Below are positions 1 through 64,000 of a DNA stretch of 64,000 nucleotides, one piece after another. The notes beneath the pieces were generated by a model. The model did not search any database. It was not told the origin of the DNA and worked only from the letters and a program-made list of their open reading frames with translations. The stretch's first letter is position 1, and every line of letters begins with the position of its first letter. The DNA is from Rubripirellula sp. (GTDB lineage: Bacteria; Planctomycetota; Planctomycetia; Pirellulales; Pirellulaceae): assembly GCA_012270385.1 (NCBI GenBank), contig JAAXIK010000486.1, positions 52,063 through 116,062 of the forward strand, in the 5' to 3' direction. The position numbers and the translations under genes were made by a program.

Positions 1-138
1 CTCGGCGATTTAGCTGCTCAATATGAGTGGCTAACTGCTGCGATTGTCGTTTCGGTGTGTATTCCACTCTTGATCACCTCTTTCGCACGGAGGATGTTGC
101 CTTCGCTCAAAGAAAATCCCGTGCAAGAAGATTCCTAG
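1..138 (+). CDS. C-terminal fragment of a hydrophobic membrane protein, truncated by the window edge
   Basis: Frame 1 is open from base 1: LGDLAAQYEWLTAAIVVSVCIPLLITSFARRMLPSLKENPVQEDS*, one TM helix then a basic/polar tail. Absent from the ORF track because the start lies outside the window. Confidence 0.6.
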   Translation, partial: LGDLAAQYEWLTAAIVVSVCIPLLITSFARRMLPSLKENPVQEDS

Positions 139-363
139 TCACCTTGTTTGCGTTGCAAAATGCCAGATGTATTCGTCACAACCGGTACAAGTGGCTCTTT
201 TACCTAATCGAACAAGTCTTTCTGATGGGAAAAAGCTTGTTGTTAGACGTCTCTTGCCTAATCCGCATGCTACGTTTTTTTGACAAGCTTTCTAGGCATG
301 CGAAGTAACGCGAATCGGTGACGCGTGGCATCGTTTGCCAAAACAACGTAAGGATCATTCTTC

Positions 364-762
364 ATGACCGTTTCCAATCCAATGCAGGCAGCAAATCAGA
401 GCGAAATCGTTACCATAGATCGTCGTCGTGGTGACCGTAGAGGTACCAGCGCGGAAACGAATCCAACTTCAGTTCCACCAAAGAAGCAGCGTCGACGCCA
501 CATTGATCCAACGACTTGTGAGCGGGATTATAACGGGGACGAAATCGAGTTCATGACAGCCATGGATGAATACAAACGTGACTCAGGACGAATGTTTCCA
601 ACTTGCAGTGAGGTTCTCGAAGTCATTCGTTCGCTTGGTTATCTCAAATTGAGTGATGAACAGGTAGAACAACTCGGATTGACCTTTGAGGATTCCATCG
701 AAGAAGAAGAGACGTCAGATGAGATTGAGCAGGAATTGGAAAGTGAATTAGCTGAAATCTAA
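364..762 (+). CDS. Conserved small hypothetical protein (planctomycete type, EFMTAMDEYKRDSGRMFPT..EVLEVIRSLGY)
   Basis: 132-aa ORF, good start context, followed by a strong terminator. Confidence 0.7.
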   Translation: MTVSNPMQAANQSEIVTIDRRRGDRRGTSAETNPTSVPPKKQRRRHIDPTTCERDYNGDEIEFMTAMDEYKRDSGRMFPTCSEVLEVIRSLGYLKLSDEQVEQLGLTFEDSIEEEETSDEIEQELESELAEI

Positions 763-782
763 TCACTGTGAAGGAAATGAGG

Positions 783-820
783 AAAACGAATTGTCATGAA
801 GATGGCAATTCGTTTTTTTT
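783..820. terminator. Rho-independent terminator between convergent genes
   Basis: AAAACGAATTG-T-CAT-GAAG-ATG-G-CAATTCGTTTTTTTT: about 15-bp stem with 4-nt loop and T run. Confidence 0.9.
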
Positions 821-875
821 GGCCGCATGGTAGTCGATTGAATGTGTTGAATGGGTTCCCGCAAAATCCAATTCT

Positions 876-2384
876 TTAGGTCTCCTGTAAGCCCATTTGA
901 AGTAGCGTGTTTTCGGCTTTGTGAGCCTCTCTTAATCGCGGAGCATAAGCTTTCGCATGCCCCGTGATTTGTTCGCGATCTGATAAGAATTGGCACATGA
1001 GATCAGGGATCTCATCAACCTGCTGATAGACATAACCTACTGGGCCATAGACGCATGCTTTCTTGAATTGGTTCGCCAGCCAACAATGATCAGGAACAAT
1101 CACCGGGACACCCCGAGTAAGCATCTCCAGTAAGACACCACTGCAGCGTGAGCGATAGCGGATTGGATCATATAAGAAGATGCCCAATCCTGCTCTTCCA
1201 ATCCATTGGTGGTACTCGATTGTGCTGAGATGCTTGGTTATCAACTCTACCCTGCCAGTATCACAACTTGAGTGTAGGGAATTCGGAATCAGGGATTTCC
1301 AATGCTTTCCGGGAACCTGCAAGCAAGGACGGTATGTTGTGTCTCCAATTAGATTGCGATTTTCCAATGCTTGAAGGAATCCACGAATCGAATGTTTTCC
1401 TTTCTCGGATCTTGGCATCCCTGCAAGCATTGCATTGCAGGGTTGGTCTTCTAAATCGATGGTTATCTCGCTCGATCGAGTCGGGTATGGAATAGCACTC
1501 GCTATCTCATGGTCCATCACGGAGTTGATTTCTGCTTTCAATTCCTCTGTCGTCGTATGAATGTAAACTTGATGGTGGCCAAGTGCACCCAGTGCCATAT
1601 TCATTTGTTGCCCCATCTTGGCATTGCGTTGCCTGCCGTGGGCTGTATCGGCATGATTCGTTGCAAAGTGAAAAATCGCGTGGATATTGAGCTTTTTCGA
1701 CTTGCGATCCTGTAATGCGGAAGCAGTTGCGAGGATGACGAAATCATTAGCAGTGTTGAGCACGAGATGATCGTGTTCGGTGAGGTCGAGTGAGTCGATC
1801 ACTTTTAGAAACGCCCGTTTCCAATTCATGATCATCTCGGATGGACGTCTTGATCTTTTGCAAAATATATCCTGCCAGCAAGATAGAAAACGTTCTCCAA
1901 CGGAACGATTTTGAATTCGCCCATTTAGATTTCGTGCAAACTGAGAAATCCCATCGATACCTAGGGACCAGTGCAACATCGAGGGCGTATCGAAGAGCGG
2001 GTAAACCTTGCAAAGTGCTTCGGTTTCCGAGTCTGGTAAAAATTGCTTGTGGGTGGCCAAGATAGTCTGGAATCCTCTGGCCTTTGCTGCACTTCCGAGT
2101 AGGTGAGCAAGTTCTAAATAATGCCCCGATGAATCTCGGATATTGTCATCGATCATTACCATTCTCGGCGACATGAAATTCTTTATCGGTTTCGGGTGTC
2201 GTGTGAGTCTGAAGCGTGAGTGAGGGATCGCAACCATCAATGATGCTAGCAATTTCAATCCACAACGGAGTCGAGCTACTGATGTGGCGTGTGCAAATTC
2301 AGTCAGTTTTCGCGAGATTCTTGCTACCAGTCTGATGAGATCAATCAACCGGCGGGAGTCTACCATTATCTGGCTAATTACCAA
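876..2384 (-). CDS. Glycosyltransferase family 4-like protein
   Basis: 502-aa ORF; N-domain 'DDNIRDSSGHYLELAHLLGSAAKARGF', C-domain 'GVLLEMLTRGVPVIVPDHCWLANQF' resembles a GT-B donor site. True start may be internal. Confidence 0.6.
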   Translation of the reverse strand: MVISQIMVDSRRLIDLIRLVARISRKLTEFAHATSVARLRCGLKLLASLMVAIPHSRFRLTRHPKPIKNFMSPRMVMIDDNIRDSSGHYLELAHLLGSAAKARGFQTILATHKQFLPDSETEALCKVYPLFDTPSMLHWSLGIDGISQFARNLNGRIQNRSVGERFLSCWQDIFCKRSRRPSEMIMNWKRAFLKVIDSLDLTEHDHLVLNTANDFVILATASALQDRKSKKLNIHAIFHFATNHADTAHGRQRNAKMGQQMNMALGALGHHQVYIHTTTEELKAEINSVMDHEIASAIPYPTRSSEITIDLEDQPCNAMLAGMPRSEKGKHSIRGFLQALENRNLIGDTTYRPCLQVPGKHWKSLIPNSLHSSCDTGRVELITKHLSTIEYHQWIGRAGLGIFLYDPIRYRSRCSGVLLEMLTRGVPVIVPDHCWLANQFKKACVYGPVGYVYQQVDEIPDLMCQFLSDREQITGHAKAYAPRLREAHKAENTLLQMGLQET

Positions 2385-2546
2385 AAGCTACATCTTCGGT
2401 ATGGATGTTTCTCAACACCTTGTTTTTGAGCCGTAGAAATTCCCGTTGTGGCAAATCGTCATTTTTTCGTACGGTCCCACTCAGAGGTATCATCGCCTAG
2501 ATACTTCGAAATGGACGTTTTTGTGACGGAATCACGCGAGGAAGAC

Positions 2547-2774
2547 ATGTGTCTTTTAATCGACAAATCGGGTTATTGGGTCGCTTCTGTTGTACTTTTA
2601 GCTTCAGTCGCAGGGTGTCGGGGATCGATGCCATTCGGTCGTACGGTGCAGATCACCAAAAGTAGTGATGCTGCGGAAATCACGATTGAGTCTCCGGAGC
2701 AACGTCTGGCAACAGCAAAGCCTGGAGAGGCGACCTCACATGACATGGAGAAAACTCAACAGGCAAAGACTTGA
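2547..2774 (+). CDS. Lipoprotein signal peptide plus linker; apparent 5' part of the next ORF
   Basis: ATG at 2547 gives MCLLIDKSGYWVASVVLLASVAGC, with lipobox VAGC. Same frame as 2817..4283. Confidence 0.5.
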   Translation: MCLLIDKSGYWVASVVLLASVAGCRGSMPFGRTVQITKSSDAAEITIESPEQRLATAKPGEATSHDMEKTQQAKT

Positions 2775-2816
2775 TTGGATGGCACGTCCGACGAAGAAGG
2801 CCAGCAATAGGTCGCT

Positions 2817-4283
2817 GTGGCTTCCGTGTCAGCTGATGTGGAAAGCTTGCTGACAATGCCCGATATCTCGGAAGGTGAAAAAATAGCCTTGGTAGGTGAT
2901 TCTGGGCAAGAAGTCAAAAACGAATCGTCACCGGGGACGGAGGCTGAAGAGGTCGATCGACCGGATATCGTTTCTGCTGCCGCGGAGACCAGCAAAGAGG
3001 AAGTCATCGATGCCGCAGATGAACCTGTGTTAGAGTTCACGGAAGGCATGTCTGCGGAAGAATTACTTGCTGCTTTAAAGGAATATCCTGCAGAAAAACG
3101 CGAGAGAGCACTCGATCAATTTGTGCAATTGGTTGCTGATAAAGCTAGTGAATCGAATCAGCCCAACGCGGTTTCGGGGCAGATTGCCAATGCTCTTCAC
3201 AGTGAATTGACGCTGCCTGATGTCTTGGAAGAGTCTGCTGGTGAATCTCCGGAAAGATTAGCGGACGCGGAGGGCGATCCTGATTCGAATGAACCTGAAG
3301 ATCAGCCGGATCTTGCCTTTACCATTACGGATGAAGCTTCAGATGTTGATATTGAAATGAATTCAACGACCGAAGGCTCGACCGACATTCAGGTTGAATC
3401 CGCACAGAACGAAATTCCTTCAGCTGAAACGGTGGTCGAAGTTACCGTCGAGGAACGTGCAGAGACGAGTGAGGGGAATGAGGTCGCTCAGACGAGCATC
3501 GAGTTACCCGCGGAGGCTGCTCAGCAAGAAGTCACGAATTCGGCACCTACCATTCAGGATGAGCTGACTCAGGAGCAACTTCTATCTGCTTTGATTCTTT
3601 CACTTCAAGAACCAAAGATAGAGGAATCGGAATCCGAGCGACACGCAAGACTGGTCAAGTTTAGCCATTTATTGGTTTTAGCGGGCAATCCAGAATCAGC
3701 GATGATCTCGATGGAGGGGATGACTCCAGAAGAGCAGAGTTTTATGCGTCATCATTTGCAGGGGTTGTGGCACCTTATTGATCCTGAAGGGCATCCAAGC
3801 ACAAGCCAGCGTTTGAGCTCGGTAGCAACTGAATTTCGAGAGGCGGCAAAGCTGGCTGGCGCGGCGACAACTGCATTGGATGTGAAGAGGCTAACTTTCT
3901 GTACAGAAATCGAAGCTTACGGGCAGATTAAACCTTTTGATGAAAACCGATTCAAAAAGGGTCAGCAAGTGATTTTGTACTGTGAGGTGGAGAATTTTAA
4001 AGCAAATCAAAATGAAACAGGTTTTGAAATGCATCTCCAAGGGAGTTATGAGATTTATGATTCCGAGAATCAACGTATTTTCAACCAAGTGCTTCCGGCT
4101 GACCGCCAAGTTTCAGCAAACTATCTGAGAGACTATTTTGTTGCTTATCAGATGTTCCTGCCCAATGATTTAGTTTCCGGTCGCTATTCATTAAAGCTGA
4201 CGATGGAGGATTTGGTGGGCACTAAATACGGCCAAGCTGAAGTCAATTTTGAGATTGAAGGGGGTTCACCCCAATCTGAATAG
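2817..4283 (+). CDS. Acidic hypothetical protein with conserved C-terminal beta-rich domain; lacks its own signal peptide
   Basis: 488-aa ORF from a GTG. C-domain 'EAYGQIKPFDENRFKKGQQVILYCEVENF..FVAYQMFLPNDLVSGRYSLKLTMED'. See finding on in-frame stops. Confidence 0.6.
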   Translation: MASVSADVESLLTMPDISEGEKIALVGDSGQEVKNESSPGTEAEEVDRPDIVSAAAETSKEEVIDAADEPVLEFTEGMSAEELLAALKEYPAEKRERALDQFVQLVADKASESNQPNAVSGQIANALHSELTLPDVLEESAGESPERLADAEGDPDSNEPEDQPDLAFTITDEASDVDIEMNSTTEGSTDIQVESAQNEIPSAETVVEVTVEERAETSEGNEVAQTSIELPAEAAQQEVTNSAPTIQDELTQEQLLSALILSLQEPKIEESESERHARLVKFSHLLVLAGNPESAMISMEGMTPEEQSFMRHHLQGLWHLIDPEGHPSTSQRLSSVATEFREAAKLAGAATTALDVKRLTFCTEIEAYGQIKPFDENRFKKGQQVILYCEVENFKANQNETGFEMHLQGSYEIYDSENQRIFNQVLPADRQVSANYLRDYFVAYQMFLPNDLVSGRYSLKLTMEDLVGTKYGQAEVNFEIEGGSPQSE

Positions 4284-4334
4284 ATCATCTTGCGGAAAGG
4301 AAACCCATCGCTGAACTCATTCAAGTGATGCTTT

Positions 4335-4901
4335 TCAACCTAATTCAATCACATCCATGATCTGATAGGTTGGACCTTGTTTGTCGAGGAAACTGGCAAT
4401 GACTTGTACTTCTTCGACCACCATCGAGCCCAAGTTTGTTTCCTCTTCTAGCTTGACTCGATCCATCACTTCATCACTCGCTCGGCGGGCCTTGGCGCGA
4501 CCGAGTGTCAGGTGGGGTCGGTAATCTCTCGATTCAGGTTTGAATCCCAGTTTTGCAAGTTCCACTTCAAGCTGAGTTACCATGGAGGTGAGTTGATTCG
4601 ATTCATCGATAACTCCTGCATGGATGATTCTGGCGCGATCTACTGAGGGCATCCCGCCTGAACCATGAAAAACCAGCTCAAAGGGGGACATGGTCTCACA
4701 AATGTCTTGGACAACTGTGCAAACCTTCGGTACCTCCGTGTTATAAACGTCACCGAGAAATTTCAATGTGAGGTGCAAGTTATCCGTTGGGACCCATTTA
4801 ATGCCGTCTCCCGCCTCTTTTAAACGGTTTGACATCTTTGTAGCAGCTTGAGCAATTTCACTTGAAAGAGGAATTGCTATAAAGGAGCGGATAGAGTTCA
4901 T
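4335..4901 (-). CDS. thpR: RNA 2',3'-cyclic phosphodiesterase (2'-5' RNA ligase family)
   Basis: MNSIRSFIAIPLSSEIAQ...DNLHLTLKFLGDV and RPHLTLGRAK: the two HxTx motifs of the 2H phosphoesterases. Confidence 0.9.
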   Translation of the reverse strand: MNSIRSFIAIPLSSEIAQAATKMSNRLKEAGDGIKWVPTDNLHLTLKFLGDVYNTEVPKVCTVVQDICETMSPFELVFHGSGGMPSVDRARIIHAGVIDESNQLTSMVTQLEVELAKLGFKPESRDYRPHLTLGRAKARRASDEVMDRVKLEEETNLGSMVVEEVQVIASFLDKQGPTYQIMDVIELG

Positions 4902-4904
4902 TCC

Positions 4905-5921
4905 GTGATCAAAACCAATGGTGCTATGGGATCATTTCAACCAAGCCCGTTTCGCTCGAATTTCTGGATTCGCGGCGGGCACTTACAAACCATCCTATCG
5001 ATTCGGCCCGAGTCTGCGAGCGGTCTTTCTCCGAGATCTCATTTTGTAGAGGTTTCTGATGGAGATCGTATTATTTTGCATGAGGATTCTCCTCCTGGCA
5101 ACGAAGAAGGTGCGCCTTGTGTCATGTTTGTGCATGGGCTGTCAGGCTGCTATTCCTCTCCATACATGCAGCGATTCGCATTACGGTTTTTGAAGCGAGG
5201 TTTTAGGGTTTTTCGGGTTGATATGAGGGGGTGCGGTGCCGGGGCGGAATATGCAGACCACTTGACCCATGCGGGACGCAGCCAAGACCTCATGGACGCT
5301 ATGAATTATATTGCCACGAAGTATAAGCATACCGAGCTCTTCATCGCTGGAATCTCACTCGGTGGTGCTCAATTGCTGCGGGCGGTGGGGAGAGTAGGAG
5401 CTTGTCTGGAGCAGGCACCAACTTGGTTTCCTAGATTAAAGAAAGTAGCTGCTGTCGCGCCGCCGATCGATTTGATTCGTTGCAGTGATCACATGCAGAA
5501 GTTGAAACTTCGTCTCTACAACTATTACTTTATTCGGTCATTACTTCAAAGATTACCAAAGCGTCTCCAAAGTAACGCAGCCTTTCAGAAGGAGATGCAA
5601 CTTCCCAGACCGCGTACTCTGCGTGAGCTCGACGACCGATTCACTGCCCCGCTGAGTGGTTTCAAGGATGCGATGGATTACTATCAGAAAACTTCATCCA
5701 ATCAAGTGACGGCGAAAATTAACGTTCCCACGTTGGTGTTGGCATCACGTGATGATCCCATCGTGCCCTCAGGCTGCTTTACAGAGGATCCTTCCATCTG
5801 GTCCAAGACAACGCATGTCATGCTCACGGAAAAAGGAGGTCATGCTGGTTATATTGGACCCAAGAATATCTGCTGGATGGACGAGATCATTGAGCAATGG
5901 TTGGTGGGAAGTGCTCCTTGA
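4905..5921 (+). CDS. Alpha/beta hydrolase, YheT family
   Basis: WIRGGHLQTIL, VMFVHGLSGC, FIAGISLGGAQLLR (GxSxG), C-terminal GGHAGYI. Confidence 0.88.
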   Translation: MIKTNGAMGSFQPSPFRSNFWIRGGHLQTILSIRPESASGLSPRSHFVEVSDGDRIILHEDSPPGNEEGAPCVMFVHGLSGCYSSPYMQRFALRFLKRGFRVFRVDMRGCGAGAEYADHLTHAGRSQDLMDAMNYIATKYKHTELFIAGISLGGAQLLRAVGRVGACLEQAPTWFPRLKKVAAVAPPIDLIRCSDHMQKLKLRLYNYYFIRSLLQRLPKRLQSNAAFQKEMQLPRPRTLRELDDRFTAPLSGFKDAMDYYQKTSSNQVTAKINVPTLVLASRDDPIVPSGCFTEDPSIWSKTTHVMLTEKGGHAGYIGPKNICWMDEIIEQWLVGSAP

Positions 5922-5979
5922 GCACATGGCTCCCTTGGCCATTCTTTGATCATCTCCGCTGCCTGATAAGCTGCTGTGC

Positions 5980-6345
5980 TCAAGACTTGGTCGTCCAAAC
6001 TGGATCGGGTTGTATTTCATCGCTAACGGGAGATCCTTGATCTGCCCGTCCACTTCCTTCGAGTCGACTGATGATTTCGATATCCATATCCTCCTTGCAC
6101 GCAATTTGGCAGCTTAATCGTATTCCGGGTTCATTTAGTTCGCGAACTCTGAGCGTCTCTTTTTCCGCTTCCGTTATTTGATTGGGTTCACCAGAGAGGA
6201 ATTTGACACGGCAGCTGGTGCAACGTGACTGGCCACCACATGCGTGCAATTGATCTACATTGGCATCTTCCACGAGTGCTTTGACCAGGCGTTTACCTTC
6301 AGCCACTTCAAATTGTCCGATACCGCTTACATTTAGTTTTGGCAT
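5980..6345 (-). CDS. 2Fe-2S ferredoxin
   Basis: ACGGQSRCTSCRVKFLSG plus later RLSCQIAC: plant/adrenodoxin-type CX5CX2C...C pattern. Confidence 0.88.
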   Translation of the reverse strand: MPKLNVSGIGQFEVAEGKRLVKALVEDANVDQLHACGGQSRCTSCRVKFLSGEPNQITEAEKETLRVRELNEPGIRLSCQIACKEDMDIEIISRLEGSGRADQGSPVSDEIQPDPVWTTKS

Positions 6346-6435
6346 GTCTAGGGTTGACCTTGATGATGTTTGTGAGAGTTCGTGATTCTGGTGATCTATT
6401 TTTATTGTTAAAGATGGTAGCCAAACGCTTCCTGT

Positions 6436-7554
6436 TTACGCACCCAATTCGCGTAGTTTGGGTTCCATGGCATTTGCCTGTCTATAAAATCCTAAGTCGT
6501 TTGGGTGAGAACCATCCGTGGTATCGTCTCGGTCTTCACCGAGAAGCTCATCTCCATCAAGATAGCTAATTTTATCGTGTCCATTTGCAACAAGAGATGC
6601 GAATGCCGCTTTTAATGCACTCCGACTATCGTGGTGGCGTCTCTGGAGCGAAGGAATAAACGGGGAGTGTGCGTAGGTCCGATCTTCCACCAAGAGAATG
6701 GGAGTATCGGGGCGTGCTTCTCGCAATTGTAGAACCAGTTTCTCAGCGCGTTCTGCGACTTCTCGTCCTATCATGTTAGGTAGGCAGTCAATGACGTAGA
6801 TGAGTGGATCAAGTTCACAGAGGAACTGTCCCACCTGCGGTTCCATTCGTCCATTCCCTGAGAAACCAAGGTTAATAATCGGGTGTCCGAGTCGTCGCCC
6901 AAGTATTGCCGGGTGCGGCATACCCGGCCTGGAAGCGCAGGCACCGTGCGTGATTGAGGTTCCATAGAATACAATGGGTTTGCTTTTTCGAGGTGGGATC
7001 GGTTCGAACGTGTTGCCCTCTGGCACTCCAAACTTGAGCGATTTCGTTCCGTTGTAGAGTGGAAGGTAGGCAGTGAATTCACGCTGACCGGCTGATAGGT
7101 TGCTGACTAATTTTGTTTTGGTCCGCGTTGAGTTTGGGCGAGTTACAGCGAGCCATCTTGAATGCCCTTCACGGGTTGAGGCGTAGAGGTCGATTCCGCT
7201 TACACCCGTGGCCGGCATGTGCGGCATAGCAAGATTTGACGAGGTAACTTCGTGGTCGATCCAGATCTCCGAAGCATTCGTCTGGAACCGGGTGAGCATG
7301 CCAGCAGAATGTCGACTTAGATTCCACACCGCGTCCCGCACCACTCCTTTCGCACGTGCGGGTAGGCGGTCGAAGAAATTTTCCATCTGATCGGAATGCC
7401 AGCCTTGACCTTCGATACCCCACTCTTTCACGTCTCTCCATTGGATTCCGTCTTGTGGGGCAGACTCTTGAGCAAACGAAAATTGCGATGCTGAGGCGGC
7501 TGTTGCTGCAGAGATACTGGCCAAGAATTGGCGTCGTGGTATATCGATTTTCAT
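6436..7554 (-). CDS. SGNH/GDSL hydrolase family protein with Tat-like signal
   Basis: N-term PRRQFLASISAATAASASQFSFA; GTSITHGACASRPG, NLGFSGNGRMEP, DGSHPNDLGF. Confidence 0.88.
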   Translation of the reverse strand: MKIDIPRRQFLASISAATAASASQFSFAQESAPQDGIQWRDVKEWGIEGQGWHSDQMENFFDRLPARAKGVVRDAVWNLSRHSAGMLTRFQTNASEIWIDHEVTSSNLAMPHMPATGVSGIDLYASTREGHSRWLAVTRPNSTRTKTKLVSNLSAGQREFTAYLPLYNGTKSLKFGVPEGNTFEPIPPRKSKPIVFYGTSITHGACASRPGMPHPAILGRRLGHPIINLGFSGNGRMEPQVGQFLCELDPLIYVIDCLPNMIGREVAERAEKLVLQLREARPDTPILLVEDRTYAHSPFIPSLQRRHHDSRSALKAAFASLVANGHDKISYLDGDELLGEDRDDTTDGSHPNDLGFYRQANAMEPKLRELGA

Positions 7555-8086
7555 AAATTGCCCTTTCTGCTTCGATTTGCGTCGCGTTACTGGGGTTGGG
7601 TATTTGTGTTCTCAATATCCTAGAGTGGCACGACGGTGAAATCCACATCCGGAGTAGATTGAAGTGGTTACGGTGGGTGTTTCCATTGTTTGTCCGAAGT
7701 TTATTTTTTGGTCTGCCGTTTTCATCGGAGGGGATTTGGGACTGGGGCATCCCGAGACACCGTTATGATCCATTACGGGTAGCGGACAAAATGAAGGAAC
7801 TGTGAGTTTTATCTAGATCATGTTGCCTGACCCTTCGCGATTAAAGAGGGCCGTGGTAAACTAGCGGATTGGCCCGACGGTGAGACGTTGTGAAGTTGAA
7901 TACGGTGTTTTCAGGGTTAGCCAGCTTCGGTTCGACAAGGGCTTCTGCATCAAGTCAAACATCACGTCGTTCGGTGTGGGTTTACTGGAGTAAAGATGCA
8001 GCGTCGCATCAGAAAGATGTGGTGAGTTGAGATGCTCGGTGAGAGCATCGGATGAATTTTATTTGAACCACAATGGATCGTAGAGC

Positions 8087-11000
8087 ATGGATTTGATGTC
8101 CGAGGAATCGATTGGGGCCCTGGGGTTACTGGTCGCCGAGGCAGCTGAGAGGTTGGTTGACTCTCATGACGAGAGTCTTGATAAGCGTGCTGCGATGTTG
8201 ATTGTGGATTCACCAACGTTTAGTAGTGAATCGGGTAAGCTCCATTTTGGGTTCAAAGTAAAAGGAAACCGTCAGTCGTTAATGGAAGTGAACCTTGAAG
8301 TGGCTTCCGAAGTAGACGATGAAGAAGAGGAACATTTTCACCCTCTAAATGTTGCGTTGGAGGCGACTCCGCATTGCCCATGTGATCAATTTGGAAAAAG
8401 TGGTGACCGATGCGCTCATTCTCTCGCCGTTGCCTGGTGGCTTCAGGAGCAATTGAGCCGTCGATCCATCAATGAAGTCTTCGAGTTTTTTGGTGAGTTG
8501 GAGGTAGATGCTGTTTCTGCCGGACGAGATCTGGTGAGCCAAGTGCTGAGCTTAGTGGGATCAAAATCTCATTCAGATAGTCAAAGTGTCGGCACGCGCT
8601 TGCAATGGCGAGTTGGCCTTTCCTCTTCGCGTTATTACTGTCCTCTTTCCATCACCGCCTATGAGCAGCGGCCCAAAAAAAATGGAAAAGGGTGGACCAA
8701 GGGAAAGGAAGTTAGGAGTTTTGACCTGCTGAGAAGGGACTTTTCAAGTCGGAAAGTTGTCGGGCGCAGTGCAGTCGTCGTTGGGTACCCGTGTTATTCG
8801 TTTATCGAAGACCACTTTGCGGATTTTGAAGCTTTGTCCTTACTTGCGGGTCATCCGAATGTTGCTTGGGATGATGTGAATGTTCGGCCATGTCGTGTGT
8901 TCTCTGCTGAACTGATACTTACCCTCTCTGAAGCGGAGCCTCATGAGGAAACGGACCCATCAGAGGTTGGTGAACCAGCAGATAATCAAACGGTTTTCTA
9001 TCGTCCTGAATTACGGCTTAACGGTATCGAGATTGATCTTAGCCGTTGTAAGGTAGTTTTTGGATATGCGAGTCCCGTAGAACCGATCGTAGTAGTAGCT
9101 GATGAACGACAGAACCGACTGATCGTTTGCACGCTGCCAAATCCTAAAGCTCTGAAAGTGATTCAGCACCTTCTCGAAGCGGACTTGGAAGATGTTGTTT
9201 TGGATTCTGGGGCCGCTGCGCGGTTTGCAATCGGAAGCTCCGAAGTCGATCGTTTTATTCACGTTGAACTGCCTCCGGGACTCGCGGGTCCGATTGAGCC
9301 AGTTGACGCGGAACTGATCTTTGAATTGAGGCCCCGACCCGGTGCAGGGTTATTTGTTGCTTTGCGTATGCACGAGGATCGTTTTCGAGAATTGGTGGTG
9401 CCGGGGCGGCCGCCGGAGATCGTAGCATGTTTGACTGAACAGGGGCCGATTCGACTTCAGCGAACGCTGCAGAAAGAGAGGGATCTTGTCGATACGGTGA
9501 TTGATCGATACGAGCTCAATCGGCTGACACCGGATGGAGCAGATAGCTGGGTGGCTTCAAGTGATGAAGCGGCTCTCGAATTACTCGGGGCGCTTTACAG
9601 TGGAGGGGAAGATGCTCCGCGAATCATTTGGCCAGAAGGTGAAAGTCTTCGCGTGAGAGGTGAAATCACTCCAGGCGCACTTAAGGTTCAGATTGACGAC
9701 AGGAAAGATTGGTTTGGTTTATCTGGGTCCATTAATGTTGATGGACGTGATATCCCTCTTGCTGAGTTGCTTGCGGCAGTCCGCGATCAGCGATCTTTAG
9801 TGCAGGTGGGTGATAGGCAATTCGCAAAAATCAGTGAAGCTTTCAGGAAACGTCTGCAGCAACTTGGTGATGTTCTCATTGAAGAACGAGGCGCGATGAA
9901 GGTGGCTGATGCTGCAGTGCCTGCAGTTCAAGAATTAATCAGCACGGATGTGCCTCTCGAAGCGACTGCGAGGTGGCACGAATCGTTAAAACGACTGGAA
10001 ATGTTGGCCGATTGGAGCCCTGATCAACCTGATCAGCTAGATGCCGTTCTCCGAGACTATCAGCTCGAGGGTTATCAGTGGCTTTCGCGACTGAGTTTGT
10101 GGGGAGTGGGAGGTGTCTTGGCCGATGATATGGGGCTTGGAAAAACGGTCCAAACACTAGGAGTACTCCTCGAGAGAGCATCCGAGGGGCCAGCACTTGT
10201 CGTTGCTCCCACCAGTGTGGGTGAGAATTGGTTGCGGGAAACGGAGCGTTTTACGCCGAGTTTGTCAGCATATTTATATCGGGACGCCGATCGAATCTCA
10301 TTGATTGATCGAGCCGGTCCCGGAGATCTTGTGATCGTGAGTTATCAACTTCTACAACGTGATGCAAAGCGTTTCGCCTCGAGAGCATGGCACACACTTG
10401 TTCTTGATGAGGCTCAGTTCATCAAGAATGCTCAGACAAAGACTTCCCAAGCAATACGTCAATTGGAAGCAGATTGGAGAATCGGTTTATCGGGAACCCC
10501 TTTGGAGAATCATCTTGGTGAACTTTGGAGTCTTTTCCGAACACTCAGTCCAGGGTTACTGGGTTCCTGGGATCGATTTCGACAGCGATTTGCAGATCCG
10601 ATTGAGCGTTTGAAAGATGACGAAAAAAGAAAATCTCTCGCACAATTGGTTCGCCCTTTTATCTTAAGACGAACCAAAGACAAAGTGCTGAAGGAGCTTC
10701 CTCCCCGGACAGAAATTACGCTGCATGCTGAATTGAGTAAAGCTGAACGTAGTCGTTATGAGGATGCGAGGTTGGCGGCGCTAACCGAGTTAGGAGGTTC
10801 GGGTAGCGAAGATCAAGGCGCGGGCCAGCAAAGGATTCGCACTTTGGCATGGCTAACCAAGCTTAGGCAATTAGCATGTCACCCAAGATTGGTAGACCAA
10901 GACTGGAAAAAGGGTTCAGCTAAATTAGAACTGTTGATGTCACTTGTGGAGGAGCTACGTGAGGGTAAGCATCGTGCTTTGATTTTCAGTCAGTTCGTTA

Positions 11001-11437
11001 AGCATCTTTCACTGATACGCGAGTCGTTAGACGAGAGAGAGATTGAATATCAGTACTTGGATGGAGCTACGCCGGCCAAAGAGCGACAGCGGAGAGTGGA
11101 TGCATTTCAGGATGGAGAAGGTGACCTATTCTTGATTTCACTCAAAGCCGGAGGAACTGGCCTGAATCTCACCGGTGCAGATTATGTGATACACCTAGAT
11201 CCCTGGTGGAACCCAGCGGTTGAAGATCAAGCAACCGATCGGGCGCACCGAATTGGGCAAGAACGCCCCGTAACGGTCTATCGTCTGGTGACTGAAGGTA
11301 CGATTGAGGAACAGATTCTTGCACTTCACGCTGACAAACGTGAACTGGTCGCCGGTGTACTCGATGGAACGGATCTGGCGGCAAAGATGGATACTGAAAC
11401 GTTGATTCAATTGATTCGTGAGGGTGCGGCTAGTTAA
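8087..11437 (+). CDS. SNF2-family DEAD/DEAH-box helicase with SWIM zinc finger
   Basis: SWIM CPCDQFGKSGDRCAH; Walker A DDMGLGKTVQTL; DEAQFIKN; GLSGTPLENHLGELWSL; C-terminal DRAHRIGQERPVTVYRL. Confidence 0.95.
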   Translation: MDLMSEESIGALGLLVAEAAERLVDSHDESLDKRAAMLIVDSPTFSSESGKLHFGFKVKGNRQSLMEVNLEVASEVDDEEEEHFHPLNVALEATPHCPCDQFGKSGDRCAHSLAVAWWLQEQLSRRSINEVFEFFGELEVDAVSAGRDLVSQVLSLVGSKSHSDSQSVGTRLQWRVGLSSSRYYCPLSITAYEQRPKKNGKGWTKGKEVRSFDLLRRDFSSRKVVGRSAVVVGYPCYSFIEDHFADFEALSLLAGHPNVAWDDVNVRPCRVFSAELILTLSEAEPHEETDPSEVGEPADNQTVFYRPELRLNGIEIDLSRCKVVFGYASPVEPIVVVADERQNRLIVCTLPNPKALKVIQHLLEADLEDVVLDSGAAARFAIGSSEVDRFIHVELPPGLAGPIEPVDAELIFELRPRPGAGLFVALRMHEDRFRELVVPGRPPEIVACLTEQGPIRLQRTLQKERDLVDTVIDRYELNRLTPDGADSWVASSDEAALELLGALYSGGEDAPRIIWPEGESLRVRGEITPGALKVQIDDRKDWFGLSGSINVDGRDIPLAELLAAVRDQRSLVQVGDRQFAKISEAFRKRLQQLGDVLIEERGAMKVADAAVPAVQELISTDVPLEATARWHESLKRLEMLADWSPDQPDQLDAVLRDYQLEGYQWLSRLSLWGVGGVLADDMGLGKTVQTLGVLLERASEGPALVVAPTSVGENWLRETERFTPSLSAYLYRDADRISLIDRAGPGDLVIVSYQLLQRDAKRFASRAWHTLVLDEAQFIKNAQTKTSQAIRQLEADWRIGLSGTPLENHLGELWSLFRTLSPGLLGSWDRFRQRFADPIERLKDDEKRKSLAQLVRPFILRRTKDKVLKELPPRTEITLHAELSKAERSRYEDARLAALTELGGSGSEDQGAGQQRIRTLAWLTKLRQLACHPRLVDQDWKKGSAKLELLMSLVEELREGKHRALIFSQFVKHLSLIRESLDEREIEYQYLDGATPAKERQRRVDAFQDGEGDLFLISLKAGGTGLNLTGADYVIHLDPWWNPAVEDQATDRAHRIGQERPVTVYRLVTEGTIEEQILALHADKRELVAGVLDGTDLAAKMDTETLIQLIREGAAS

Positions 11438-11869
11438 GGAAATTAGACCGTCAGATTCGTTGAGAAAGGTCCGCTACTCCCTGTATTCTTGCATCCTATT
11501 TGCTTGAATTATCGTTTTGATGGGAATCGCTCCGTAGTACTCAATGGGTTGCGATTTCTATTTCTCTGCCTCACACAGCCAATGAATTTTATCTTTTTCT
11601 AAATTGGCGGAATCGATTGACCAGAGGTGTCATCTGCTAGGGCGAGACTAAGAAAGTGTTGCGAGGGAAACGACAAAAGACCCGGCTCTCGCGATGAATC
11701 CCGTGAATCTAGCAGTGGTAGGAGAACACCAAATCTCAGGTTGTCTCCAAGTATCCAAGGCGGTACTATAAGGATGTTCACTACTTGGGATTTGCGTTTG
11801 TCCGTAAGGAATGTGGATTTACCCGTTTAAATAGTGGTCTTCGTACAATTTTCGATATAGGTCTGTGTC

Positions 11870-12976
11870 ATGGCAAAAAAGACAAAAACAACACCGAAAA
11901 GCAAAATCGATCCAGGAATGAAGGCGATTTTGGCACGTGAACCGGGCTTGAAGACCACCTTAGAGCAGATTGACAAAACCTTCGGGGATGGCGCGATCAT
12001 GCCTTTGGGGGCATCTCAAAAACTGACGATTGACGGCATTCCCACTGGGAGTCTCAGTCTTGATATGGCCTTGGGGGGACAAGGTATTCCCAGAGGTAGG
12101 ATGATTGAGGTCTATGGTCCTGAATCCAGTGGAAAGACAACTCTTGCACTTCATATTGGCTCCGAAGCTCAGAAAATGGGTGGTATCGCGGCAATTATTG
12201 ACGCTGAACATGCCTTTGATCCAAGTTGGGCGAAAAAATTGGGCGTGGAATTAGACACATTATTGGTCAGCCAACCGAGCAGCGGTGAAGAGGCAATGCA
12301 GATCTGTGAGATGCTTGTTAAGAGTAATGCAGTGGATGTCATCATTGTCGACTCTGTAGCGGCTCTCGTGCCCAAGAAAGAGCTTGAGGGTGAGATTGGT
12401 GATAGCCACGTTGGCTTGCAGGCTCGCTTGATGAGTCAGTCGTTACGAAAGCTCACAGGGGCGATCGCCAAGAGTAAATGCGCGGTGATCTTTATTAACC
12501 AAATTCGCGAAAAAGTGGGTGTGATGTTTGGTAGTCCGGAAACTACACCTGGGGGCCGTGCACTAAAGTTCTACTGCTCTTGTCGAATTGATGTCCGGCG
12601 TATTGGTGCCTTGAAGGATGGGGAAGAGCAAGTTGGGCAACGTGTCAAAACCAAGATTGTAAAGAACAAGGTTGCTCCGCCATTTCGTGTGGCAGAATTC
12701 GACATGATGCATTCCAACGGCATCAGTTACGAGGGTGACCTTCTCGATTTGGGTACAAATTTCAAAGTGGTTTCCCGCAGCGGGTCTTGGTTCAAGTACG
12801 GAGAAACTTATCTAGGTCAGGGTAAAGAGAAAGCTCGTAATTTCTTGATTGAAAATCCTGAGATCGCTGAGGAAATAAAAGATGCTGTGATGATCGCAGG
12901 TGGATTTCTTGGCGCTACACCTGAATCAGCTGATTCGACAGCGGGAAGTGAGAAAGCGGAAATTCCCAATAGTTAA
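11870..12976 (+). CDS. recA: Recombinase RecA
   Basis: [74 protein letters not shown]. Confidence 0.98.
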
Positions 12977-12996
12977 ACAATGGATTGTGTTCTGAT

Positions 12997-13027
12997 CGTC
13001 ACCATCTTAACTCGTAAGATGGTGACG
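12997..13027. terminator. Perfect 13-bp hairpin between convergent recA and glnS; likely bidirectional terminator without U-tract
   Basis: CGTCACCATCTTA-ACTCG-TAAGATGGTGACG. Confidence 0.7.
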
Positions 13028-13044
13028 GGAGATTGCGATGAAGA

Positions 13045-14733
13045 CTAATTAGTTTTTCCTTTTGCTTCCATTTTGCCCCATGTGTCTCGCAGAGACACGA
13101 TTCGGTTCATGACTAATTTTTCCGATGTCGTGTCGGGGTCGACTACAAAATAGCCGACCCGTTCATATTGCAACTGCTCACCAATGGAATGTTCTTTTAT
13201 CGCAGGCTCTGCGAAAGCTTTTACTGTTTTTAAAGAATTTGGATTTAGATAATCCAAATAGGTTTTTCCGTCTTCAGTTGAACCAGGGTCCTCTGATGTA
13301 AATAAACGGTCGTAAAGCCGGACTTCAATTTCTTCTGCGTGCTGAGCACTTACCCAATGAATGGTGCCTTTGACCTTACGACCGGACGTATCAGAACCGC
13401 TGCGTGAGTTGGGGTCGTAAGTGCATAATATTTCCGTAATCTCCCCGGATTCATCCTTCACTACGTCGTGGCAATCCACAATGTAGCCGGCGCGTAATCT
13501 CACCGACCCGCCTTTTTTCAAGCGGAAAAATTTCCTTGGAGCTTCCTCTTTGAAATCATCTCGATCGATTAGCAGGTTACCACTGAACGGTACTTCACGA
13601 CGACCAGCCTCTTTGTCCTCCGGATTATTAATCGCATCGTTGATTTCTACGTGACCTTCGGGCCAATTGGTGATCGTGAGTTTTACCGGATTCAACACCA
13701 CCATCCGTCGGGACGCAATTTTGTTGAGATGATCTCGGACTGAATTTTCGAGTCGGATAATATCAATGGTGCTGTTGAACTTTGCCACCCCAACATCAAG
13801 GCAGAAATTTCTGATGGATTCGGGGGTGTAACCTCGACGCCTGTAGCCGCGAAGTGTGGGCATTCTTGGGTCATCCCATCCATCGACATATCCTTCCTTG
13901 ACCATTTTCAGCATGAATCGCTTGCCAACCAAAAGGCTGCTCAACTTCAGCTTGGCAAATTCAATTTGACGAGGATGGTGAATATTCAGTTTCTGACAGA
14001 ACCAATCATAGAGTGGTCGATGGTTCTCAAATTCGAGGGTGCAGATAGAGAAACTGATATTTTCAATTGAGTCGCTCTGGCCATGCGTCCAATCATAGGT
14101 GGGATAAATGCACCAAGTATCACCTGTTCTATGGTGATGAGCTCGCAGGATTCGATACATCACGGGGTCGCGCAAATTTATATTTGGCGAAGCCATATCA
14201 ATTTTTGCACGCAAGGATTTCGAACCGTCCGAAAATTCACCGGCTCGCATTCGACGAAATAGGTCGAGATTTTCTTCAGGAGTTCGATCTCGAAATGGGC
14301 TGTTGCGCCCGGCTTGGGTGAGAGTTCCTCTATATTCACGCATCTCTTCAGCAGATAGATCGCAGACGTAAGCATCACCACTCTCGATCAGTTTCTCTGC
14401 CCAGCTATACAGTTGGTCAAAGTAGTCACTTGCATAATGAAGGGAGTCCCATTCGAACCCGAGCCATTGGATGTCCTCCATGATGGCTTCAACATATTCT
14501 GTATCTTCTTTGACAGGGTTGGTGTCGTCGAATCGCAGATTGCACGATCCGCCATTCGCTTTCGCAAGACCAAAATTGAGGCAAATGCTTTTCGCGTGAC
14601 CAATGTGAAGGTAGCCATTCGGCTCAGGTGGGAATCGTGTGTTTACATTCTGAAAACGACCGGATTCGAGATCAGATTCGATGGCTTGTTCAATGAAATT
14701 CTTGGATTCACGTTTGAGAGTGTCGTCGTTCAT
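13045..14733 (-). CDS. glnS: Glutaminyl-tRNA synthetase
   Basis: NVNTRFPPEPNGYLHIGHAKSICLNFGLA, LRFDDTNPVKEDTEYV, KLSSLLVGKRFM; full length. Confidence 0.96.
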   Translation of the reverse strand: MNDDTLKRESKNFIEQAIESDLESGRFQNVNTRFPPEPNGYLHIGHAKSICLNFGLAKANGGSCNLRFDDTNPVKEDTEYVEAIMEDIQWLGFEWDSLHYASDYFDQLYSWAEKLIESGDAYVCDLSAEEMREYRGTLTQAGRNSPFRDRTPEENLDLFRRMRAGEFSDGSKSLRAKIDMASPNINLRDPVMYRILRAHHHRTGDTWCIYPTYDWTHGQSDSIENISFSICTLEFENHRPLYDWFCQKLNIHHPRQIEFAKLKLSSLLVGKRFMLKMVKEGYVDGWDDPRMPTLRGYRRRGYTPESIRNFCLDVGVAKFNSTIDIIRLENSVRDHLNKIASRRMVVLNPVKLTITNWPEGHVEINDAINNPEDKEAGRREVPFSGNLLIDRDDFKEEAPRKFFRLKKGGSVRLRAGYIVDCHDVVKDESGEITEILCTYDPNSRSGSDTSGRKVKGTIHWVSAQHAEEIEVRLYDRLFTSEDPGSTEDGKTYLDYLNPNSLKTVKAFAEPAIKEHSIGEQLQYERVGYFVVDPDTTSEKLVMNRIVSLRDTWGKMEAKGKTN

Positions 14734-15015
14734 TGCTTGCCATTCCTTGTTGCAAATATACGGTAGAAAAATTTAGTTTCGGAAGTGGCTCATTGAGTAC
14801 TTGAGGATCAAACCAAAACTTCTAGAGATCGATATATGGATTTCTGCGTTTGGTAGCACAAACTGCAATGTGGACCCTATAGCAGTACAGTCAAGAACGC
14901 AGCATTCCCTGCGATACTGAATTTAAGTCTGTCTGTGGGGGCTATTGGCTTGGAGTTCGTCAGTCTATTCGTTTTCCATTTCATCTTTTTGTTCTTCCGT
15001 TGATCCTATTTTTAG

Positions 15016-16515
15016 TTACCGAACGAAGTTAATCAGATGCCAAACATCTTCTTCTTCAAATTGTCCCTCCACAAATGTAGCTGCTGGCATTGGAGAGCCT
15101 TCGATGCCCTGAGTAATTCGCCTGTAGAGTTGAGCAGCGGACTCTCCACCTCGGAAAATCCCTTCGGTGAAATTACGTGGTTTTGCATTTTGAGGCTTTA
15201 AAGCACCCCGAGCGAGCAAAGGCACTAAGGCGTCAAGATTGTTTGGCTGAAGTCCAACCCTTGAGGTCCAATCTTTGGTCCAATCATCGAAGTCAGTGGT
15301 CTGGCCGTTGCCCAACCCTTTTTCACCATGACATTTACTACATAGCGCAAATTTACCCAGAAAAACTTCGCGACCTCGTTTTACGGATAGATGGAGTGCT
15401 TCTGCTTTAGCAGCGTCATTTTCGAGGAGTTGCTCCATTTCGGCGAATGAGTTGGGAACGGGGATGCTGTCTGGTGGAGATGGCACATCCACAACCTCCT
15501 CTTCAGCAGCAAGCCATGCGTCCGCAATATCGATTGCGTAGTCTTCAGCGTATTCCCACTCCTCTTCAAACCTTTCTAATTCTTCGAGTTTGGTTTCTTC
15601 CGCTTCACTCAGTTCATCTTTTTCACTCAGTATTTCAATTTCCTCCTCGAGTGAACCGCGATCTTCTCTGGCAGTCCATTTAATCTTTTGACCGACGTCA
15701 GAGTTAATCAATCGATCTCCACCATCAAGAATGCCTTCAAGAATGCCAATGTCAATCTGCATGCGTTCATGTTCGCCTCGCATGGAGAGATAGATTACAT
15801 AATCAACCAGTGCATCAATGTCTTCTTTTGTAATTTCCTCAGGTAGCCAGCTTTGAGCTTCTTCACCTCTCTTTAATTTTTCTAACTCCAATAGTTGTTC
15901 CACGCTGTTCATATTGGATCCGGATATTCCGTAAGTGATCAGCTGCCGTAAATCGTCTTTGGTTGGCTTTGAACCTCGCTCTGTTGATTTGAATTTGAAT
16001 ACACCCATGCGGTAGTCCCGGGGATAGGGCACTTGAGCTGCACCAAGCGGGCCTCGCCCGTCACCTGATATGCCGTGGCAACTAGCACAGAGCAAGCGAT
16101 AAAGTCCCCTTCCCTCTTCGCTCTCTGGACCAGAGGCTCGATGGAGATTGTCTAGGGAAACCACGGTTGCAAGATCTTCATCATCTAGAATGACCTGCGG
16201 TAGATTCGGTTCGTCCGGGGATCCAAACATCTGATCCACAACCCAAAAAGCGTCCTGAGAAGCTTGTTGCATTGGGAGGTCGTTTTGAATCTGATACTTT
16301 GTTGAGTGAACTAGATTGGGCTCAAATCGAGTCGTGAGAACTTCTTTCTCAGAACAGCCAATTGCTAACACCATGATCATGGTTGCGAAGAGATGGCACG
16401 ATTTGCAGCAAACTAGTGAATTTCGCATGATTTTCAAATTGGCTGGAAATAGTAAAGTCATTGAGGCAGGCGATGGTAGGATTTTCGATACCCGGCGCTC
16501 TTCAAAACGACGCAC
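15016..16515 (-). CDS. Di-heme c-type cytochrome, probable lipoprotein
   Basis: CASCHGISGDGRGPLG and CSKCHGEKGLGNGQT; lipobox-like LAIGC. Likely start Met at 16428. Confidence 0.85.
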   Translation of the reverse strand: MRRFEERRVSKILPSPASMTLLFPANLKIMRNSLVCCKSCHLFATMIMVLAIGCSEKEVLTTRFEPNLVHSTKYQIQNDLPMQQASQDAFWVVDQMFGSPDEPNLPQVILDDEDLATVVSLDNLHRASGPESEEGRGLYRLLCASCHGISGDGRGPLGAAQVPYPRDYRMGVFKFKSTERGSKPTKDDLRQLITYGISGSNMNSVEQLLELEKLKRGEEAQSWLPEEITKEDIDALVDYVIYLSMRGEHERMQIDIGILEGILDGGDRLINSDVGQKIKWTAREDRGSLEEEIEILSEKDELSEAEETKLEELERFEEEWEYAEDYAIDIADAWLAAEEEVVDVPSPPDSIPVPNSFAEMEQLLENDAAKAEALHLSVKRGREVFLGKFALCSKCHGEKGLGNGQTTDFDDWTKDWTSRVGLQPNNLDALVPLLARGALKPQNAKPRNFTEGIFRGGESAAQLYRRITQGIEGSPMPAATFVEGQFEEEDVWHLINFVR

Positions 16516-16732
16516 AAGGCGGTTTCAGAATAACAACGTAAAACCCTAGCCACGGGTGAGACCGCATCCTGATGCGTGCAATCAACTCACCCTATTGTAG
16601 ATACACCGCGTCAGTTCGAAATGCCTATACCGCGATTAGGGTAGTTAAAGTGGGCCTGCGGGAGATTTTCTTAGAGCGTTTTAGGTCGCCGGGACATGAG
16701 CAGAAGGATTCTTGCTCTCGACACAAATCGAA

Positions 16733-18280
16733 CTAATTGGCGATCGTGCCAGCCAGCTTCAGACGTTCTATGCTACGTGTTTTACCGAGGATTTCTAGTG
16801 TTTCGAACATCCCAAAGCCGTTGGTGCGGCCGGTGGTCGCAACACGAAGAGCATGGATAATCGCCCGTAATTTGATGCTTTCGGAATTGCAAAAATCCTG
16901 TATCACCTCTTGAATTTCCTCGCGATGAAATGGGTCGATGCTCTCCAATCGTTCGGCAATCGCAAGCAGTCGACCTGGTGCGGCCTCATCCTTTCGAATT
17001 CTTTTTTCGACCGCCGCTGAATCTACTTCATAAGCATCAATGAAAAAGTAGTCGAAATCGAGAATATCGCCTGCAATGGTCAGGCGATCATAAGCTTCCT
17101 GAATTACCTGAGTAAGAGTTTCGTTCGCCTTTGGGTCATTCAGCAATCCAGCTCTTTGAGCAAAGGGTTTAACTTTTTCGATTCGTTCTTCGGTAGACAG
17201 TTTCGAAAATGATCGGCTTTGAAAGGCTAATAGTTTGCGTGGATCGAACGAAGCCGGAGCCTTGTTGACGCGATCTAAGGTGAAAAGTTCAATCATCTCC
17301 TCGATCGAAAACTCTTCTCGCTCACCATCGAGTGACCAACCAAGAAGCAGCAAGTAATTAAGGATCGCATCAGGTTGGAATCCAATTTCTCGGTAGAAGT
17401 CAATAATCACTGGATTGAAGGTGTCAGCTTCAGTCTCGATTTGACAGCTTTCTGCGATGGTTTGTCCCTGTGAGAGAAGATCTGCAAAATCTTTATTCTT
17501 CTCATATTTGGCAAGTTTTCTTTTGCTCAATTTTGCAGAACCACCTGGTTCGGCGACGTAGGGAAGGTGAGCATAAATGGGACGAGTGTAACCGAGAGAC
17601 TCAATGATAAAGATTTGTCTTGGTGTGTTAGAGAGATGCTCTTCTGCTCGAACAACATGCGTCACATCAAACTCCGCATCATCAACCACACTGGCAAGAT
17701 GATAGAGACAGCTTCCGTCTGGTCGTTGAATAACGGTATCTTGTTCTTTCGACCATTCAAATCGCACTTCACCACGGACAAGATCTTGGATGACGCATTC
17801 ACCTTCACGAGGCATTTTTAGACGAACGGTCCGAGGTCTTCCTTCTGCTTCGTAAGCCGCAGCTTCTTCATCAGTGTTAGCTGCCCATCGGCGGTCATAA
17901 AAAAATCTCTCCCCCTTTTGCTCTGCTGCCTCCCTTTCTTTTTGTAATTCTTCTGGTGTCGCATAATCTCGATACGCATGACCTGAGTCAAGGAGATTCT
18001 GAACCGCCTCACGGTAGCGATCCGATCTTTGTGACTGATAATAGGGTGCATGTGGACCATCCACATCAGGACCTTCGTCCCAATCGAGTCCCAGCCATCG
18101 AAAGCCATCCAGGATAGGCCGTAACGCTTCAGCAACATTTCGTCCGGCATCCGTATCATCGATCCTCAAGATAAATTGGCCACCAGTTTGTTTTGCGAGT
18201 AACCAATTGAAGAGTGCTGTCCGAACACCACCAATATGTAGGTAGCCAGTGGGACTGGGAGCAAAGCGTGTGCGAATCAT
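16733..18280 (-). CDS. gltX: Glutamyl-tRNA synthetase
   Basis: [42 protein letters not shown] (KMSKS-like). Start placed at 18280, inside the longer ORF. Confidence 0.95.
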
Positions 18281-18451
18281 CGCAGCCAAACCTATCGAGA
18301 AGGGGGGGTAAAAGAACGTCAGTGCGATGAGGATACACGATAGAAACAAAAATGTTACCGCACTTAAGGTGAATCTATTTCAAGATGTACCCTGAGTGTG
18401 CGGAGATCACAGGACGACGAATACGGTTCGCTTTTTGATGGTCTGAAGAAC

Positions 18452-19474
18452 CTAGGGTTTGGGGACGTTTTTACCCAGGTGCTTGTATGCTCTTTCGGTC
18501 GCGATACGTCCTCTCCGTGTTCGGACCATTAATTCGCTGCGAAGCAGAAAAGGCTCTACTTCATCTTCTAGCGTGTCACTGCTCACGTTCATCGTATGCG
18601 CTATGGCTTCCAGTCCAGTTGGTCCGCCGGCAAAGATTCGGATGAGTGTGTCAAGATAATTGCGATCTTGTTTATCTAGCCCTAGCGAATCGATGCCAAT
18701 CATATCCAAAGCTGCTGCGGTAATCTGTTCATCCACGATGCCATTTGTCTTGCTTTGTGCGTAATCTCGAACCCAAAGCAGACGATTATTGGCGAGTCGC
18801 GGTGTGCTGCGACTCCGGTTTGCGATGACCATCGCTGAATCTTTGTCCACTTCGATTTTAAGCTTGACCGAATTCCGGAGGATAATTTCTCTGAGTTCGC
18901 TTTGGGTGTACCAGCCCAAATGTTCACGGATTTGGAATCGATCTCGAAGTGGAGCACTGAGCATTCCTGCTCGCGTGGTAGCACCAATCAGAGTGAAGGG
19001 TTGTATTTCATAGTTAAGTGTTCGAGCATTGACTCCCTCACCCAGAACGATGTCGATCCTAAAATCTTCCATCGCTGTGTATAGGTATTCTTCCACAGAT
19101 TTGGGGACACGATGAATTTCGTCGATGAACAGAACGCTACCTTCAGACAGGTTTGTCAAGTACGGCAGAAGATCTTTGGGAGCCTTGAGTCCCGCACCAT
19201 TTGCCATTTGAACCGTCGTTCCCATTTCCGCAGGAATCACAGTAGCAAATGTGGTTTTGCCAAGCCCCGGGGGTCCATCAAATAAAAGGTGTCCCAGGGG
19301 TTCACCCCTCTGCTGTGCCGCTTCGATTGCAATTCGTAGACGTTCAATCACATCCTGCTGGCCGACCATTTCATCCATGAGTTTAGGACGGAGTGAATGG
19401 TCTTGTTCGGTTGGGATGCTTTCTGTTTGGGCGGTCTCAGGATTCGATTGCTGATAGACTGCTTCTCTGGCCAT
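18452..19474 (-). CDS. ruvB: Holliday junction branch migration helicase RuvB
   Basis: LRPKLMDEMVGQQDVIERL, FDGPPGLGKTTFA, FIDEIHR, GATTRAGMLSAPLRDRFQI. Confidence 0.97.
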   Translation of the reverse strand: MAREAVYQQSNPETAQTESIPTEQDHSLRPKLMDEMVGQQDVIERLRIAIEAAQQRGEPLGHLLFDGPPGLGKTTFATVIPAEMGTTVQMANGAGLKAPKDLLPYLTNLSEGSVLFIDEIHRVPKSVEEYLYTAMEDFRIDIVLGEGVNARTLNYEIQPFTLIGATTRAGMLSAPLRDRFQIREHLGWYTQSELREIILRNSVKLKIEVDKDSAMVIANRSRSTPRLANNRLLWVRDYAQSKTNGIVDEQITAAALDMIGIDSLGLDKQDRNYLDTLIRIFAGGPTGLEAIAHTMNVSSDTLEDEVEPFLLRSELMVRTRRGRIATERAYKHLGKNVPKP

Positions 19475-19784
19475 GGTGACACTTAGTTTCCGTGCAAATC
19501 CGCCTTTCGTTTCGGCGGGCTACTGATTGATTCAACGGACCGCTCAATCAGCAATCCGCAGATATTCATTCTGGCTACCCTTGTCTCTTCATACCACCGA
19601 GATGTCAGAATCTCCGCCAATTCTACCCAAGCATCCATTTGAGGTGATTATCGGTGGTGGAACTCTTGCAACTGCCGAGTTACATGGGAAAATCAGTGAC
19701 TCGTTTTGAAAGCTTAGCTCCGACTGACATCGTACTCGTTTCGTCGGATTCCTGCGAACCGCAATCGTTGTTTTTATTTTTTCT

Positions 19785-21146
19785 ATGCAAGATACGCAAT
19801 CAGCAAGATCTGCTCACTGGCACGGTTTTACTCAAATGGCCCATTATGATCCGCTGGTGATCAATCGAGCCGAGGGTGCATGGTTAACCACTGCCGATGG
19901 CAGGCAGTTGCTCGATGGGGTCGCGAGTCTATGGTGTAACGTTCATGGACATGCGAGGCAGGAGATCAATGAGGCGATAAAGGAACAGTTGAGTCGGGTT
20001 GCCCACGTAACAACGCTCGGTATGTCCTGTGACACAACAGAATCTTTGGCGGATGAGTTGGCAAAACGGACACCCGGTGATCTGTCCCATGTCTTTTTCA
20101 GTAGTGATGGGTCATCTGCCGTCGAGGCTGCCATCAAAATGGCATTTCAGTTTTGGCAGCAGAGGGCCCAACCCATGGTTCAGAAAACCACGTAACAGGC
20201 CCTCAAGCTTCCTTATAACGGAGACCCAACTGGTGCGGTTTCACTCGGTGGGATCGAGTATTTTCATCAACTTTTTTCTCCGATACTCTTTTCTCCTATT
20301 CGGGGACCCCTGCCCTGCACTTACCGATTGCCTCGGGATGTCGACATTGAGGGAGCTGCTGAGTATTACCTCTCACAAATGGAAGCTCTCTTGATCGAGC
20401 ACCATGAGGAACTGGCAGCAGTTGTTATGGAACCGCTTGTTCAAGGTGCTGCGGGAATGATTACCCACCCAAAAGGATTTCTTCGGGGGGTCAGGGCGTT
20501 ATGCGATCGATATGACGTTCTCTTGGTCTGTGACGAAGTGGCTACAGGATTCGGTCGAACAGGAACCATGTTTGCCTGTGAACAAGAAGATGTAACGCCA
20601 GATATCCTATGCCTCGGAAAAGGATTGACAGGTGGTTATCTTCCAATGGCTGCGACGATAGCGGTCCCCAAAGTATACGAAGCGTTCTTGGCTCCAGTGG
20701 AGAGCTCTAAACAGTTCTTCCACGGACACACCTTTGCGGGTAACCCTCTCGCTGCTGCTGCGGCGTTGGCGTCCCTAGATCTTTTTGATCAAGAACAACC
20801 GGTACTTAGCGTGCCAACGAAGGGGAACTATTTGCGAAATCGCTTCAGAGCTCTAAATGATCATCCTCATGTGGGCTGTGTGCGAGGCCGAGGACTCATG
20901 TTTGGGATTGAGTTGGTGCAGGATTCCGAATCAAAGCAACCGCTCGATCCTGCTCTACTGCTGGGTAGGAAGATTTGTCAGCTGGCCACCGACCGAGGAG
21001 TCTGGATTCGGCCCCTCGGTGATGTGATTGTCCTGATGCCACCACTCTCTATCAATCAATCTGAACTTGCGATTCTAGCTGATGTCGTTATCGAGAGTAT
21101 CGAAGAGGTGGCCTCGGGTCTGGCAAGCAGGAGTTCCTGCGGGTAA
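19785..21146 (+). pseudogene. bioA: Adenosylmethionine-8-amino-7-oxononanoate aminotransferase (BioA-like), interrupted by in-frame TAA at 20193
   Basis: ORFs 19785..20195 and 20328..21146 share a frame. Read through the TAA it continues QALKLPYNGDPTGAVSLGGIEYFHQLFSPILF...; PLP-Lys motif LCLGKGLTGGYLPMAAT is intact. Confidence 0.75.
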
Positions 21147-21285
21147 TCCATGACACGACTGCGGAATGCCGGAATCTTATTTATGTTATGCTACGGCGAT
21201 TCGATCGGTGCACTAGGGCATGGCGCTCTGCGCACTCAGTATTGTTTAGAAATGAAGCAGTAATCTACTTTTCTTATGGGATGTC

Positions 21286-21930
21286 TTGGGGGACTCGATG
21301 AAACCACCACATGAGGATTCGAGTTCAGCTTCTAGCTCCGAGATTTCAGATGAGGCTACCCCATGGTCTGGAACACCTATTGATACGAATGATCCTGCTC
21401 TAGTCGCAAAGTATGAGTCTTATCTTCGCATGCTTGCAAGGACAAAGATGCGTCAAGCTTATCAGGCTAAAATGGGTGCATCGGATGTAGTTCAGCAAGC
21501 AATGTTACAAGCTGTTCAAGCCTTCGAGCAATTTCGAGGGCAAACGGAAGAGGAATTCATGGCATGGCTGAGACAGATTTTAGCCAGACATCTCTGTCAT
21601 GTTGATCGTGATTTGCATCGTGACAAAAGAGATATAAGACGCGAGCAATCCATGGAGCAGCAGCTGGCTGCTTCCTCAATGCGAATCCGGAATCTTTTGG
21701 CGGGGGATGGTCCTACTCCCAGTCAGAATGTGATGCTTGGTGAGCATGTGATGAGGCTCGCTGAGGCAATAGACCGACTTCCAGAATCTCAGGGGGAAGC
21801 TATCCGCCTGCATTACATCGAGGGCTTGAAATTGAGCGAGGTTGCAGAAAAATTGGATAAGACCGCTGGTTCGATTGCAGGTCTAATGCACAGAGGAATG
21901 AAGACACTGCGAGAACAGTTGGGTCAATGA
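21286..21930 (+). CDS. Sigma-70 family (ECF, planctomycete type) RNA polymerase sigma factor
   Basis: ASDVVQQAMLQAVQAFEQFRGQTEEEFMAWLRQIL; region 4 'LPESQGEAIRLHYIEGLKLSEVAEKLDKTAGSIAGLMHRGMKTLRE'. ATG at 21298 also possible. Confidence 0.88.
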   Translation: MGDSMKPPHEDSSSASSSEISDEATPWSGTPIDTNDPALVAKYESYLRMLARTKMRQAYQAKMGASDVVQQAMLQAVQAFEQFRGQTEEEFMAWLRQILARHLCHVDRDLHRDKRDIRREQSMEQQLAASSMRIRNLLAGDGPTPSQNVMLGEHVMRLAEAIDRLPESQGEAIRLHYIEGLKLSEVAEKLDKTAGSIAGLMHRGMKTLREQLGQ

Positions 21931-22081
21931 ATCAATGGAAGTCCCAAGAGATCGAAAATGAGTTGCGGAGCATACCGCTAGGCGTCACGGTTTGCTGGAC
22001 TGGGATTGAGTTTATGTTTTAACATTCATCGATGAAAGCCAAAACAATCGATGGTTCCTACAAGTCACTTGGAGTAATGGT

Positions 22082-22708
22082 TTGAGTTCTGAAAATAAGG
22101 TAGTTGAAGAACATATCCTGGTCGTTCCGGCTTCGGTTGTTGATGCAATCGGGAAGATTGAAGGCTTTGAGGCTGATGTGGATCGATTTCTGACTCCGAT
22201 TCTTGAAAGCGAGCAGCTCTCCTTTGAGCCTCGAGGGCCGATGGAGTCCGATCCCAGCTATAAACAGCTAATTCCTTATGTCTTGCTTGAGTGGACTGAT
22301 CAGGATGGTACCGTATTTCTCTTCACTTATACTCGCGGTGGAGGTGGAGGCGAGTCACGTCTGCATGCCAAAAGAAGTGTGGGAATTGGTGGTCACATAA
22401 GCAAGGAGGATTCTGCAGAGGGTGCTGATCCCTATCGTATGGGCATGCGACGTGAACTTGAAGAAGAAGTGAATCTTGAGTCAGACTATCGGGAGACGCG
22501 AGAAGGTTTGATTTATGATCCTTCAAATGAAGTGGGGCAGGTGCACCTAGGTATCGTTCATCGTTTTACGTTGAGCGAACCACTTGTTCGTAGCAATGAA
22601 GCCGATCTTGCGGAAGGCGGATTTGTAAGCATCGACGAGCTAATTGAGGACTTGGATCGGTTGGAGACTTGGAGTCAATTAGCAATCAAAGCACTCTATC
22701 AAAGTTGA
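22082..22708 (+). CDS. NUDIX-like phosphoesterase
   Basis: GIGGHISKEDSAEGADPYRMGMRRELEEEVNLE, a Nudix-like box with an insertion. Confidence 0.75.
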   Translation: MSSENKVVEEHILVVPASVVDAIGKIEGFEADVDRFLTPILESEQLSFEPRGPMESDPSYKQLIPYVLLEWTDQDGTVFLFTYTRGGGGGESRLHAKRSVGIGGHISKEDSAEGADPYRMGMRRELEEEVNLESDYRETREGLIYDPSNEVGQVHLGIVHRFTLSEPLVRSNEADLAEGGFVSIDELIEDLDRLETWSQLAIKALYQS

Positions 22709-22745
22709 TTTTTTCGTAGCGGGTTTAACTTTTGGGAAACGGAGA

Positions 22746-23975
22746 TTGTTTCTGTTTTCTCTTCAACCGAAGAAGGCGATAGAATCTCAACAGAATGAGC
22801 GTGCAGTGATCTATCTAGATAATCATGCGACGACACCATGCGACCCGGTGGCGATTGAAAAGATGTTGCCGTGGTTTGGAGAATGTTTTGGTAATCCGCA
22901 CAGTTCACATCATGCCGGTCAGGTTGCATCGGATGCGATTCATCGATCCATTGACATAATTGCCAGCTTGATCAATACCGTTGGTGAAAAAGTAATTGTG
23001 ACCAGCGGTGCGACGGAAAGTAACCAACTAGCGATAAGAGGTGCAGTCACCCATCCCAGACAGAAACGGAAGCACCTGGTTTCAGTCACGTCAGAGCATC
23101 CTGCTGTCTTGGATGTTCTCAAGGATCTTGAGAATGATGGTTTCAAAGTAACGCTTGTTCCAGTTGTACCTCAGGGACGAGCCAACGCAGGCACCGTTGA
23201 CCTTGATTGTTTGGCCTCGGCCATTACGGATGAAACAGCATTGGTATCCGTCATGTGGGCGAATAATGAGACTGGTGCAATTAATCCCATGGCGCAAGTG
23301 TCTGCACTCTGTTCACGGCATGGTTGCTTACTGCACAGTGATGCAACCCAAGCGATCGGAAGGATTCCTGTTGATCTTGAGGCCGTCAAAATTGATCTTC
23401 TGAGTGCTACCGCACATAAGTTCTATGGTCCGAAAGGTACCGGCTTTTTAGTAGTGGGTGCGGGTGATCGCAGGGTTCGGCTTCGCCCACAAATGCTCGG
23501 TGGTGGACAACAAGCCGGGTTGCGAAGCGGAACAATGAATCCAGCAGGAATTGTTGGGATGGCGACAGCTCTGGAGCAATCGATCAATGATTTAAGATCG
23601 GATCCAAAACGCGTCACTAAAATGCGAGATAGTCTCTGGTCTTTGCTATCCAGTGGTTTGCAGGGATTGACACTCAATGGATCAAACTTGGCTGAGGAAG
23701 TACGGCTTGGAGGGAACCTCAATCTACAACTTCCAGAAATAGAGGGCCAAGCTTGGATGTCCTCTTCTCCAGATGTGCTCTTCAGCAGCGGTTCTGCTTG
23801 CAGCGGTCATGAAGCGACAGCTAGTCATGTTCTAACCTCATTGGGTCTCAGTGATGCGGAAGCTCGCCGTAGTGTTAGATTTGGGATTGGTCGATTTAAC
23901 ACTCAAAGCGAGATCGAGTCAGCAGCGGAATACCTTGTTGAGAACTATCTGAAACTTCTGCGTATTCAATCTTAA
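22746..23975 (+). CDS. Cysteine desulfurase (NifS/IscS family)
   Basis: VIYLDNHATTPCDPVAIEKMLPWF, SATAHKFYGPKGTGFLVV (PLP Lys), SSGSACSGHEATASHVL (active Cys). Confidence 0.92.
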   Translation: MFLFSLQPKKAIESQQNERAVIYLDNHATTPCDPVAIEKMLPWFGECFGNPHSSHHAGQVASDAIHRSIDIIASLINTVGEKVIVTSGATESNQLAIRGAVTHPRQKRKHLVSVTSEHPAVLDVLKDLENDGFKVTLVPVVPQGRANAGTVDLDCLASAITDETALVSVMWANNETGAINPMAQVSALCSRHGCLLHSDATQAIGRIPVDLEAVKIDLLSATAHKFYGPKGTGFLVVGAGDRRVRLRPQMLGGGQQAGLRSGTMNPAGIVGMATALEQSINDLRSDPKRVTKMRDSLWSLLSSGLQGLTLNGSNLAEEVRLGGNLNLQLPEIEGQAWMSSSPDVLFSSGSACSGHEATASHVLTSLGLSDAEARRSVRFGIGRFNTQSEIESAAEYLVENYLKLLRIQS

Positions 23976-24169
23976 ATGGTCAGTAAGCAAATCTCATCAA
24001 GTAACAGGTAGTGGTGGCAATCACGGTTTCATTTCATTGGGTTACACTTGGGATCTCTCTTTACTCCCTGAATGCGCCCTCGTTACGATTCTTTCTTCGT
24101 TTGTGAGGGCGAATTAGGCTCCGTGCAAAGCTTATCTCGTTGTCATTAAAGATTTGGAGGCCTTGAGAA

Positions 24170-25420
24170 ATGAGTGAATGGATCACGCTATTGATAGTGC
24201 TCGTCGTCAATGGTGAGCCTCCAGAACAGAGGTCGACTGTTGGTGATGTGGATTCCTCATATGAATCTTCGGAATCGGATTGGACTGCCTCGACAGATTC
24301 AGCTCTACCTATTCCGGCACCCATCCCAAGCCAAGCCAATAGCCCGATTGAGGGTCCTAGCAGACCTGCCCCAGTCTTAAACCTTCCAGCGGAGCTCAAT
24401 ACAGTTCCAGGAGGTGAGAGTGATTCCCGTGATATCCGTATCGATGCAGGGTCCTACCGGGAAGCTCTTGAGGGTAGATCTACTCCTAGTCGCCCCGATA
24501 ATCAAGCTCTGAGTCGTAGCGAGGGACAGTTGGAAAAAAAAGGCGATCTGCTGGTGCCTCCAAGTTTTCGTGACTCTCCTTTGGATAATCTGCGGACTCG
24601 TCCAGATTCGATGTCGTTAGGAGAACGTGCCCAGCCTGAGGGAACACATGCTCATATTCGAGTAGGTGGGCCCTCAACAGAGCCTATCGATGTTGGCGAA
24701 GGTGATTGGGGTAGTCTTCCAGTTTTCAACAGTCAGTTATCAACAGCCATGCCAAGTCAGCCGTTGGACAATGACGTAATGGAGCAATCGAGAGTTCTTG
24801 ATATGGGATCTGATTCACTCTCTAGCGGCCACGAGAGTCAACGAATCGAAGAGGTAATGAGTAGCGAGAACGATATCACCGAGGATCAGAGTTTGGACGG
24901 ATTTGGCCAGTTTCCCGAGGGTTTGCGTTTGCCTGTGGGGAATATGGCACGCCCTGATTCTGGTACAGAAAATAGGCAGGACGAGCTGAATCCTGAGCCT
25001 GTTGGGCAATCAGCAATGGTGACACAATTTTTTTCAAATCCAAGTTTGGAAGAGAACGAGGGTCAATCGCGCCTCAGTGATGATTCTCAGAGCGATCGGC
25101 AGCTCAATCCAGCCATGGTGATGGATACGATCAATGACACCCCTTTGGATCGCGGTTCAGAAATTAGGCAGAAGCCTTCCTTTGCTCGACTCTCAGGAAA
25201 TCTCGAGAATGTTGTTGGGGGTGATGAATCTCTAGATACTTCGCTGATTGAACGTGACAGAGGTCAATCTGCTAATCCTGCAGATCCGGACCCATTGTTT
25301 AATGGGATTTTACTAATTTCACTCCTCTCGAATATTTATCTGGTTTTGTGGCTCAAACGCTTACGAATCCAGTTTCGCGATCTAGTCGCCGCAAAACGCT
25401 TGCTTGATCAGGCAAGCTAA
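24170..25420 (+). CDS. Hypothetical protein, low complexity, Ser/Asp/Pro-rich, C-terminal transmembrane anchor
   Basis: 416-aa ORF; LFNGILLISLLSNIYLVLWLKRLRIQ near the C-terminus. Confidence 0.65.
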   Translation: MSEWITLLIVLVVNGEPPEQRSTVGDVDSSYESSESDWTASTDSALPIPAPIPSQANSPIEGPSRPAPVLNLPAELNTVPGGESDSRDIRIDAGSYREALEGRSTPSRPDNQALSRSEGQLEKKGDLLVPPSFRDSPLDNLRTRPDSMSLGERAQPEGTHAHIRVGGPSTEPIDVGEGDWGSLPVFNSQLSTAMPSQPLDNDVMEQSRVLDMGSDSLSSGHESQRIEEVMSSENDITEDQSLDGFGQFPEGLRLPVGNMARPDSGTENRQDELNPEPVGQSAMVTQFFSNPSLEENEGQSRLSDDSQSDRQLNPAMVMDTINDTPLDRGSEIRQKPSFARLSGNLENVVGGDESLDTSLIERDRGQSANPADPDPLFNGILLISLLSNIYLVLWLKRLRIQFRDLVAAKRLLDQAS

Positions 25421-25940
25421 TTCAGCTTGTTTCAAGTGATCAGAGAGTGACTTTGGACAGGAAGATGGCTCGTAAAGTTAAAGCTTGATCAGCTACTAGA
25501 CGCCAAATAGCTCTATTGAGGTGTGTGGGGAGTTGTGGTTTCTGAGCTGTTTTTCATTTCTTTACCAAAGAGGGAGGCAGTTTTTCTGGTCTCGTCGGAT
25601 ACCCCTCTGGAGTTTCATTACCTGACCCCCAATCACCGCATGTTTTAGTATTAAGCTTCATTTGAAGAACAGCGGCTTACGGTTTGGGCAGTTTTCAGGT
25701 GAATAAAAGCTCTGCTTTACCTCATTGGAGGGGTAATTGCTAAGTATTTTATCAGTTGTTTGCTTGTGTTTTTTAATTGCTAGTTATGATTAAGTTCCCA
25801 TATGGGGGATATGGTATAGGGGTTGAGTTTGTTTCGAAGGCAATGTGGTTGACTGGTTCAACAATAAAAATGTCATTTTGCGTCTGAAACCTAAGCATTA
25901 CCTGCCGTGTCTGACGCTGCTTCGTGAAGAGGCCGGCGAT

Positions 25941-25960
25941 TGAGGGTGGGAACACCCTCA
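25941..25960 (+). promoter_or_regulatory. 5' leader hairpin upstream of the response regulator
   Basis: TGAGGGTG-GGAA-CACCCTCA: 8-bp perfect stem with GNRA-type loop, about 35 nt before the start. Confidence 0.4.
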
Positions 25961-25994
25961 AATACATAGTTGACTAAATAAGGTCGAAAAAATC

Positions 25995-26642
25995 ATGTCT
26001 GGAGATGTGTTAGCGAAGAGATTATTGGTGGTTGATGATCACGAAATCATCCGGCTTGGATTACGGTTGATGCTGCAAGGTCTCGACCTACAAATCGTAG
26101 GTGAGGCGACCAACGCAACAGAAGCGATTGAAGCTGTACAGAACCTTCAACCGAACGTCGTTCTGATGGATATCCGAATGGAGGGTGGTGATGGTCTGAA
26201 TACGCTGGGGCGAATGAAGCTAGATAATCCTGATCTTCCAATTGTGCTCTATTCTGCTTACGACAATCCCACTTACATAGCGAGGGCAGTCGCTCTAGGA
26301 GCATCGGGGTACGTTTTGAAGTCGGCTCCACGAGAACGGTTGCATGAGGCCCTGCTCACTGCTGCCTCAGGAGAGTCTGCATGGACACGGGAAGAATTGC
26401 GTCGTGTTACCGGTGCCCTTGCAACTCCAAGATTGAGTCAAGATATCGAGGTCCCGTTGACCCAACGCGAGAGCGAAGTATTGCGGCAGATGGCTCTTGG
26501 GCTCACTAATAAGGAAATCGCTAAGATGTTGGGGATTAGTTATGAGACGGTCAAGGAGCACGTCCAACACATCTTACGAAAGATTGGTGTAAGTGATCGA
26601 ACACAGGCAGCTGTCTGGGCGGTTAGGAAAAATCTTGTTTAA
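25995..26642 (+). CDS. LuxR/NarL-family response regulator
   Basis: LLVVDDHEIIRLGL, VVLMDIRMEGGDGL, LTQRESEVLRQMALGLTNKEIAKMLGISYETVKEHVQHILRKIGVSDRTQAA. Confidence 0.95.
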   Translation: MSGDVLAKRLLVVDDHEIIRLGLRLMLQGLDLQIVGEATNATEAIEAVQNLQPNVVLMDIRMEGGDGLNTLGRMKLDNPDLPIVLYSAYDNPTYIARAVALGASGYVLKSAPRERLHEALLTAASGESAWTREELRRVTGALATPRLSQDIEVPLTQRESEVLRQMALGLTNKEIAKMLGISYETVKEHVQHILRKIGVSDRTQAAVWAVRKNLV

Positions 26643-26704
26643 GGAGTCTGGCTAATTACACAAATCGTTCCAAGACTTCGATAAATTGATTTTACAGATC
26701 ATTT

Positions 26705-26739
26705 AAAAAGCCCAGCAAGAAAACTTGCTGGGCTTTTTT
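26705..26739. terminator. Strong bidirectional Rho-independent terminator
   Basis: AAAAAGCCCAGCAAG-AAAA-CTTGCTGGGCTTTTTT between convergent genes. Confidence 0.95.
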
Positions 26740-26777
26740 GTTCGACCAAAGAACACATGACGTGTTCCTTTTATCGG

Positions 26778-28571
26778 CTACTCTTGGGTGGGAATTAACG
26801 GGCCCTCGCCACTGCCGAGACCACCTTTGAGATCTTCTTCGCTCCCTGCAGGAGCGGGTCCATTCTCAGCAGCTTCTGCTTCTGCTGCCGCTCGTTCCTC
26901 TTCCTCTCCCCAGTCAACTCGCTTCAGTGAAAGACCAATTTTCCTCTCATCGGTGTCGACGCGAAGAACTTTGACTTCGATCTCTTGGCCAACTTTTACG
27001 ACTTCTTCCGGATCTTCTACTTTGTGTTCAGCCAATTCGCTGATGTGCAGTAGACCTTCCAGGCCGTCTTCAAGGCCGATAAAGACTCCAAAGTTAGTGA
27101 TTTTGGTAACGTTACCTTTCACCAGTTGGCCGGGCTGGTACTTATCTGGAATATCCCCATCCCATGGATCACTATCGAGCTGTTTCAGTCCCAGTGCGAT
27201 TCGGCGTCGGGACTCATCAACATTTAGTACGCGACATTTCAGCTCCTGACCTTTCTCAAGCAGTTCACTTGGATGGCCAATTTTGCGAGTCCAAGACATG
27301 TCGCTAACGTGAAGCAGCCCGTCGATTCCCTCTTCGAGTTCGATGAATGCTCCATAGTTGGTGAGATTGCGAACCTTTCCAACGACATCTTGTCCTTCTG
27401 GGTACCGTTCTAGCACTTCGTCCCAAGGATTCTTCTGAGTCTGCTTCATGCCGAGTGAAAGCTGTTGGCCTTCCGCATCGACGCCCAAGATTTTGACATC
27501 GATTTCATCACCAATGTTCACCAATTCACTTGGATGGTTGACTCGCTTTGTCCAGCTCATCTCACTGATGTGGACAAGACCTTCAATACCTGGCTCAAGC
27601 TTTACAAAGGCACCGTAGCTCATCACGTTGACGACTTCGCCCTTGTGATCGGATCCAACAGGGTACTTGCCTTCGATATTCTCCCAAGGATTTCGATCTT
27701 TCTGCTTTAGGCCGAGAGCAATTTTTTGCTTCTCTCTGTCGATATGCAGGACTTTGACTTCAATTTCCTGATCAATAGAAACCATTTCGGTGGGATGACC
27801 GATGCGCTCCCAAGCCATATCCGTGATATGGAGCAGTCCATCGATGCCACCCAAATCCACAAATGCACCGAAGTCCGCAATGTTCTTGACGATACCCTTT
27901 CGGATCTGACCAACTTCCAATTCCTTCATCAGGTATGCGCGATCTTCTTCGCGTTGGCGTTCAATGAGAGAACGTCTGCTGATGACGATGTTACGTCGTG
28001 TGTCGTCAATTTTGAGGACTTCAGCTTGGATGACACGGCCAATGAAGTCGCCGATATCACCTGGTCGGCGAATATCTACTTGGCTACCGGGCAAGAATAC
28101 ATTTACACCGATATCGACCAGAAGCCCGCCCTTGATTTTGCGAATAACTGTACCGGTGACAACTTGACCTTCACTGATCTCACCGATGATTTTTTCCCAT
28201 TCGATGATTTTCTCAGCCTTAGTTTTGCTGAGCGAAATCATGCCATAGGGGTCATCTGCGGCACCTAGCTCATCTTCCATTTCCTCGATGAGAACTTTGA
28301 CTGTCTCACCAACCTTTGGGACCTCTTCATCAGCTCCCCACTCGTTCAGGTTGACAGTACCTTCACTCTTGAATCCAACATCGATCAGAGCCCATTCATC
28401 GTTGACTTCAACGATTCGCCCATCGACGATTTCACCTTGGGCGTAATCAGTCTGCTCTCTCTCTACCCATTCAAGTAGCCAGTCATCTGCTTCTTGTTCG
28501 GGTGCAAGAATGGCAAGTTCGTTTACGATGTCCTCGTCATCGAGGTTTCGAATGAGGTTTCGATTCACCAT
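26778..28571 (-). CDS. rpsA: 30S ribosomal protein S1
   Basis: 597 aa with multiple S1 repeats (e.g. GKVRNLTNYGAFIELEEGIDGLLHVSDMSW). Confidence 0.95.
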   Translation of the reverse strand: MVNRNLIRNLDDEDIVNELAILAPEQEADDWLLEWVEREQTDYAQGEIVDGRIVEVNDEWALIDVGFKSEGTVNLNEWGADEEVPKVGETVKVLIEEMEDELGAADDPYGMISLSKTKAEKIIEWEKIIGEISEGQVVTGTVIRKIKGGLLVDIGVNVFLPGSQVDIRRPGDIGDFIGRVIQAEVLKIDDTRRNIVISRRSLIERQREEDRAYLMKELEVGQIRKGIVKNIADFGAFVDLGGIDGLLHITDMAWERIGHPTEMVSIDQEIEVKVLHIDREKQKIALGLKQKDRNPWENIEGKYPVGSDHKGEVVNVMSYGAFVKLEPGIEGLVHISEMSWTKRVNHPSELVNIGDEIDVKILGVDAEGQQLSLGMKQTQKNPWDEVLERYPEGQDVVGKVRNLTNYGAFIELEEGIDGLLHVSDMSWTRKIGHPSELLEKGQELKCRVLNVDESRRRIALGLKQLDSDPWDGDIPDKYQPGQLVKGNVTKITNFGVFIGLEDGLEGLLHISELAEHKVEDPEEVVKVGQEIEVKVLRVDTDERKIGLSLKRVDWGEEEERAAAEAEAAENGPAPAGSEEDLKGGLGSGEGPLIPTQE

Positions 28572-28805
28572 GAGAAAAAATTCCAGAATTGAGCTGTTGC
28601 CGAGCAGGACTGACGACCTGGTAGTCTCGATTTCCTGACCGAGTTAGTAAGAAAGTCAGGGAGGAAAACCAGTCGCTCGAAGGCTCAAATGGGGGTTGGA
28701 GTCAGGAAACGGTCGTCTGTTTAAGCGGAATCACCATGATTCGCGCGGTGTCTGCTAACGGTAGCAAAGCTAGATTCCGCCCACAACAGCTAACCCGAGC
28801 TTTCG

Positions 28806-29528
28806 TCACAATTCTGCCTCTCTGCGGCCGGATATCCATCCCCATGGGTCTACCGAGACCTCAGAGCCCTCTGCAACGAAAATTCGAGTGGGTTGCTCTT
28901 GCGATAAAAATGCCCATTTTTTCCCGTAAAGATCCCCAAAATCAATGCTGTATTGGCAATCATCGTAAGCTCGCCACTTCCAACTTGGATGTTGCACGCG
29001 ATACTCTCGAGTACCACGACTGGTCTTGGTGTACCCCCAGTAGTGTTCTGCAATAAACTGCTCCAATGACCCAGAAGCAAGCTTATTTGCCGATGGACCG
29101 ACACTTCCAGATATCCAATGATCCCCCCATTTGTAGGATAAGAGTCGATTGCCTGTCTCTTGCTGATCATTTCGATGGGACATGGTGATGGTTCGGTATG
29201 GCTCTTGGTAGAGTGTTCGCGCGACGAAGGCAATTAGCCTTTTGGGCACTAATTCTTGGATGAAGACCACACCTCGTCTGCACTCCCCCTCTTTGGGTGT
29301 GTGCTTAACGTAGAAGCGTAGATTCACTTCCTCAAAGTTCCGATAACCAGGAATGGGAAGCCCGAGAACAAAGGTTTTTTCGAATCGGAAGGCGACGAGG
29401 GAAATGTAGGTCTGACCCTCAAAAAAATCCAGTTCGCAGCCTTTTGGAACTAAGGGTTCCAAGTGTTCGGGGGAAATTGACCAATTCACCATGATCAAAT
29501 CCCGCCAATGTGCTCGAAGAAAGGCCAT
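28806..29528 (-). CDS. DUF2071 (YqjF-like) family protein
   Basis: MAFLRAHWRDLIMVNWSISPEHLEPLVPKGCELDFFEGQTYISLVAF is typical of the family. Confidence 0.85.
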   Translation of the reverse strand: MAFLRAHWRDLIMVNWSISPEHLEPLVPKGCELDFFEGQTYISLVAFRFEKTFVLGLPIPGYRNFEEVNLRFYVKHTPKEGECRRGVVFIQELVPKRLIAFVARTLYQEPYRTITMSHRNDQQETGNRLLSYKWGDHWISGSVGPSANKLASGSLEQFIAEHYWGYTKTSRGTREYRVQHPSWKWRAYDDCQYSIDFGDLYGKKWAFLSQEQPTRIFVAEGSEVSVDPWGWISGRREAEL

Positions 29529-29668
29529 GATGATTCCTCAAACCGTTCGGGTCGATTGAAAGAGCGTAAGACGGTTAGAATTTCTAACCATACCCGGTGG
29601 GCATCTTTTCAAATCGCGTGTATCACATCGATTACCAAAAATCACTATCCCGAATTTTCAGTTCGCTT

Positions 29669-30148
29669 ATGTCAGAACAACATACCATTCGCGTTGCCAT
29701 CGGAGGCGATCATGCAGGGTTTCCATTGAAGGATTCAATTGTGACCACCTTTCAGGATCGTGTGACTGAACTCATTGACTGTGGAACCAACAGTGATCAG
29801 AGATGTGATTATCCTGATTTTGCAGTGGCTGTAGCAAGAAGAATTTTATCTGGAGAAGTTGAAAGAGGGATCGTTGTTTGCGGCAGTGGCGTTGGGGTAA
29901 GCGTCGCAGCCAATAAGATTCCAGGAATTCGGGCAGCAATTTGTCATGACACCTATTCTGCTAGGCAAGGTGTGGAACATGACGACATGAACGTACTTTG
30001 CATCGGCGGACGAATTATCGGATCCGAGTTAGCTTTCGAAATCATAGAAGCTTTTCTTCACGCAAAGTATGTGCCTGAGCCTCGGCACGCAGAGCGATTG
30101 GCGAAAGTCTTTGAGATCGAACGGTTGGGTGCTAAGGCTATAGACTGA
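29669..30148 (+). CDS. rpiB: Ribose 5-phosphate isomerase B
   Basis: IRVAIGGDHAGFPLKDSI, DYPDFAVAVARRILSGEVERGIVVCGSGVGVSVAANKIPGIRAA. Start at internal ATG 29669. Confidence 0.94.
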   Translation: MSEQHTIRVAIGGDHAGFPLKDSIVTTFQDRVTELIDCGTNSDQRCDYPDFAVAVARRILSGEVERGIVVCGSGVGVSVAANKIPGIRAAICHDTYSARQGVEHDDMNVLCIGGRIIGSELAFEIIEAFLHAKYVPEPRHAERLAKVFEIERLGAKAID

Positions 30149-30196
30149 GTCGCGAGTCGATTTCAATCTGCAAGCAAGTTCTTCCTCTTTAGGCCA

Positions 30197-31444
30197 TCAA
30201 AAGAGCGTCGACAAGTCCGAGTTGATCTGTTTGGCTTGATGCATCATTGCTGCGTTTAATAATTCAATTGCCATCCTCGACTCTAAAGTGACTCCAGCGC
30301 GGACACCGACACATGGGTCATGGCGACCTTTTTTCAGTTCAAACTCGATTTCTTCAAGATTTTTCCTTACCGATTGTTCAGGAAGATTAATCGTTGAATT
30401 CGGTTTGAAACCCACTCGACATTCCACTGGCATTCCAGTGGTAATTCCACCTAGAAGACCCCCGTGTGAGTTGGTGACGTATCCACTGGACCGAATCGCG
30501 TCATTGTTATCACTGCCCAGTCTTTCAACCACTTGCACTCCGTCTCCAATTTCACAGGACTCAGCGGCGTTCAATCCACCCAGTGAACCCATCAGTTTGA
30601 GTTTGAGGCTCTGATAAAGTGGGTCTCCAAGCAGTGGAGGTACATTCAAAGCGACGACCTCAACCGAGGCGCCAATGGAGTTTCCCGCTTTTCGCGTTTC
30701 TTTAATCAGTTCACCTGCCTCGTTGGCGAAATCACGATCAAGTGAATGAATCTCACTGCTTAGCAGTTGTTTCTCTAGGGATTCGATCGCTTCAGAAGAA
30801 GTCTTTCCCGAGGATATTTTGTCACCACCCAATAATTCGGCAGATAGCGATTTGTTCGCGCGTAAATTTCCAACTTGGCAAATGGACGAAAGTATAACCG
30901 TCCCAAATTTTTCTTTCAGGAAGGAACGTGCCACCGCTCCTGCGATCACATCGCTAATGGTTGCTCGATAACTCGATCGACCTCCGCCTCGAATATCCAC
31001 AAAGCCCGATGACTTATGGAATTTTACAAGATCAGTGTGTCCTGGTCGTACTTCACCTTCCAAACCGGAGAATTGAGTGTAATCACCGGATTTTTTCGAA
31101 GTGGAAAGGACAATTGCTGAGATGGGTTCACCTGTTGTGTAACCCTCCTCAAAGCCCTCAGTTTGAAAACGTTGGTCATCCACCTCCACGGAAATAGAAT
31201 TGCTACCGAGTAGCTTCTCGTGGTCTGGTTGATAAAGTCCCGAGAGGAGGATGACTTTATCTTTCTCGTTGCGTGGGGTGCCATGGCGGTTACTTCCAGG
31301 CCGTCTTCTGTCAAGAAAGGATTGGATTTCTTCTCGTTTCAGATAATGACCAGCAGGGCATCCGAAAATGATCGTTGTTACTGCGGGACCATGTGACTCA
31401 CCCGCTCCTGCAGCGGCAAACAAAGGGCCACCAAGAATTTCCAT
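30197..31444 (-). CDS. aroC: Chorismate synthase (divergent)
   Basis: GAGESHGPAVTTIIFGCPAG, RRRPGSNRHGTPRNEKD, RPGHTDLVKFHKSSGFVDIRGGGRSS, GLLGGITTGMPVECRVGFKP, KGRHDPCVGVRA. Confidence 0.9.
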   Translation of the reverse strand: MEILGGPLFAAAGAGESHGPAVTTIIFGCPAGHYLKREEIQSFLDRRRPGSNRHGTPRNEKDKVILLSGLYQPDHEKLLGSNSISVEVDDQRFQTEGFEEGYTTGEPISAIVLSTSKKSGDYTQFSGLEGEVRPGHTDLVKFHKSSGFVDIRGGGRSSYRATISDVIAGAVARSFLKEKFGTVILSSICQVGNLRANKSLSAELLGGDKISSGKTSSEAIESLEKQLLSSEIHSLDRDFANEAGELIKETRKAGNSIGASVEVVALNVPPLLGDPLYQSLKLKLMGSLGGLNAAESCEIGDGVQVVERLGSDNNDAIRSSGYVTNSHGGLLGGITTGMPVECRVGFKPNSTINLPEQSVRKNLEEIEFELKKGRHDPCVGVRAGVTLESRMAIELLNAAMMHQAKQINSDLSTLF

Positions 31445-31684
31445 GATTGAATCTGCTTTCCAGTATGGGTATCTATCTCAGGATATCGGTGTTGGTCTTT
31501 TTGCATCACCCACATTTTGGGTCAACAGGAGATCAGTTTCTTCACTCAAGTGCGGGTGCAGTATGGTGTGCTCAGAAAAGATCTATAGGATTTGTTCTCG
31601 CGACATCCTTCGAGGCTATTTCTACTGAGTGGCTTGCTTCGCCGTTGTTACGCAGTCTGCATGCTTTTCCCTAGAAAAGGAAGG

Positions 31685-33529
31685 CTAATTGACAGCGTGG
31701 TCGAGGAGCTTGCCGACATATTTTCCAATTCTGGGTGGTGGATTCTTAATGCTGCGAGGAAGCTGTTTGAGTTTTTCTTGATGCGATTGAGATAAGCGTA
31801 CATTCATATCGATTACATTCAGCGCGGCGATTGCCGAAAAATGACCATATTCTTCAACGTCTGCGAGTTCTAATAAACGCAATGTAGCCATCTCGATATG
31901 GGCTTTGTTTCCCGTTCGCAAAAGTCCTTCGCAGGCTGCAATCGCCACGCTTGGTGAAGGATCCCTGATAGCATTGATGAGTCTGACATTGTCTTGCGTA
32001 TTGAATTCGGATAGGGCTAGGCCACGAACCGCCCAGAATCGCTCGACGGAGTCCGCAGATCGCGTGAGTTTAATTAGATCCTCTGATTTCAATGTGCCAT
32101 CGAGGCTTTTGAAGGATAGTTCAATCCATCTTCTCATCTCTGATTCATGGTTTATTGCGTAAGATCTTGGGCTTGATTTGGAAGCGAGTCGATGCATTTC
32201 AGCTTCAGGTAGCACACCAAGATCCAGTGTGTCGAGCATCCAGTTTTTTACAGCGGTTCGCATCTCAGCTAATCGAACTTGGTGCTTCTCCGATTCCGCA
32301 AGATTTTGAACTTCATCAGGATCATGCCGCAGGTCAAACAGCTCTTCAACCGGTTTGGATTTCCAGAATTTTGCCTGTGCTTCATTGAGATTACCCGCAT
32401 CAAATTCTTGTTTCCAGATTCTTGTCGTAGGTGTTTGGAACATGTAGTCGACATGTTTGAGATAAGGTCTCTCAGGGTAGAAGTGTCGCATATAGACAAA
32501 CCGTCCATCAGTGCATGACCTCACCATATCAATACGCTCATCCATTCTGCCACGAAATCCAAAAATATATTTGGCTGGCTCCTCGATTTGATTCCCCGCA
32601 AAAGCTTTCCCCTGCATATTTCTAGGGATAGTTGCACCGGCCAAGTTCAAAGCTGTCGGGGCAAGATCCACGAAAGATGTCAGTCTCTTTGATTCAGCTC
32701 CCACTTCGTATTCCGGAGGAGCTAAGGATAAAAATCGCTCGGGTATATGAAGCAAAAGTGGAACGCTCAGACCCGAATTGAAAGGCCAACGTTTACTTCG
32801 TGGCATACCACTTCCATGGTCTCCGTAATAGAAAACGATTGTGGAGTCATCGAGGTTATCGGCGGCGAGTTCCGTAAGGATTTCACCCACCTGAGCGTCC
32901 ATCTCGCTTACTTTGTCGTAATATTGCGCCCAGTCTTTCCTCACCTCGGGAGTGTCAGGATGATAGGCTGGCAGAGGGGCGGCAGCTGGGTCATGCTTCC
33001 ATTGATGAGGTCGAGAGCGAATCTTGCTTTCGTGACTAACCGTGAGATTAAATACGGAAAAGAATGGGGTTTCGTCATTCGGGCGATTTCGCCAATGAGC
33101 ATTACGCCCACTTTCATTCCATCCACCTCCCTCACCATCAAAGTTGTAATCCGTTTTCGATCGGTTCGAGGTGTAATAACCTGATTCCCTGAGTAATTGA
33201 GGGTAGAGCTTCACTTGAGTAGGGATTTTTATTCCGCTACGCATGTGTTGACCACCAAGGCTAGTCGCATACATTCCCGAGATGATTGTGGTTCGTGCTG
33301 GGGCGCACACGGGAGCGTTAGACCAACAAGTCTTGTATCTCAATGATTTCTTCGCTAGCGCATCAATATTGGGAGTGTCTGCGTACCCATCGCCATAGCA
33401 TCCTAGTTCTGGGCCGTTATCTTCACTGGTGATCCATAGAATATTTGGTCTATCTTGGTCAGCCATTAAGGGTTGAAAAGAAGCCAAGAGGCAAAAGAAA
33501 ATAGCAGCACAATATCGCTTAGCCTGCAT
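31685..33529 (-). CDS. Sulfatase (arylsulfatase family) with C-terminal HEAT-like region
   Basis: RPNILWITSEDNGPELGCYGD; CAPARTTIISG formylglycine motif; signal peptide from Met at 33529. Confidence 0.93.
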   Translation of the reverse strand: MQAKRYCAAIFFCLLASFQPLMADQDRPNILWITSEDNGPELGCYGDGYADTPNIDALAKKSLRYKTCWSNAPVCAPARTTIISGMYATSLGGQHMRSGIKIPTQVKLYPQLLRESGYYTSNRSKTDYNFDGEGGGWNESGRNAHWRNRPNDETPFFSVFNLTVSHESKIRSRPHQWKHDPAAAPLPAYHPDTPEVRKDWAQYYDKVSEMDAQVGEILTELAADNLDDSTIVFYYGDHGSGMPRSKRWPFNSGLSVPLLLHIPERFLSLAPPEYEVGAESKRLTSFVDLAPTALNLAGATIPRNMQGKAFAGNQIEEPAKYIFGFRGRMDERIDMVRSCTDGRFVYMRHFYPERPYLKHVDYMFQTPTTRIWKQEFDAGNLNEAQAKFWKSKPVEELFDLRHDPDEVQNLAESEKHQVRLAEMRTAVKNWMLDTLDLGVLPEAEMHRLASKSSPRSYAINHESEMRRWIELSFKSLDGTLKSEDLIKLTRSADSVERFWAVRGLALSEFNTQDNVRLINAIRDPSPSVAIAACEGLLRTGNKAHIEMATLRLLELADVEEYGHFSAIAALNVIDMNVRLSQSHQEKLKQLPRSIKNPPPRIGKYVGKLLDHAVN

Positions 33530-33672
33530 CGAGTATCTCGTTGTTTGAGGTGGAATGTGAGAAGAAACCATGGTGAAAATCCGGATTTGGCTCAGTGATA
33601 GCCTATCCCAACGTGTCGGTGAACTGAGTCCTTACCTCACTGGGTGTCTGCGTTCCTTCATGATTCAGGTTT

Positions 33673-34050
33673 TCACGAGCGATGGAAATGCACGTGTTTC
33701 CACTCGCCATCAATTTTCTGCCAGACTCTAGTTTCTCGACTGGTTGTGGTCGTGCTAGTCGCATCGGCATCTGATTTCTGCGAGATTCTGATATATGCAA
33801 TCACGGCAACGTCACCCATGAGCCGAACATGTGGACAACTCAGAGTGGTGGTAACCCCCGCGTACGGTGATTGATTTTCGAGATCGAAATAGTGTTTATG
33901 GAAAGGCATCCCCTGAACCAGATAACCCTCTGCTTCCGGTTCAAAGGACGTAATGTCTTTCGCGCAAAGTCGGCAGTAGGTTTCCCAGTCACTCGCGACT
34001 ACGGATTGAATCAGATCCGAGGTGAGTTTGATGATATCCTGTTCAGTCAT
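33673..34050 (-). CDS. CaMKII association-domain/DUF4440-like protein (NTF2 fold)
   Basis: MTEQDIIKLTSDLIQSVVASDWETYCRLCAKDITSFEPEAEGYLVQGMPFHKHYFDL...ETRVWQKIDGEWKHVHFHRS. Confidence 0.82.
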   Translation of the reverse strand: MTEQDIIKLTSDLIQSVVASDWETYCRLCAKDITSFEPEAEGYLVQGMPFHKHYFDLENQSPYAGVTTTLSCPHVRLMGDVAVIAYIRISQKSDADATSTTTTSRETRVWQKIDGEWKHVHFHRS

Positions 34051-34108
34051 GATATTGTGTTCCTCATGCGGCAGTGAAGATTGGTGGGTTAGCTAAGGGA
34101 TTTCCCGG

Positions 34109-35011
34109 CTAATGCATGTAGCCCTGAGGTGGGAGTCTTTCTAACTTTCGTTCGTGTTTTTTCCAGAGACCCGTGCGTCCTACGGTTTTTCCAATCTGGT
34201 GCAGACCCAGATGAGAGTGTTCCTGTCGCAATAAATCAGCATCAGCTTGACTCATGGTCAAGATCAACTCAAAGTCTTCCCCATCTGACCATGCATGCTG
34301 GAATGCCGATCTACCGGATGTCTCTGATAGTGCCACGGCATCGGAATGAATGGGTATACATTCAGTTTCCAGTTCAGCCCCTACACCACTTGCTGCACAC
34401 AGACGATCAAGATCCAAGGATAGACCATCGCTGATATCAATTGCTGCTGTTACCGAAACGAGCGAACGTAACGTTTTAACAAGTGGGATCCTCGGTTTGG
34501 GCCGAAGGTGTCGCCCACTGATGCTACCACCTACGGGACCAGTGATCAGAATTGCGTCACCTTCTTTTGCTCCGCTACGCCGCCACAAATGATTCTCTTC
34601 AACCTCTCCGAGCATGCATACAGAGATAGCGAGGGGGCCTTCATAAGTGGAGATGTCTCCGCCGGCGATAGCGAGATTGTATTCCGCTGCAGCTTCGAGA
34701 ATGCCTTCATAGACATGTCCTGCAGTCTGAGTAGCATTGGTGCGTGGCAGCGTTAGGGTAACCAAGGCCGTTCGTGGATCTCCTCCCATCGCAGCGATAT
34801 CGCTCACATTGATCGCAACTGCTTTGTAACCGACATCCGCGAGATCATGTTTGGCAGAAATGAAATCTACGCCATCAATGATTTGGTCTGTGCAGGAAAG
34901 CTGTAATCGATCGGATCCACGAATTGCAGCCGCGTCATCACCGATTCCCAAATGGACTTGTGGAAGTGATCGACATCTGCCGCGGAGATAAGCGAGAAAC
35001 GAGAGTTCCAA
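34109..35011 (-). CDS. thiL: Thiamine-monophosphate kinase
   Basis: LELSFLAYLRGRCRSLPQVHLGIGDDAAAIRG; DVGYKAVAINVSDIAAMGGDP; DISDGLSLDLDRL. TTG start at 35011; longer ORF reaches 35110. Confidence 0.92.
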   Translation of the reverse strand: MELSFLAYLRGRCRSLPQVHLGIGDDAAAIRGSDRLQLSCTDQIIDGVDFISAKHDLADVGYKAVAINVSDIAAMGGDPRTALVTLTLPRTNATQTAGHVYEGILEAAAEYNLAIAGGDISTYEGPLAISVCMLGEVEENHLWRRSGAKEGDAILITGPVGGSISGRHLRPKPRIPLVKTLRSLVSVTAAIDISDGLSLDLDRLCAASGVGAELETECIPIHSDAVALSETSGRSAFQHAWSDGEDFELILTMSQADADLLRQEHSHLGLHQIGKTVGRTGLWKKHERKLERLPPQGYMH

Positions 35012-35326
35012 GGTAGCACTTTTATTTTGAGGGATACTGCTAAAAGTTGTGAGTCTGCAAGTTGGAAAATATTGCTGGATATTCTCTGTCGAAACCAGAA
35101 AGCTTGGCATAGCTTCCTGGGATCATAGGACAGTCTTCTTTTTGAGCAAATGGGATAGGGACGTTTGCATTTTCAGTTCCCGAAGTGAGCCATTCAATGG
35201 GTTTGGGCCACTGTGGAACGACTTTTTGCATTAGACTATCCCAACCGAGATTAAATCCTGATTGGATTCTCTCTTTTTCATCCGTAGTTTGTATCTCCCA
35301 ATTTCTTATTCTTTGCGAGTTCACAT

Positions 35327-36796
35327 ATGTCAAGTGATGTCCTATCCCAAAGCGATGTGCAGATTCAGCATACCGAGTGCTTTATCAATGGTGAGTGGGT
35401 TCCAGCTCAAAGTGGCAAGACGTTTGCGACTGTTAATCCGGCTACCGAAGAAGAGATTGCGCAAATTGCTGAAGGTGATGCAGAAGATGTGAATCTTGCT
35501 GCAATCGCTGCCCGAAAGGCCTTTGATGAAGGACCTTGGTCCAAGATGGATGCGAGGGACCGAGGGCGTCTGATCTATCTATTGGCAGATCGGATGGAGC
35601 AGGAAATCGAATCATTGGCCGCCTTGGAGACTCTGGATAACGGAAAGCCCTATCAAGATAGCCTGACGGTAGATCTGCCACTTGCAATCGATTGTTTGCG
35701 ATATTACGCCGGCTATGCGGATAAGATCCACGGAAAAACAATCCCCATCCGAGGAAACCACTTTTGCTACACACGGCAGGAGGCCGTCGGGGTCGCTGGA
35801 CAGATCATTCCTTGGAATTTCCCAATTTTAATGGTCGCTTGGAAATGGGGACCCGCACTCGCGGCAGGTTGCACAGTAGTGATGAAGCCAGCTGAGCAGA
35901 CACCTCTTACCTGTTTGAGGCTGGCTCAGTTAGCGAAGGAGGTGGGGATTCCAGATGGTGTAATCAACATCGTGCCAGGTTTCGGTCCGACTGCAGGAGC
36001 TGCCGTCGTAAAGCATCCAATGATTGATAAAGTTGCATTCACTGGGGAGCACCGGACAGCACAGGTCATTACCAGGGAGTCGGCAGATACCTTGCAGCGC
36101 CTTACTTTTGAACTTGGGGGCAAAAGTCCCAATGTGATTTTTGATGATGCAGATCTTGATGCCGCAGTGCAGGGAGCGTACGTAGGTTTATTCTTAAATC
36201 AGGGTCAATGTTGTTGTGCGGGTAGTCGCGTTTTTGTGCACAAGTCAAGACATGCAGAATTCATCGAAAAACTGCAGAAACTCACCCTACAGAGGAAAGT
36301 CGGCGATCCGTTTGCAGCGGATACGCAACAGGGTCCTCAGGTTGACCGGTCCCAGTACGATAAGATCATGTCATACATCGAAAAAGGTAAGGAGCAAGGT
36401 GCCACCTGCTTGACCGGTGGAGAACGAGTTGGCGAGAAAGGATATTTCATTGCCCCGACGATCTTCGATGGCGTGAATGACGATATGGCGATCGCACAAG
36501 ATGAAATCTTCGGGCCTGTACTTAGTGTTCTGACCTTTGAAGACAAAGAGGAAATCATCCAACGCGCAAACAATACGTTCTATGGTCTTGCAGCAGCGGT
36601 GTGGACTCGTGATGTTGCATTAGCTCACGAATTTGCCACTCGGGTGAGAGCAGGTACCGTTTGGGTTAACTGCTATGACGTTTTTGACGCTGCAGCACCT
36701 TTTGGTGGTTTCAAAATGAGCGGGCACGGTCGAGAACTAGGAGAAGAAGGTTTGCGTGCTTATACAGAGAATAAGACGGTTACGATCGCTCTGTAG
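35327..36796 (+). CDS. NAD-dependent aldehyde dehydrogenase family protein
   Basis: [77 protein letters not shown]. Confidence 0.94.
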
Positions 36797-36823
36797 TTTG
36801 AGGTCATCGCGAGCGTATTTCCT

Positions 36824-36853
36824 CTCTCCATCATCTGGCAAAATGGTGGAGAG
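36824..36853 (+). promoter_or_regulatory. Hairpin occluding the ribosome-binding site of the DUF58 gene
   Basis: CTCTCCATCAT-CTGGCAAA-ATGGTGGAGAG; GGAGAG (36848-36853) sits 5 nt before ATG 36859. Confidence 0.5.
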
Positions 36854-36858
36854 TTGAC

Positions 36859-38310
36859 ATGGAATTGGGTACTGCCATGGAAGAGATGATACAGCAGATC
36901 TTCAGTGGGTCGTTGCGTTGGCAAGTGCAGCTGCCTTGGTTGTTATTTGCATTTCTCTCCGCGCCGGTAGTGTTCGTAGCCTGGAGATTAAGGATTTTCC
37001 CAACTTGGGGGTGGGTTGGTTTAATCGGTCTTTCTTTGGCCGTTTGCCTTCTTGCAATCGTCATCCCGTCCGCCTTTGTGATCGCAGTCCTCATTGATCT
37101 AATTTTATTCGTCTTAGCTGCAACCGATTTAGTGTGGGTTTATCTACTTACTCGAAAAGGTATCAGCGTCGCTCGCACCATCCCAAGAACATGCTCCCTG
37201 GGAATTCCCTTTGTGAGCGAAATACAGATCGAAAATCGGACGCCAAGGGCACTCAAAGGTCAGGTGAGGGATGATTTACCTGATGATTTCGATTCTGATC
37301 CGGGATTTCATCATTTAGCTCTACCTACACTGGGGCAAGCTAGATTCCAGAGAAGATTGACACCCAAGCGACGCGGGATGTTTCAATTGAGTCGGGTAGA
37401 TATTTGTCTGCGCAGTCCGATGCGTCTCTGGAACCGCTATTTAACTCTGGAGTGCCAGAATGTTGTTAATGTCTACCCAAATTTAAAACAGCTTTCAGAT
37501 TATGCACTTCTTGCGAAGACAGATCGGCTAAGCCTTATTGGTGTCCGAAAGAAACGAAAGGTCGGGCAAGACAACGAGTTTGAGCGATTGCGGGAATACA
37601 CGCGGGATGATAATTACCGTCACATTGACTGGCGCAGCACTGCCAGGAGAGGCAGGCTTACTGTCAAGCAATACCAAAGCGAACAGAGTCAGCGGATTGT
37701 GTTTCTTTTAGATTGTGGTCGGATGATGGTCAATGAACGCGATGGCATGTCATTGCTTGATCACGCTTTCAATTCCATTCTTATGATGGCTCATGTAGCT
37801 CTTGCCCAAGGTGACGCTGTCGGTCTATTGTGCTTTTCCGATCGAATCCATAGCTACATTCCTCCCAAATCTGGGAAGAGCCAGATGAATCGATTGATTC
37901 ACGCCGGTTTTGATAGATTCCCTAATCTTGTGGAATCGCGATTCGATCAGGCATTCTTGTATCTCGCTAATCATTGCAAACGTCGATCGATGGTAGTATT
38001 GGCTACGAATGTTATAGATGACGTGAATGCGGACGCCGTGGTTGATCACCTCTCAAACCTTCGGGGGCCCCATCTACCAGTTGGCGTGATGATGCGTGAT
38101 AGAAATATCTTTGATGCGATTGAGGACCAGCCAACGGAGGGTGAGGACGTCTACAAGGCAGCGGCAGCTGCCGATGTTTTACTGTGGAGGGACCAAGTTC
38201 TTAAGGACCTCCGTCATCGAGGAGTCCTCGTGGTAGATGCGTTCCCTGATGAATTATCTGCTCCCCTCGTGAATCAATATTTAGAGATCAAAGCAAAGCA
38301 CTTACTTTGA
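36859..38310 (+). CDS. DUF58 domain-containing membrane protein
   Basis: Two N-terminal TM segments; EFERLREYTRDDNYRHIDWRSTARRGRLTVKQYQSEQSQRIVFLLDCGRMM. Confidence 0.9.
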   Translation: MELGTAMEEMIQQIFSGSLRWQVQLPWLLFAFLSAPVVFVAWRLRIFPTWGWVGLIGLSLAVCLLAIVIPSAFVIAVLIDLILFVLAATDLVWVYLLTRKGISVARTIPRTCSLGIPFVSEIQIENRTPRALKGQVRDDLPDDFDSDPGFHHLALPTLGQARFQRRLTPKRRGMFQLSRVDICLRSPMRLWNRYLTLECQNVVNVYPNLKQLSDYALLAKTDRLSLIGVRKKRKVGQDNEFERLREYTRDDNYRHIDWRSTARRGRLTVKQYQSEQSQRIVFLLDCGRMMVNERDGMSLLDHAFNSILMMAHVALAQGDAVGLLCFSDRIHSYIPPKSGKSQMNRLIHAGFDRFPNLVESRFDQAFLYLANHCKRRSMVVLATNVIDDVNADAVVDHLSNLRGPHLPVGVMMRDRNIFDAIEDQPTEGEDVYKAAAAADVLLWRDQVLKDLRHRGVLVVDAFPDELSAPLVNQYLEIKAKHLL

Positions 38311-38326
38311 GGGAGTCTTAGAGGCT

Positions 38327-39334
38327 TCACCAATGGATTAGGGCCGTGCCCCAAGCCAATCCGGCGCCAAACCCGCATAGCAAGATTTGGTCTCCGTCTT
38401 TGATTTGATTGGACTGAACCGCTTCATCTAATGCGAGAGGAATACTTGCTCCAGATGTATTGCCATAGCGATCCAAATTGACAAACACTTTGTCGCGGGC
38501 GACATCCAGATCCGAAACTGCAGAGTCAATAATTCTTTGATTCGCTTGGTGAAGGATGACGAGATCCAAGTCATTCGCTTCGACATTTGCTCGATGCAGT
38601 ACTTGTTTAGCACTTTCATCTACTACACGCACTGCCCACTTGAATACGTTGCGGCCATCCATCAGCAGGTACTGTTGTCCGTCCATATATCGTTCCGGGG
38701 TCAAAGGCGAACGAGTGCCTCCCGAGGGAATGCAGAGCATTTCTCCTCCGCATCCTTCACTCCCCAATTGATAAGCGGCGATACCCTTTTTGTCTGAATC
38801 CGCTTGCAGAATGACTGCCCCTGCTGCATCACCGAATAAAGGGTATGTCTTCTTATCTTCTGGATTAATGGTTCGGCTCATCACATCCGCACCAATGATC
38901 AAAGCGCATTTACTGTTGCCGGTTGCAACGAATTGAGCACCTGTCACTAGGCCGTACATAAAGCCTGCACAAGCCGCGTTAATATCCATCGCTGGAGCGA
39001 CGGCTCCAAGTCGTCTTTGGAGGTGGCAAGCCGTTGAAGGGGTGGGATGATCGGGGGTAATTGTTGCAACTAGGATGAGATCAATGTCTGCCGCGGTGAT
39101 TCCCGCCTTTTCCATGCACCGTTGTGCGGCTTGGAAACACAGGTCGCTGGTTGCCTCATCCTCTGCTGCTCTGCGGCGTTCACGAATACCGGTTCGACGA
39201 ACAATCCACTCGCTATCACAACCTAATTCTGCAAGATCCTCATTGGTCACGATTTCTTGTGGAACGTAAGATCCTGTCGCTGTAATTCTCACTCCTGAGA
39301 TTTGGCCAATACGACCGCGACTTCCTTCCAGCAT
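38327..39334 (-). CDS. fabH: 3-oxoacyl-ACP synthase III
   Basis: ATGSYVPQEIVTNEDL, DINAACAGFMYGL (Cys), LHQANQRIID, NTSGASIPLAL. Confidence 0.95.
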   Translation of the reverse strand: MLEGSRGRIGQISGVRITATGSYVPQEIVTNEDLAELGCDSEWIVRRTGIRERRRAAEDEATSDLCFQAAQRCMEKAGITAADIDLILVATITPDHPTPSTACHLQRRLGAVAPAMDINAACAGFMYGLVTGAQFVATGNSKCALIIGADVMSRTINPEDKKTYPLFGDAAGAVILQADSDKKGIAAYQLGSEGCGGEMLCIPSGGTRSPLTPERYMDGQQYLLMDGRNVFKWAVRVVDESAKQVLHRANVEANDLDLVILHQANQRIIDSAVSDLDVARDKVFVNLDRYGNTSGASIPLALDEAVQSNQIKDGDQILLCGFGAGLAWGTALIHW

Positions 39335-39802
39335 TAGCGAGTTGTCCTAATCGGTGAGCGTCGTTAGGTCTGGTCCCGTCAATCGGATACAGATAGACCC
39401 AAGGCATAATCAGTGTTATTTTGGTCTAAAGCGGCAGCTTTTTTGTAAGGATTACTCCGCTGCCCATAGTATAGCCAGTGCATAGATTCCATGTTAGATC
39501 CTATCAATATTGGAATTTCGCGGTCAAGGAAGAATATCTTCCTAAGCTGCTGCTCTTATCTATGTGGATACAGGGATGTTTACTCTTCGGTTGGTGATTG
39601 AGGATCTGTTTCTCCGGCGTATCGTTGCAAAACACGGGCTAACGTTGGTGCTTGGGCAGTGTTCGTCAAATTTACGGCAGCGTGCAGCAGTTATCCTTCT
39701 TGGATCTGAACTTGATGTAGTTGTTCTCGAGTCGTCGATGAGAATGCGACTCTTTGCTAACCATTCAAAAAATGGGCACTGAAAGCGACTTGGTGTGGAC
39801 GG

Positions 39803-41026
39803 ATGCGATTCTTTTCTAATCATCGAAAAATAGCGATCTTATTCGCACTCATCCTGCTTTCGTTAATAGCGATGAAAAGCAAGTATCCAGTTTCTAATCC
39901 TTCATGGGTGTGGCGTCGTGCAGAACACCGTTCCGCAGATTTAACCCCGCTAGAAAACTGGTTTCAAGTCAGCGGACCATCGATGGCTCCCACTCTGTAC
40001 GGTGAATGTAATCAGTGGTCTTGCAGGAAATGTGGTTGGGAAAATCGGTTTTTTCTTTACCAACAGAGAGAGGATCTGACTCCCATGATCCCTTGTGCTT
40101 CTTGTTTCGCTTCATCAACTCAAGTTGATGAAATCAAGAACTACTCCGGTGATCAAGTCCGAGTTTCCCGAATACAAGAATCAGCATATCAAGAGTTGCG
40201 ACGAGGGGTTCTTGTTGCGATCAATCGTGAGGGCACAATGCATTTGAAGAGGATCGTAGGATTGCCGGGCGACAGAATCGATCTCTCTAAATTTCATCTG
40301 AATGTAAACTCCAACCGCATTGAAGATCTTCTGCGTGATGTGGATGCTCTTCTGCCTAGTCCGTGGTTCCTTGTTGATAAAGATAGCCAGGCTCGTGTTA
40401 GCCGATGGGTTAGTTGTGATTTGGATCATTCCAATAACAAGGGTTGGGTGCGTACTCATGACGGTGTCTGGGAATTCTCGGGTGAGAAATCCACTTGGCT
40501 CCGGTTTTCTCCTGGCCTCGGTGATCCTCGCAACATTGAAACTCCCATATGGGATCAATTCCATTGCAACGTTGGCGTTGAACGAAAGTTGTTTTCGGTT
40601 GATCGTCTGCGTTTATCTGGCACTTCTTTCAGTTCATGTCCGATGAGTATTTTTTTCTGGACCAAGGAAGGAATAAAGAAAATTACTCAGCAACCCACAG
40701 CCTCAGAGTCATTCTCTGTTTCGTGCTATGAAGCGGATTACGTACCAGAGAAGGAGGCGGCTTCGCTTCCTGTTGATGCCAAGCATCCTATCGCCATCCA
40801 TGCGGGGTGCGGTGGCGCGAGGATCAGTGGACTTGAGATCGAAAGGTCACTGGAGTACAGGATTCGCCCTCACGACAACCTCAATCAATTCCCTATCCTT
40901 CTGAAGCCTGATCAATACTATGTTCTTGGAGATAACATTCCCCTATCCGTAGACTCCAGAAACTGGGGGCCGATCTCAAAAGAGATGGTGGTCGGTGAGA
41001 TCAAGTACGTGCAACGGGGGAAATAG
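39803..41026 (+). CDS. Signal peptidase I (S26 family) with Cys-rich insert
   Basis: VSGPSMAPTL (Ser), GTMHLKRIVGLPGDRIDL (Lys), YYVLGDNIPLSVDSRNWGPI; N-terminal TM. Confidence 0.88.
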   Translation: MRFFSNHRKIAILFALILLSLIAMKSKYPVSNPSWVWRRAEHRSADLTPLENWFQVSGPSMAPTLYGECNQWSCRKCGWENRFFLYQQREDLTPMIPCASCFASSTQVDEIKNYSGDQVRVSRIQESAYQELRRGVLVAINREGTMHLKRIVGLPGDRIDLSKFHLNVNSNRIEDLLRDVDALLPSPWFLVDKDSQARVSRWVSCDLDHSNNKGWVRTHDGVWEFSGEKSTWLRFSPGLGDPRNIETPIWDQFHCNVGVERKLFSVDRLRLSGTSFSSCPMSIFFWTKEGIKKITQQPTASESFSVSCYEADYVPEKEAASLPVDAKHPIAIHAGCGGARISGLEIERSLEYRIRPHDNLNQFPILLKPDQYYVLGDNIPLSVDSRNWGPISKEMVVGEIKYVQRGK

Positions 41027-41109
41027 CTGGCTGGGAAACAATGATTAATGTCACTTGCCTTGAATCCACAAATGATCACATGAGTTCAGGATAGTCACTG
41101 TGATTGGAT

Positions 41110-42234
41110 TCAGCTTTTTGTCAAAGATGTCATGTATTCGACAAGGTCGATTAGACCTTTTTGATCAAAGGAGTGATGAAGATTCTCGGGCATGATCGAC
41201 TTGTCAGATTTTTTAACAACATCCACTTCTGTTTTAGGAATGCGTCTGTCCACAGCATCAGCAGTTCGTATCACGATGACTTGATCTGTCTCCGACACCT
41301 TTAACCCAGAGATGACTTGTCCATCGAGTGTGCGGACGGAGAAATTTTCGTAGTTCTGGCTAATGCCAGCGCTCGGGTCCAATATGGCTTGGTACATGGC
41401 GTCACGAGATAGTTTACTGCCAATTTCTGAGAGATCTGGCCCCACATTTTTTCCCAATTGATTGACGATATGACAGTTAGAGCAGGTCGCTTTGCCCTCA
41501 AACAGTTCTTTTCCGGCCCCGATGTTTCCTTTTAGTGAAGCAAGTTGGTCAATGGGCGGAAGGGGAGCTGAATCCTTCATCTGGGGTTGGGGTAAGAGTC
41601 TCTTCGCTCTCTCTTGTATTTTTACATCATTGGATCTCGCTAACATCCCGCCAGCGAGTAGCCGCATGTCGGCAGGTAGTGTTTGTTCCATCGCCAGTTT
41701 GAGAACTGAATTCTGCCCAACGCCATTTTTAGCGAGGCCAACAATCGCCTGTTGACGAACCTCGAACGAAATCTGAGTATTGGTGATGGTTTGCAGTAGC
41801 AGAGTTCTGGAAGCGTCATTTCCCAGAATCCCTAAGATGCGACAGCTGTTTTTTGCTGTTACGGAATCTTCTGATCGAAGTAAGTTGGATAAGTACGTTT
41901 TTCCATTAGGTTTGCTGAGAAGTAATTCGGCGGCTTGGGTCTTCAGGTTATCCGAATTAGACTTCCGAATCATTCCTAAAAGCTCATCCTCTCTACCGGC
42001 TAACTTAAATTTCTTGACGAGTGTCAGGTATTCTTGTGTTCCCACCACCCTGTCGAGGTGACGATTCAAGGCAGCCATGGCATGCACATCTCCTTCAAGG
42101 TCATGATCATCAATTCTTTCGAGAGCTCGTACAATGATTGCATCGTTGCGAGCTCTGAGAGCATCATCTGCGTTACCGGAGATGTAGAAAGAAGACAGGA
42201 GGACAAACAAAATCATTAAGGTTTTGGATGGCAT
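41110..42234 (-). CDS. HEAT-like repeat plus PVC-type c-heme (CxxCH) secreted protein
   Basis: Signal peptide MPSKTLMILFVLLSSFYISGNA; CSNCHIVNQLGKNVGPDLSEIG; SIMPENLHHSFDQKGLIDLVEYM. Confidence 0.85.
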   Translation of the reverse strand: MPSKTLMILFVLLSSFYISGNADDALRARNDAIIVRALERIDDHDLEGDVHAMAALNRHLDRVVGTQEYLTLVKKFKLAGREDELLGMIRKSNSDNLKTQAAELLLSKPNGKTYLSNLLRSEDSVTAKNSCRILGILGNDASRTLLLQTITNTQISFEVRQQAIVGLAKNGVGQNSVLKLAMEQTLPADMRLLAGGMLARSNDVKIQERAKRLLPQPQMKDSAPLPPIDQLASLKGNIGAGKELFEGKATCSNCHIVNQLGKNVGPDLSEIGSKLSRDAMYQAILDPSAGISQNYENFSVRTLDGQVISGLKVSETDQVIVIRTADAVDRRIPKTEVDVVKKSDKSIMPENLHHSFDQKGLIDLVEYMTSLTKS

Positions 42235-42302
42235 CGTTTATGGATTTAGTTTCGGGTTGAGTGGGCGATACTTCGAAAAATCAATGCAGAGGGTGTGAGG
42301 CT

Positions 42303-45300
42303 TCAAAGAGTAAGAAGCTTCTTCATCGCCCTGTTTCGGACATGAGGCTTGTGGTATTCCAAGCTTCGGAAGTACCGATTGGTTTCCTGCAGTGTAAGGC
42401 TAGGGTTGCTGATGATTTGAACCAGTAGCTCAGCAGCAGCCTCAGCTCTCACTCTCCAAGCGATATCTCTCCCGCTTTTGTTGTCCCATTTGCCTTGATT
42501 CTGTTTCAGCCATTCCGTGAAGCACTCGTCTGCTCGGAGATCACTTCCAATACCAAGAGCTTCCAAGTACCAACGATCTTCTCCATCATGTTGATTAGCG
42601 AGCGTTGCCCATACCTTGGGCATGGTTTCGGATTGGTCGAATCGAAGAGCGATAGCAAGTTCGCGACGCACCGACGCTGATGGATCTGATGCAGCTTTTT
42701 CACATACTTCTGCGGGAGATAGTTTGAGTTGCTTCGCAAGACGAATAGCCGTACAGCGGAGGTCTTCGTTCTTATCTTGCAGACCTAAGTCAATGTAGTG
42801 CTTGCCCCGGCCCTGAATCCTTCCTAGAAGCCAAAGTGATCTTGCTCGATGCCTTGGGTTTTCCGATTGGAATAGATCTAACAGGGAGGCTTCGGCTGCA
42901 GCTCCCATCTGCTCTATCGCTTGCCACGCGAGATAACGAACAGATTGGTTCGGGCTTTGCAGGGCAAGAACAGCGCCTTGCGGAGTATCGTAATCGTGTT
43001 CCGAGATGACATATGGCGTCTCCGGAGGCGATACACGGAACAGACGTCCCCGATCTGTGTCCCCCTGTCGATGCCCACCCACTCCCGGATCGTACCAGTC
43101 TGAAACAAAAAGTGATCCATCAGGAGCAACGCAGACGTCCGCTGGACGGAACCATTTGTCACTTGATCCTGTCATGAGTGGGTCAATCGTGGCGCTATAT
43201 CCAGCGCCCTGTCTTTGCACCGGATACGCTCTCACCACGTTAGGGCCTGGATCACAGTGGATCACTTGATCCCAAAATCTTTCAGGTAATAACCGACCCT
43301 CATAAACACAAATCCCACTCGGGGAGCCAGCTCCGGTTTGCAGTACATTCGGAACTACCCCAGGATCATTCAGGTGCCAGTGACGATGAGGTATTTCTTC
43401 CTCTAATGTGATCCTCGCATCTCGCCAACCCGCACCGGTTAATTCATCGCGATAACCGTAGTTACCCTGTTCCATCACAAAATTTATTCTTGTACCTCGG
43501 TTGCCATCATCATCATTATCGCTTTGCCATAGTGAGCCAAACGAATCAACCGTTGTTTCGTAATTGTTCCGGAAGTTGTGTGCTAGTACTTCAAAGTTTG
43601 ATCCATCGAGGTCACAGCGAAATGGCATGCCCCCGTAGAACGGCTTTCCGTTATCCACCACGGGTCGGCCGTGAATATCGATTACGGTTTCTCCCTCCGC
43701 ATTTTTTACTTGACGACCCGTGTTGCCAAAATTCCAGTAAAGGCGTCCGTCGGGTCCAAAAAGAAACGAGTGAGCGGAGTGATCGTGCTGGGGCTGCCCC
43801 GTTTCAGTGAATATCGCTTCTTTTCGATCCGGAATGTCATCACCATCCAAGTCCGTGAATCGCCAAATGTTAGGGGTTGCTGAAACGATCACCTGATTGC
43901 CCAGAACACATATACCCATGGCGGAGTCAATGTCACGTCCTTGGTAGAAGGTTTTTACTAAATCCATAACACCATCTTGATCGGTATCCTCTAGGATTAG
44001 AATTCGGTCACCTTGTGGTCGGGAATTATTGTTGTGTCGATAATTCATAACATCACAAACCCAAACGCGGCCGCGATGATCTACATCGATATTGGTTAAG
44101 CTTCTTAGTATTGGCTCACTAGCTGAGAGTGTAACTTCCAATCCTTCACCAACGGTTAAGCCTGAAGTTGCCGAAGACGCTAGTCGTTGTTCACCGCCGG
44201 TCTGATCCAAGTTGCTACCGGTTGGAGGTGCCGCGTCCGCATAGAGCGTGAATCGGACGCTCGCCTGACTGCCATTGCTTTGTGAAGTTCCCCCTGTGTC
44301 AAGAATGCCCTCAGCCGTGAATCGTTCGAATCCGGGTGGCAGCTTATAGTGGATCTTACTGACGGAGTGCGTTCCAATACTGGGTTGCGATATTAGGACT
44401 CCACGATGGGAGCACTTTTGACCCATGCAATTCAAATTTTTTCGCACATTGCCGAAGCCGGAGGAGGCAGATTCCCATTTGTGATCGAGAAGGGATAGCT
44501 TCGTTTTTTTTCCGTGAAGAGTTGGGTTGATCCAATTTGCCCAATCACATGTGAATCCATCTCCACCATCCTCGACAACTAAAAAAAGGTCAGTCACACC
44601 TTCGATTGAAGCTTCGATAGATGTCCTGCCCCCTGTTCGGTCAGTGATCACATCCGATTCAAAAAGCTTTCGCGGTCTCGCTTTTTTTTTTGCCGAGTTG
44701 CTCGCGTTTTGGCTCTGCAAATCCTTGGGTATAGCCTGTACACGAGGCGATTTCAGCTGAAACTCGGATTCTATTCTCTGTCGATCAAAGTTTTTGGGTG
44801 GCTCATAATCTTGGTTTTGGAGAAGAGAATCGAGGCCGACTGGTTTGTTGATCGAAGCACCTTCGGGGCCGATGCCTGATTTACCAGTCCATAGGATTGC
44901 GTTGGTAACGAGTTTCCTAATATCATCGTTCCCCCAGTTCCAATGGAAATGCCCACCCGTGAAGCCAAAGGATCTACCTCCATCCGGACGTTCAAAAGCC
45001 CAAGCAACGGTCTGAGGTTCGCCGTTGGCGACACTCTTTCGTACATCGGGATTGCCGCTATGAGGTCCATCCTGACGCCGCATGGTTTCTGGTGGTGCGA
45101 TAGCGTAGAGAATCGGAGTTACCTTCGGTGATGGATTGAAACGCATGTGGAAATACCATTCGTCGTTTGCCTTAAATGGATTAACCCCTTGCGTAATAGG
45201 GTGGCTCGGTAGTGTTTTGAAATCAGCTATCCAATGTGGATTGACACTCCAGTTGATTTCGAAATGACCACCCAGCCATTTCACCCATGCGTCCCCTGTC

Positions 45301-45671
45301 TCACCTGGAGTCATTTCAACGGCGTAGTGAATGCACACGAGGCCGCAGCCGTCGGAGAGTTTTTCTTCTAGCCGGCTAAGATGTGGTGTTGCTAAGTGGC
45401 GGCGTCCGCCATCGCAATAGATCACAATGGAGTCTGCAGATTCCACTAAAGAATCATCTTCTGGCCATCCTCGAACAACATTCACTTCAATATTGTTTTT
45501 GGCTCCAAGAAGTGACTCTTCAAGTATCTTCAGTCCTGCGTAGTGCTCGTGGGATCCATATCCATGAGAAGGGTTGCCTGCGATTAGCAGAATCTTCGAT
45601 TTTTCAGCGGCAATGCACTGACTGATGAACGAGATGCTGATGAACGCACTGAGTACAAGAAACCGCAGCAT
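42303..45671 (-). CDS. ThuA-like + NPCBM-like + PVC membrane-bound dehydrogenase-type beta-propeller protein
   Basis: ILLIAGNPSHGYGSHEHYAGLKIL (ThuA), NPCBM-like 'EGVTDLFLVVEDGGDGFTCDWANW', 'VDHRGRVWVCDVMNYRHN...GDRILILEDTDQDGVMD'. Start at 45671 (MLRFLVLSAFISISFISQCIA). Confidence 0.87.
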   Translation of the reverse strand: MLRFLVLSAFISISFISQCIAAEKSKILLIAGNPSHGYGSHEHYAGLKILEESLLGAKNNIEVNVVRGWPEDDSLVESADSIVIYCDGGRRHLATPHLSRLEEKLSDGCGLVCIHYAVEMTPGETGDAWVKWLGGHFEINWSVNPHWIADFKTLPSHPITQGVNPFKANDEWYFHMRFNPSPKVTPILYAIAPPETMRRQDGPHSGNPDVRKSVANGEPQTVAWAFERPDGGRSFGFTGGHFHWNWGNDDIRKLVTNAILWTGKSGIGPEGASINKPVGLDSLLQNQDYEPPKNFDRQRIESEFQLKSPRVQAIPKDLQSQNASNSAKKKARPRKLFESDVITDRTGGRTSIEASIEGVTDLFLVVEDGGDGFTCDWANWINPTLHGKKTKLSLLDHKWESASSGFGNVRKNLNCMGQKCSHRGVLISQPSIGTHSVSKIHYKLPPGFERFTAEGILDTGGTSQSNGSQASVRFTLYADAAPPTGSNLDQTGGEQRLASSATSGLTVGEGLEVTLSASEPILRSLTNIDVDHRGRVWVCDVMNYRHNNNSRPQGDRILILEDTDQDGVMDLVKTFYQGRDIDSAMGICVLGNQVIVSATPNIWRFTDLDGDDIPDRKEAIFTETGQPQHDHSAHSFLFGPDGRLYWNFGNTGRQVKNAEGETVIDIHGRPVVDNGKPFYGGMPFRCDLDGSNFEVLAHNFRNNYETTVDSFGSLWQSDNDDDGNRGTRINFVMEQGNYGYRDELTGAGWRDARITLEEEIPHRHWHLNDPGVVPNVLQTGAGSPSGICVYEGRLLPERFWDQVIHCDPGPNVVRAYPVQRQGAGYSATIDPLMTGSSDKWFRPADVCVAPDGSLFVSDWYDPGVGGHRQGDTDRGRLFRVSPPETPYVISEHDYDTPQGAVLALQSPNQSVRYLAWQAIEQMGAAAEASLLDLFQSENPRHRARSLWLLGRIQGRGKHYIDLGLQDKNEDLRCTAIRLAKQLKLSPAEVCEKAASDPSASVRRELAIALRFDQSETMPKVWATLANQHDGEDRWYLEALGIGSDLRADECFTEWLKQNQGKWDNKSGRDIAWRVRAEAAAELLVQIISNPSLTLQETNRYFRSLEYHKPHVRNRAMKKLLTL

Positions 45672-46443
45672 GGGAATGAGCTCTTTGGAATAACAAGGGT
45701 AAATCAAATTCAGATGCGATGGTTCAAAGGAAATGATGAAGCGGTCGCACAGATTCGTAGGCTGAGTGAAGAGCAGCAGCACCGATCCGGCAATGAGTTG
45801 AGACAGCGATCGATGCTTCGCCGCCACGTGTCATGCTAGCTGAACACCTTCCATGAGATAGTCCAAGATCGAGCCAGGCCAAGTTCGGGCTGATTCTTTC
45901 CAGCATTCAACAAGTAGCTGACAATTCGTCAACATCGTAGTTTAGCCAATTCTTAGCTTCAAATTCTATCACCGACTTGGAATAAAACACACAAACACCA
46001 TTCGAAACATCCGCTTGACAGCGACGGAATCGCTGAAGTTGATCCGAGCAATTCTCGCTGCACCCTAGGCGGACCTTGTTGAATGGGTAGGAGATGAGGG
46101 CTGATTCTCGTTTTTTTCCAGCGTTGGAGCCGCCAATCGACCAACTTTGATCATGTTAATTCGGTCCTGATTCAAACTTTCCCAGCCAAAAAGTAGCTTT
46201 TTGCTGCGGTTTTCCAGCGACCTTTGCCATCATCGTGGTGAGTAACCCTTAGCGCTTGCGTGGATTTTTATCACCAACTGTCAAAGAATCTTCTATTCCT
46301 GTCGTCGATCTTTGAGTTTTCCATCATTTGAGTTCGATGTTGAATTAAGCTCGAAATCCATGGCTGAGGATTGGGCCACAGTCAGTTGTCAGCTACATTG
46401 ACCCCAGAAAATTCGTTTATTCCTCTTTCTGATCAGTAATCCC

Positions 46444-47517
46444 TTGAAAGCTCATTTAGTTCTTCTACCCGGCGACGGTATTGGCCCTGAGATTACCGAA
46501 CAAGCTAAACTTGTTCTGGAGAAGGTTTCCCAAAAGTTTGGGCATGATTTTGACTTTAGCTCCCATCTCATAGGCGGGATCGCAATCGATAGCACAGGTG
46601 AACCCTTGCCAGAGGATACCGTGGCTGCTTGCCGCAGTTCGGATGCAATCTTGTTAGGAGCTGTTGGAGGTCCCAAATGGGATGACCCCTCCGCAAAAAC
46701 ACGACCCGAGGTGGGGTTGCTGCAAATTCGGAAGGAGTTAGGGCTATTTGCAAATCTAAGACCGATTCGGCTTTTTGATGAATTGGTGGATGCTTCGCCA
46801 CTAAAACGAGAGATCATCGAAGGAACGGATATCTTGTTCCTGAGGGAACTCACCGGTGGTATCTATTTCGGGGAAGCTGGTCGATCGGGTGAAGCCGAAG
46901 AGGAAGCGGCTTTTCAGTCCATGGTCTACAGCGTGTCAGAGGTGGAGCGTATCGTTCGGCTTGCTGCCAAAGCCGCCCAAGGTCGCCAAAATCGATTGAC
47001 GAGTGTTGATAAGGCGAATGTGCTCGAGCCAAGTCGCCTTTGGAGACAGGTTGCTGCACGCGTTATGAGGGAAGAATTTCCCGATGTTGAGTATGATGTC
47101 GTTCTGGTGGACGCAATGGCGATGCACCTGATTAATCGGCCACGAGATTTTGACGTTGTGGTCACCGGAAATATGTTTGGAGATATTCTGACAGACGAAG
47201 CATCGATGCTGCCCGGTTCATTAGGTATGTTGCCCAGCGCGTCGCTTGGAGCAGGGGGACCTGGACTGTACGAGCCAATTCATGGATCCGCGCCTGATAT
47301 AGCTGGTCAGGATATAGCTAATCCATTAGCTACCATCTTGGCTGCCGCGATGTTGCTTCGTCACTCACTTCAGTTGAGTGAAGAGGCCGATGCTGTGGAA
47401 CACGCCGTTGCCCAAGTTCTTTCTGATGGATTACGTACTGCAGATATCGCTCGAGGTTCAGAGGCGATCGGTACGGTAGCAATGGGTGAGGCTGTCATTG
47501 AAAGACTGAGCAAGTAG
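46444..47517 (+). CDS. leuB: 3-isopropylmalate dehydrogenase
   Basis: [67 protein letters not shown] start. Confidence 0.95.
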
Positions 47518-47519
47518 CT

Positions 47520-48566
47520 ATGTTCGCCAATTCTCTTTCCGCTTCGCTGACTTTGATCGCTCAGGGTCAATGGCATAACTCAAGAACTTACGTTTTGCTT
47601 GCGGTCATTCTGGCCGCTCTAAGCATCTCGTCAGTTGTGGGAGTGATTTTGAAGAGGCGGGAACGCGTCGGGATAGAATCAGCACTCATCAATCGTTTCA
47701 ATCACAAGTTGCGTGTTTGGTGGTTGATGGTGGCTATTTTCGCATTCGGATTTCTCTTTCACCGCATTGGTGTTGTGATCCTATTTGGATTAGTTTCCTT
47801 TTGGGCTCTACGAGAATTTATCACCATGACTCCAACAAGACGCGGTGATCACCGTACCTTGTTCTGGGTTTTCTTTATTTTTACTCCCATCCAATATTTA
47901 CTCATCGCATTGGGGAGTGATCCACCGGCGTGGCTCGGGGGTGATCGTGGAATTGATTACTACGATTATTACAGTATTGTCATACCCGTTTATGCCAGTC
48001 TGTTTGTGCCAGCCCGAGCAGCTTTTGCCGGGGATTACAAGCGATTTCTTGAGCGAAGCGCGAAGATACAGTTTGGGTTGTTGATCTGTGTTTATTCATT
48101 GAGTTATGCCCCGGCCATTCTGGATCTGAAATTAGTGCAAACTGATGGGACACCGTGGGATGGGAGTACGGTAAGTGTTCTCTTATTCCTAGTGCTGGTT
48201 GCTCAGCTTGCATCGGTGTTTGAACGCGCTTGGGGTAAACTCGCTGGACGACATGTCATTGCTGAGCGAATCAATGTTTCAAGAACATGGGAAGGGCTGT
48301 TGGGAAGTATGGTAACGACAGGTTTCGTTGCGGCCACCCTTTCTTGGTCAACTCCATTTCACTGGTGGGAAGCGGGTATGCTCGGTGCTGTGGTTACGGT
48401 GATGGCTTGTGGGGGAACGATGACAATGAGTGCCATTAAACGCGACCGTGGAGTAACTGACACAGGAACTTTAGTGCAAGGTCATGCAGGATTGCTTGAT
48501 CAAATCGACAGTATTTGTTTTGCTGCACCCGTGTTTTATCATTTCACTCGTTTCTTCTGGGTGTAG
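47520..48566 (+). CDS. cdsA: Phosphatidate cytidylyltransferase
   Basis: Multi-TM; MSAIKRDRGVTDTGTLVQGHAGLLDQIDSICFAAPVFYH matches the CdsA signature. Confidence 0.9.
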   Translation: MFANSLSASLTLIAQGQWHNSRTYVLLAVILAALSISSVVGVILKRRERVGIESALINRFNHKLRVWWLMVAIFAFGFLFHRIGVVILFGLVSFWALREFITMTPTRRGDHRTLFWVFFIFTPIQYLLIALGSDPPAWLGGDRGIDYYDYYSIVIPVYASLFVPARAAFAGDYKRFLERSAKIQFGLLICVYSLSYAPAILDLKLVQTDGTPWDGSTVSVLLFLVLVAQLASVFERAWGKLAGRHVIAERINVSRTWEGLLGSMVTTGFVAATLSWSTPFHWWEAGMLGAVVTVMACGGTMTMSAIKRDRGVTDTGTLVQGHAGLLDQIDSICFAAPVFYHFTRFFWV

Positions 48567-48568
48567 CT

Positions 48569-49342
48569 TTGCGTCTCTTTGATACACATGCTCATTTGAA
48601 TTCGGAGCACTTTGCAGAGCAGGTCGACGAAGTGGTCGATCGGGCCAAAAAGGCTGGCTTAGAAGGTGTGATTGTGATCGGTGTCGATTACGAAACAAGT
48701 ATACGAGCTTGCGATCTGGCGGCAGAATATCCGGGTTTCTTGTACGCAGCGATTGGTATTCAGCCTAATTCAGTCGGCGAGGCAAAAGAGGGTGATTTTG
48801 ATCGGGTTTCACAACTGGCAGCTTACCCAGGCGTTCGAGCGATTGGTGAGACGGGATTAGATTGCTACTGGGACGATACCCCATTAGAGATGCAGAGAGT
48901 CTTTTTCGATCAGCACATTGACCTTTGCCACCAAACTGGATTGCCGATGGTGGTCCATATGCGAGATAGTGGCGATGAGATTGTGGAGCAATTGAAAGCT
49001 CATGACCTCATTCCTGCTGGAGTCATGCATTCTTTCACCGGTGATCTGCGTCTTGCAGATCATTGTCTAGAACTGGGGCTTCATATAAGTTTTGCCGGGA
49101 TGGTAACGTTCAAAAACAACCCGGCTTTGCGAGAAGTTGCAAAGATGATTCCTAACGATCGAATCTTGATCGAGACAGATTCACCCTATCTGAGTCCCGA
49201 GCCCCTTCGAGGACGTCGCCCCAATGAACCCGAGCGGGTCGTACACATTCTTCAATGTCTTGCTGAGGTCAGGGAGACAACCCCTGAGGAACTGGCCAAG
49301 ATCACAACCGAAAATGCAAAGCGTCTGTTTCAACTACCCTGA
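48569..49342 (+). CDS. TatD family hydrolase/DNase
   Basis: LRLFDTHAHLNSEHF, AIGETGLDCYW, MHSFTGD, ILIETDSPYLSPEPLRGRRPNEP. Start placed at TTG 48569. Confidence 0.93.
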   Translation: MRLFDTHAHLNSEHFAEQVDEVVDRAKKAGLEGVIVIGVDYETSIRACDLAAEYPGFLYAAIGIQPNSVGEAKEGDFDRVSQLAAYPGVRAIGETGLDCYWDDTPLEMQRVFFDQHIDLCHQTGLPMVVHMRDSGDEIVEQLKAHDLIPAGVMHSFTGDLRLADHCLELGLHISFAGMVTFKNNPALREVAKMIPNDRILIETDSPYLSPEPLRGRRPNEPERVVHILQCLAEVRETTPEELAKITTENAKRLFQLP

Positions 49343-49430
49343 ATGATCAGGGTAATCGCGGTAAAGCTGATTTGTTGCTCAGCGACACGATAGGTTTAAC
49401 TTCTCGGCTTCCGCGATGGTCAAGTAATGT

Positions 49431-50939
49431 CTAGCTCAAGAGACGCGTGACGGCTTCTGCTTTGACAAGCTCGCGAGGCTGGTTCAAATGATTGTAGACG
49501 ATCGTTTCTGGATGGATGCCAAAACTGTGATAGATCGTCGCGAGCAATTCTGAAGGGTGAACTGGATCTTCGAGTGGTGCAGAAGCAGTTTTGTCACTTT
49601 TTCCATGCACGTAGCCTCGTTTAGCTCCAGCACCAGCCATGACTGCGGTGTAACAATACGGCCAGTGATCACGTCCATCATCAGAGTTGTTATTACCGCT
49701 TGTGCTTACACCCCTCTGTGGGCTCCTTCCAAATTCGCCGACTGCTACCACCAATGTGTCCTCCAACATTCCGCGATCATCAAGATCAGATATCAAAGCG
49801 GACAGTCCAGTATCAAGCATCGGTGCGGATTGATCTTTCATTCGCTTGCTCAGTCCCGTGTGATGGTCCCATGAATGATTGTCACTATTGGCGACTTTAG
49901 GCCAAATCACTTCGACGACTCGCGTACCCGCTTCCACTAAGCGTCGAGCAAGAAGGCAACTTTGCCCAAAAGTATTGCGTCCATAGAGATCCTTGGTTTC
50001 TTCGGATTCTCGTTTTAGATCGAATGCTTCTCTTGCTCTACCCGAAACAATTAATGACAGAGCCTGATCGTAGTAGTTATCAAGTGCGTATGACTCCACT
50101 GCTTTATTGATTAGCGGCATCTGTTGATTGAGTAAGTCCCGCAATTTTGCTCGACGTTGTAGTCTGACGCTGAAAACTTCAGGGCGTAATTTAAGATCAT
50201 CAATTTTGATCCGATCCATCTTATTCATGTCCAGATCGTCCCCGCTCGGGTAGAGCGTGTACGGGTCATAAGATTTTCCTAAGAAGCCTGCTGAACCCCC
50301 TTTTCCAACAACGTTGGACTCTTGCAAGGGACGAGGTAGCATGACGAACGGAAGCATCGGCTCATCGACAGGTCGCATTTTGATGAGATTACTTCCGAAA
50401 TTGGGGAAGTCTTTTGGGCTGGGCGGTTCGAGTTGTCCCGACGGACTGACCTTATCCGTCGTATACCCGGTCATCATTTGATAGATCGCCGCGGTGTGAT
50501 TAAAGAGGCCATTGGGGGTGTAGGACATGGATCGAATCATGGTGAATCGATCATTAATTTGGCTCAGTTTTGGAAGGTTTTCGGTGAATTGAACTCCCGG
50601 TATTTTCGTGCTGATATTACCGAAAATGCTCTTAACATTATCCGGGACATTTTCTTTCGGATCCCATAGGTCTAAGTGGCTCGGACCTCCTTGGAGATAT
50701 ACCAAAATAATGCTCTTTGCTTTTCCCCACCCGGGGCCACCTGAAGGCAGAACGGTTCCAGGATTGGATTGACTATCTGCGCCCTTTGCTTGTAGAGCTA
50801 AAAGTGATGGAAGTGATAACCCAAGCATCCCGCACCCACCAACTCGCAAGAATGTGCGGCGCTCAGGTGTGAGATGTGAATCACAAAGATCCTTTGCTTT
50901 AAAGCCTTTGAAAGAAAGCATCAGTTGTTCTCCAGTCAT
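49431..50939 (-). CDS. DUF1501 domain-containing secreted protein
   Basis: [80 protein letters not shown]. Confidence 0.93.
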
Positions 50940-51031
50940 TAAGGTTTGCGGGACGCTTGAGGCGGTCTGCGTTGAGCGGTGGTTAGGTTGAAGGTCAGTA
51001 CGGAATTCTCAAAATCTTTTAGCAGCAGATC

Positions 51032-54000
51032 CTAATGGTTGAATAAAAAAGCTGGGCTATTGATCAAAGCCCATGTCAGATCTTCTGCAGCAGTGAGCCG
51101 GATTTTTGCTACCTGTAATTCGCTTTGTTTCACATCCTCCCGTAGTTGAATTAACTGAGGATCATCGGGAGTGGGTTGGGATGTGATTTGTTTACGTTTT
51201 TCTAATTGAACTAATTCTCCATCTGCTGGCACTGCTTGCTTTGCCGTTGCCAAGGCCTGGTTCGCCTTCCTGAGTTCAGAATCGGTGATTGCCAGGTAAT
51301 CCAGCAGAGTTTTTTGATCTTCTTCAGCTCTTTGCTCTTTAGGTGTACTCAAAATGGATGCAAAGGTTTCGGGCTGGCCAAGTGGGATATCCCCGTCCGC
51401 AGTGGTAAGGCTGATTCGAAATCTCCCCAGTCTGTGATCTGCGGCATTATGAAACTGATGAATCTTGAATGTGAGTAGTGTTTTGTTTTCATGCGTAACG
51501 GGCTTCTCCAAACGGAAAGTAGCCCAATGGTCATAGCCCATTGCAGACGATATCGCCCAGCCTTGCTGAGAGTTGGTTTGGCCGTTGAATGCTTGAGCTA
51601 TTGCGAAACCTTCTTGCAGAAAGTCCGCCGTGCCACTCGCGATTTTTACCTTGGAAAGCGACTCTGGCTGATCAGCAGGTGCTGCAAAGATTTCGAATTC
51701 AGTCACCACGAAGTTGCCATTCGCCGCTAAACCTGGTCCTTTCGAAGGTAGTTGGGGATCACTGAGCGCCTCGAGTCTGACTCCGGTAATATTGGTAAGG
51801 CTGGTGATCGTCGAGAAGGTGTAGGTCCCCTTCTCTTTTTTACCACTCGCGATGACGGACCTATCGGCTTGAGGTTTTAGGATCGCTTGATTCGTCGATG
51901 ATAGTGACCGTGGCATTAGTGTATGCCATTCGACCGCCTTCTCTTGAGCAGTCGAGAGAACGTCAATTTTTTGGGAGAGCTTAGCTTTTGCCTCCTCAAC
52001 CACTTTCTCTGCTGCGGCGATACGATCTGCTCTCTCTTTTTCGAGTCTGTCGCGTTCAGGTTTTATTTCTGTTTTTCTCTCTTCGATTTGTTTGTCAATT
52101 ACGGCCAAGCGATCCGCCCTCGCTTGCTCAAGGATTTCTCGCCTACCAATCCAATCCTTTTCCGCTCTTTCAAGTTCCGCTTTCAGGGATGAATGATTTT
52201 CTCTAATCAGATCGTTGATTCCCGCGAAGGCTTTCATTTCACCTTCGCTTGGCTTACGACCCAATGCCCTGAGAAAGATCTCTTCAGCCATTAAGCGATC
52301 ATCACTAAATGTAGCAACGATTTTTTCCAATTCATTTTTTGGATCGGCAATGGCGGTCCCGATAGTAGGTCCACTAATTAAAGCCATTACCGGACCGAGT
52401 TGAAGTTCGGAGGATCGTTCGCATTCACAAGAGCTTTCTCTGACAGGCCGACCAAGATTCTGTAGGAAGCCATCGGCTAGTTTTACCCCAGAGTCAGACA
52501 AAGCTGCTGCTCGAGTTCCCGCAGGTACGCCAGGAATCGAGCTCGTTGCTCCAGTAAGAGCGTGGATCGAGTCATAGATTACCTCGGCGGGTAAGCGACG
52601 AGGCAGAGCATGTGAGTAGTTGATCTGGTCATCTTCATTCCATTGATTGCTTTCCACGCTTAATTGATAAGTCTTGCTGTTGCATATCATGCGATGCATG
52701 CCAGCAATATCAAAGTTAGAGTCAATAAATGCTTGCTCAAGATGATCAAGAAGAGCCGGGTTAGTAGGTGGATTCCCTGCGCGAATATCATCAATCGGTT
52801 CGATCAGGCCTACACCAAAGAGATATCCCCATAGACGGTTTACATAACTCCTGGCGAAGTAAGGATTGCTGGAATCAGTAATCCAAGACGCTAGTTGTTC
52901 TCGCCGAGTGTTGGATTGGTTTGAGTTGTCCGTAATTTCCTCGTTTGCTGTGGTCGACACCAGTTCAAATGGAAACTTGGGGACTACGTTCGTTTTGGTA
53001 GTGGGGTGGGTGATTTCACCGCTGTCCTTGTCGACGACTTTTTCGAACAAGGGTTTTGCAGACTCGACCGCTGTGCCTCCGATTTTTCTGTCGCCGGAGG
53101 CTTCGTCCTTTACAAGTGAAAATTGAGCAAAGTATGACGCCATCTCGTAGTACTGATCTTGCGTCCAGCGTTCAAACGGATGGTCATGGCACTTGTTGCA
53201 ATTGAAGCGAATTCCGAGAAATAGATGGGTGGTGTTTTCCATCGTGTCCTCAGGATTTCGAAGAACTTTGTAGTAAGAAGCCGGAGGGTTGTCGTTGTTT
53301 GATCCGGTAGCAGTCAGGATTTCATGAGCGAACTGATCATACGGCCTGTTTTCTTGGATTGCTGTGCGAATCCAGTCTCTAAATTTCACACTCCCTTCTA
53401 CACCAAGAAACTTTCGATTGACTTGGAGAAGGTCTGCCCATTTATTTGTCCAATAATCAATGTAGGCATCGCTCCCAATTAATTGATCAATCACTTTTGA
53501 TCTTTTTTCTCGCGTTTCGCTTCCATCGTTTAAAAACTGTCGCACTTGATCGCTGGTAGGAGGCAGACCGGTGAGATCGAGATAGACTCGACGAAGGAAG
53601 GTTGCGTCGTCAGATAAATCACTGGGTGTTACTTTGACACGCTCCCATTTTTGTGCGACCAATTCATCGATCTGTGTCCAAGCCTCAAAGGGACTTGGCT
53701 GGAACTCTCCACGATCTCCCATCACCGTTAGGGTCGTGGCGGCATAAGCCCCTTCGTACCTTGCTAAAATCGGTGCCTCTCCTCTTCGAATGGAGGTTAG
53801 AAGGCCGGTCGTATCAATGGTTGCTACTTCGGTATTGCCGCTTTCGATAAATGCTTCTCGCGTCACATCACGCTGAGTCCCATCTGGATAATGAGCGACC
53901 ACTCGAACTTGCTGCTGAGAAGTGATCTTCTGGATCACCGGGTTAAGGGGGTGGATTTCGATGTGAGTCGCTCGCATCGCATCGTGATTCACTTGGCTGC

Positions 54001-56272
54001 CATCAGCGATCCATCGCCTCAGAATGCTGTGATTGGGATCACCCTGAGACATCAAGACACCACCCTGATGCGGAGTCATACCCATGGGTTTTCTGAGCAT
54101 CAGTGAGGCATCCGGTGCAGCAGCATTGATGCGTCTGCCCGCCAAGTCGTCGGTAAGAGCTCGAAGGTCGAAGACTGCATCGTAACCGCGTAGCGAAAGC
54201 TTAAAACCCGCCTTGCCTTTCTGTGCTCCATGGCAAGTCCCCTGGTTACATCCAAGTCGACTGAGCACGGGGTTTACATCGCGAAGGTAGTCTACTGCTC
54301 CAATCTTAGGCGTGTCGCCGGAGATATTCTTAGCAGTCACGGGTATCGAAGCTCTACTGTCCCCAATGCTAATTTGGATTTCACCTGCACCATCTGATGA
54401 TGCTCTTAACAAACCACTCGTCTCCATGTGCAACCATTCTGGTAAGGTCACAGTCGAGAGTCTCGTGATATCCGTTGTAGAACCATCCTTGAGTCGACCT
54501 GAAATAATCAGTTGTGCATAGTCGTAGGGCGATTGCAAAACAAGGTTTGCGGGTTCAACCATGATCTCCGTTAAGGAACTCAGATCGAAGCTGTTTTGAT
54601 TACTGGTGTTCGATCGAATAGCCTCATTTTTCAATCGACTCCATTGTTCCGCATCAAATGCCAATTTCTCGACTGCGGATGCGGTTAATTGATCTTTGAG
54701 ATCGAATTCAGCGGCCAGCGACCCATCCATTGCGATACGTCGTAATACGCCATCGTCAGCCGCAGTGACCAGTGAATCATCAGGCATAAAATCGATGGAG
54801 TAAACAGCTCCAGAAGGGATGGAATATTTCATCACTTCATTTACTTTTCCACCTTGGTATTCCTCGAGCTTCTTTTTTTCGTCAGCATTTCGATCCTGAA
54901 CTCGCTTCGCTTGGATCTTCTTGATTTGCTCTTCAAGTTCTCCAGAGAAATCATATTTCCAGATACGGACTTCACTTTGACCATTCAGCGTTGATGCTGC
55001 AGCAAGCAGTGTTGCATCGTGATTCAAAGCGACACTGAAGATACGACCAGGCATCTCCGGCATTCGACGGATGAGGTTTGCATCGTCTCCAATTTTTCTG
55101 GCCGTGATACGGAAGATCCGATATACCTTCGCTATGCCGTCTGCTCCACCGACGAAGATCTCGTTTCTCTCTGGATGAGCTATAACGCTACTCAAACCAC
55201 CTGATAAAGCCCCCGGTGTGATGGAGGTGATGTTATCAATAAAGCGTTCCGTGGCTACTTCGGTGAGCTTGCATGACATGTCGCGAGCGACACTGATCAC
55301 ATGCGTGCTATCGGGAGTGAACGTTGTGTCGCGAACCCAATCTTCGTGCGCACCCTGAAAAAGGACTTGCTCACCGGTGGTTGAGTCAACCGCGCGGACC
55401 ACATTGTCGGTTGCACCGAATGCAATCTTGCTACCATCTGGTGACCAACTGCCTCCGGATAGTGTGTCATAGGTGACCATTTGAGAGAGATCGAGACTGC
55501 TCGATGCTATGTCCCAGATCTGTAATTCACCTCGCTCGCCAGGTGTTCCACCCAGCGCAGCCACTTTGGAACCGTCTGGAGAAAAACTGACAGTGTTAAT
55601 CCGTGGACTCAGTCCTATTAACCGTGTCTGTATCTGACCATTGTCAGCGTTTAGTAATAGGATTTCGTGATTACCGGCAATGGCAATGAGTTTACCATCC
55701 GGCGATGTGTCGATTGAGGGGACCGCTGGTGCACTCACATATGGTGGAGGATCATCACGTGTGTAAGTTTTTCCCTTTGATGGGGAGTCATTGATAGCAC
55801 CTTCAGCTATCCACCTACGAACCAAATCAATTTCAATTTTGCTCAGAGCTGGAAATGGTTCGTTTGGCATTTCAGCATGACCATCAATAGGGGTGATCTG
55901 CTCTACCAGATAACTGTCATCAGGTTGGCCAGGTACAATCGCTGGAATCTCTGATTCCCCGCCTCGCAGCAATTCATCAAAATTCGTCATTACATAGGAG
56001 CCGAGTTGCTTTGCCCCTTGGTGGCAACCGTAACAGTGGCGACTAAAGATAGGATCAATATCTTGATGAAAACTGACGGTATCGGGATTCGAATCGGTCG
56101 CATTAGCTGGCGTTTCATCACCATTAGTTGTGCTGTAGGGATTATTTTCTAAAAGCGGTACTACGATTAGCAGAACACATCCGAAAATAAATCGAGAGGC
56201 GCATTGCATCTGATAACTACTCAACGAATAGAGGGGTTGATTCGGCCCAATCCTGCGATTCTCTCTCAACAT
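51032..56272 (-). CDS. PSCyt1 + WD40 + Ig-like + DUF1549/DUF1553 giant secreted protein
   Basis: 1746 aa; [14 protein letters not shown], WD-like repeats, [64 protein letters not shown]. Confidence 0.9.
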   Translation of the reverse strand: [1746 protein letters not shown]

Positions 56273-56586
56273 CTCCGAGACAGATGTGAGTGCGGTGGCA
56301 AAGATGGATAAGGAAAAATAAAGTTGGGATCGATGTGTCTACTCTAACGACATCCATGATGTAATTAGGTTCCACTCTGAACACATGGTAACCCGTGGAA
56401 GTTCGGCAAACGTAAACAGCTTTACGGGTGCTATTGTTCCCTTAAATAAAAGATAATGCCGAGTTGCGGCGTGGTCAATCGAATATACGATTCTTGGTGC
56501 ATGCTTTTGGATCAGACGATTGATCTTTGGAAATCGCGTTAGAAAGAGTTAGTCTTTAGAAAAACCTGAATGTTCGCGGAGGTGAT

Positions 56587-57909
56587 GTGCTCTCTTTTTG
56601 GATTGATTTACCGGAATCGCTGCAACAAGCTCTGATCTTCCTGCTCGGACTGGTGGGTGGCACGCTCGCTAATTACGTGATTTATCGCTTCGCATATTTT
56701 AATCCGCGACGTATTAGCCCGTGGGGACTGCCTCCAGAGGATTCAAATCGAAACGGATTTGATCGTATTCCCGTTGTAGGTTGGTTGCTGCTGCGTAGAG
56801 AATCGAATCTTCATGGTCGAGGTTTTTGGATTCGACCCTTGCTCATTGAAGCAATCCTTCCGTTTGGGCTGCTGTGGCTTTATCAATTTGAGGTGGCGGA
56901 TCGCGGTTTGTGGCCTTTGCAATTGCAGAAAGCAGAACTACTCGGTGGCTACTCCAGCATGGGTGTCGATTTATTTTTCACTCATGCCTTGCTTTTGGTG
57001 CTGATGACCGCTGCCACGTTTATTGACTTCGACGAGCGAACGATCCCGGATATCATCACCATACCTGGTACATGTCTCGGACTTCTTGCAGCCACGCTTT
57101 CGGTCCAGGTTTTCATGCCAACCACCTTATTCATCGAGGGTATACCTTTTGGTGGTCCAACGACCTTTGATTCGCCATGGTCCCTGCTGAAGGAACCTAC
57201 TGACAAAGCCCTCCATGCTGATCAGGAGAGTAGGAAAACTTCATTATTGATCGCACTTGCAATCTGGAGTGCTTGGTGTTTCGCTCTAGCTGATAGGAGA
57301 TGGAGTTCGGCCTTGTTCAGGCGAAGAGGTTTCACGCGTGCGATGAAACATTTTATCAATGGCATCTTTCATTATGGTTTTTGGAAGGTGCTACTGTCTT
57401 TGTGGCTGATCGGAAGTTTTTCAATCCTGGTGATTTGGAGTATTGATGGACCTCAATGGCAGGGTTTACTCACTGGGTTGTATGGACTCGCGGTGGGAGG
57501 TGGCGTTGTCTGGTTAATCCGGATTATTGCTACTTGGGCTTTAGATGTGGAAGCGATGGGTTTCGGTGATGTCACATTGATGGCAATGATTGGATCAATG
57601 ATAGGTTGGCAAGCAGCCCTGATCGCTTTTTTCCTGTCTCCATTTGCCGCGATCTTTATCGTTCTTGGAAGGTACGTAATCACTCGGGACGCTTACACGC
57701 CTTTTGGTCCTTATCTTTGTGCGGGTGCACTGATGACGATTATCGGCTGGGATCGATTCTATCGACTCTGGCTTATGGATAACCTTCTCTTTCTTGGCCC
57801 ATTGCTCCTATGGTTTTCTTTCGCCATGTTGGCACTGATGGCGGTCATGCTCATGGTATGGCGGCAGATTAAGATGCGAATTTTTGCATCCCAAGAAGAG
57901 ATGGAGTAG
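56587..57909 (+). CDS. A24-type prepilin peptidase-like membrane protein
   Basis: Multi-TM; TFIDFDERTIPDIITIPG and EAMGFGDVTLMAMIGSMIGWQAAL carry the two aspartates. Confidence 0.8.
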   Translation: MLSFWIDLPESLQQALIFLLGLVGGTLANYVIYRFAYFNPRRISPWGLPPEDSNRNGFDRIPVVGWLLLRRESNLHGRGFWIRPLLIEAILPFGLLWLYQFEVADRGLWPLQLQKAELLGGYSSMGVDLFFTHALLLVLMTAATFIDFDERTIPDIITIPGTCLGLLAATLSVQVFMPTTLFIEGIPFGGPTTFDSPWSLLKEPTDKALHADQESRKTSLLIALAIWSAWCFALADRRWSSALFRRRGFTRAMKHFINGIFHYGFWKVLLSLWLIGSFSILVIWSIDGPQWQGLLTGLYGLAVGGGVVWLIRIIATWALDVEAMGFGDVTLMAMIGSMIGWQAALIAFFLSPFAAIFIVLGRYVITRDAYTPFGPYLCAGALMTIIGWDRFYRLWLMDNLLFLGPLLLWFSFAMLALMAVMLMVWRQIKMRIFASQEEME

Positions 57910-57930
57910 GTGCAGAACTGCTTCCTCTCA

Positions 57931-58560
57931 CTACTCTGTTTGCGTTGAAGAAGGTTGGAGAATTCGATCAGGGAAGATTGAGAAACCTGCCAGAATTGCG
58001 GGACTGAAAGGATCTATGTACTGCGAAGCGAGGTTCTGGATCTTTCTTTGTGGAATCAGAACACCTTCGAACTCACTCACGTGCGACCTTCTTGGTACAA
58101 GGAAATAGTCAATGTCCTCGTATGCTTCCATTTCGTAATACTCACATTTGACGTAGCGAAGCTCATCTCGATAAGTGAGTTGATGGATCTGAACGGGTAT
58201 CATGCGTACCTTTTGAGCCTCAAGCCATTTGTCCGATCTGTCCATGTTTTTGCTCGCTAATGCCGGACGCCAAACTGTGTAATTTTCCTGGCGATAAGCG
58301 GTTTCACTCAGGGGTACGGCGACTCGGACTCTCCGCAGTTCTAATCGCTCTTTCAGAACTGGTCGGTATTTGGTCACTTTTCTTGGGAGATAGAGAGTTT
58401 CCTGTTGCTGGCGATACCGTTTGACTTTTCGAGTGAGCGGACCCGAGAGAAAACTTTGTAGGTGAGTGGATATCTGTTCTCCGGCAGGTGCGTCGGCGAA
58501 GGATTCACCTGAAATCAAAACACAGCATGTCAACGATGCGAGGAGGGTTTTGGAGAACAT
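57931..58560 (-). CDS. Hypothetical secreted protein, Arg/Tyr-rich
   Basis: Signal peptide MFSKTLLASLTCCVLISGESFADA; repeated basic/aromatic strands LYLPRKVTKYRPVLKERLELRRVRVAVPLSETAYRQENYTVWRP. Confidence 0.65.
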   Translation of the reverse strand: MFSKTLLASLTCCVLISGESFADAPAGEQISTHLQSFLSGPLTRKVKRYRQQQETLYLPRKVTKYRPVLKERLELRRVRVAVPLSETAYRQENYTVWRPALASKNMDRSDKWLEAQKVRMIPVQIHQLTYRDELRYVKCEYYEMEAYEDIDYFLVPRRSHVSEFEGVLIPQRKIQNLASQYIDPFSPAILAGFSIFPDRILQPSSTQTE

Positions 58561-58919
58561 GCTTTACTGGATCGGTGTTAAATAAAGTGGATGATGAGGA
58601 AGTCGTGCCAGCAGGATGAGCCAAGACTACTACAGTTCATGAAAAGCTTTCTGCCAAAACTGGATGACCCTAGGCGACCCAAAGATCACAGCGGCTGAGC
58701 GAATTCGCAGTGAGGGCGGCAGCAATCTTAAACCTCGGCTCAGTTCTAGGGTAAGCCTTTCGCTTGAGATTGCCAGTGAAGTCGGGCTAGAAAAAACAAA
58801 AGAGATCCGCAGCCATGTCAAAGCTGCTTCGATGAACTGAGGTCTGAGATAGTCAGCTTGGCGGAAAAATGTCTTGAGAGTTCAACTTTTCCGATTAGCG
58901 AAGATTACGGGCAACTCGT

Positions 58920-59642
58920 CTAAGCAACCTGTAGTTTGGCGGTCTCCGAATTTAGCTCTCCATCTTGCATGCGATAGCAGGTGTCAGAATTCTTTGCGAT
59001 CGCATCGTCATGAGTGATCATCAGAATGGTAAGCCCATCATCCTGATTGAATGTATTCAGTAACGAGAGGATTTCCTGTCCGGTATCGGTATCAAGGTTC
59101 CCCGTCGGTTCATCGGCCAGTAGCAGAGATGGATTGGCCATTAAAGAGCGAGCGATTGCTGCTCGCTGCATTTCTCCGCCGCTCATTTCACTCGGCTTAT
59201 GAGTTGCGCGGTGCAGTAGTCCCACACGATCTAGCATCTCCTCAGCACGCCGTTTTGCAGCTTTTCGATGGTTGAAGAAGTGGAGCACGCTTTGGCTAAT
59301 CATTAAAGGTGCCAGAACATTCTCCATGGCGGTAAGCTCGGGGAGCAGGTGGTAAAACTGAAAGATGATCCCGAGGTTCTGATTTCGGTATGCGTCACGG
59401 CGGCTTCGACTGGCATTGTCAATCCGCTCGCCAGCAAAATGGATTTGTCCGTCATCCGGGTAATCCAATGCAGCAAGTAGATGCATCAGGGTGCTTTTCC
59501 CGCTTCCACTTCGACCCACAAGCGATGTGATCAGACCTCTCTGGACTTGGAGATTCACACCTCGAAGTACCGGGACTTCGATTCGATCCTTGTGGTAACT
59601 TTTTTTCAGCTGGCATGCCTCAAGGACGATCTCTGAATTCAT
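58920..59642 (-). CDS. ABC transporter ATP-binding protein, LolD/MacB type
   Basis: VGRSGSGKSTLMHLLAALD, SGGEMQRAAIARSLMANPSLLLADEPTGNLD. Start Met MNSEIVLEACQL at 59642. Confidence 0.92.
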   Translation of the reverse strand: MNSEIVLEACQLKKSYHKDRIEVPVLRGVNLQVQRGLITSLVGRSGSGKSTLMHLLAALDYPDDGQIHFAGERIDNASRSRRDAYRNQNLGIIFQFYHLLPELTAMENVLAPLMISQSVLHFFNHRKAAKRRAEEMLDRVGLLHRATHKPSEMSGGEMQRAAIARSLMANPSLLLADEPTGNLDTDTGQEILSLLNTFNQDDGLTILMITHDDAIAKNSDTCYRMQDGELNSETAKLQVA

Positions 59643-59792
59643 TTTTGAGTATTGGGTTGTATGGGGTCTCGGTCGTTCACGATCAGCAAAAGTGTTTTGA
59701 TCGATTTTTCTCGGGCCAACAGAGGGAAAAGGGTTTACTACTTTGCATGGGGAGCAGGCGAATCGGCGGTTGCTCACAGCCAGATTTTGATT

Positions 59793-61337
59793 CTATTCAA
59801 ACCTTAGTGCATTCACCGGATGCATTCGGGCGGCACGAAGTGCCGGCAATACACTTGCAATCACAGCGATGCCCATCGCACCCAGCATGACCCATGTGAG
59901 GGTAAAAGGATCAATAATGGTGGGGATCTCATTGAAGTAATAAACCGTTGGGTCGAATACTTCTTGTCCCGTGATGGTTTCAATGACGCCAGCAATCTCA
60001 TTGATGTTTTGAACAAAGATGAGCCCCCCAACCAATCCAGCACCGCTACCGACAAAGCCGAGTAACAGACCGTAGCTCAGAAAGATACTCATCACACCCT
60101 TTCCTGATGCACCGAGCGCTTTGAGTGTTCCAATATCCCTAGTCTTCTCCACCACAATCATGAAAAAGGTAGCCAAGATTCCAAAGCCAGCGACGGCAAT
60201 GATTAGGAAAAGAAGAATATTAAGAATGGTTGTTTCAAGTCGAACTGCAGCAAGGAGCGGTCCTTGCATATCTCGCCATGTTTGAATGTTGTAAGCGTAG
60301 ATGTCTGCTGGAAAACGACGTCTTAGTGCATCACGCACTGCGTTGAGATCCGCACCCTCTTTGAGTTTCAATTGAATCGTTGTGACGCTTTTCACTCCAG
60401 AAGCGGGATCGATCATGCCGCGAAATTCTTGCAGTTGATCCAGTCGGCAAAATGCAAATGTGCTGTCGTATTCACTCATCCCAGATTCATAGAGATCGAC
60501 AACTGTAAACTTTTGGTTGATGACTTTGGCATTATCCGATGCGTTAGGGAACATCATTCGGACATCATCGCCAGGTCGACAATAGTAGTGATCTTGAACT
60601 TCGTTATTGGCATCGCGGAATCGTGTTGTGCAAGTTGAGATTCCAAGAACGATCCCCGGGAACTGTTCGACACTCGGGTCAAACTCTTGCGCTACGTCGC
60701 AATCCGTAGTCTCAGAGAACAGCTCTGATGGGGCGGCGATCTGGAAACTCGGTTGGTTACCTTGGACTGGTTTCTCTTGACTACCAAATACCGCATTTCG
60801 CTTCTGCCGCTCTTCTTCCAAGGCTTTTTCGTAAGCGGCTTTGGCACGCCGATAGTCCCAACCTGAAGTTGGGAATTGTTTTCGTCCCGGAGCGTATCCT
60901 CCGTCCCGTAGGCTGAAGCTCACTTGTTTTTGGTTATCAGGGTGCAGGAGGTAACGACCAAATTGGCTCACTTGGTCGTAAGTTGAGGCATCAAGACCCA
61001 CAAAGTTAACATGCCGTGTGATCAGTTGACCATTAAAGTCAATCCCGAGCATTGCGGGAACGTGAACGCTAGCGGAGTGGCCCGCAACGTCCTCGCCCAC
61101 CACTTCCATGATTTGGTCAATGTGTGCTTCTGGGTCTGGCATTCCTTTGGAAAGATGACATTCAATGAGGATGTCCGATGCCAAACCATGTAAGCGCTCG
61201 TGCATCTCTGCAGAAAACCCTGCCATCACGCTGTTAACAACGATCAGAGTCGCTACCCCCAAAGTCACACTGATTATCGATGCTAAAGCGATATATCGTG
61301 TTCGGAGATAACGAAAACAAAGCAGCCAGCGATACAT
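59793..61337 (-). CDS. LolC/LolE-like ABC transporter permease
   Basis: FRYLRTRYIALASIISVTLGVATLIVVNSVMAGF; EKTRDIGTLKALGASGKGVMSIFLSYGLLLG; C-terminal TM then PALRAARMHPVNALRFE. Confidence 0.88.
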   Translation of the reverse strand: MYRWLLCFRYLRTRYIALASIISVTLGVATLIVVNSVMAGFSAEMHERLHGLASDILIECHLSKGMPDPEAHIDQIMEVVGEDVAGHSASVHVPAMLGIDFNGQLITRHVNFVGLDASTYDQVSQFGRYLLHPDNQKQVSFSLRDGGYAPGRKQFPTSGWDYRRAKAAYEKALEEERQKRNAVFGSQEKPVQGNQPSFQIAAPSELFSETTDCDVAQEFDPSVEQFPGIVLGISTCTTRFRDANNEVQDHYYCRPGDDVRMMFPNASDNAKVINQKFTVVDLYESGMSEYDSTFAFCRLDQLQEFRGMIDPASGVKSVTTIQLKLKEGADLNAVRDALRRRFPADIYAYNIQTWRDMQGPLLAAVRLETTILNILLFLIIAVAGFGILATFFMIVVEKTRDIGTLKALGASGKGVMSIFLSYGLLLGFVGSGAGLVGGLIFVQNINEIAGVIETITGQEVFDPTVYYFNEIPTIIDPFTLTWVMLGAMGIAVIASVLPALRAARMHPVNALRFE

Positions 61338-61640
61338 AGAGCAGTCCTTCGCAAAAACTGTGAACCTTCGTCACAGTAAGATAATTTCCAAGATGAGAGT
61401 CTAGGAAACTGCGTGAATCAGCGTAAACGGCACTTTTTCATTCGGATCGGTGTTTTTAGGTATCCCCAATACAGCTGTGTCATTCTTATCCATTGCTAAG
61501 TCACTCAGCAATAAAGTGACTCCACAAGGTGACGGACTACACAGAGATTGCGAGCAATTACGTGGATCACTCAGTCGTGAGGGATAGAGCCGCGTTCACG
61601 AATATTGATGGATGAGGCTTATATTCCTGATGACTCCGCG

Positions 61641-63230
61641 TCATGATTCCGGGCGTTGCAGTGGGAACAGGATGATATCTCGAATGGACTTTTTCCCGGT
61701 CAAAAGCATTACAAGTCGGTCAATGCCCAGGCCTAAGCCACCTGCCGGTGGCATGGCATAGCGGAGAGCACGAATGAAGTCGTTATCCATTTTTGCCATC
61801 GATTCCTCTTCATCGAGGCCTTCCAATTGTGTTTCAAAAAGTTCTTGCTGAAGGTCCGGATCGTTCAACTCCGTGTAGGCATTGGCAATCTCCATACCCA
61901 AAACAAACAGCTCGAAACGCTCAGCGATTTCTGGCTTATCTTTTTTTCGTTTCGTAAGCGGGCAAATGCTTGCCGGATAGTCAATGACGAAGATGGGCCC
62001 GTGCAGTGAATCTTCCACTTTTTCCTCGAAGATCTCATTGCGAATGACATCCAAGTGCCGGTCTTCCGTTTTTAGTTTTAGCTGCTTGGCTAATTGAACC
62101 ACTGCTGCTTCATCATCCGAACTAACCCCTGTAGCCTCCTCAAATAGTTCAGCGTAGGTTGCTCTTTTGAAGGGTGGCGTGAAGTCCACTCGGTGTCCAT
62201 CGTATTCCCGAACATAACCACCACCGATTGCTTCGATGGCTTCCACAATGATCTGTTCAGTCAGATCCATCATGGAGTGATAATCTCCATAGGCTTGATA
62301 ACATTCCAGCATGGTGAATTCAGGGTTGTGTTTGGGGCTGATGCCTTCATTCCGGTAGACCCTACCTAATTCATAGACCCGCTCCATCCCGCCGACCATC
62401 AAGCGTTTGAGATGTAACTCCAACGCAATTCGCATCGTTAGTGGCATATCGAGTGCATTGTGATGAGTGGCGAAGGGTCGTGCTGCTGCGCCCCCAGCGA
62501 CGGTATGGAGAGTCGGTCCCTCCACTTCACAAAATCCCTGACTATCTAGAGTCTTTCTGACCGATTTTACGATTTTGGTTCGATCAAGAAATGTCTCAAC
62601 CACACCCTCATTGAAAGCGAGGTCGGCATAACGCATTCGCTGCCTTAGGTCTTGGTTGGTGAGCCCCGCATGTTTGTCCGGTGGTGGTTCCAGCATCTTC
62701 GTGTGAAAGGTTAGCTTTTCTGCGAAGACTGTCAGTTCCCCGGTTAATGTGCGACCCAAGCGTCCTTCTGCCGCAACCAAATCACCAAGATCAAAGAGCT
62801 TTGCCAAATCAAAATCTTCAGCGCCCACCTGTTTCTTGCCGACAAAAATCTGAATCTCACCCGTCCAATCTTTCAAGGTCAAGAAAATGAGTTTCCCTTG
62901 ACCGCGAGAGAGCATGATTCTCCCCGCTACTCTTACCGTGGGACCTTTTTCAGCACCCGGTCCATTTTCGGATTTCCACTGACGGTAATCCAAATCGGGA
63001 TCATCAAAACTGGGTAACTCAACACGAGTGCCATCCTCTTTTTCCCAATAGACCTCCGATGCTAAATCCTTGCAGTGGCCCATCATGGTCCGATTGTCGT
63101 AACGACTTCCAAACGGATCGATGCCTAGGGCAGCAATCTGACGCATCTTCTCACGTCGTGCGATTCGAGGATCTTTGGTATCCGCATCGGCAGGCGAGTC
63201 AGCGGCAGGTTCGGGTGCATGTTGATTCAT
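61641..63230 (-). CDS. lysS: Lysyl-tRNA synthetase, class II
   Basis: TKDPRIARREKMRQIAALGIDPFG, FLDRTKIVKSVRKTLDSQGFCEVEGPTLH, GLGLGIDRLVMLLTGKKSIRDIILFPLQRPE. Confidence 0.96.
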   Translation of the reverse strand: MNQHAPEPAADSPADADTKDPRIARREKMRQIAALGIDPFGSRYDNRTMMGHCKDLASEVYWEKEDGTRVELPSFDDPDLDYRQWKSENGPGAEKGPTVRVAGRIMLSRGQGKLIFLTLKDWTGEIQIFVGKKQVGAEDFDLAKLFDLGDLVAAEGRLGRTLTGELTVFAEKLTFHTKMLEPPPDKHAGLTNQDLRQRMRYADLAFNEGVVETFLDRTKIVKSVRKTLDSQGFCEVEGPTLHTVAGGAAARPFATHHNALDMPLTMRIALELHLKRLMVGGMERVYELGRVYRNEGISPKHNPEFTMLECYQAYGDYHSMMDLTEQIIVEAIEAIGGGYVREYDGHRVDFTPPFKRATYAELFEEATGVSSDDEAAVVQLAKQLKLKTEDRHLDVIRNEIFEEKVEDSLHGPIFVIDYPASICPLTKRKKDKPEIAERFELFVLGMEIANAYTELNDPDLQQELFETQLEGLDEEESMAKMDNDFIRALRYAMPPAGGLGLGIDRLVMLLTGKKSIRDIILFPLQRPES

Positions 63231-63555
63231 TTGCGGTGACTTCTTTTTCGCTCTCTAGAAACTCCAGTGGAGATGGGAATGATCACCAGCGCAGACGGTG
63301 GTTTTCACAAGCTTCCTGTCGGCTAGCGTCATTTTGGTATTCCCTGTTTTCTCGACTGACCGGCCAAATTGTCCGCTTGAATCATCGATTTGGCAACCGG
63401 CTGTGCCTTGAAACCCCAATCCACCGTTGTGCAGCTGGTGGTTAGAGATCTAGACGCTAGTCTTGCGAATTGTCTAACACCGTTTACCTACGTGGATGAG
63501 AAAACAGTTTCTCTGAAGCCAATTTCAACCGAGAGCTGCACGAAGGAATTGTGGT

Positions 63556-63864
63556 ATGCACCGATATTTAATGGTTCTAATGATATTTTTCCTACCCGCG
63601 ATGTGTTTCGCGGAGGAGTTGGTGAAATATCAATTACCCGCATGGAAAGCAAAGCATATCCATGATTCAGCTAAGGCGGATACGATTGTGAAAACCCTCA
63701 CCCGTCTCGGCTGTGAGGTGAAAAAGAGCCAGCACGGTGGGCACGTCGATGTGCGATACCGCTGTCCAAAATGGAGACAACTTCGATGTGACAGTCACTC
63801 TGAAGCTCATCGCTGGGAAAAGTGGCTTAAAGAGTTTAGTTTCCAGACTGTACATCAGCACTGA
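63556..63864 (+). CDS. Small secreted hypothetical protein
   Basis: Signal peptide MHRYLMVLMIFFLPAMCFAEE; body KHIHDSAKADTIVKTLTRLGCEVKKSQHGGHVDVRYRCPKW. Confidence 0.65.
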   Translation: MHRYLMVLMIFFLPAMCFAEELVKYQLPAWKAKHIHDSAKADTIVKTLTRLGCEVKKSQHGGHVDVRYRCPKWRQLRCDSHSEAHRWEKWLKEFSFQTVHQH

Positions 63865-64000
63865 ATCGTCTGATTTTGCCACTCAGTCCGTTCATGTGTA
63901 GCGGGATTCCTTTTTCTAATCTTTAAAGCGAAGATTCTCACACTTCGTAGTGGGTTGTTTACCCATTCCAGCAATATTCAAGCTTCATTACGACCATGTT

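Follow-up and report, generated by a model that had tools for sequence, protein, structure and literature searches.

An in-frame stop in the bioA-like gene of a Rubripirellula-like draft genome is probably part of a local burst of miscalled bases

A single stop codon within a bioA-like gene raises the question of whether a planctomycete is losing biotin synthesis, reads through the stop or carries an error in its published sequence. The sequence-only reading of the locus had offered all three as options. The window, the whole stretch of 64,000 nucleotides that was analysed, comes from contig 431 (116 kb) in a draft genome with 553 contigs, 5.1 Mb and 89.9% completeness. The draft belongs to a Rubripirellula-like planctomycete and, to judge by this fragmentation and completeness, was probably binned from a metagenome. 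Bins and isolates of Rubripirellula are closest to it, and their BioA sequences are at most 75% identical to its own.

One bioA-like frame with one stop

The features of the locus in the window are:

18452-19474, minus strand: ruvB-like gene, an intact neighbour named by sequence resemblance; gene order kept in relatives
19785-21146, plus strand: bioA-like class-III aminotransferase gene, one frame with one TAA (from the open reading frames and from TIGR00508, 488 bits when read through)
20190..20228, plus strand: radical changes found in this genome only, in an alignment with 22 relatives: K136T, stop at 137, L138Q, A143P, H145N and T148P
20193-20195, plus strand: in-frame TAA, at a site occupied in relatives by Tyr (TAT/TAC) or Phe
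20196-21146, plus strand: 3' part of bioA, conserved past the burst as in an intact gene
21286-21930, plus strand: sigma-factor-like gene, an intact neighbour named by sequence resemblance; gene order kept in relatives

The bioA frame is not open throughout, as it meets a TAA at 20193. The first open reading frame (19785-20195, 136 amino acids) and the downstream one, in which possible internal starts are present, lie in the same frame with this TAA alone between them, as the sequence-only reading had described; the normal end of the gene is the TAA at 21144-21146. The assignment to a BioA-like class-III aminotransferase is also borne out. Translated through the stop, the product scores 488.4 bits against the TIGR00508 model of BioA (8-amino-7-oxononanoate aminotransferase; curated cut-off 405) and resembles the family over its full length, matching the whole model. 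On their own the halves reach 145 and 331 bits, and only the read-through sequence passes the cut-off. It is 75% identical to the BioA of the nearest congener, for which the best-matching solved structure is 3dod.

What separates the window gene from the BioA family is the TAA together with an AYHGDT segment that has lost conserved residues, both in this assembly only. Within the genus, bioA carries no stop in any of the 21 other genomes, and absence of an interruption from all close relatives is the pattern expected of a spurious pseudogene. Among more distant relatives, a few of the matches listed carry one stop, at 52% identity or less. Upstream of bioA, on the opposite strand, lie glutamyl-tRNA synthetase-like and ruvB-like genes, and downstream lies the sigma-factor-like gene. 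These neighbours are open and their order is conserved in sister genomes.

A compact burst of changes at conserved residues

The stop has company. In the alignment with 22 relatives, which formed the comparison set for bioA residues, five more strictly or nearly strictly conserved residues are altered beside it within 39 bases (20190-20228). Position 136 is T in the window and K, R, Q or N in relatives, and position 137, the stop in the window, is Y or F in them. At 136-138 the four nearest genomes have K-Y-L, with AYHGDTT farther along, where the window has T-stop-Q and then PYNGDPT. The replacement of AYHGDT by PYNGDP, which had been remarked on from the letters alone, is confirmed by this alignment; in AYHGDT, the A, H and T do not vary among the 22 other aligned sequences.

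The further claim that the unusual residues group near the stop between conserved flanks also holds. The window bioA breaks 6 of the 180 columns that are invariant in all other sequences, and four of the six fall within 14 columns (permutation p = 0.0024, the stop itself not being counted). Of the other 22 sequences, 21 break 0-4 such columns and one breaks 6, none having more than 2 within 14 columns; their breaks are rare, mostly conservative and scattered. Outside 20190-20228, bioA diverges like an intact gene, with no relaxation or long decay visible. The burst is specific to this genome, compact and located at strictly conserved residues, in a gene whose remainder is normal. Counting lineage-specific residue clusters was rejected as a marker, being unspecific, with similar or higher counts in other genomes; what singles out bioA is how radical its changes are at deeply conserved sites, not the number of clusters.

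All six base changes behind the burst are transversions. Since 66% of the nonsynonymous single-base differences elsewhere on the contig are transversions, this observation by itself weighs little. A transversion-only error signature was discarded in view of that background and of the other bursts in the draft, among which the base-change spectrum varies with no one error signature common to all. No DNA hairpin was found at the burst site (z = 0.83).

Stops and bursts in unrelated genes

Similar bursts or stops break unrelated genes in the draft, and sister genomes almost never show them. The interrupted genes include:

L003, 1684-1686, contig C98: lysine-aminotransferase-like gene broken by an in-frame TAA; the Met/Ile that precedes the stop by two codons is lost
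L060, near 3565 of contig C431: recQ-like gene on the same contig, outside the window, with an in-frame TGA; DEAH reads EDAR amid dense changes
L188, near 12274 of contig C239: conserved gene with a TAA; GGG changed to VVV a few codons downstream
Contig C203: gene with an in-frame TAG
L194, 3059-3802, contig C368: PSD1 gene with a group of three TAA in a 12-base span

The TAA of the lysine-aminotransferase-like gene is missing in 14 congeners. On contig 431, bioA and the recQ-like gene are the only clearly broken ones among comparable genes. Among the matches listed for the draft (rows counted by eye), interrupted genes number 3 among about 39 sulfatases and 2 among about 44 PSD1 genes. Pooled, this makes 5 of about 83, whereas the sisters have 0 of about 220, again among the matches listed (Fisher p = 0.0014), and on these sulfatase and PSD1 counts the draft has a genome-wide excess of internal stops. 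A direct comparison of two genomes, with stops in 4 of 111 genes of the draft and in 1 of 113 of the other, points in the same direction and is not significant alone (p = 0.21). The sole interior stop of the comparison genome (G015, contig C11, 42503-43594) is followed directly by a Met, so it may mark a later start.

Low-quality reads have been reported chiefly to add spurious internal stops, and an excess of such stops over close relatives to mark poor assemblies (PMC11017572). The draft resembles the assembly-made pseudogenes described there in that its stops lack counterparts in close relatives and it has an internal-stop excess. It differs in that several stops here are accompanied by dense local changes in adjacent codons. 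Radical changes within a few dozen bases of stops, in otherwise conserved genes, are not what ordinary decay would leave. Bursts of miscalled bases can produce both stops and clustered radical changes, and for this reason an error in the consensus is favoured.

We propose that the bioA stop and the changes around it are probably a local burst of miscalled bases in the draft consensus. The compact burst, and the unrelated genes with similar bursts or stops, make local sequence or assembly error the best supported of the three options raised at the outset. A short run of wrong bases would occupy 20190-20228, one of them yielding the TAA, and the organism's own bioA would most likely be ordinary and intact. 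The fragmented state of the draft is in keeping with this proposal. Weighing against it are the varied base-change spectrum of the bursts, the lack of significance in the two-genome comparison, and the length of contig 431, on which so few of the comparable genes are clearly broken. The step from the burst to a read error is one that we infer from the pattern of changes. Confusion between the A/C and G/T channels, described for Illumina sequencing (PMC2745764), would, at a guess, suit some of the changes but not all.

Competing explanations and biotin synthesis

The strongest competitor is a real and very recent pseudogene, in which one clustered mutational event (for example error-prone repair or a short template switch) would have struck bioA and left the organism reliant on an outside supply of biotin or of a late precursor. 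A BioA cut by this stop and lacking these conserved residues would be inactive, a second bioA was not found in the draft, and bioD (L168, contig C496) is interrupted by a TGA in frame, whereas three sister genomes yielded open copies. A 10-base direct repeat, CCACGTAACA, occurs in bioA at 20003-20012 and at 20188-20197, its second copy spanning three of the six changed bases. However, the match is near chance (p between about 0.04 and 0.11, judged from control segments) and covers half of the changes, and a template switch from nearby repeats was rejected as unconvincing. Decay of the pathway would be expected to centre its damage on biotin genes, but genes unrelated to biotin also carry stops. 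Taken with these, the TGA in bioD fits the same genome-wide stop excess. Early pseudogenisation with auxotrophy keeps some chance, though we consider it unlikely, and it is not indicated by the undecayed remainder of bioA or by bioB and the best bioF homologue, which are open in the draft. With these genes open and the bioD stop in line with the general excess, biotin auxotrophy cannot be inferred.

In each of the five Rubripirellula-like genomes tested (L160-L164), the best bioF homologue misses the curated bioF cut-off, narrowly or by a wider margin.

The bursts might instead be real across the genome, in a lineage whose localised patches of hypermutation break conserved genes, bioA and bioD included, and leave a biotin auxotroph; this we hold to be very improbable. 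It is harder still to credit two half-proteins that each function, or deliberate diversification of the segment, whether through hypermutation of the retroelement type or through gene conversion. The downstream frame does offer possible starts, but each half spans only part of the BioA fold, a split gene occurs in 0 of 21 congeners, and a search of the draft found no other copy of the 221-base segment to act as a template. Recoding or readthrough of the TAA to give full-length BioA, an option suggested by a frame that runs on with both halves recognisable as BioA, is least credible of all and went unsupported, because none of the 21 congeners shares the stop, TAA is an ordinary terminator that closes 8 of the 32 long open reading frames in the window, and the burst alters adjacent conserved residues that readthrough would not restore.

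With consensus error as the preferred account, the locus calls for caution: one broken gene in a draft genome is no basis for claiming vitamin auxotrophy or recoding. The problem is quickly exposed by a control that takes large gene families and sets their internal stops, and the radical changes near them, against those of sister genomes.
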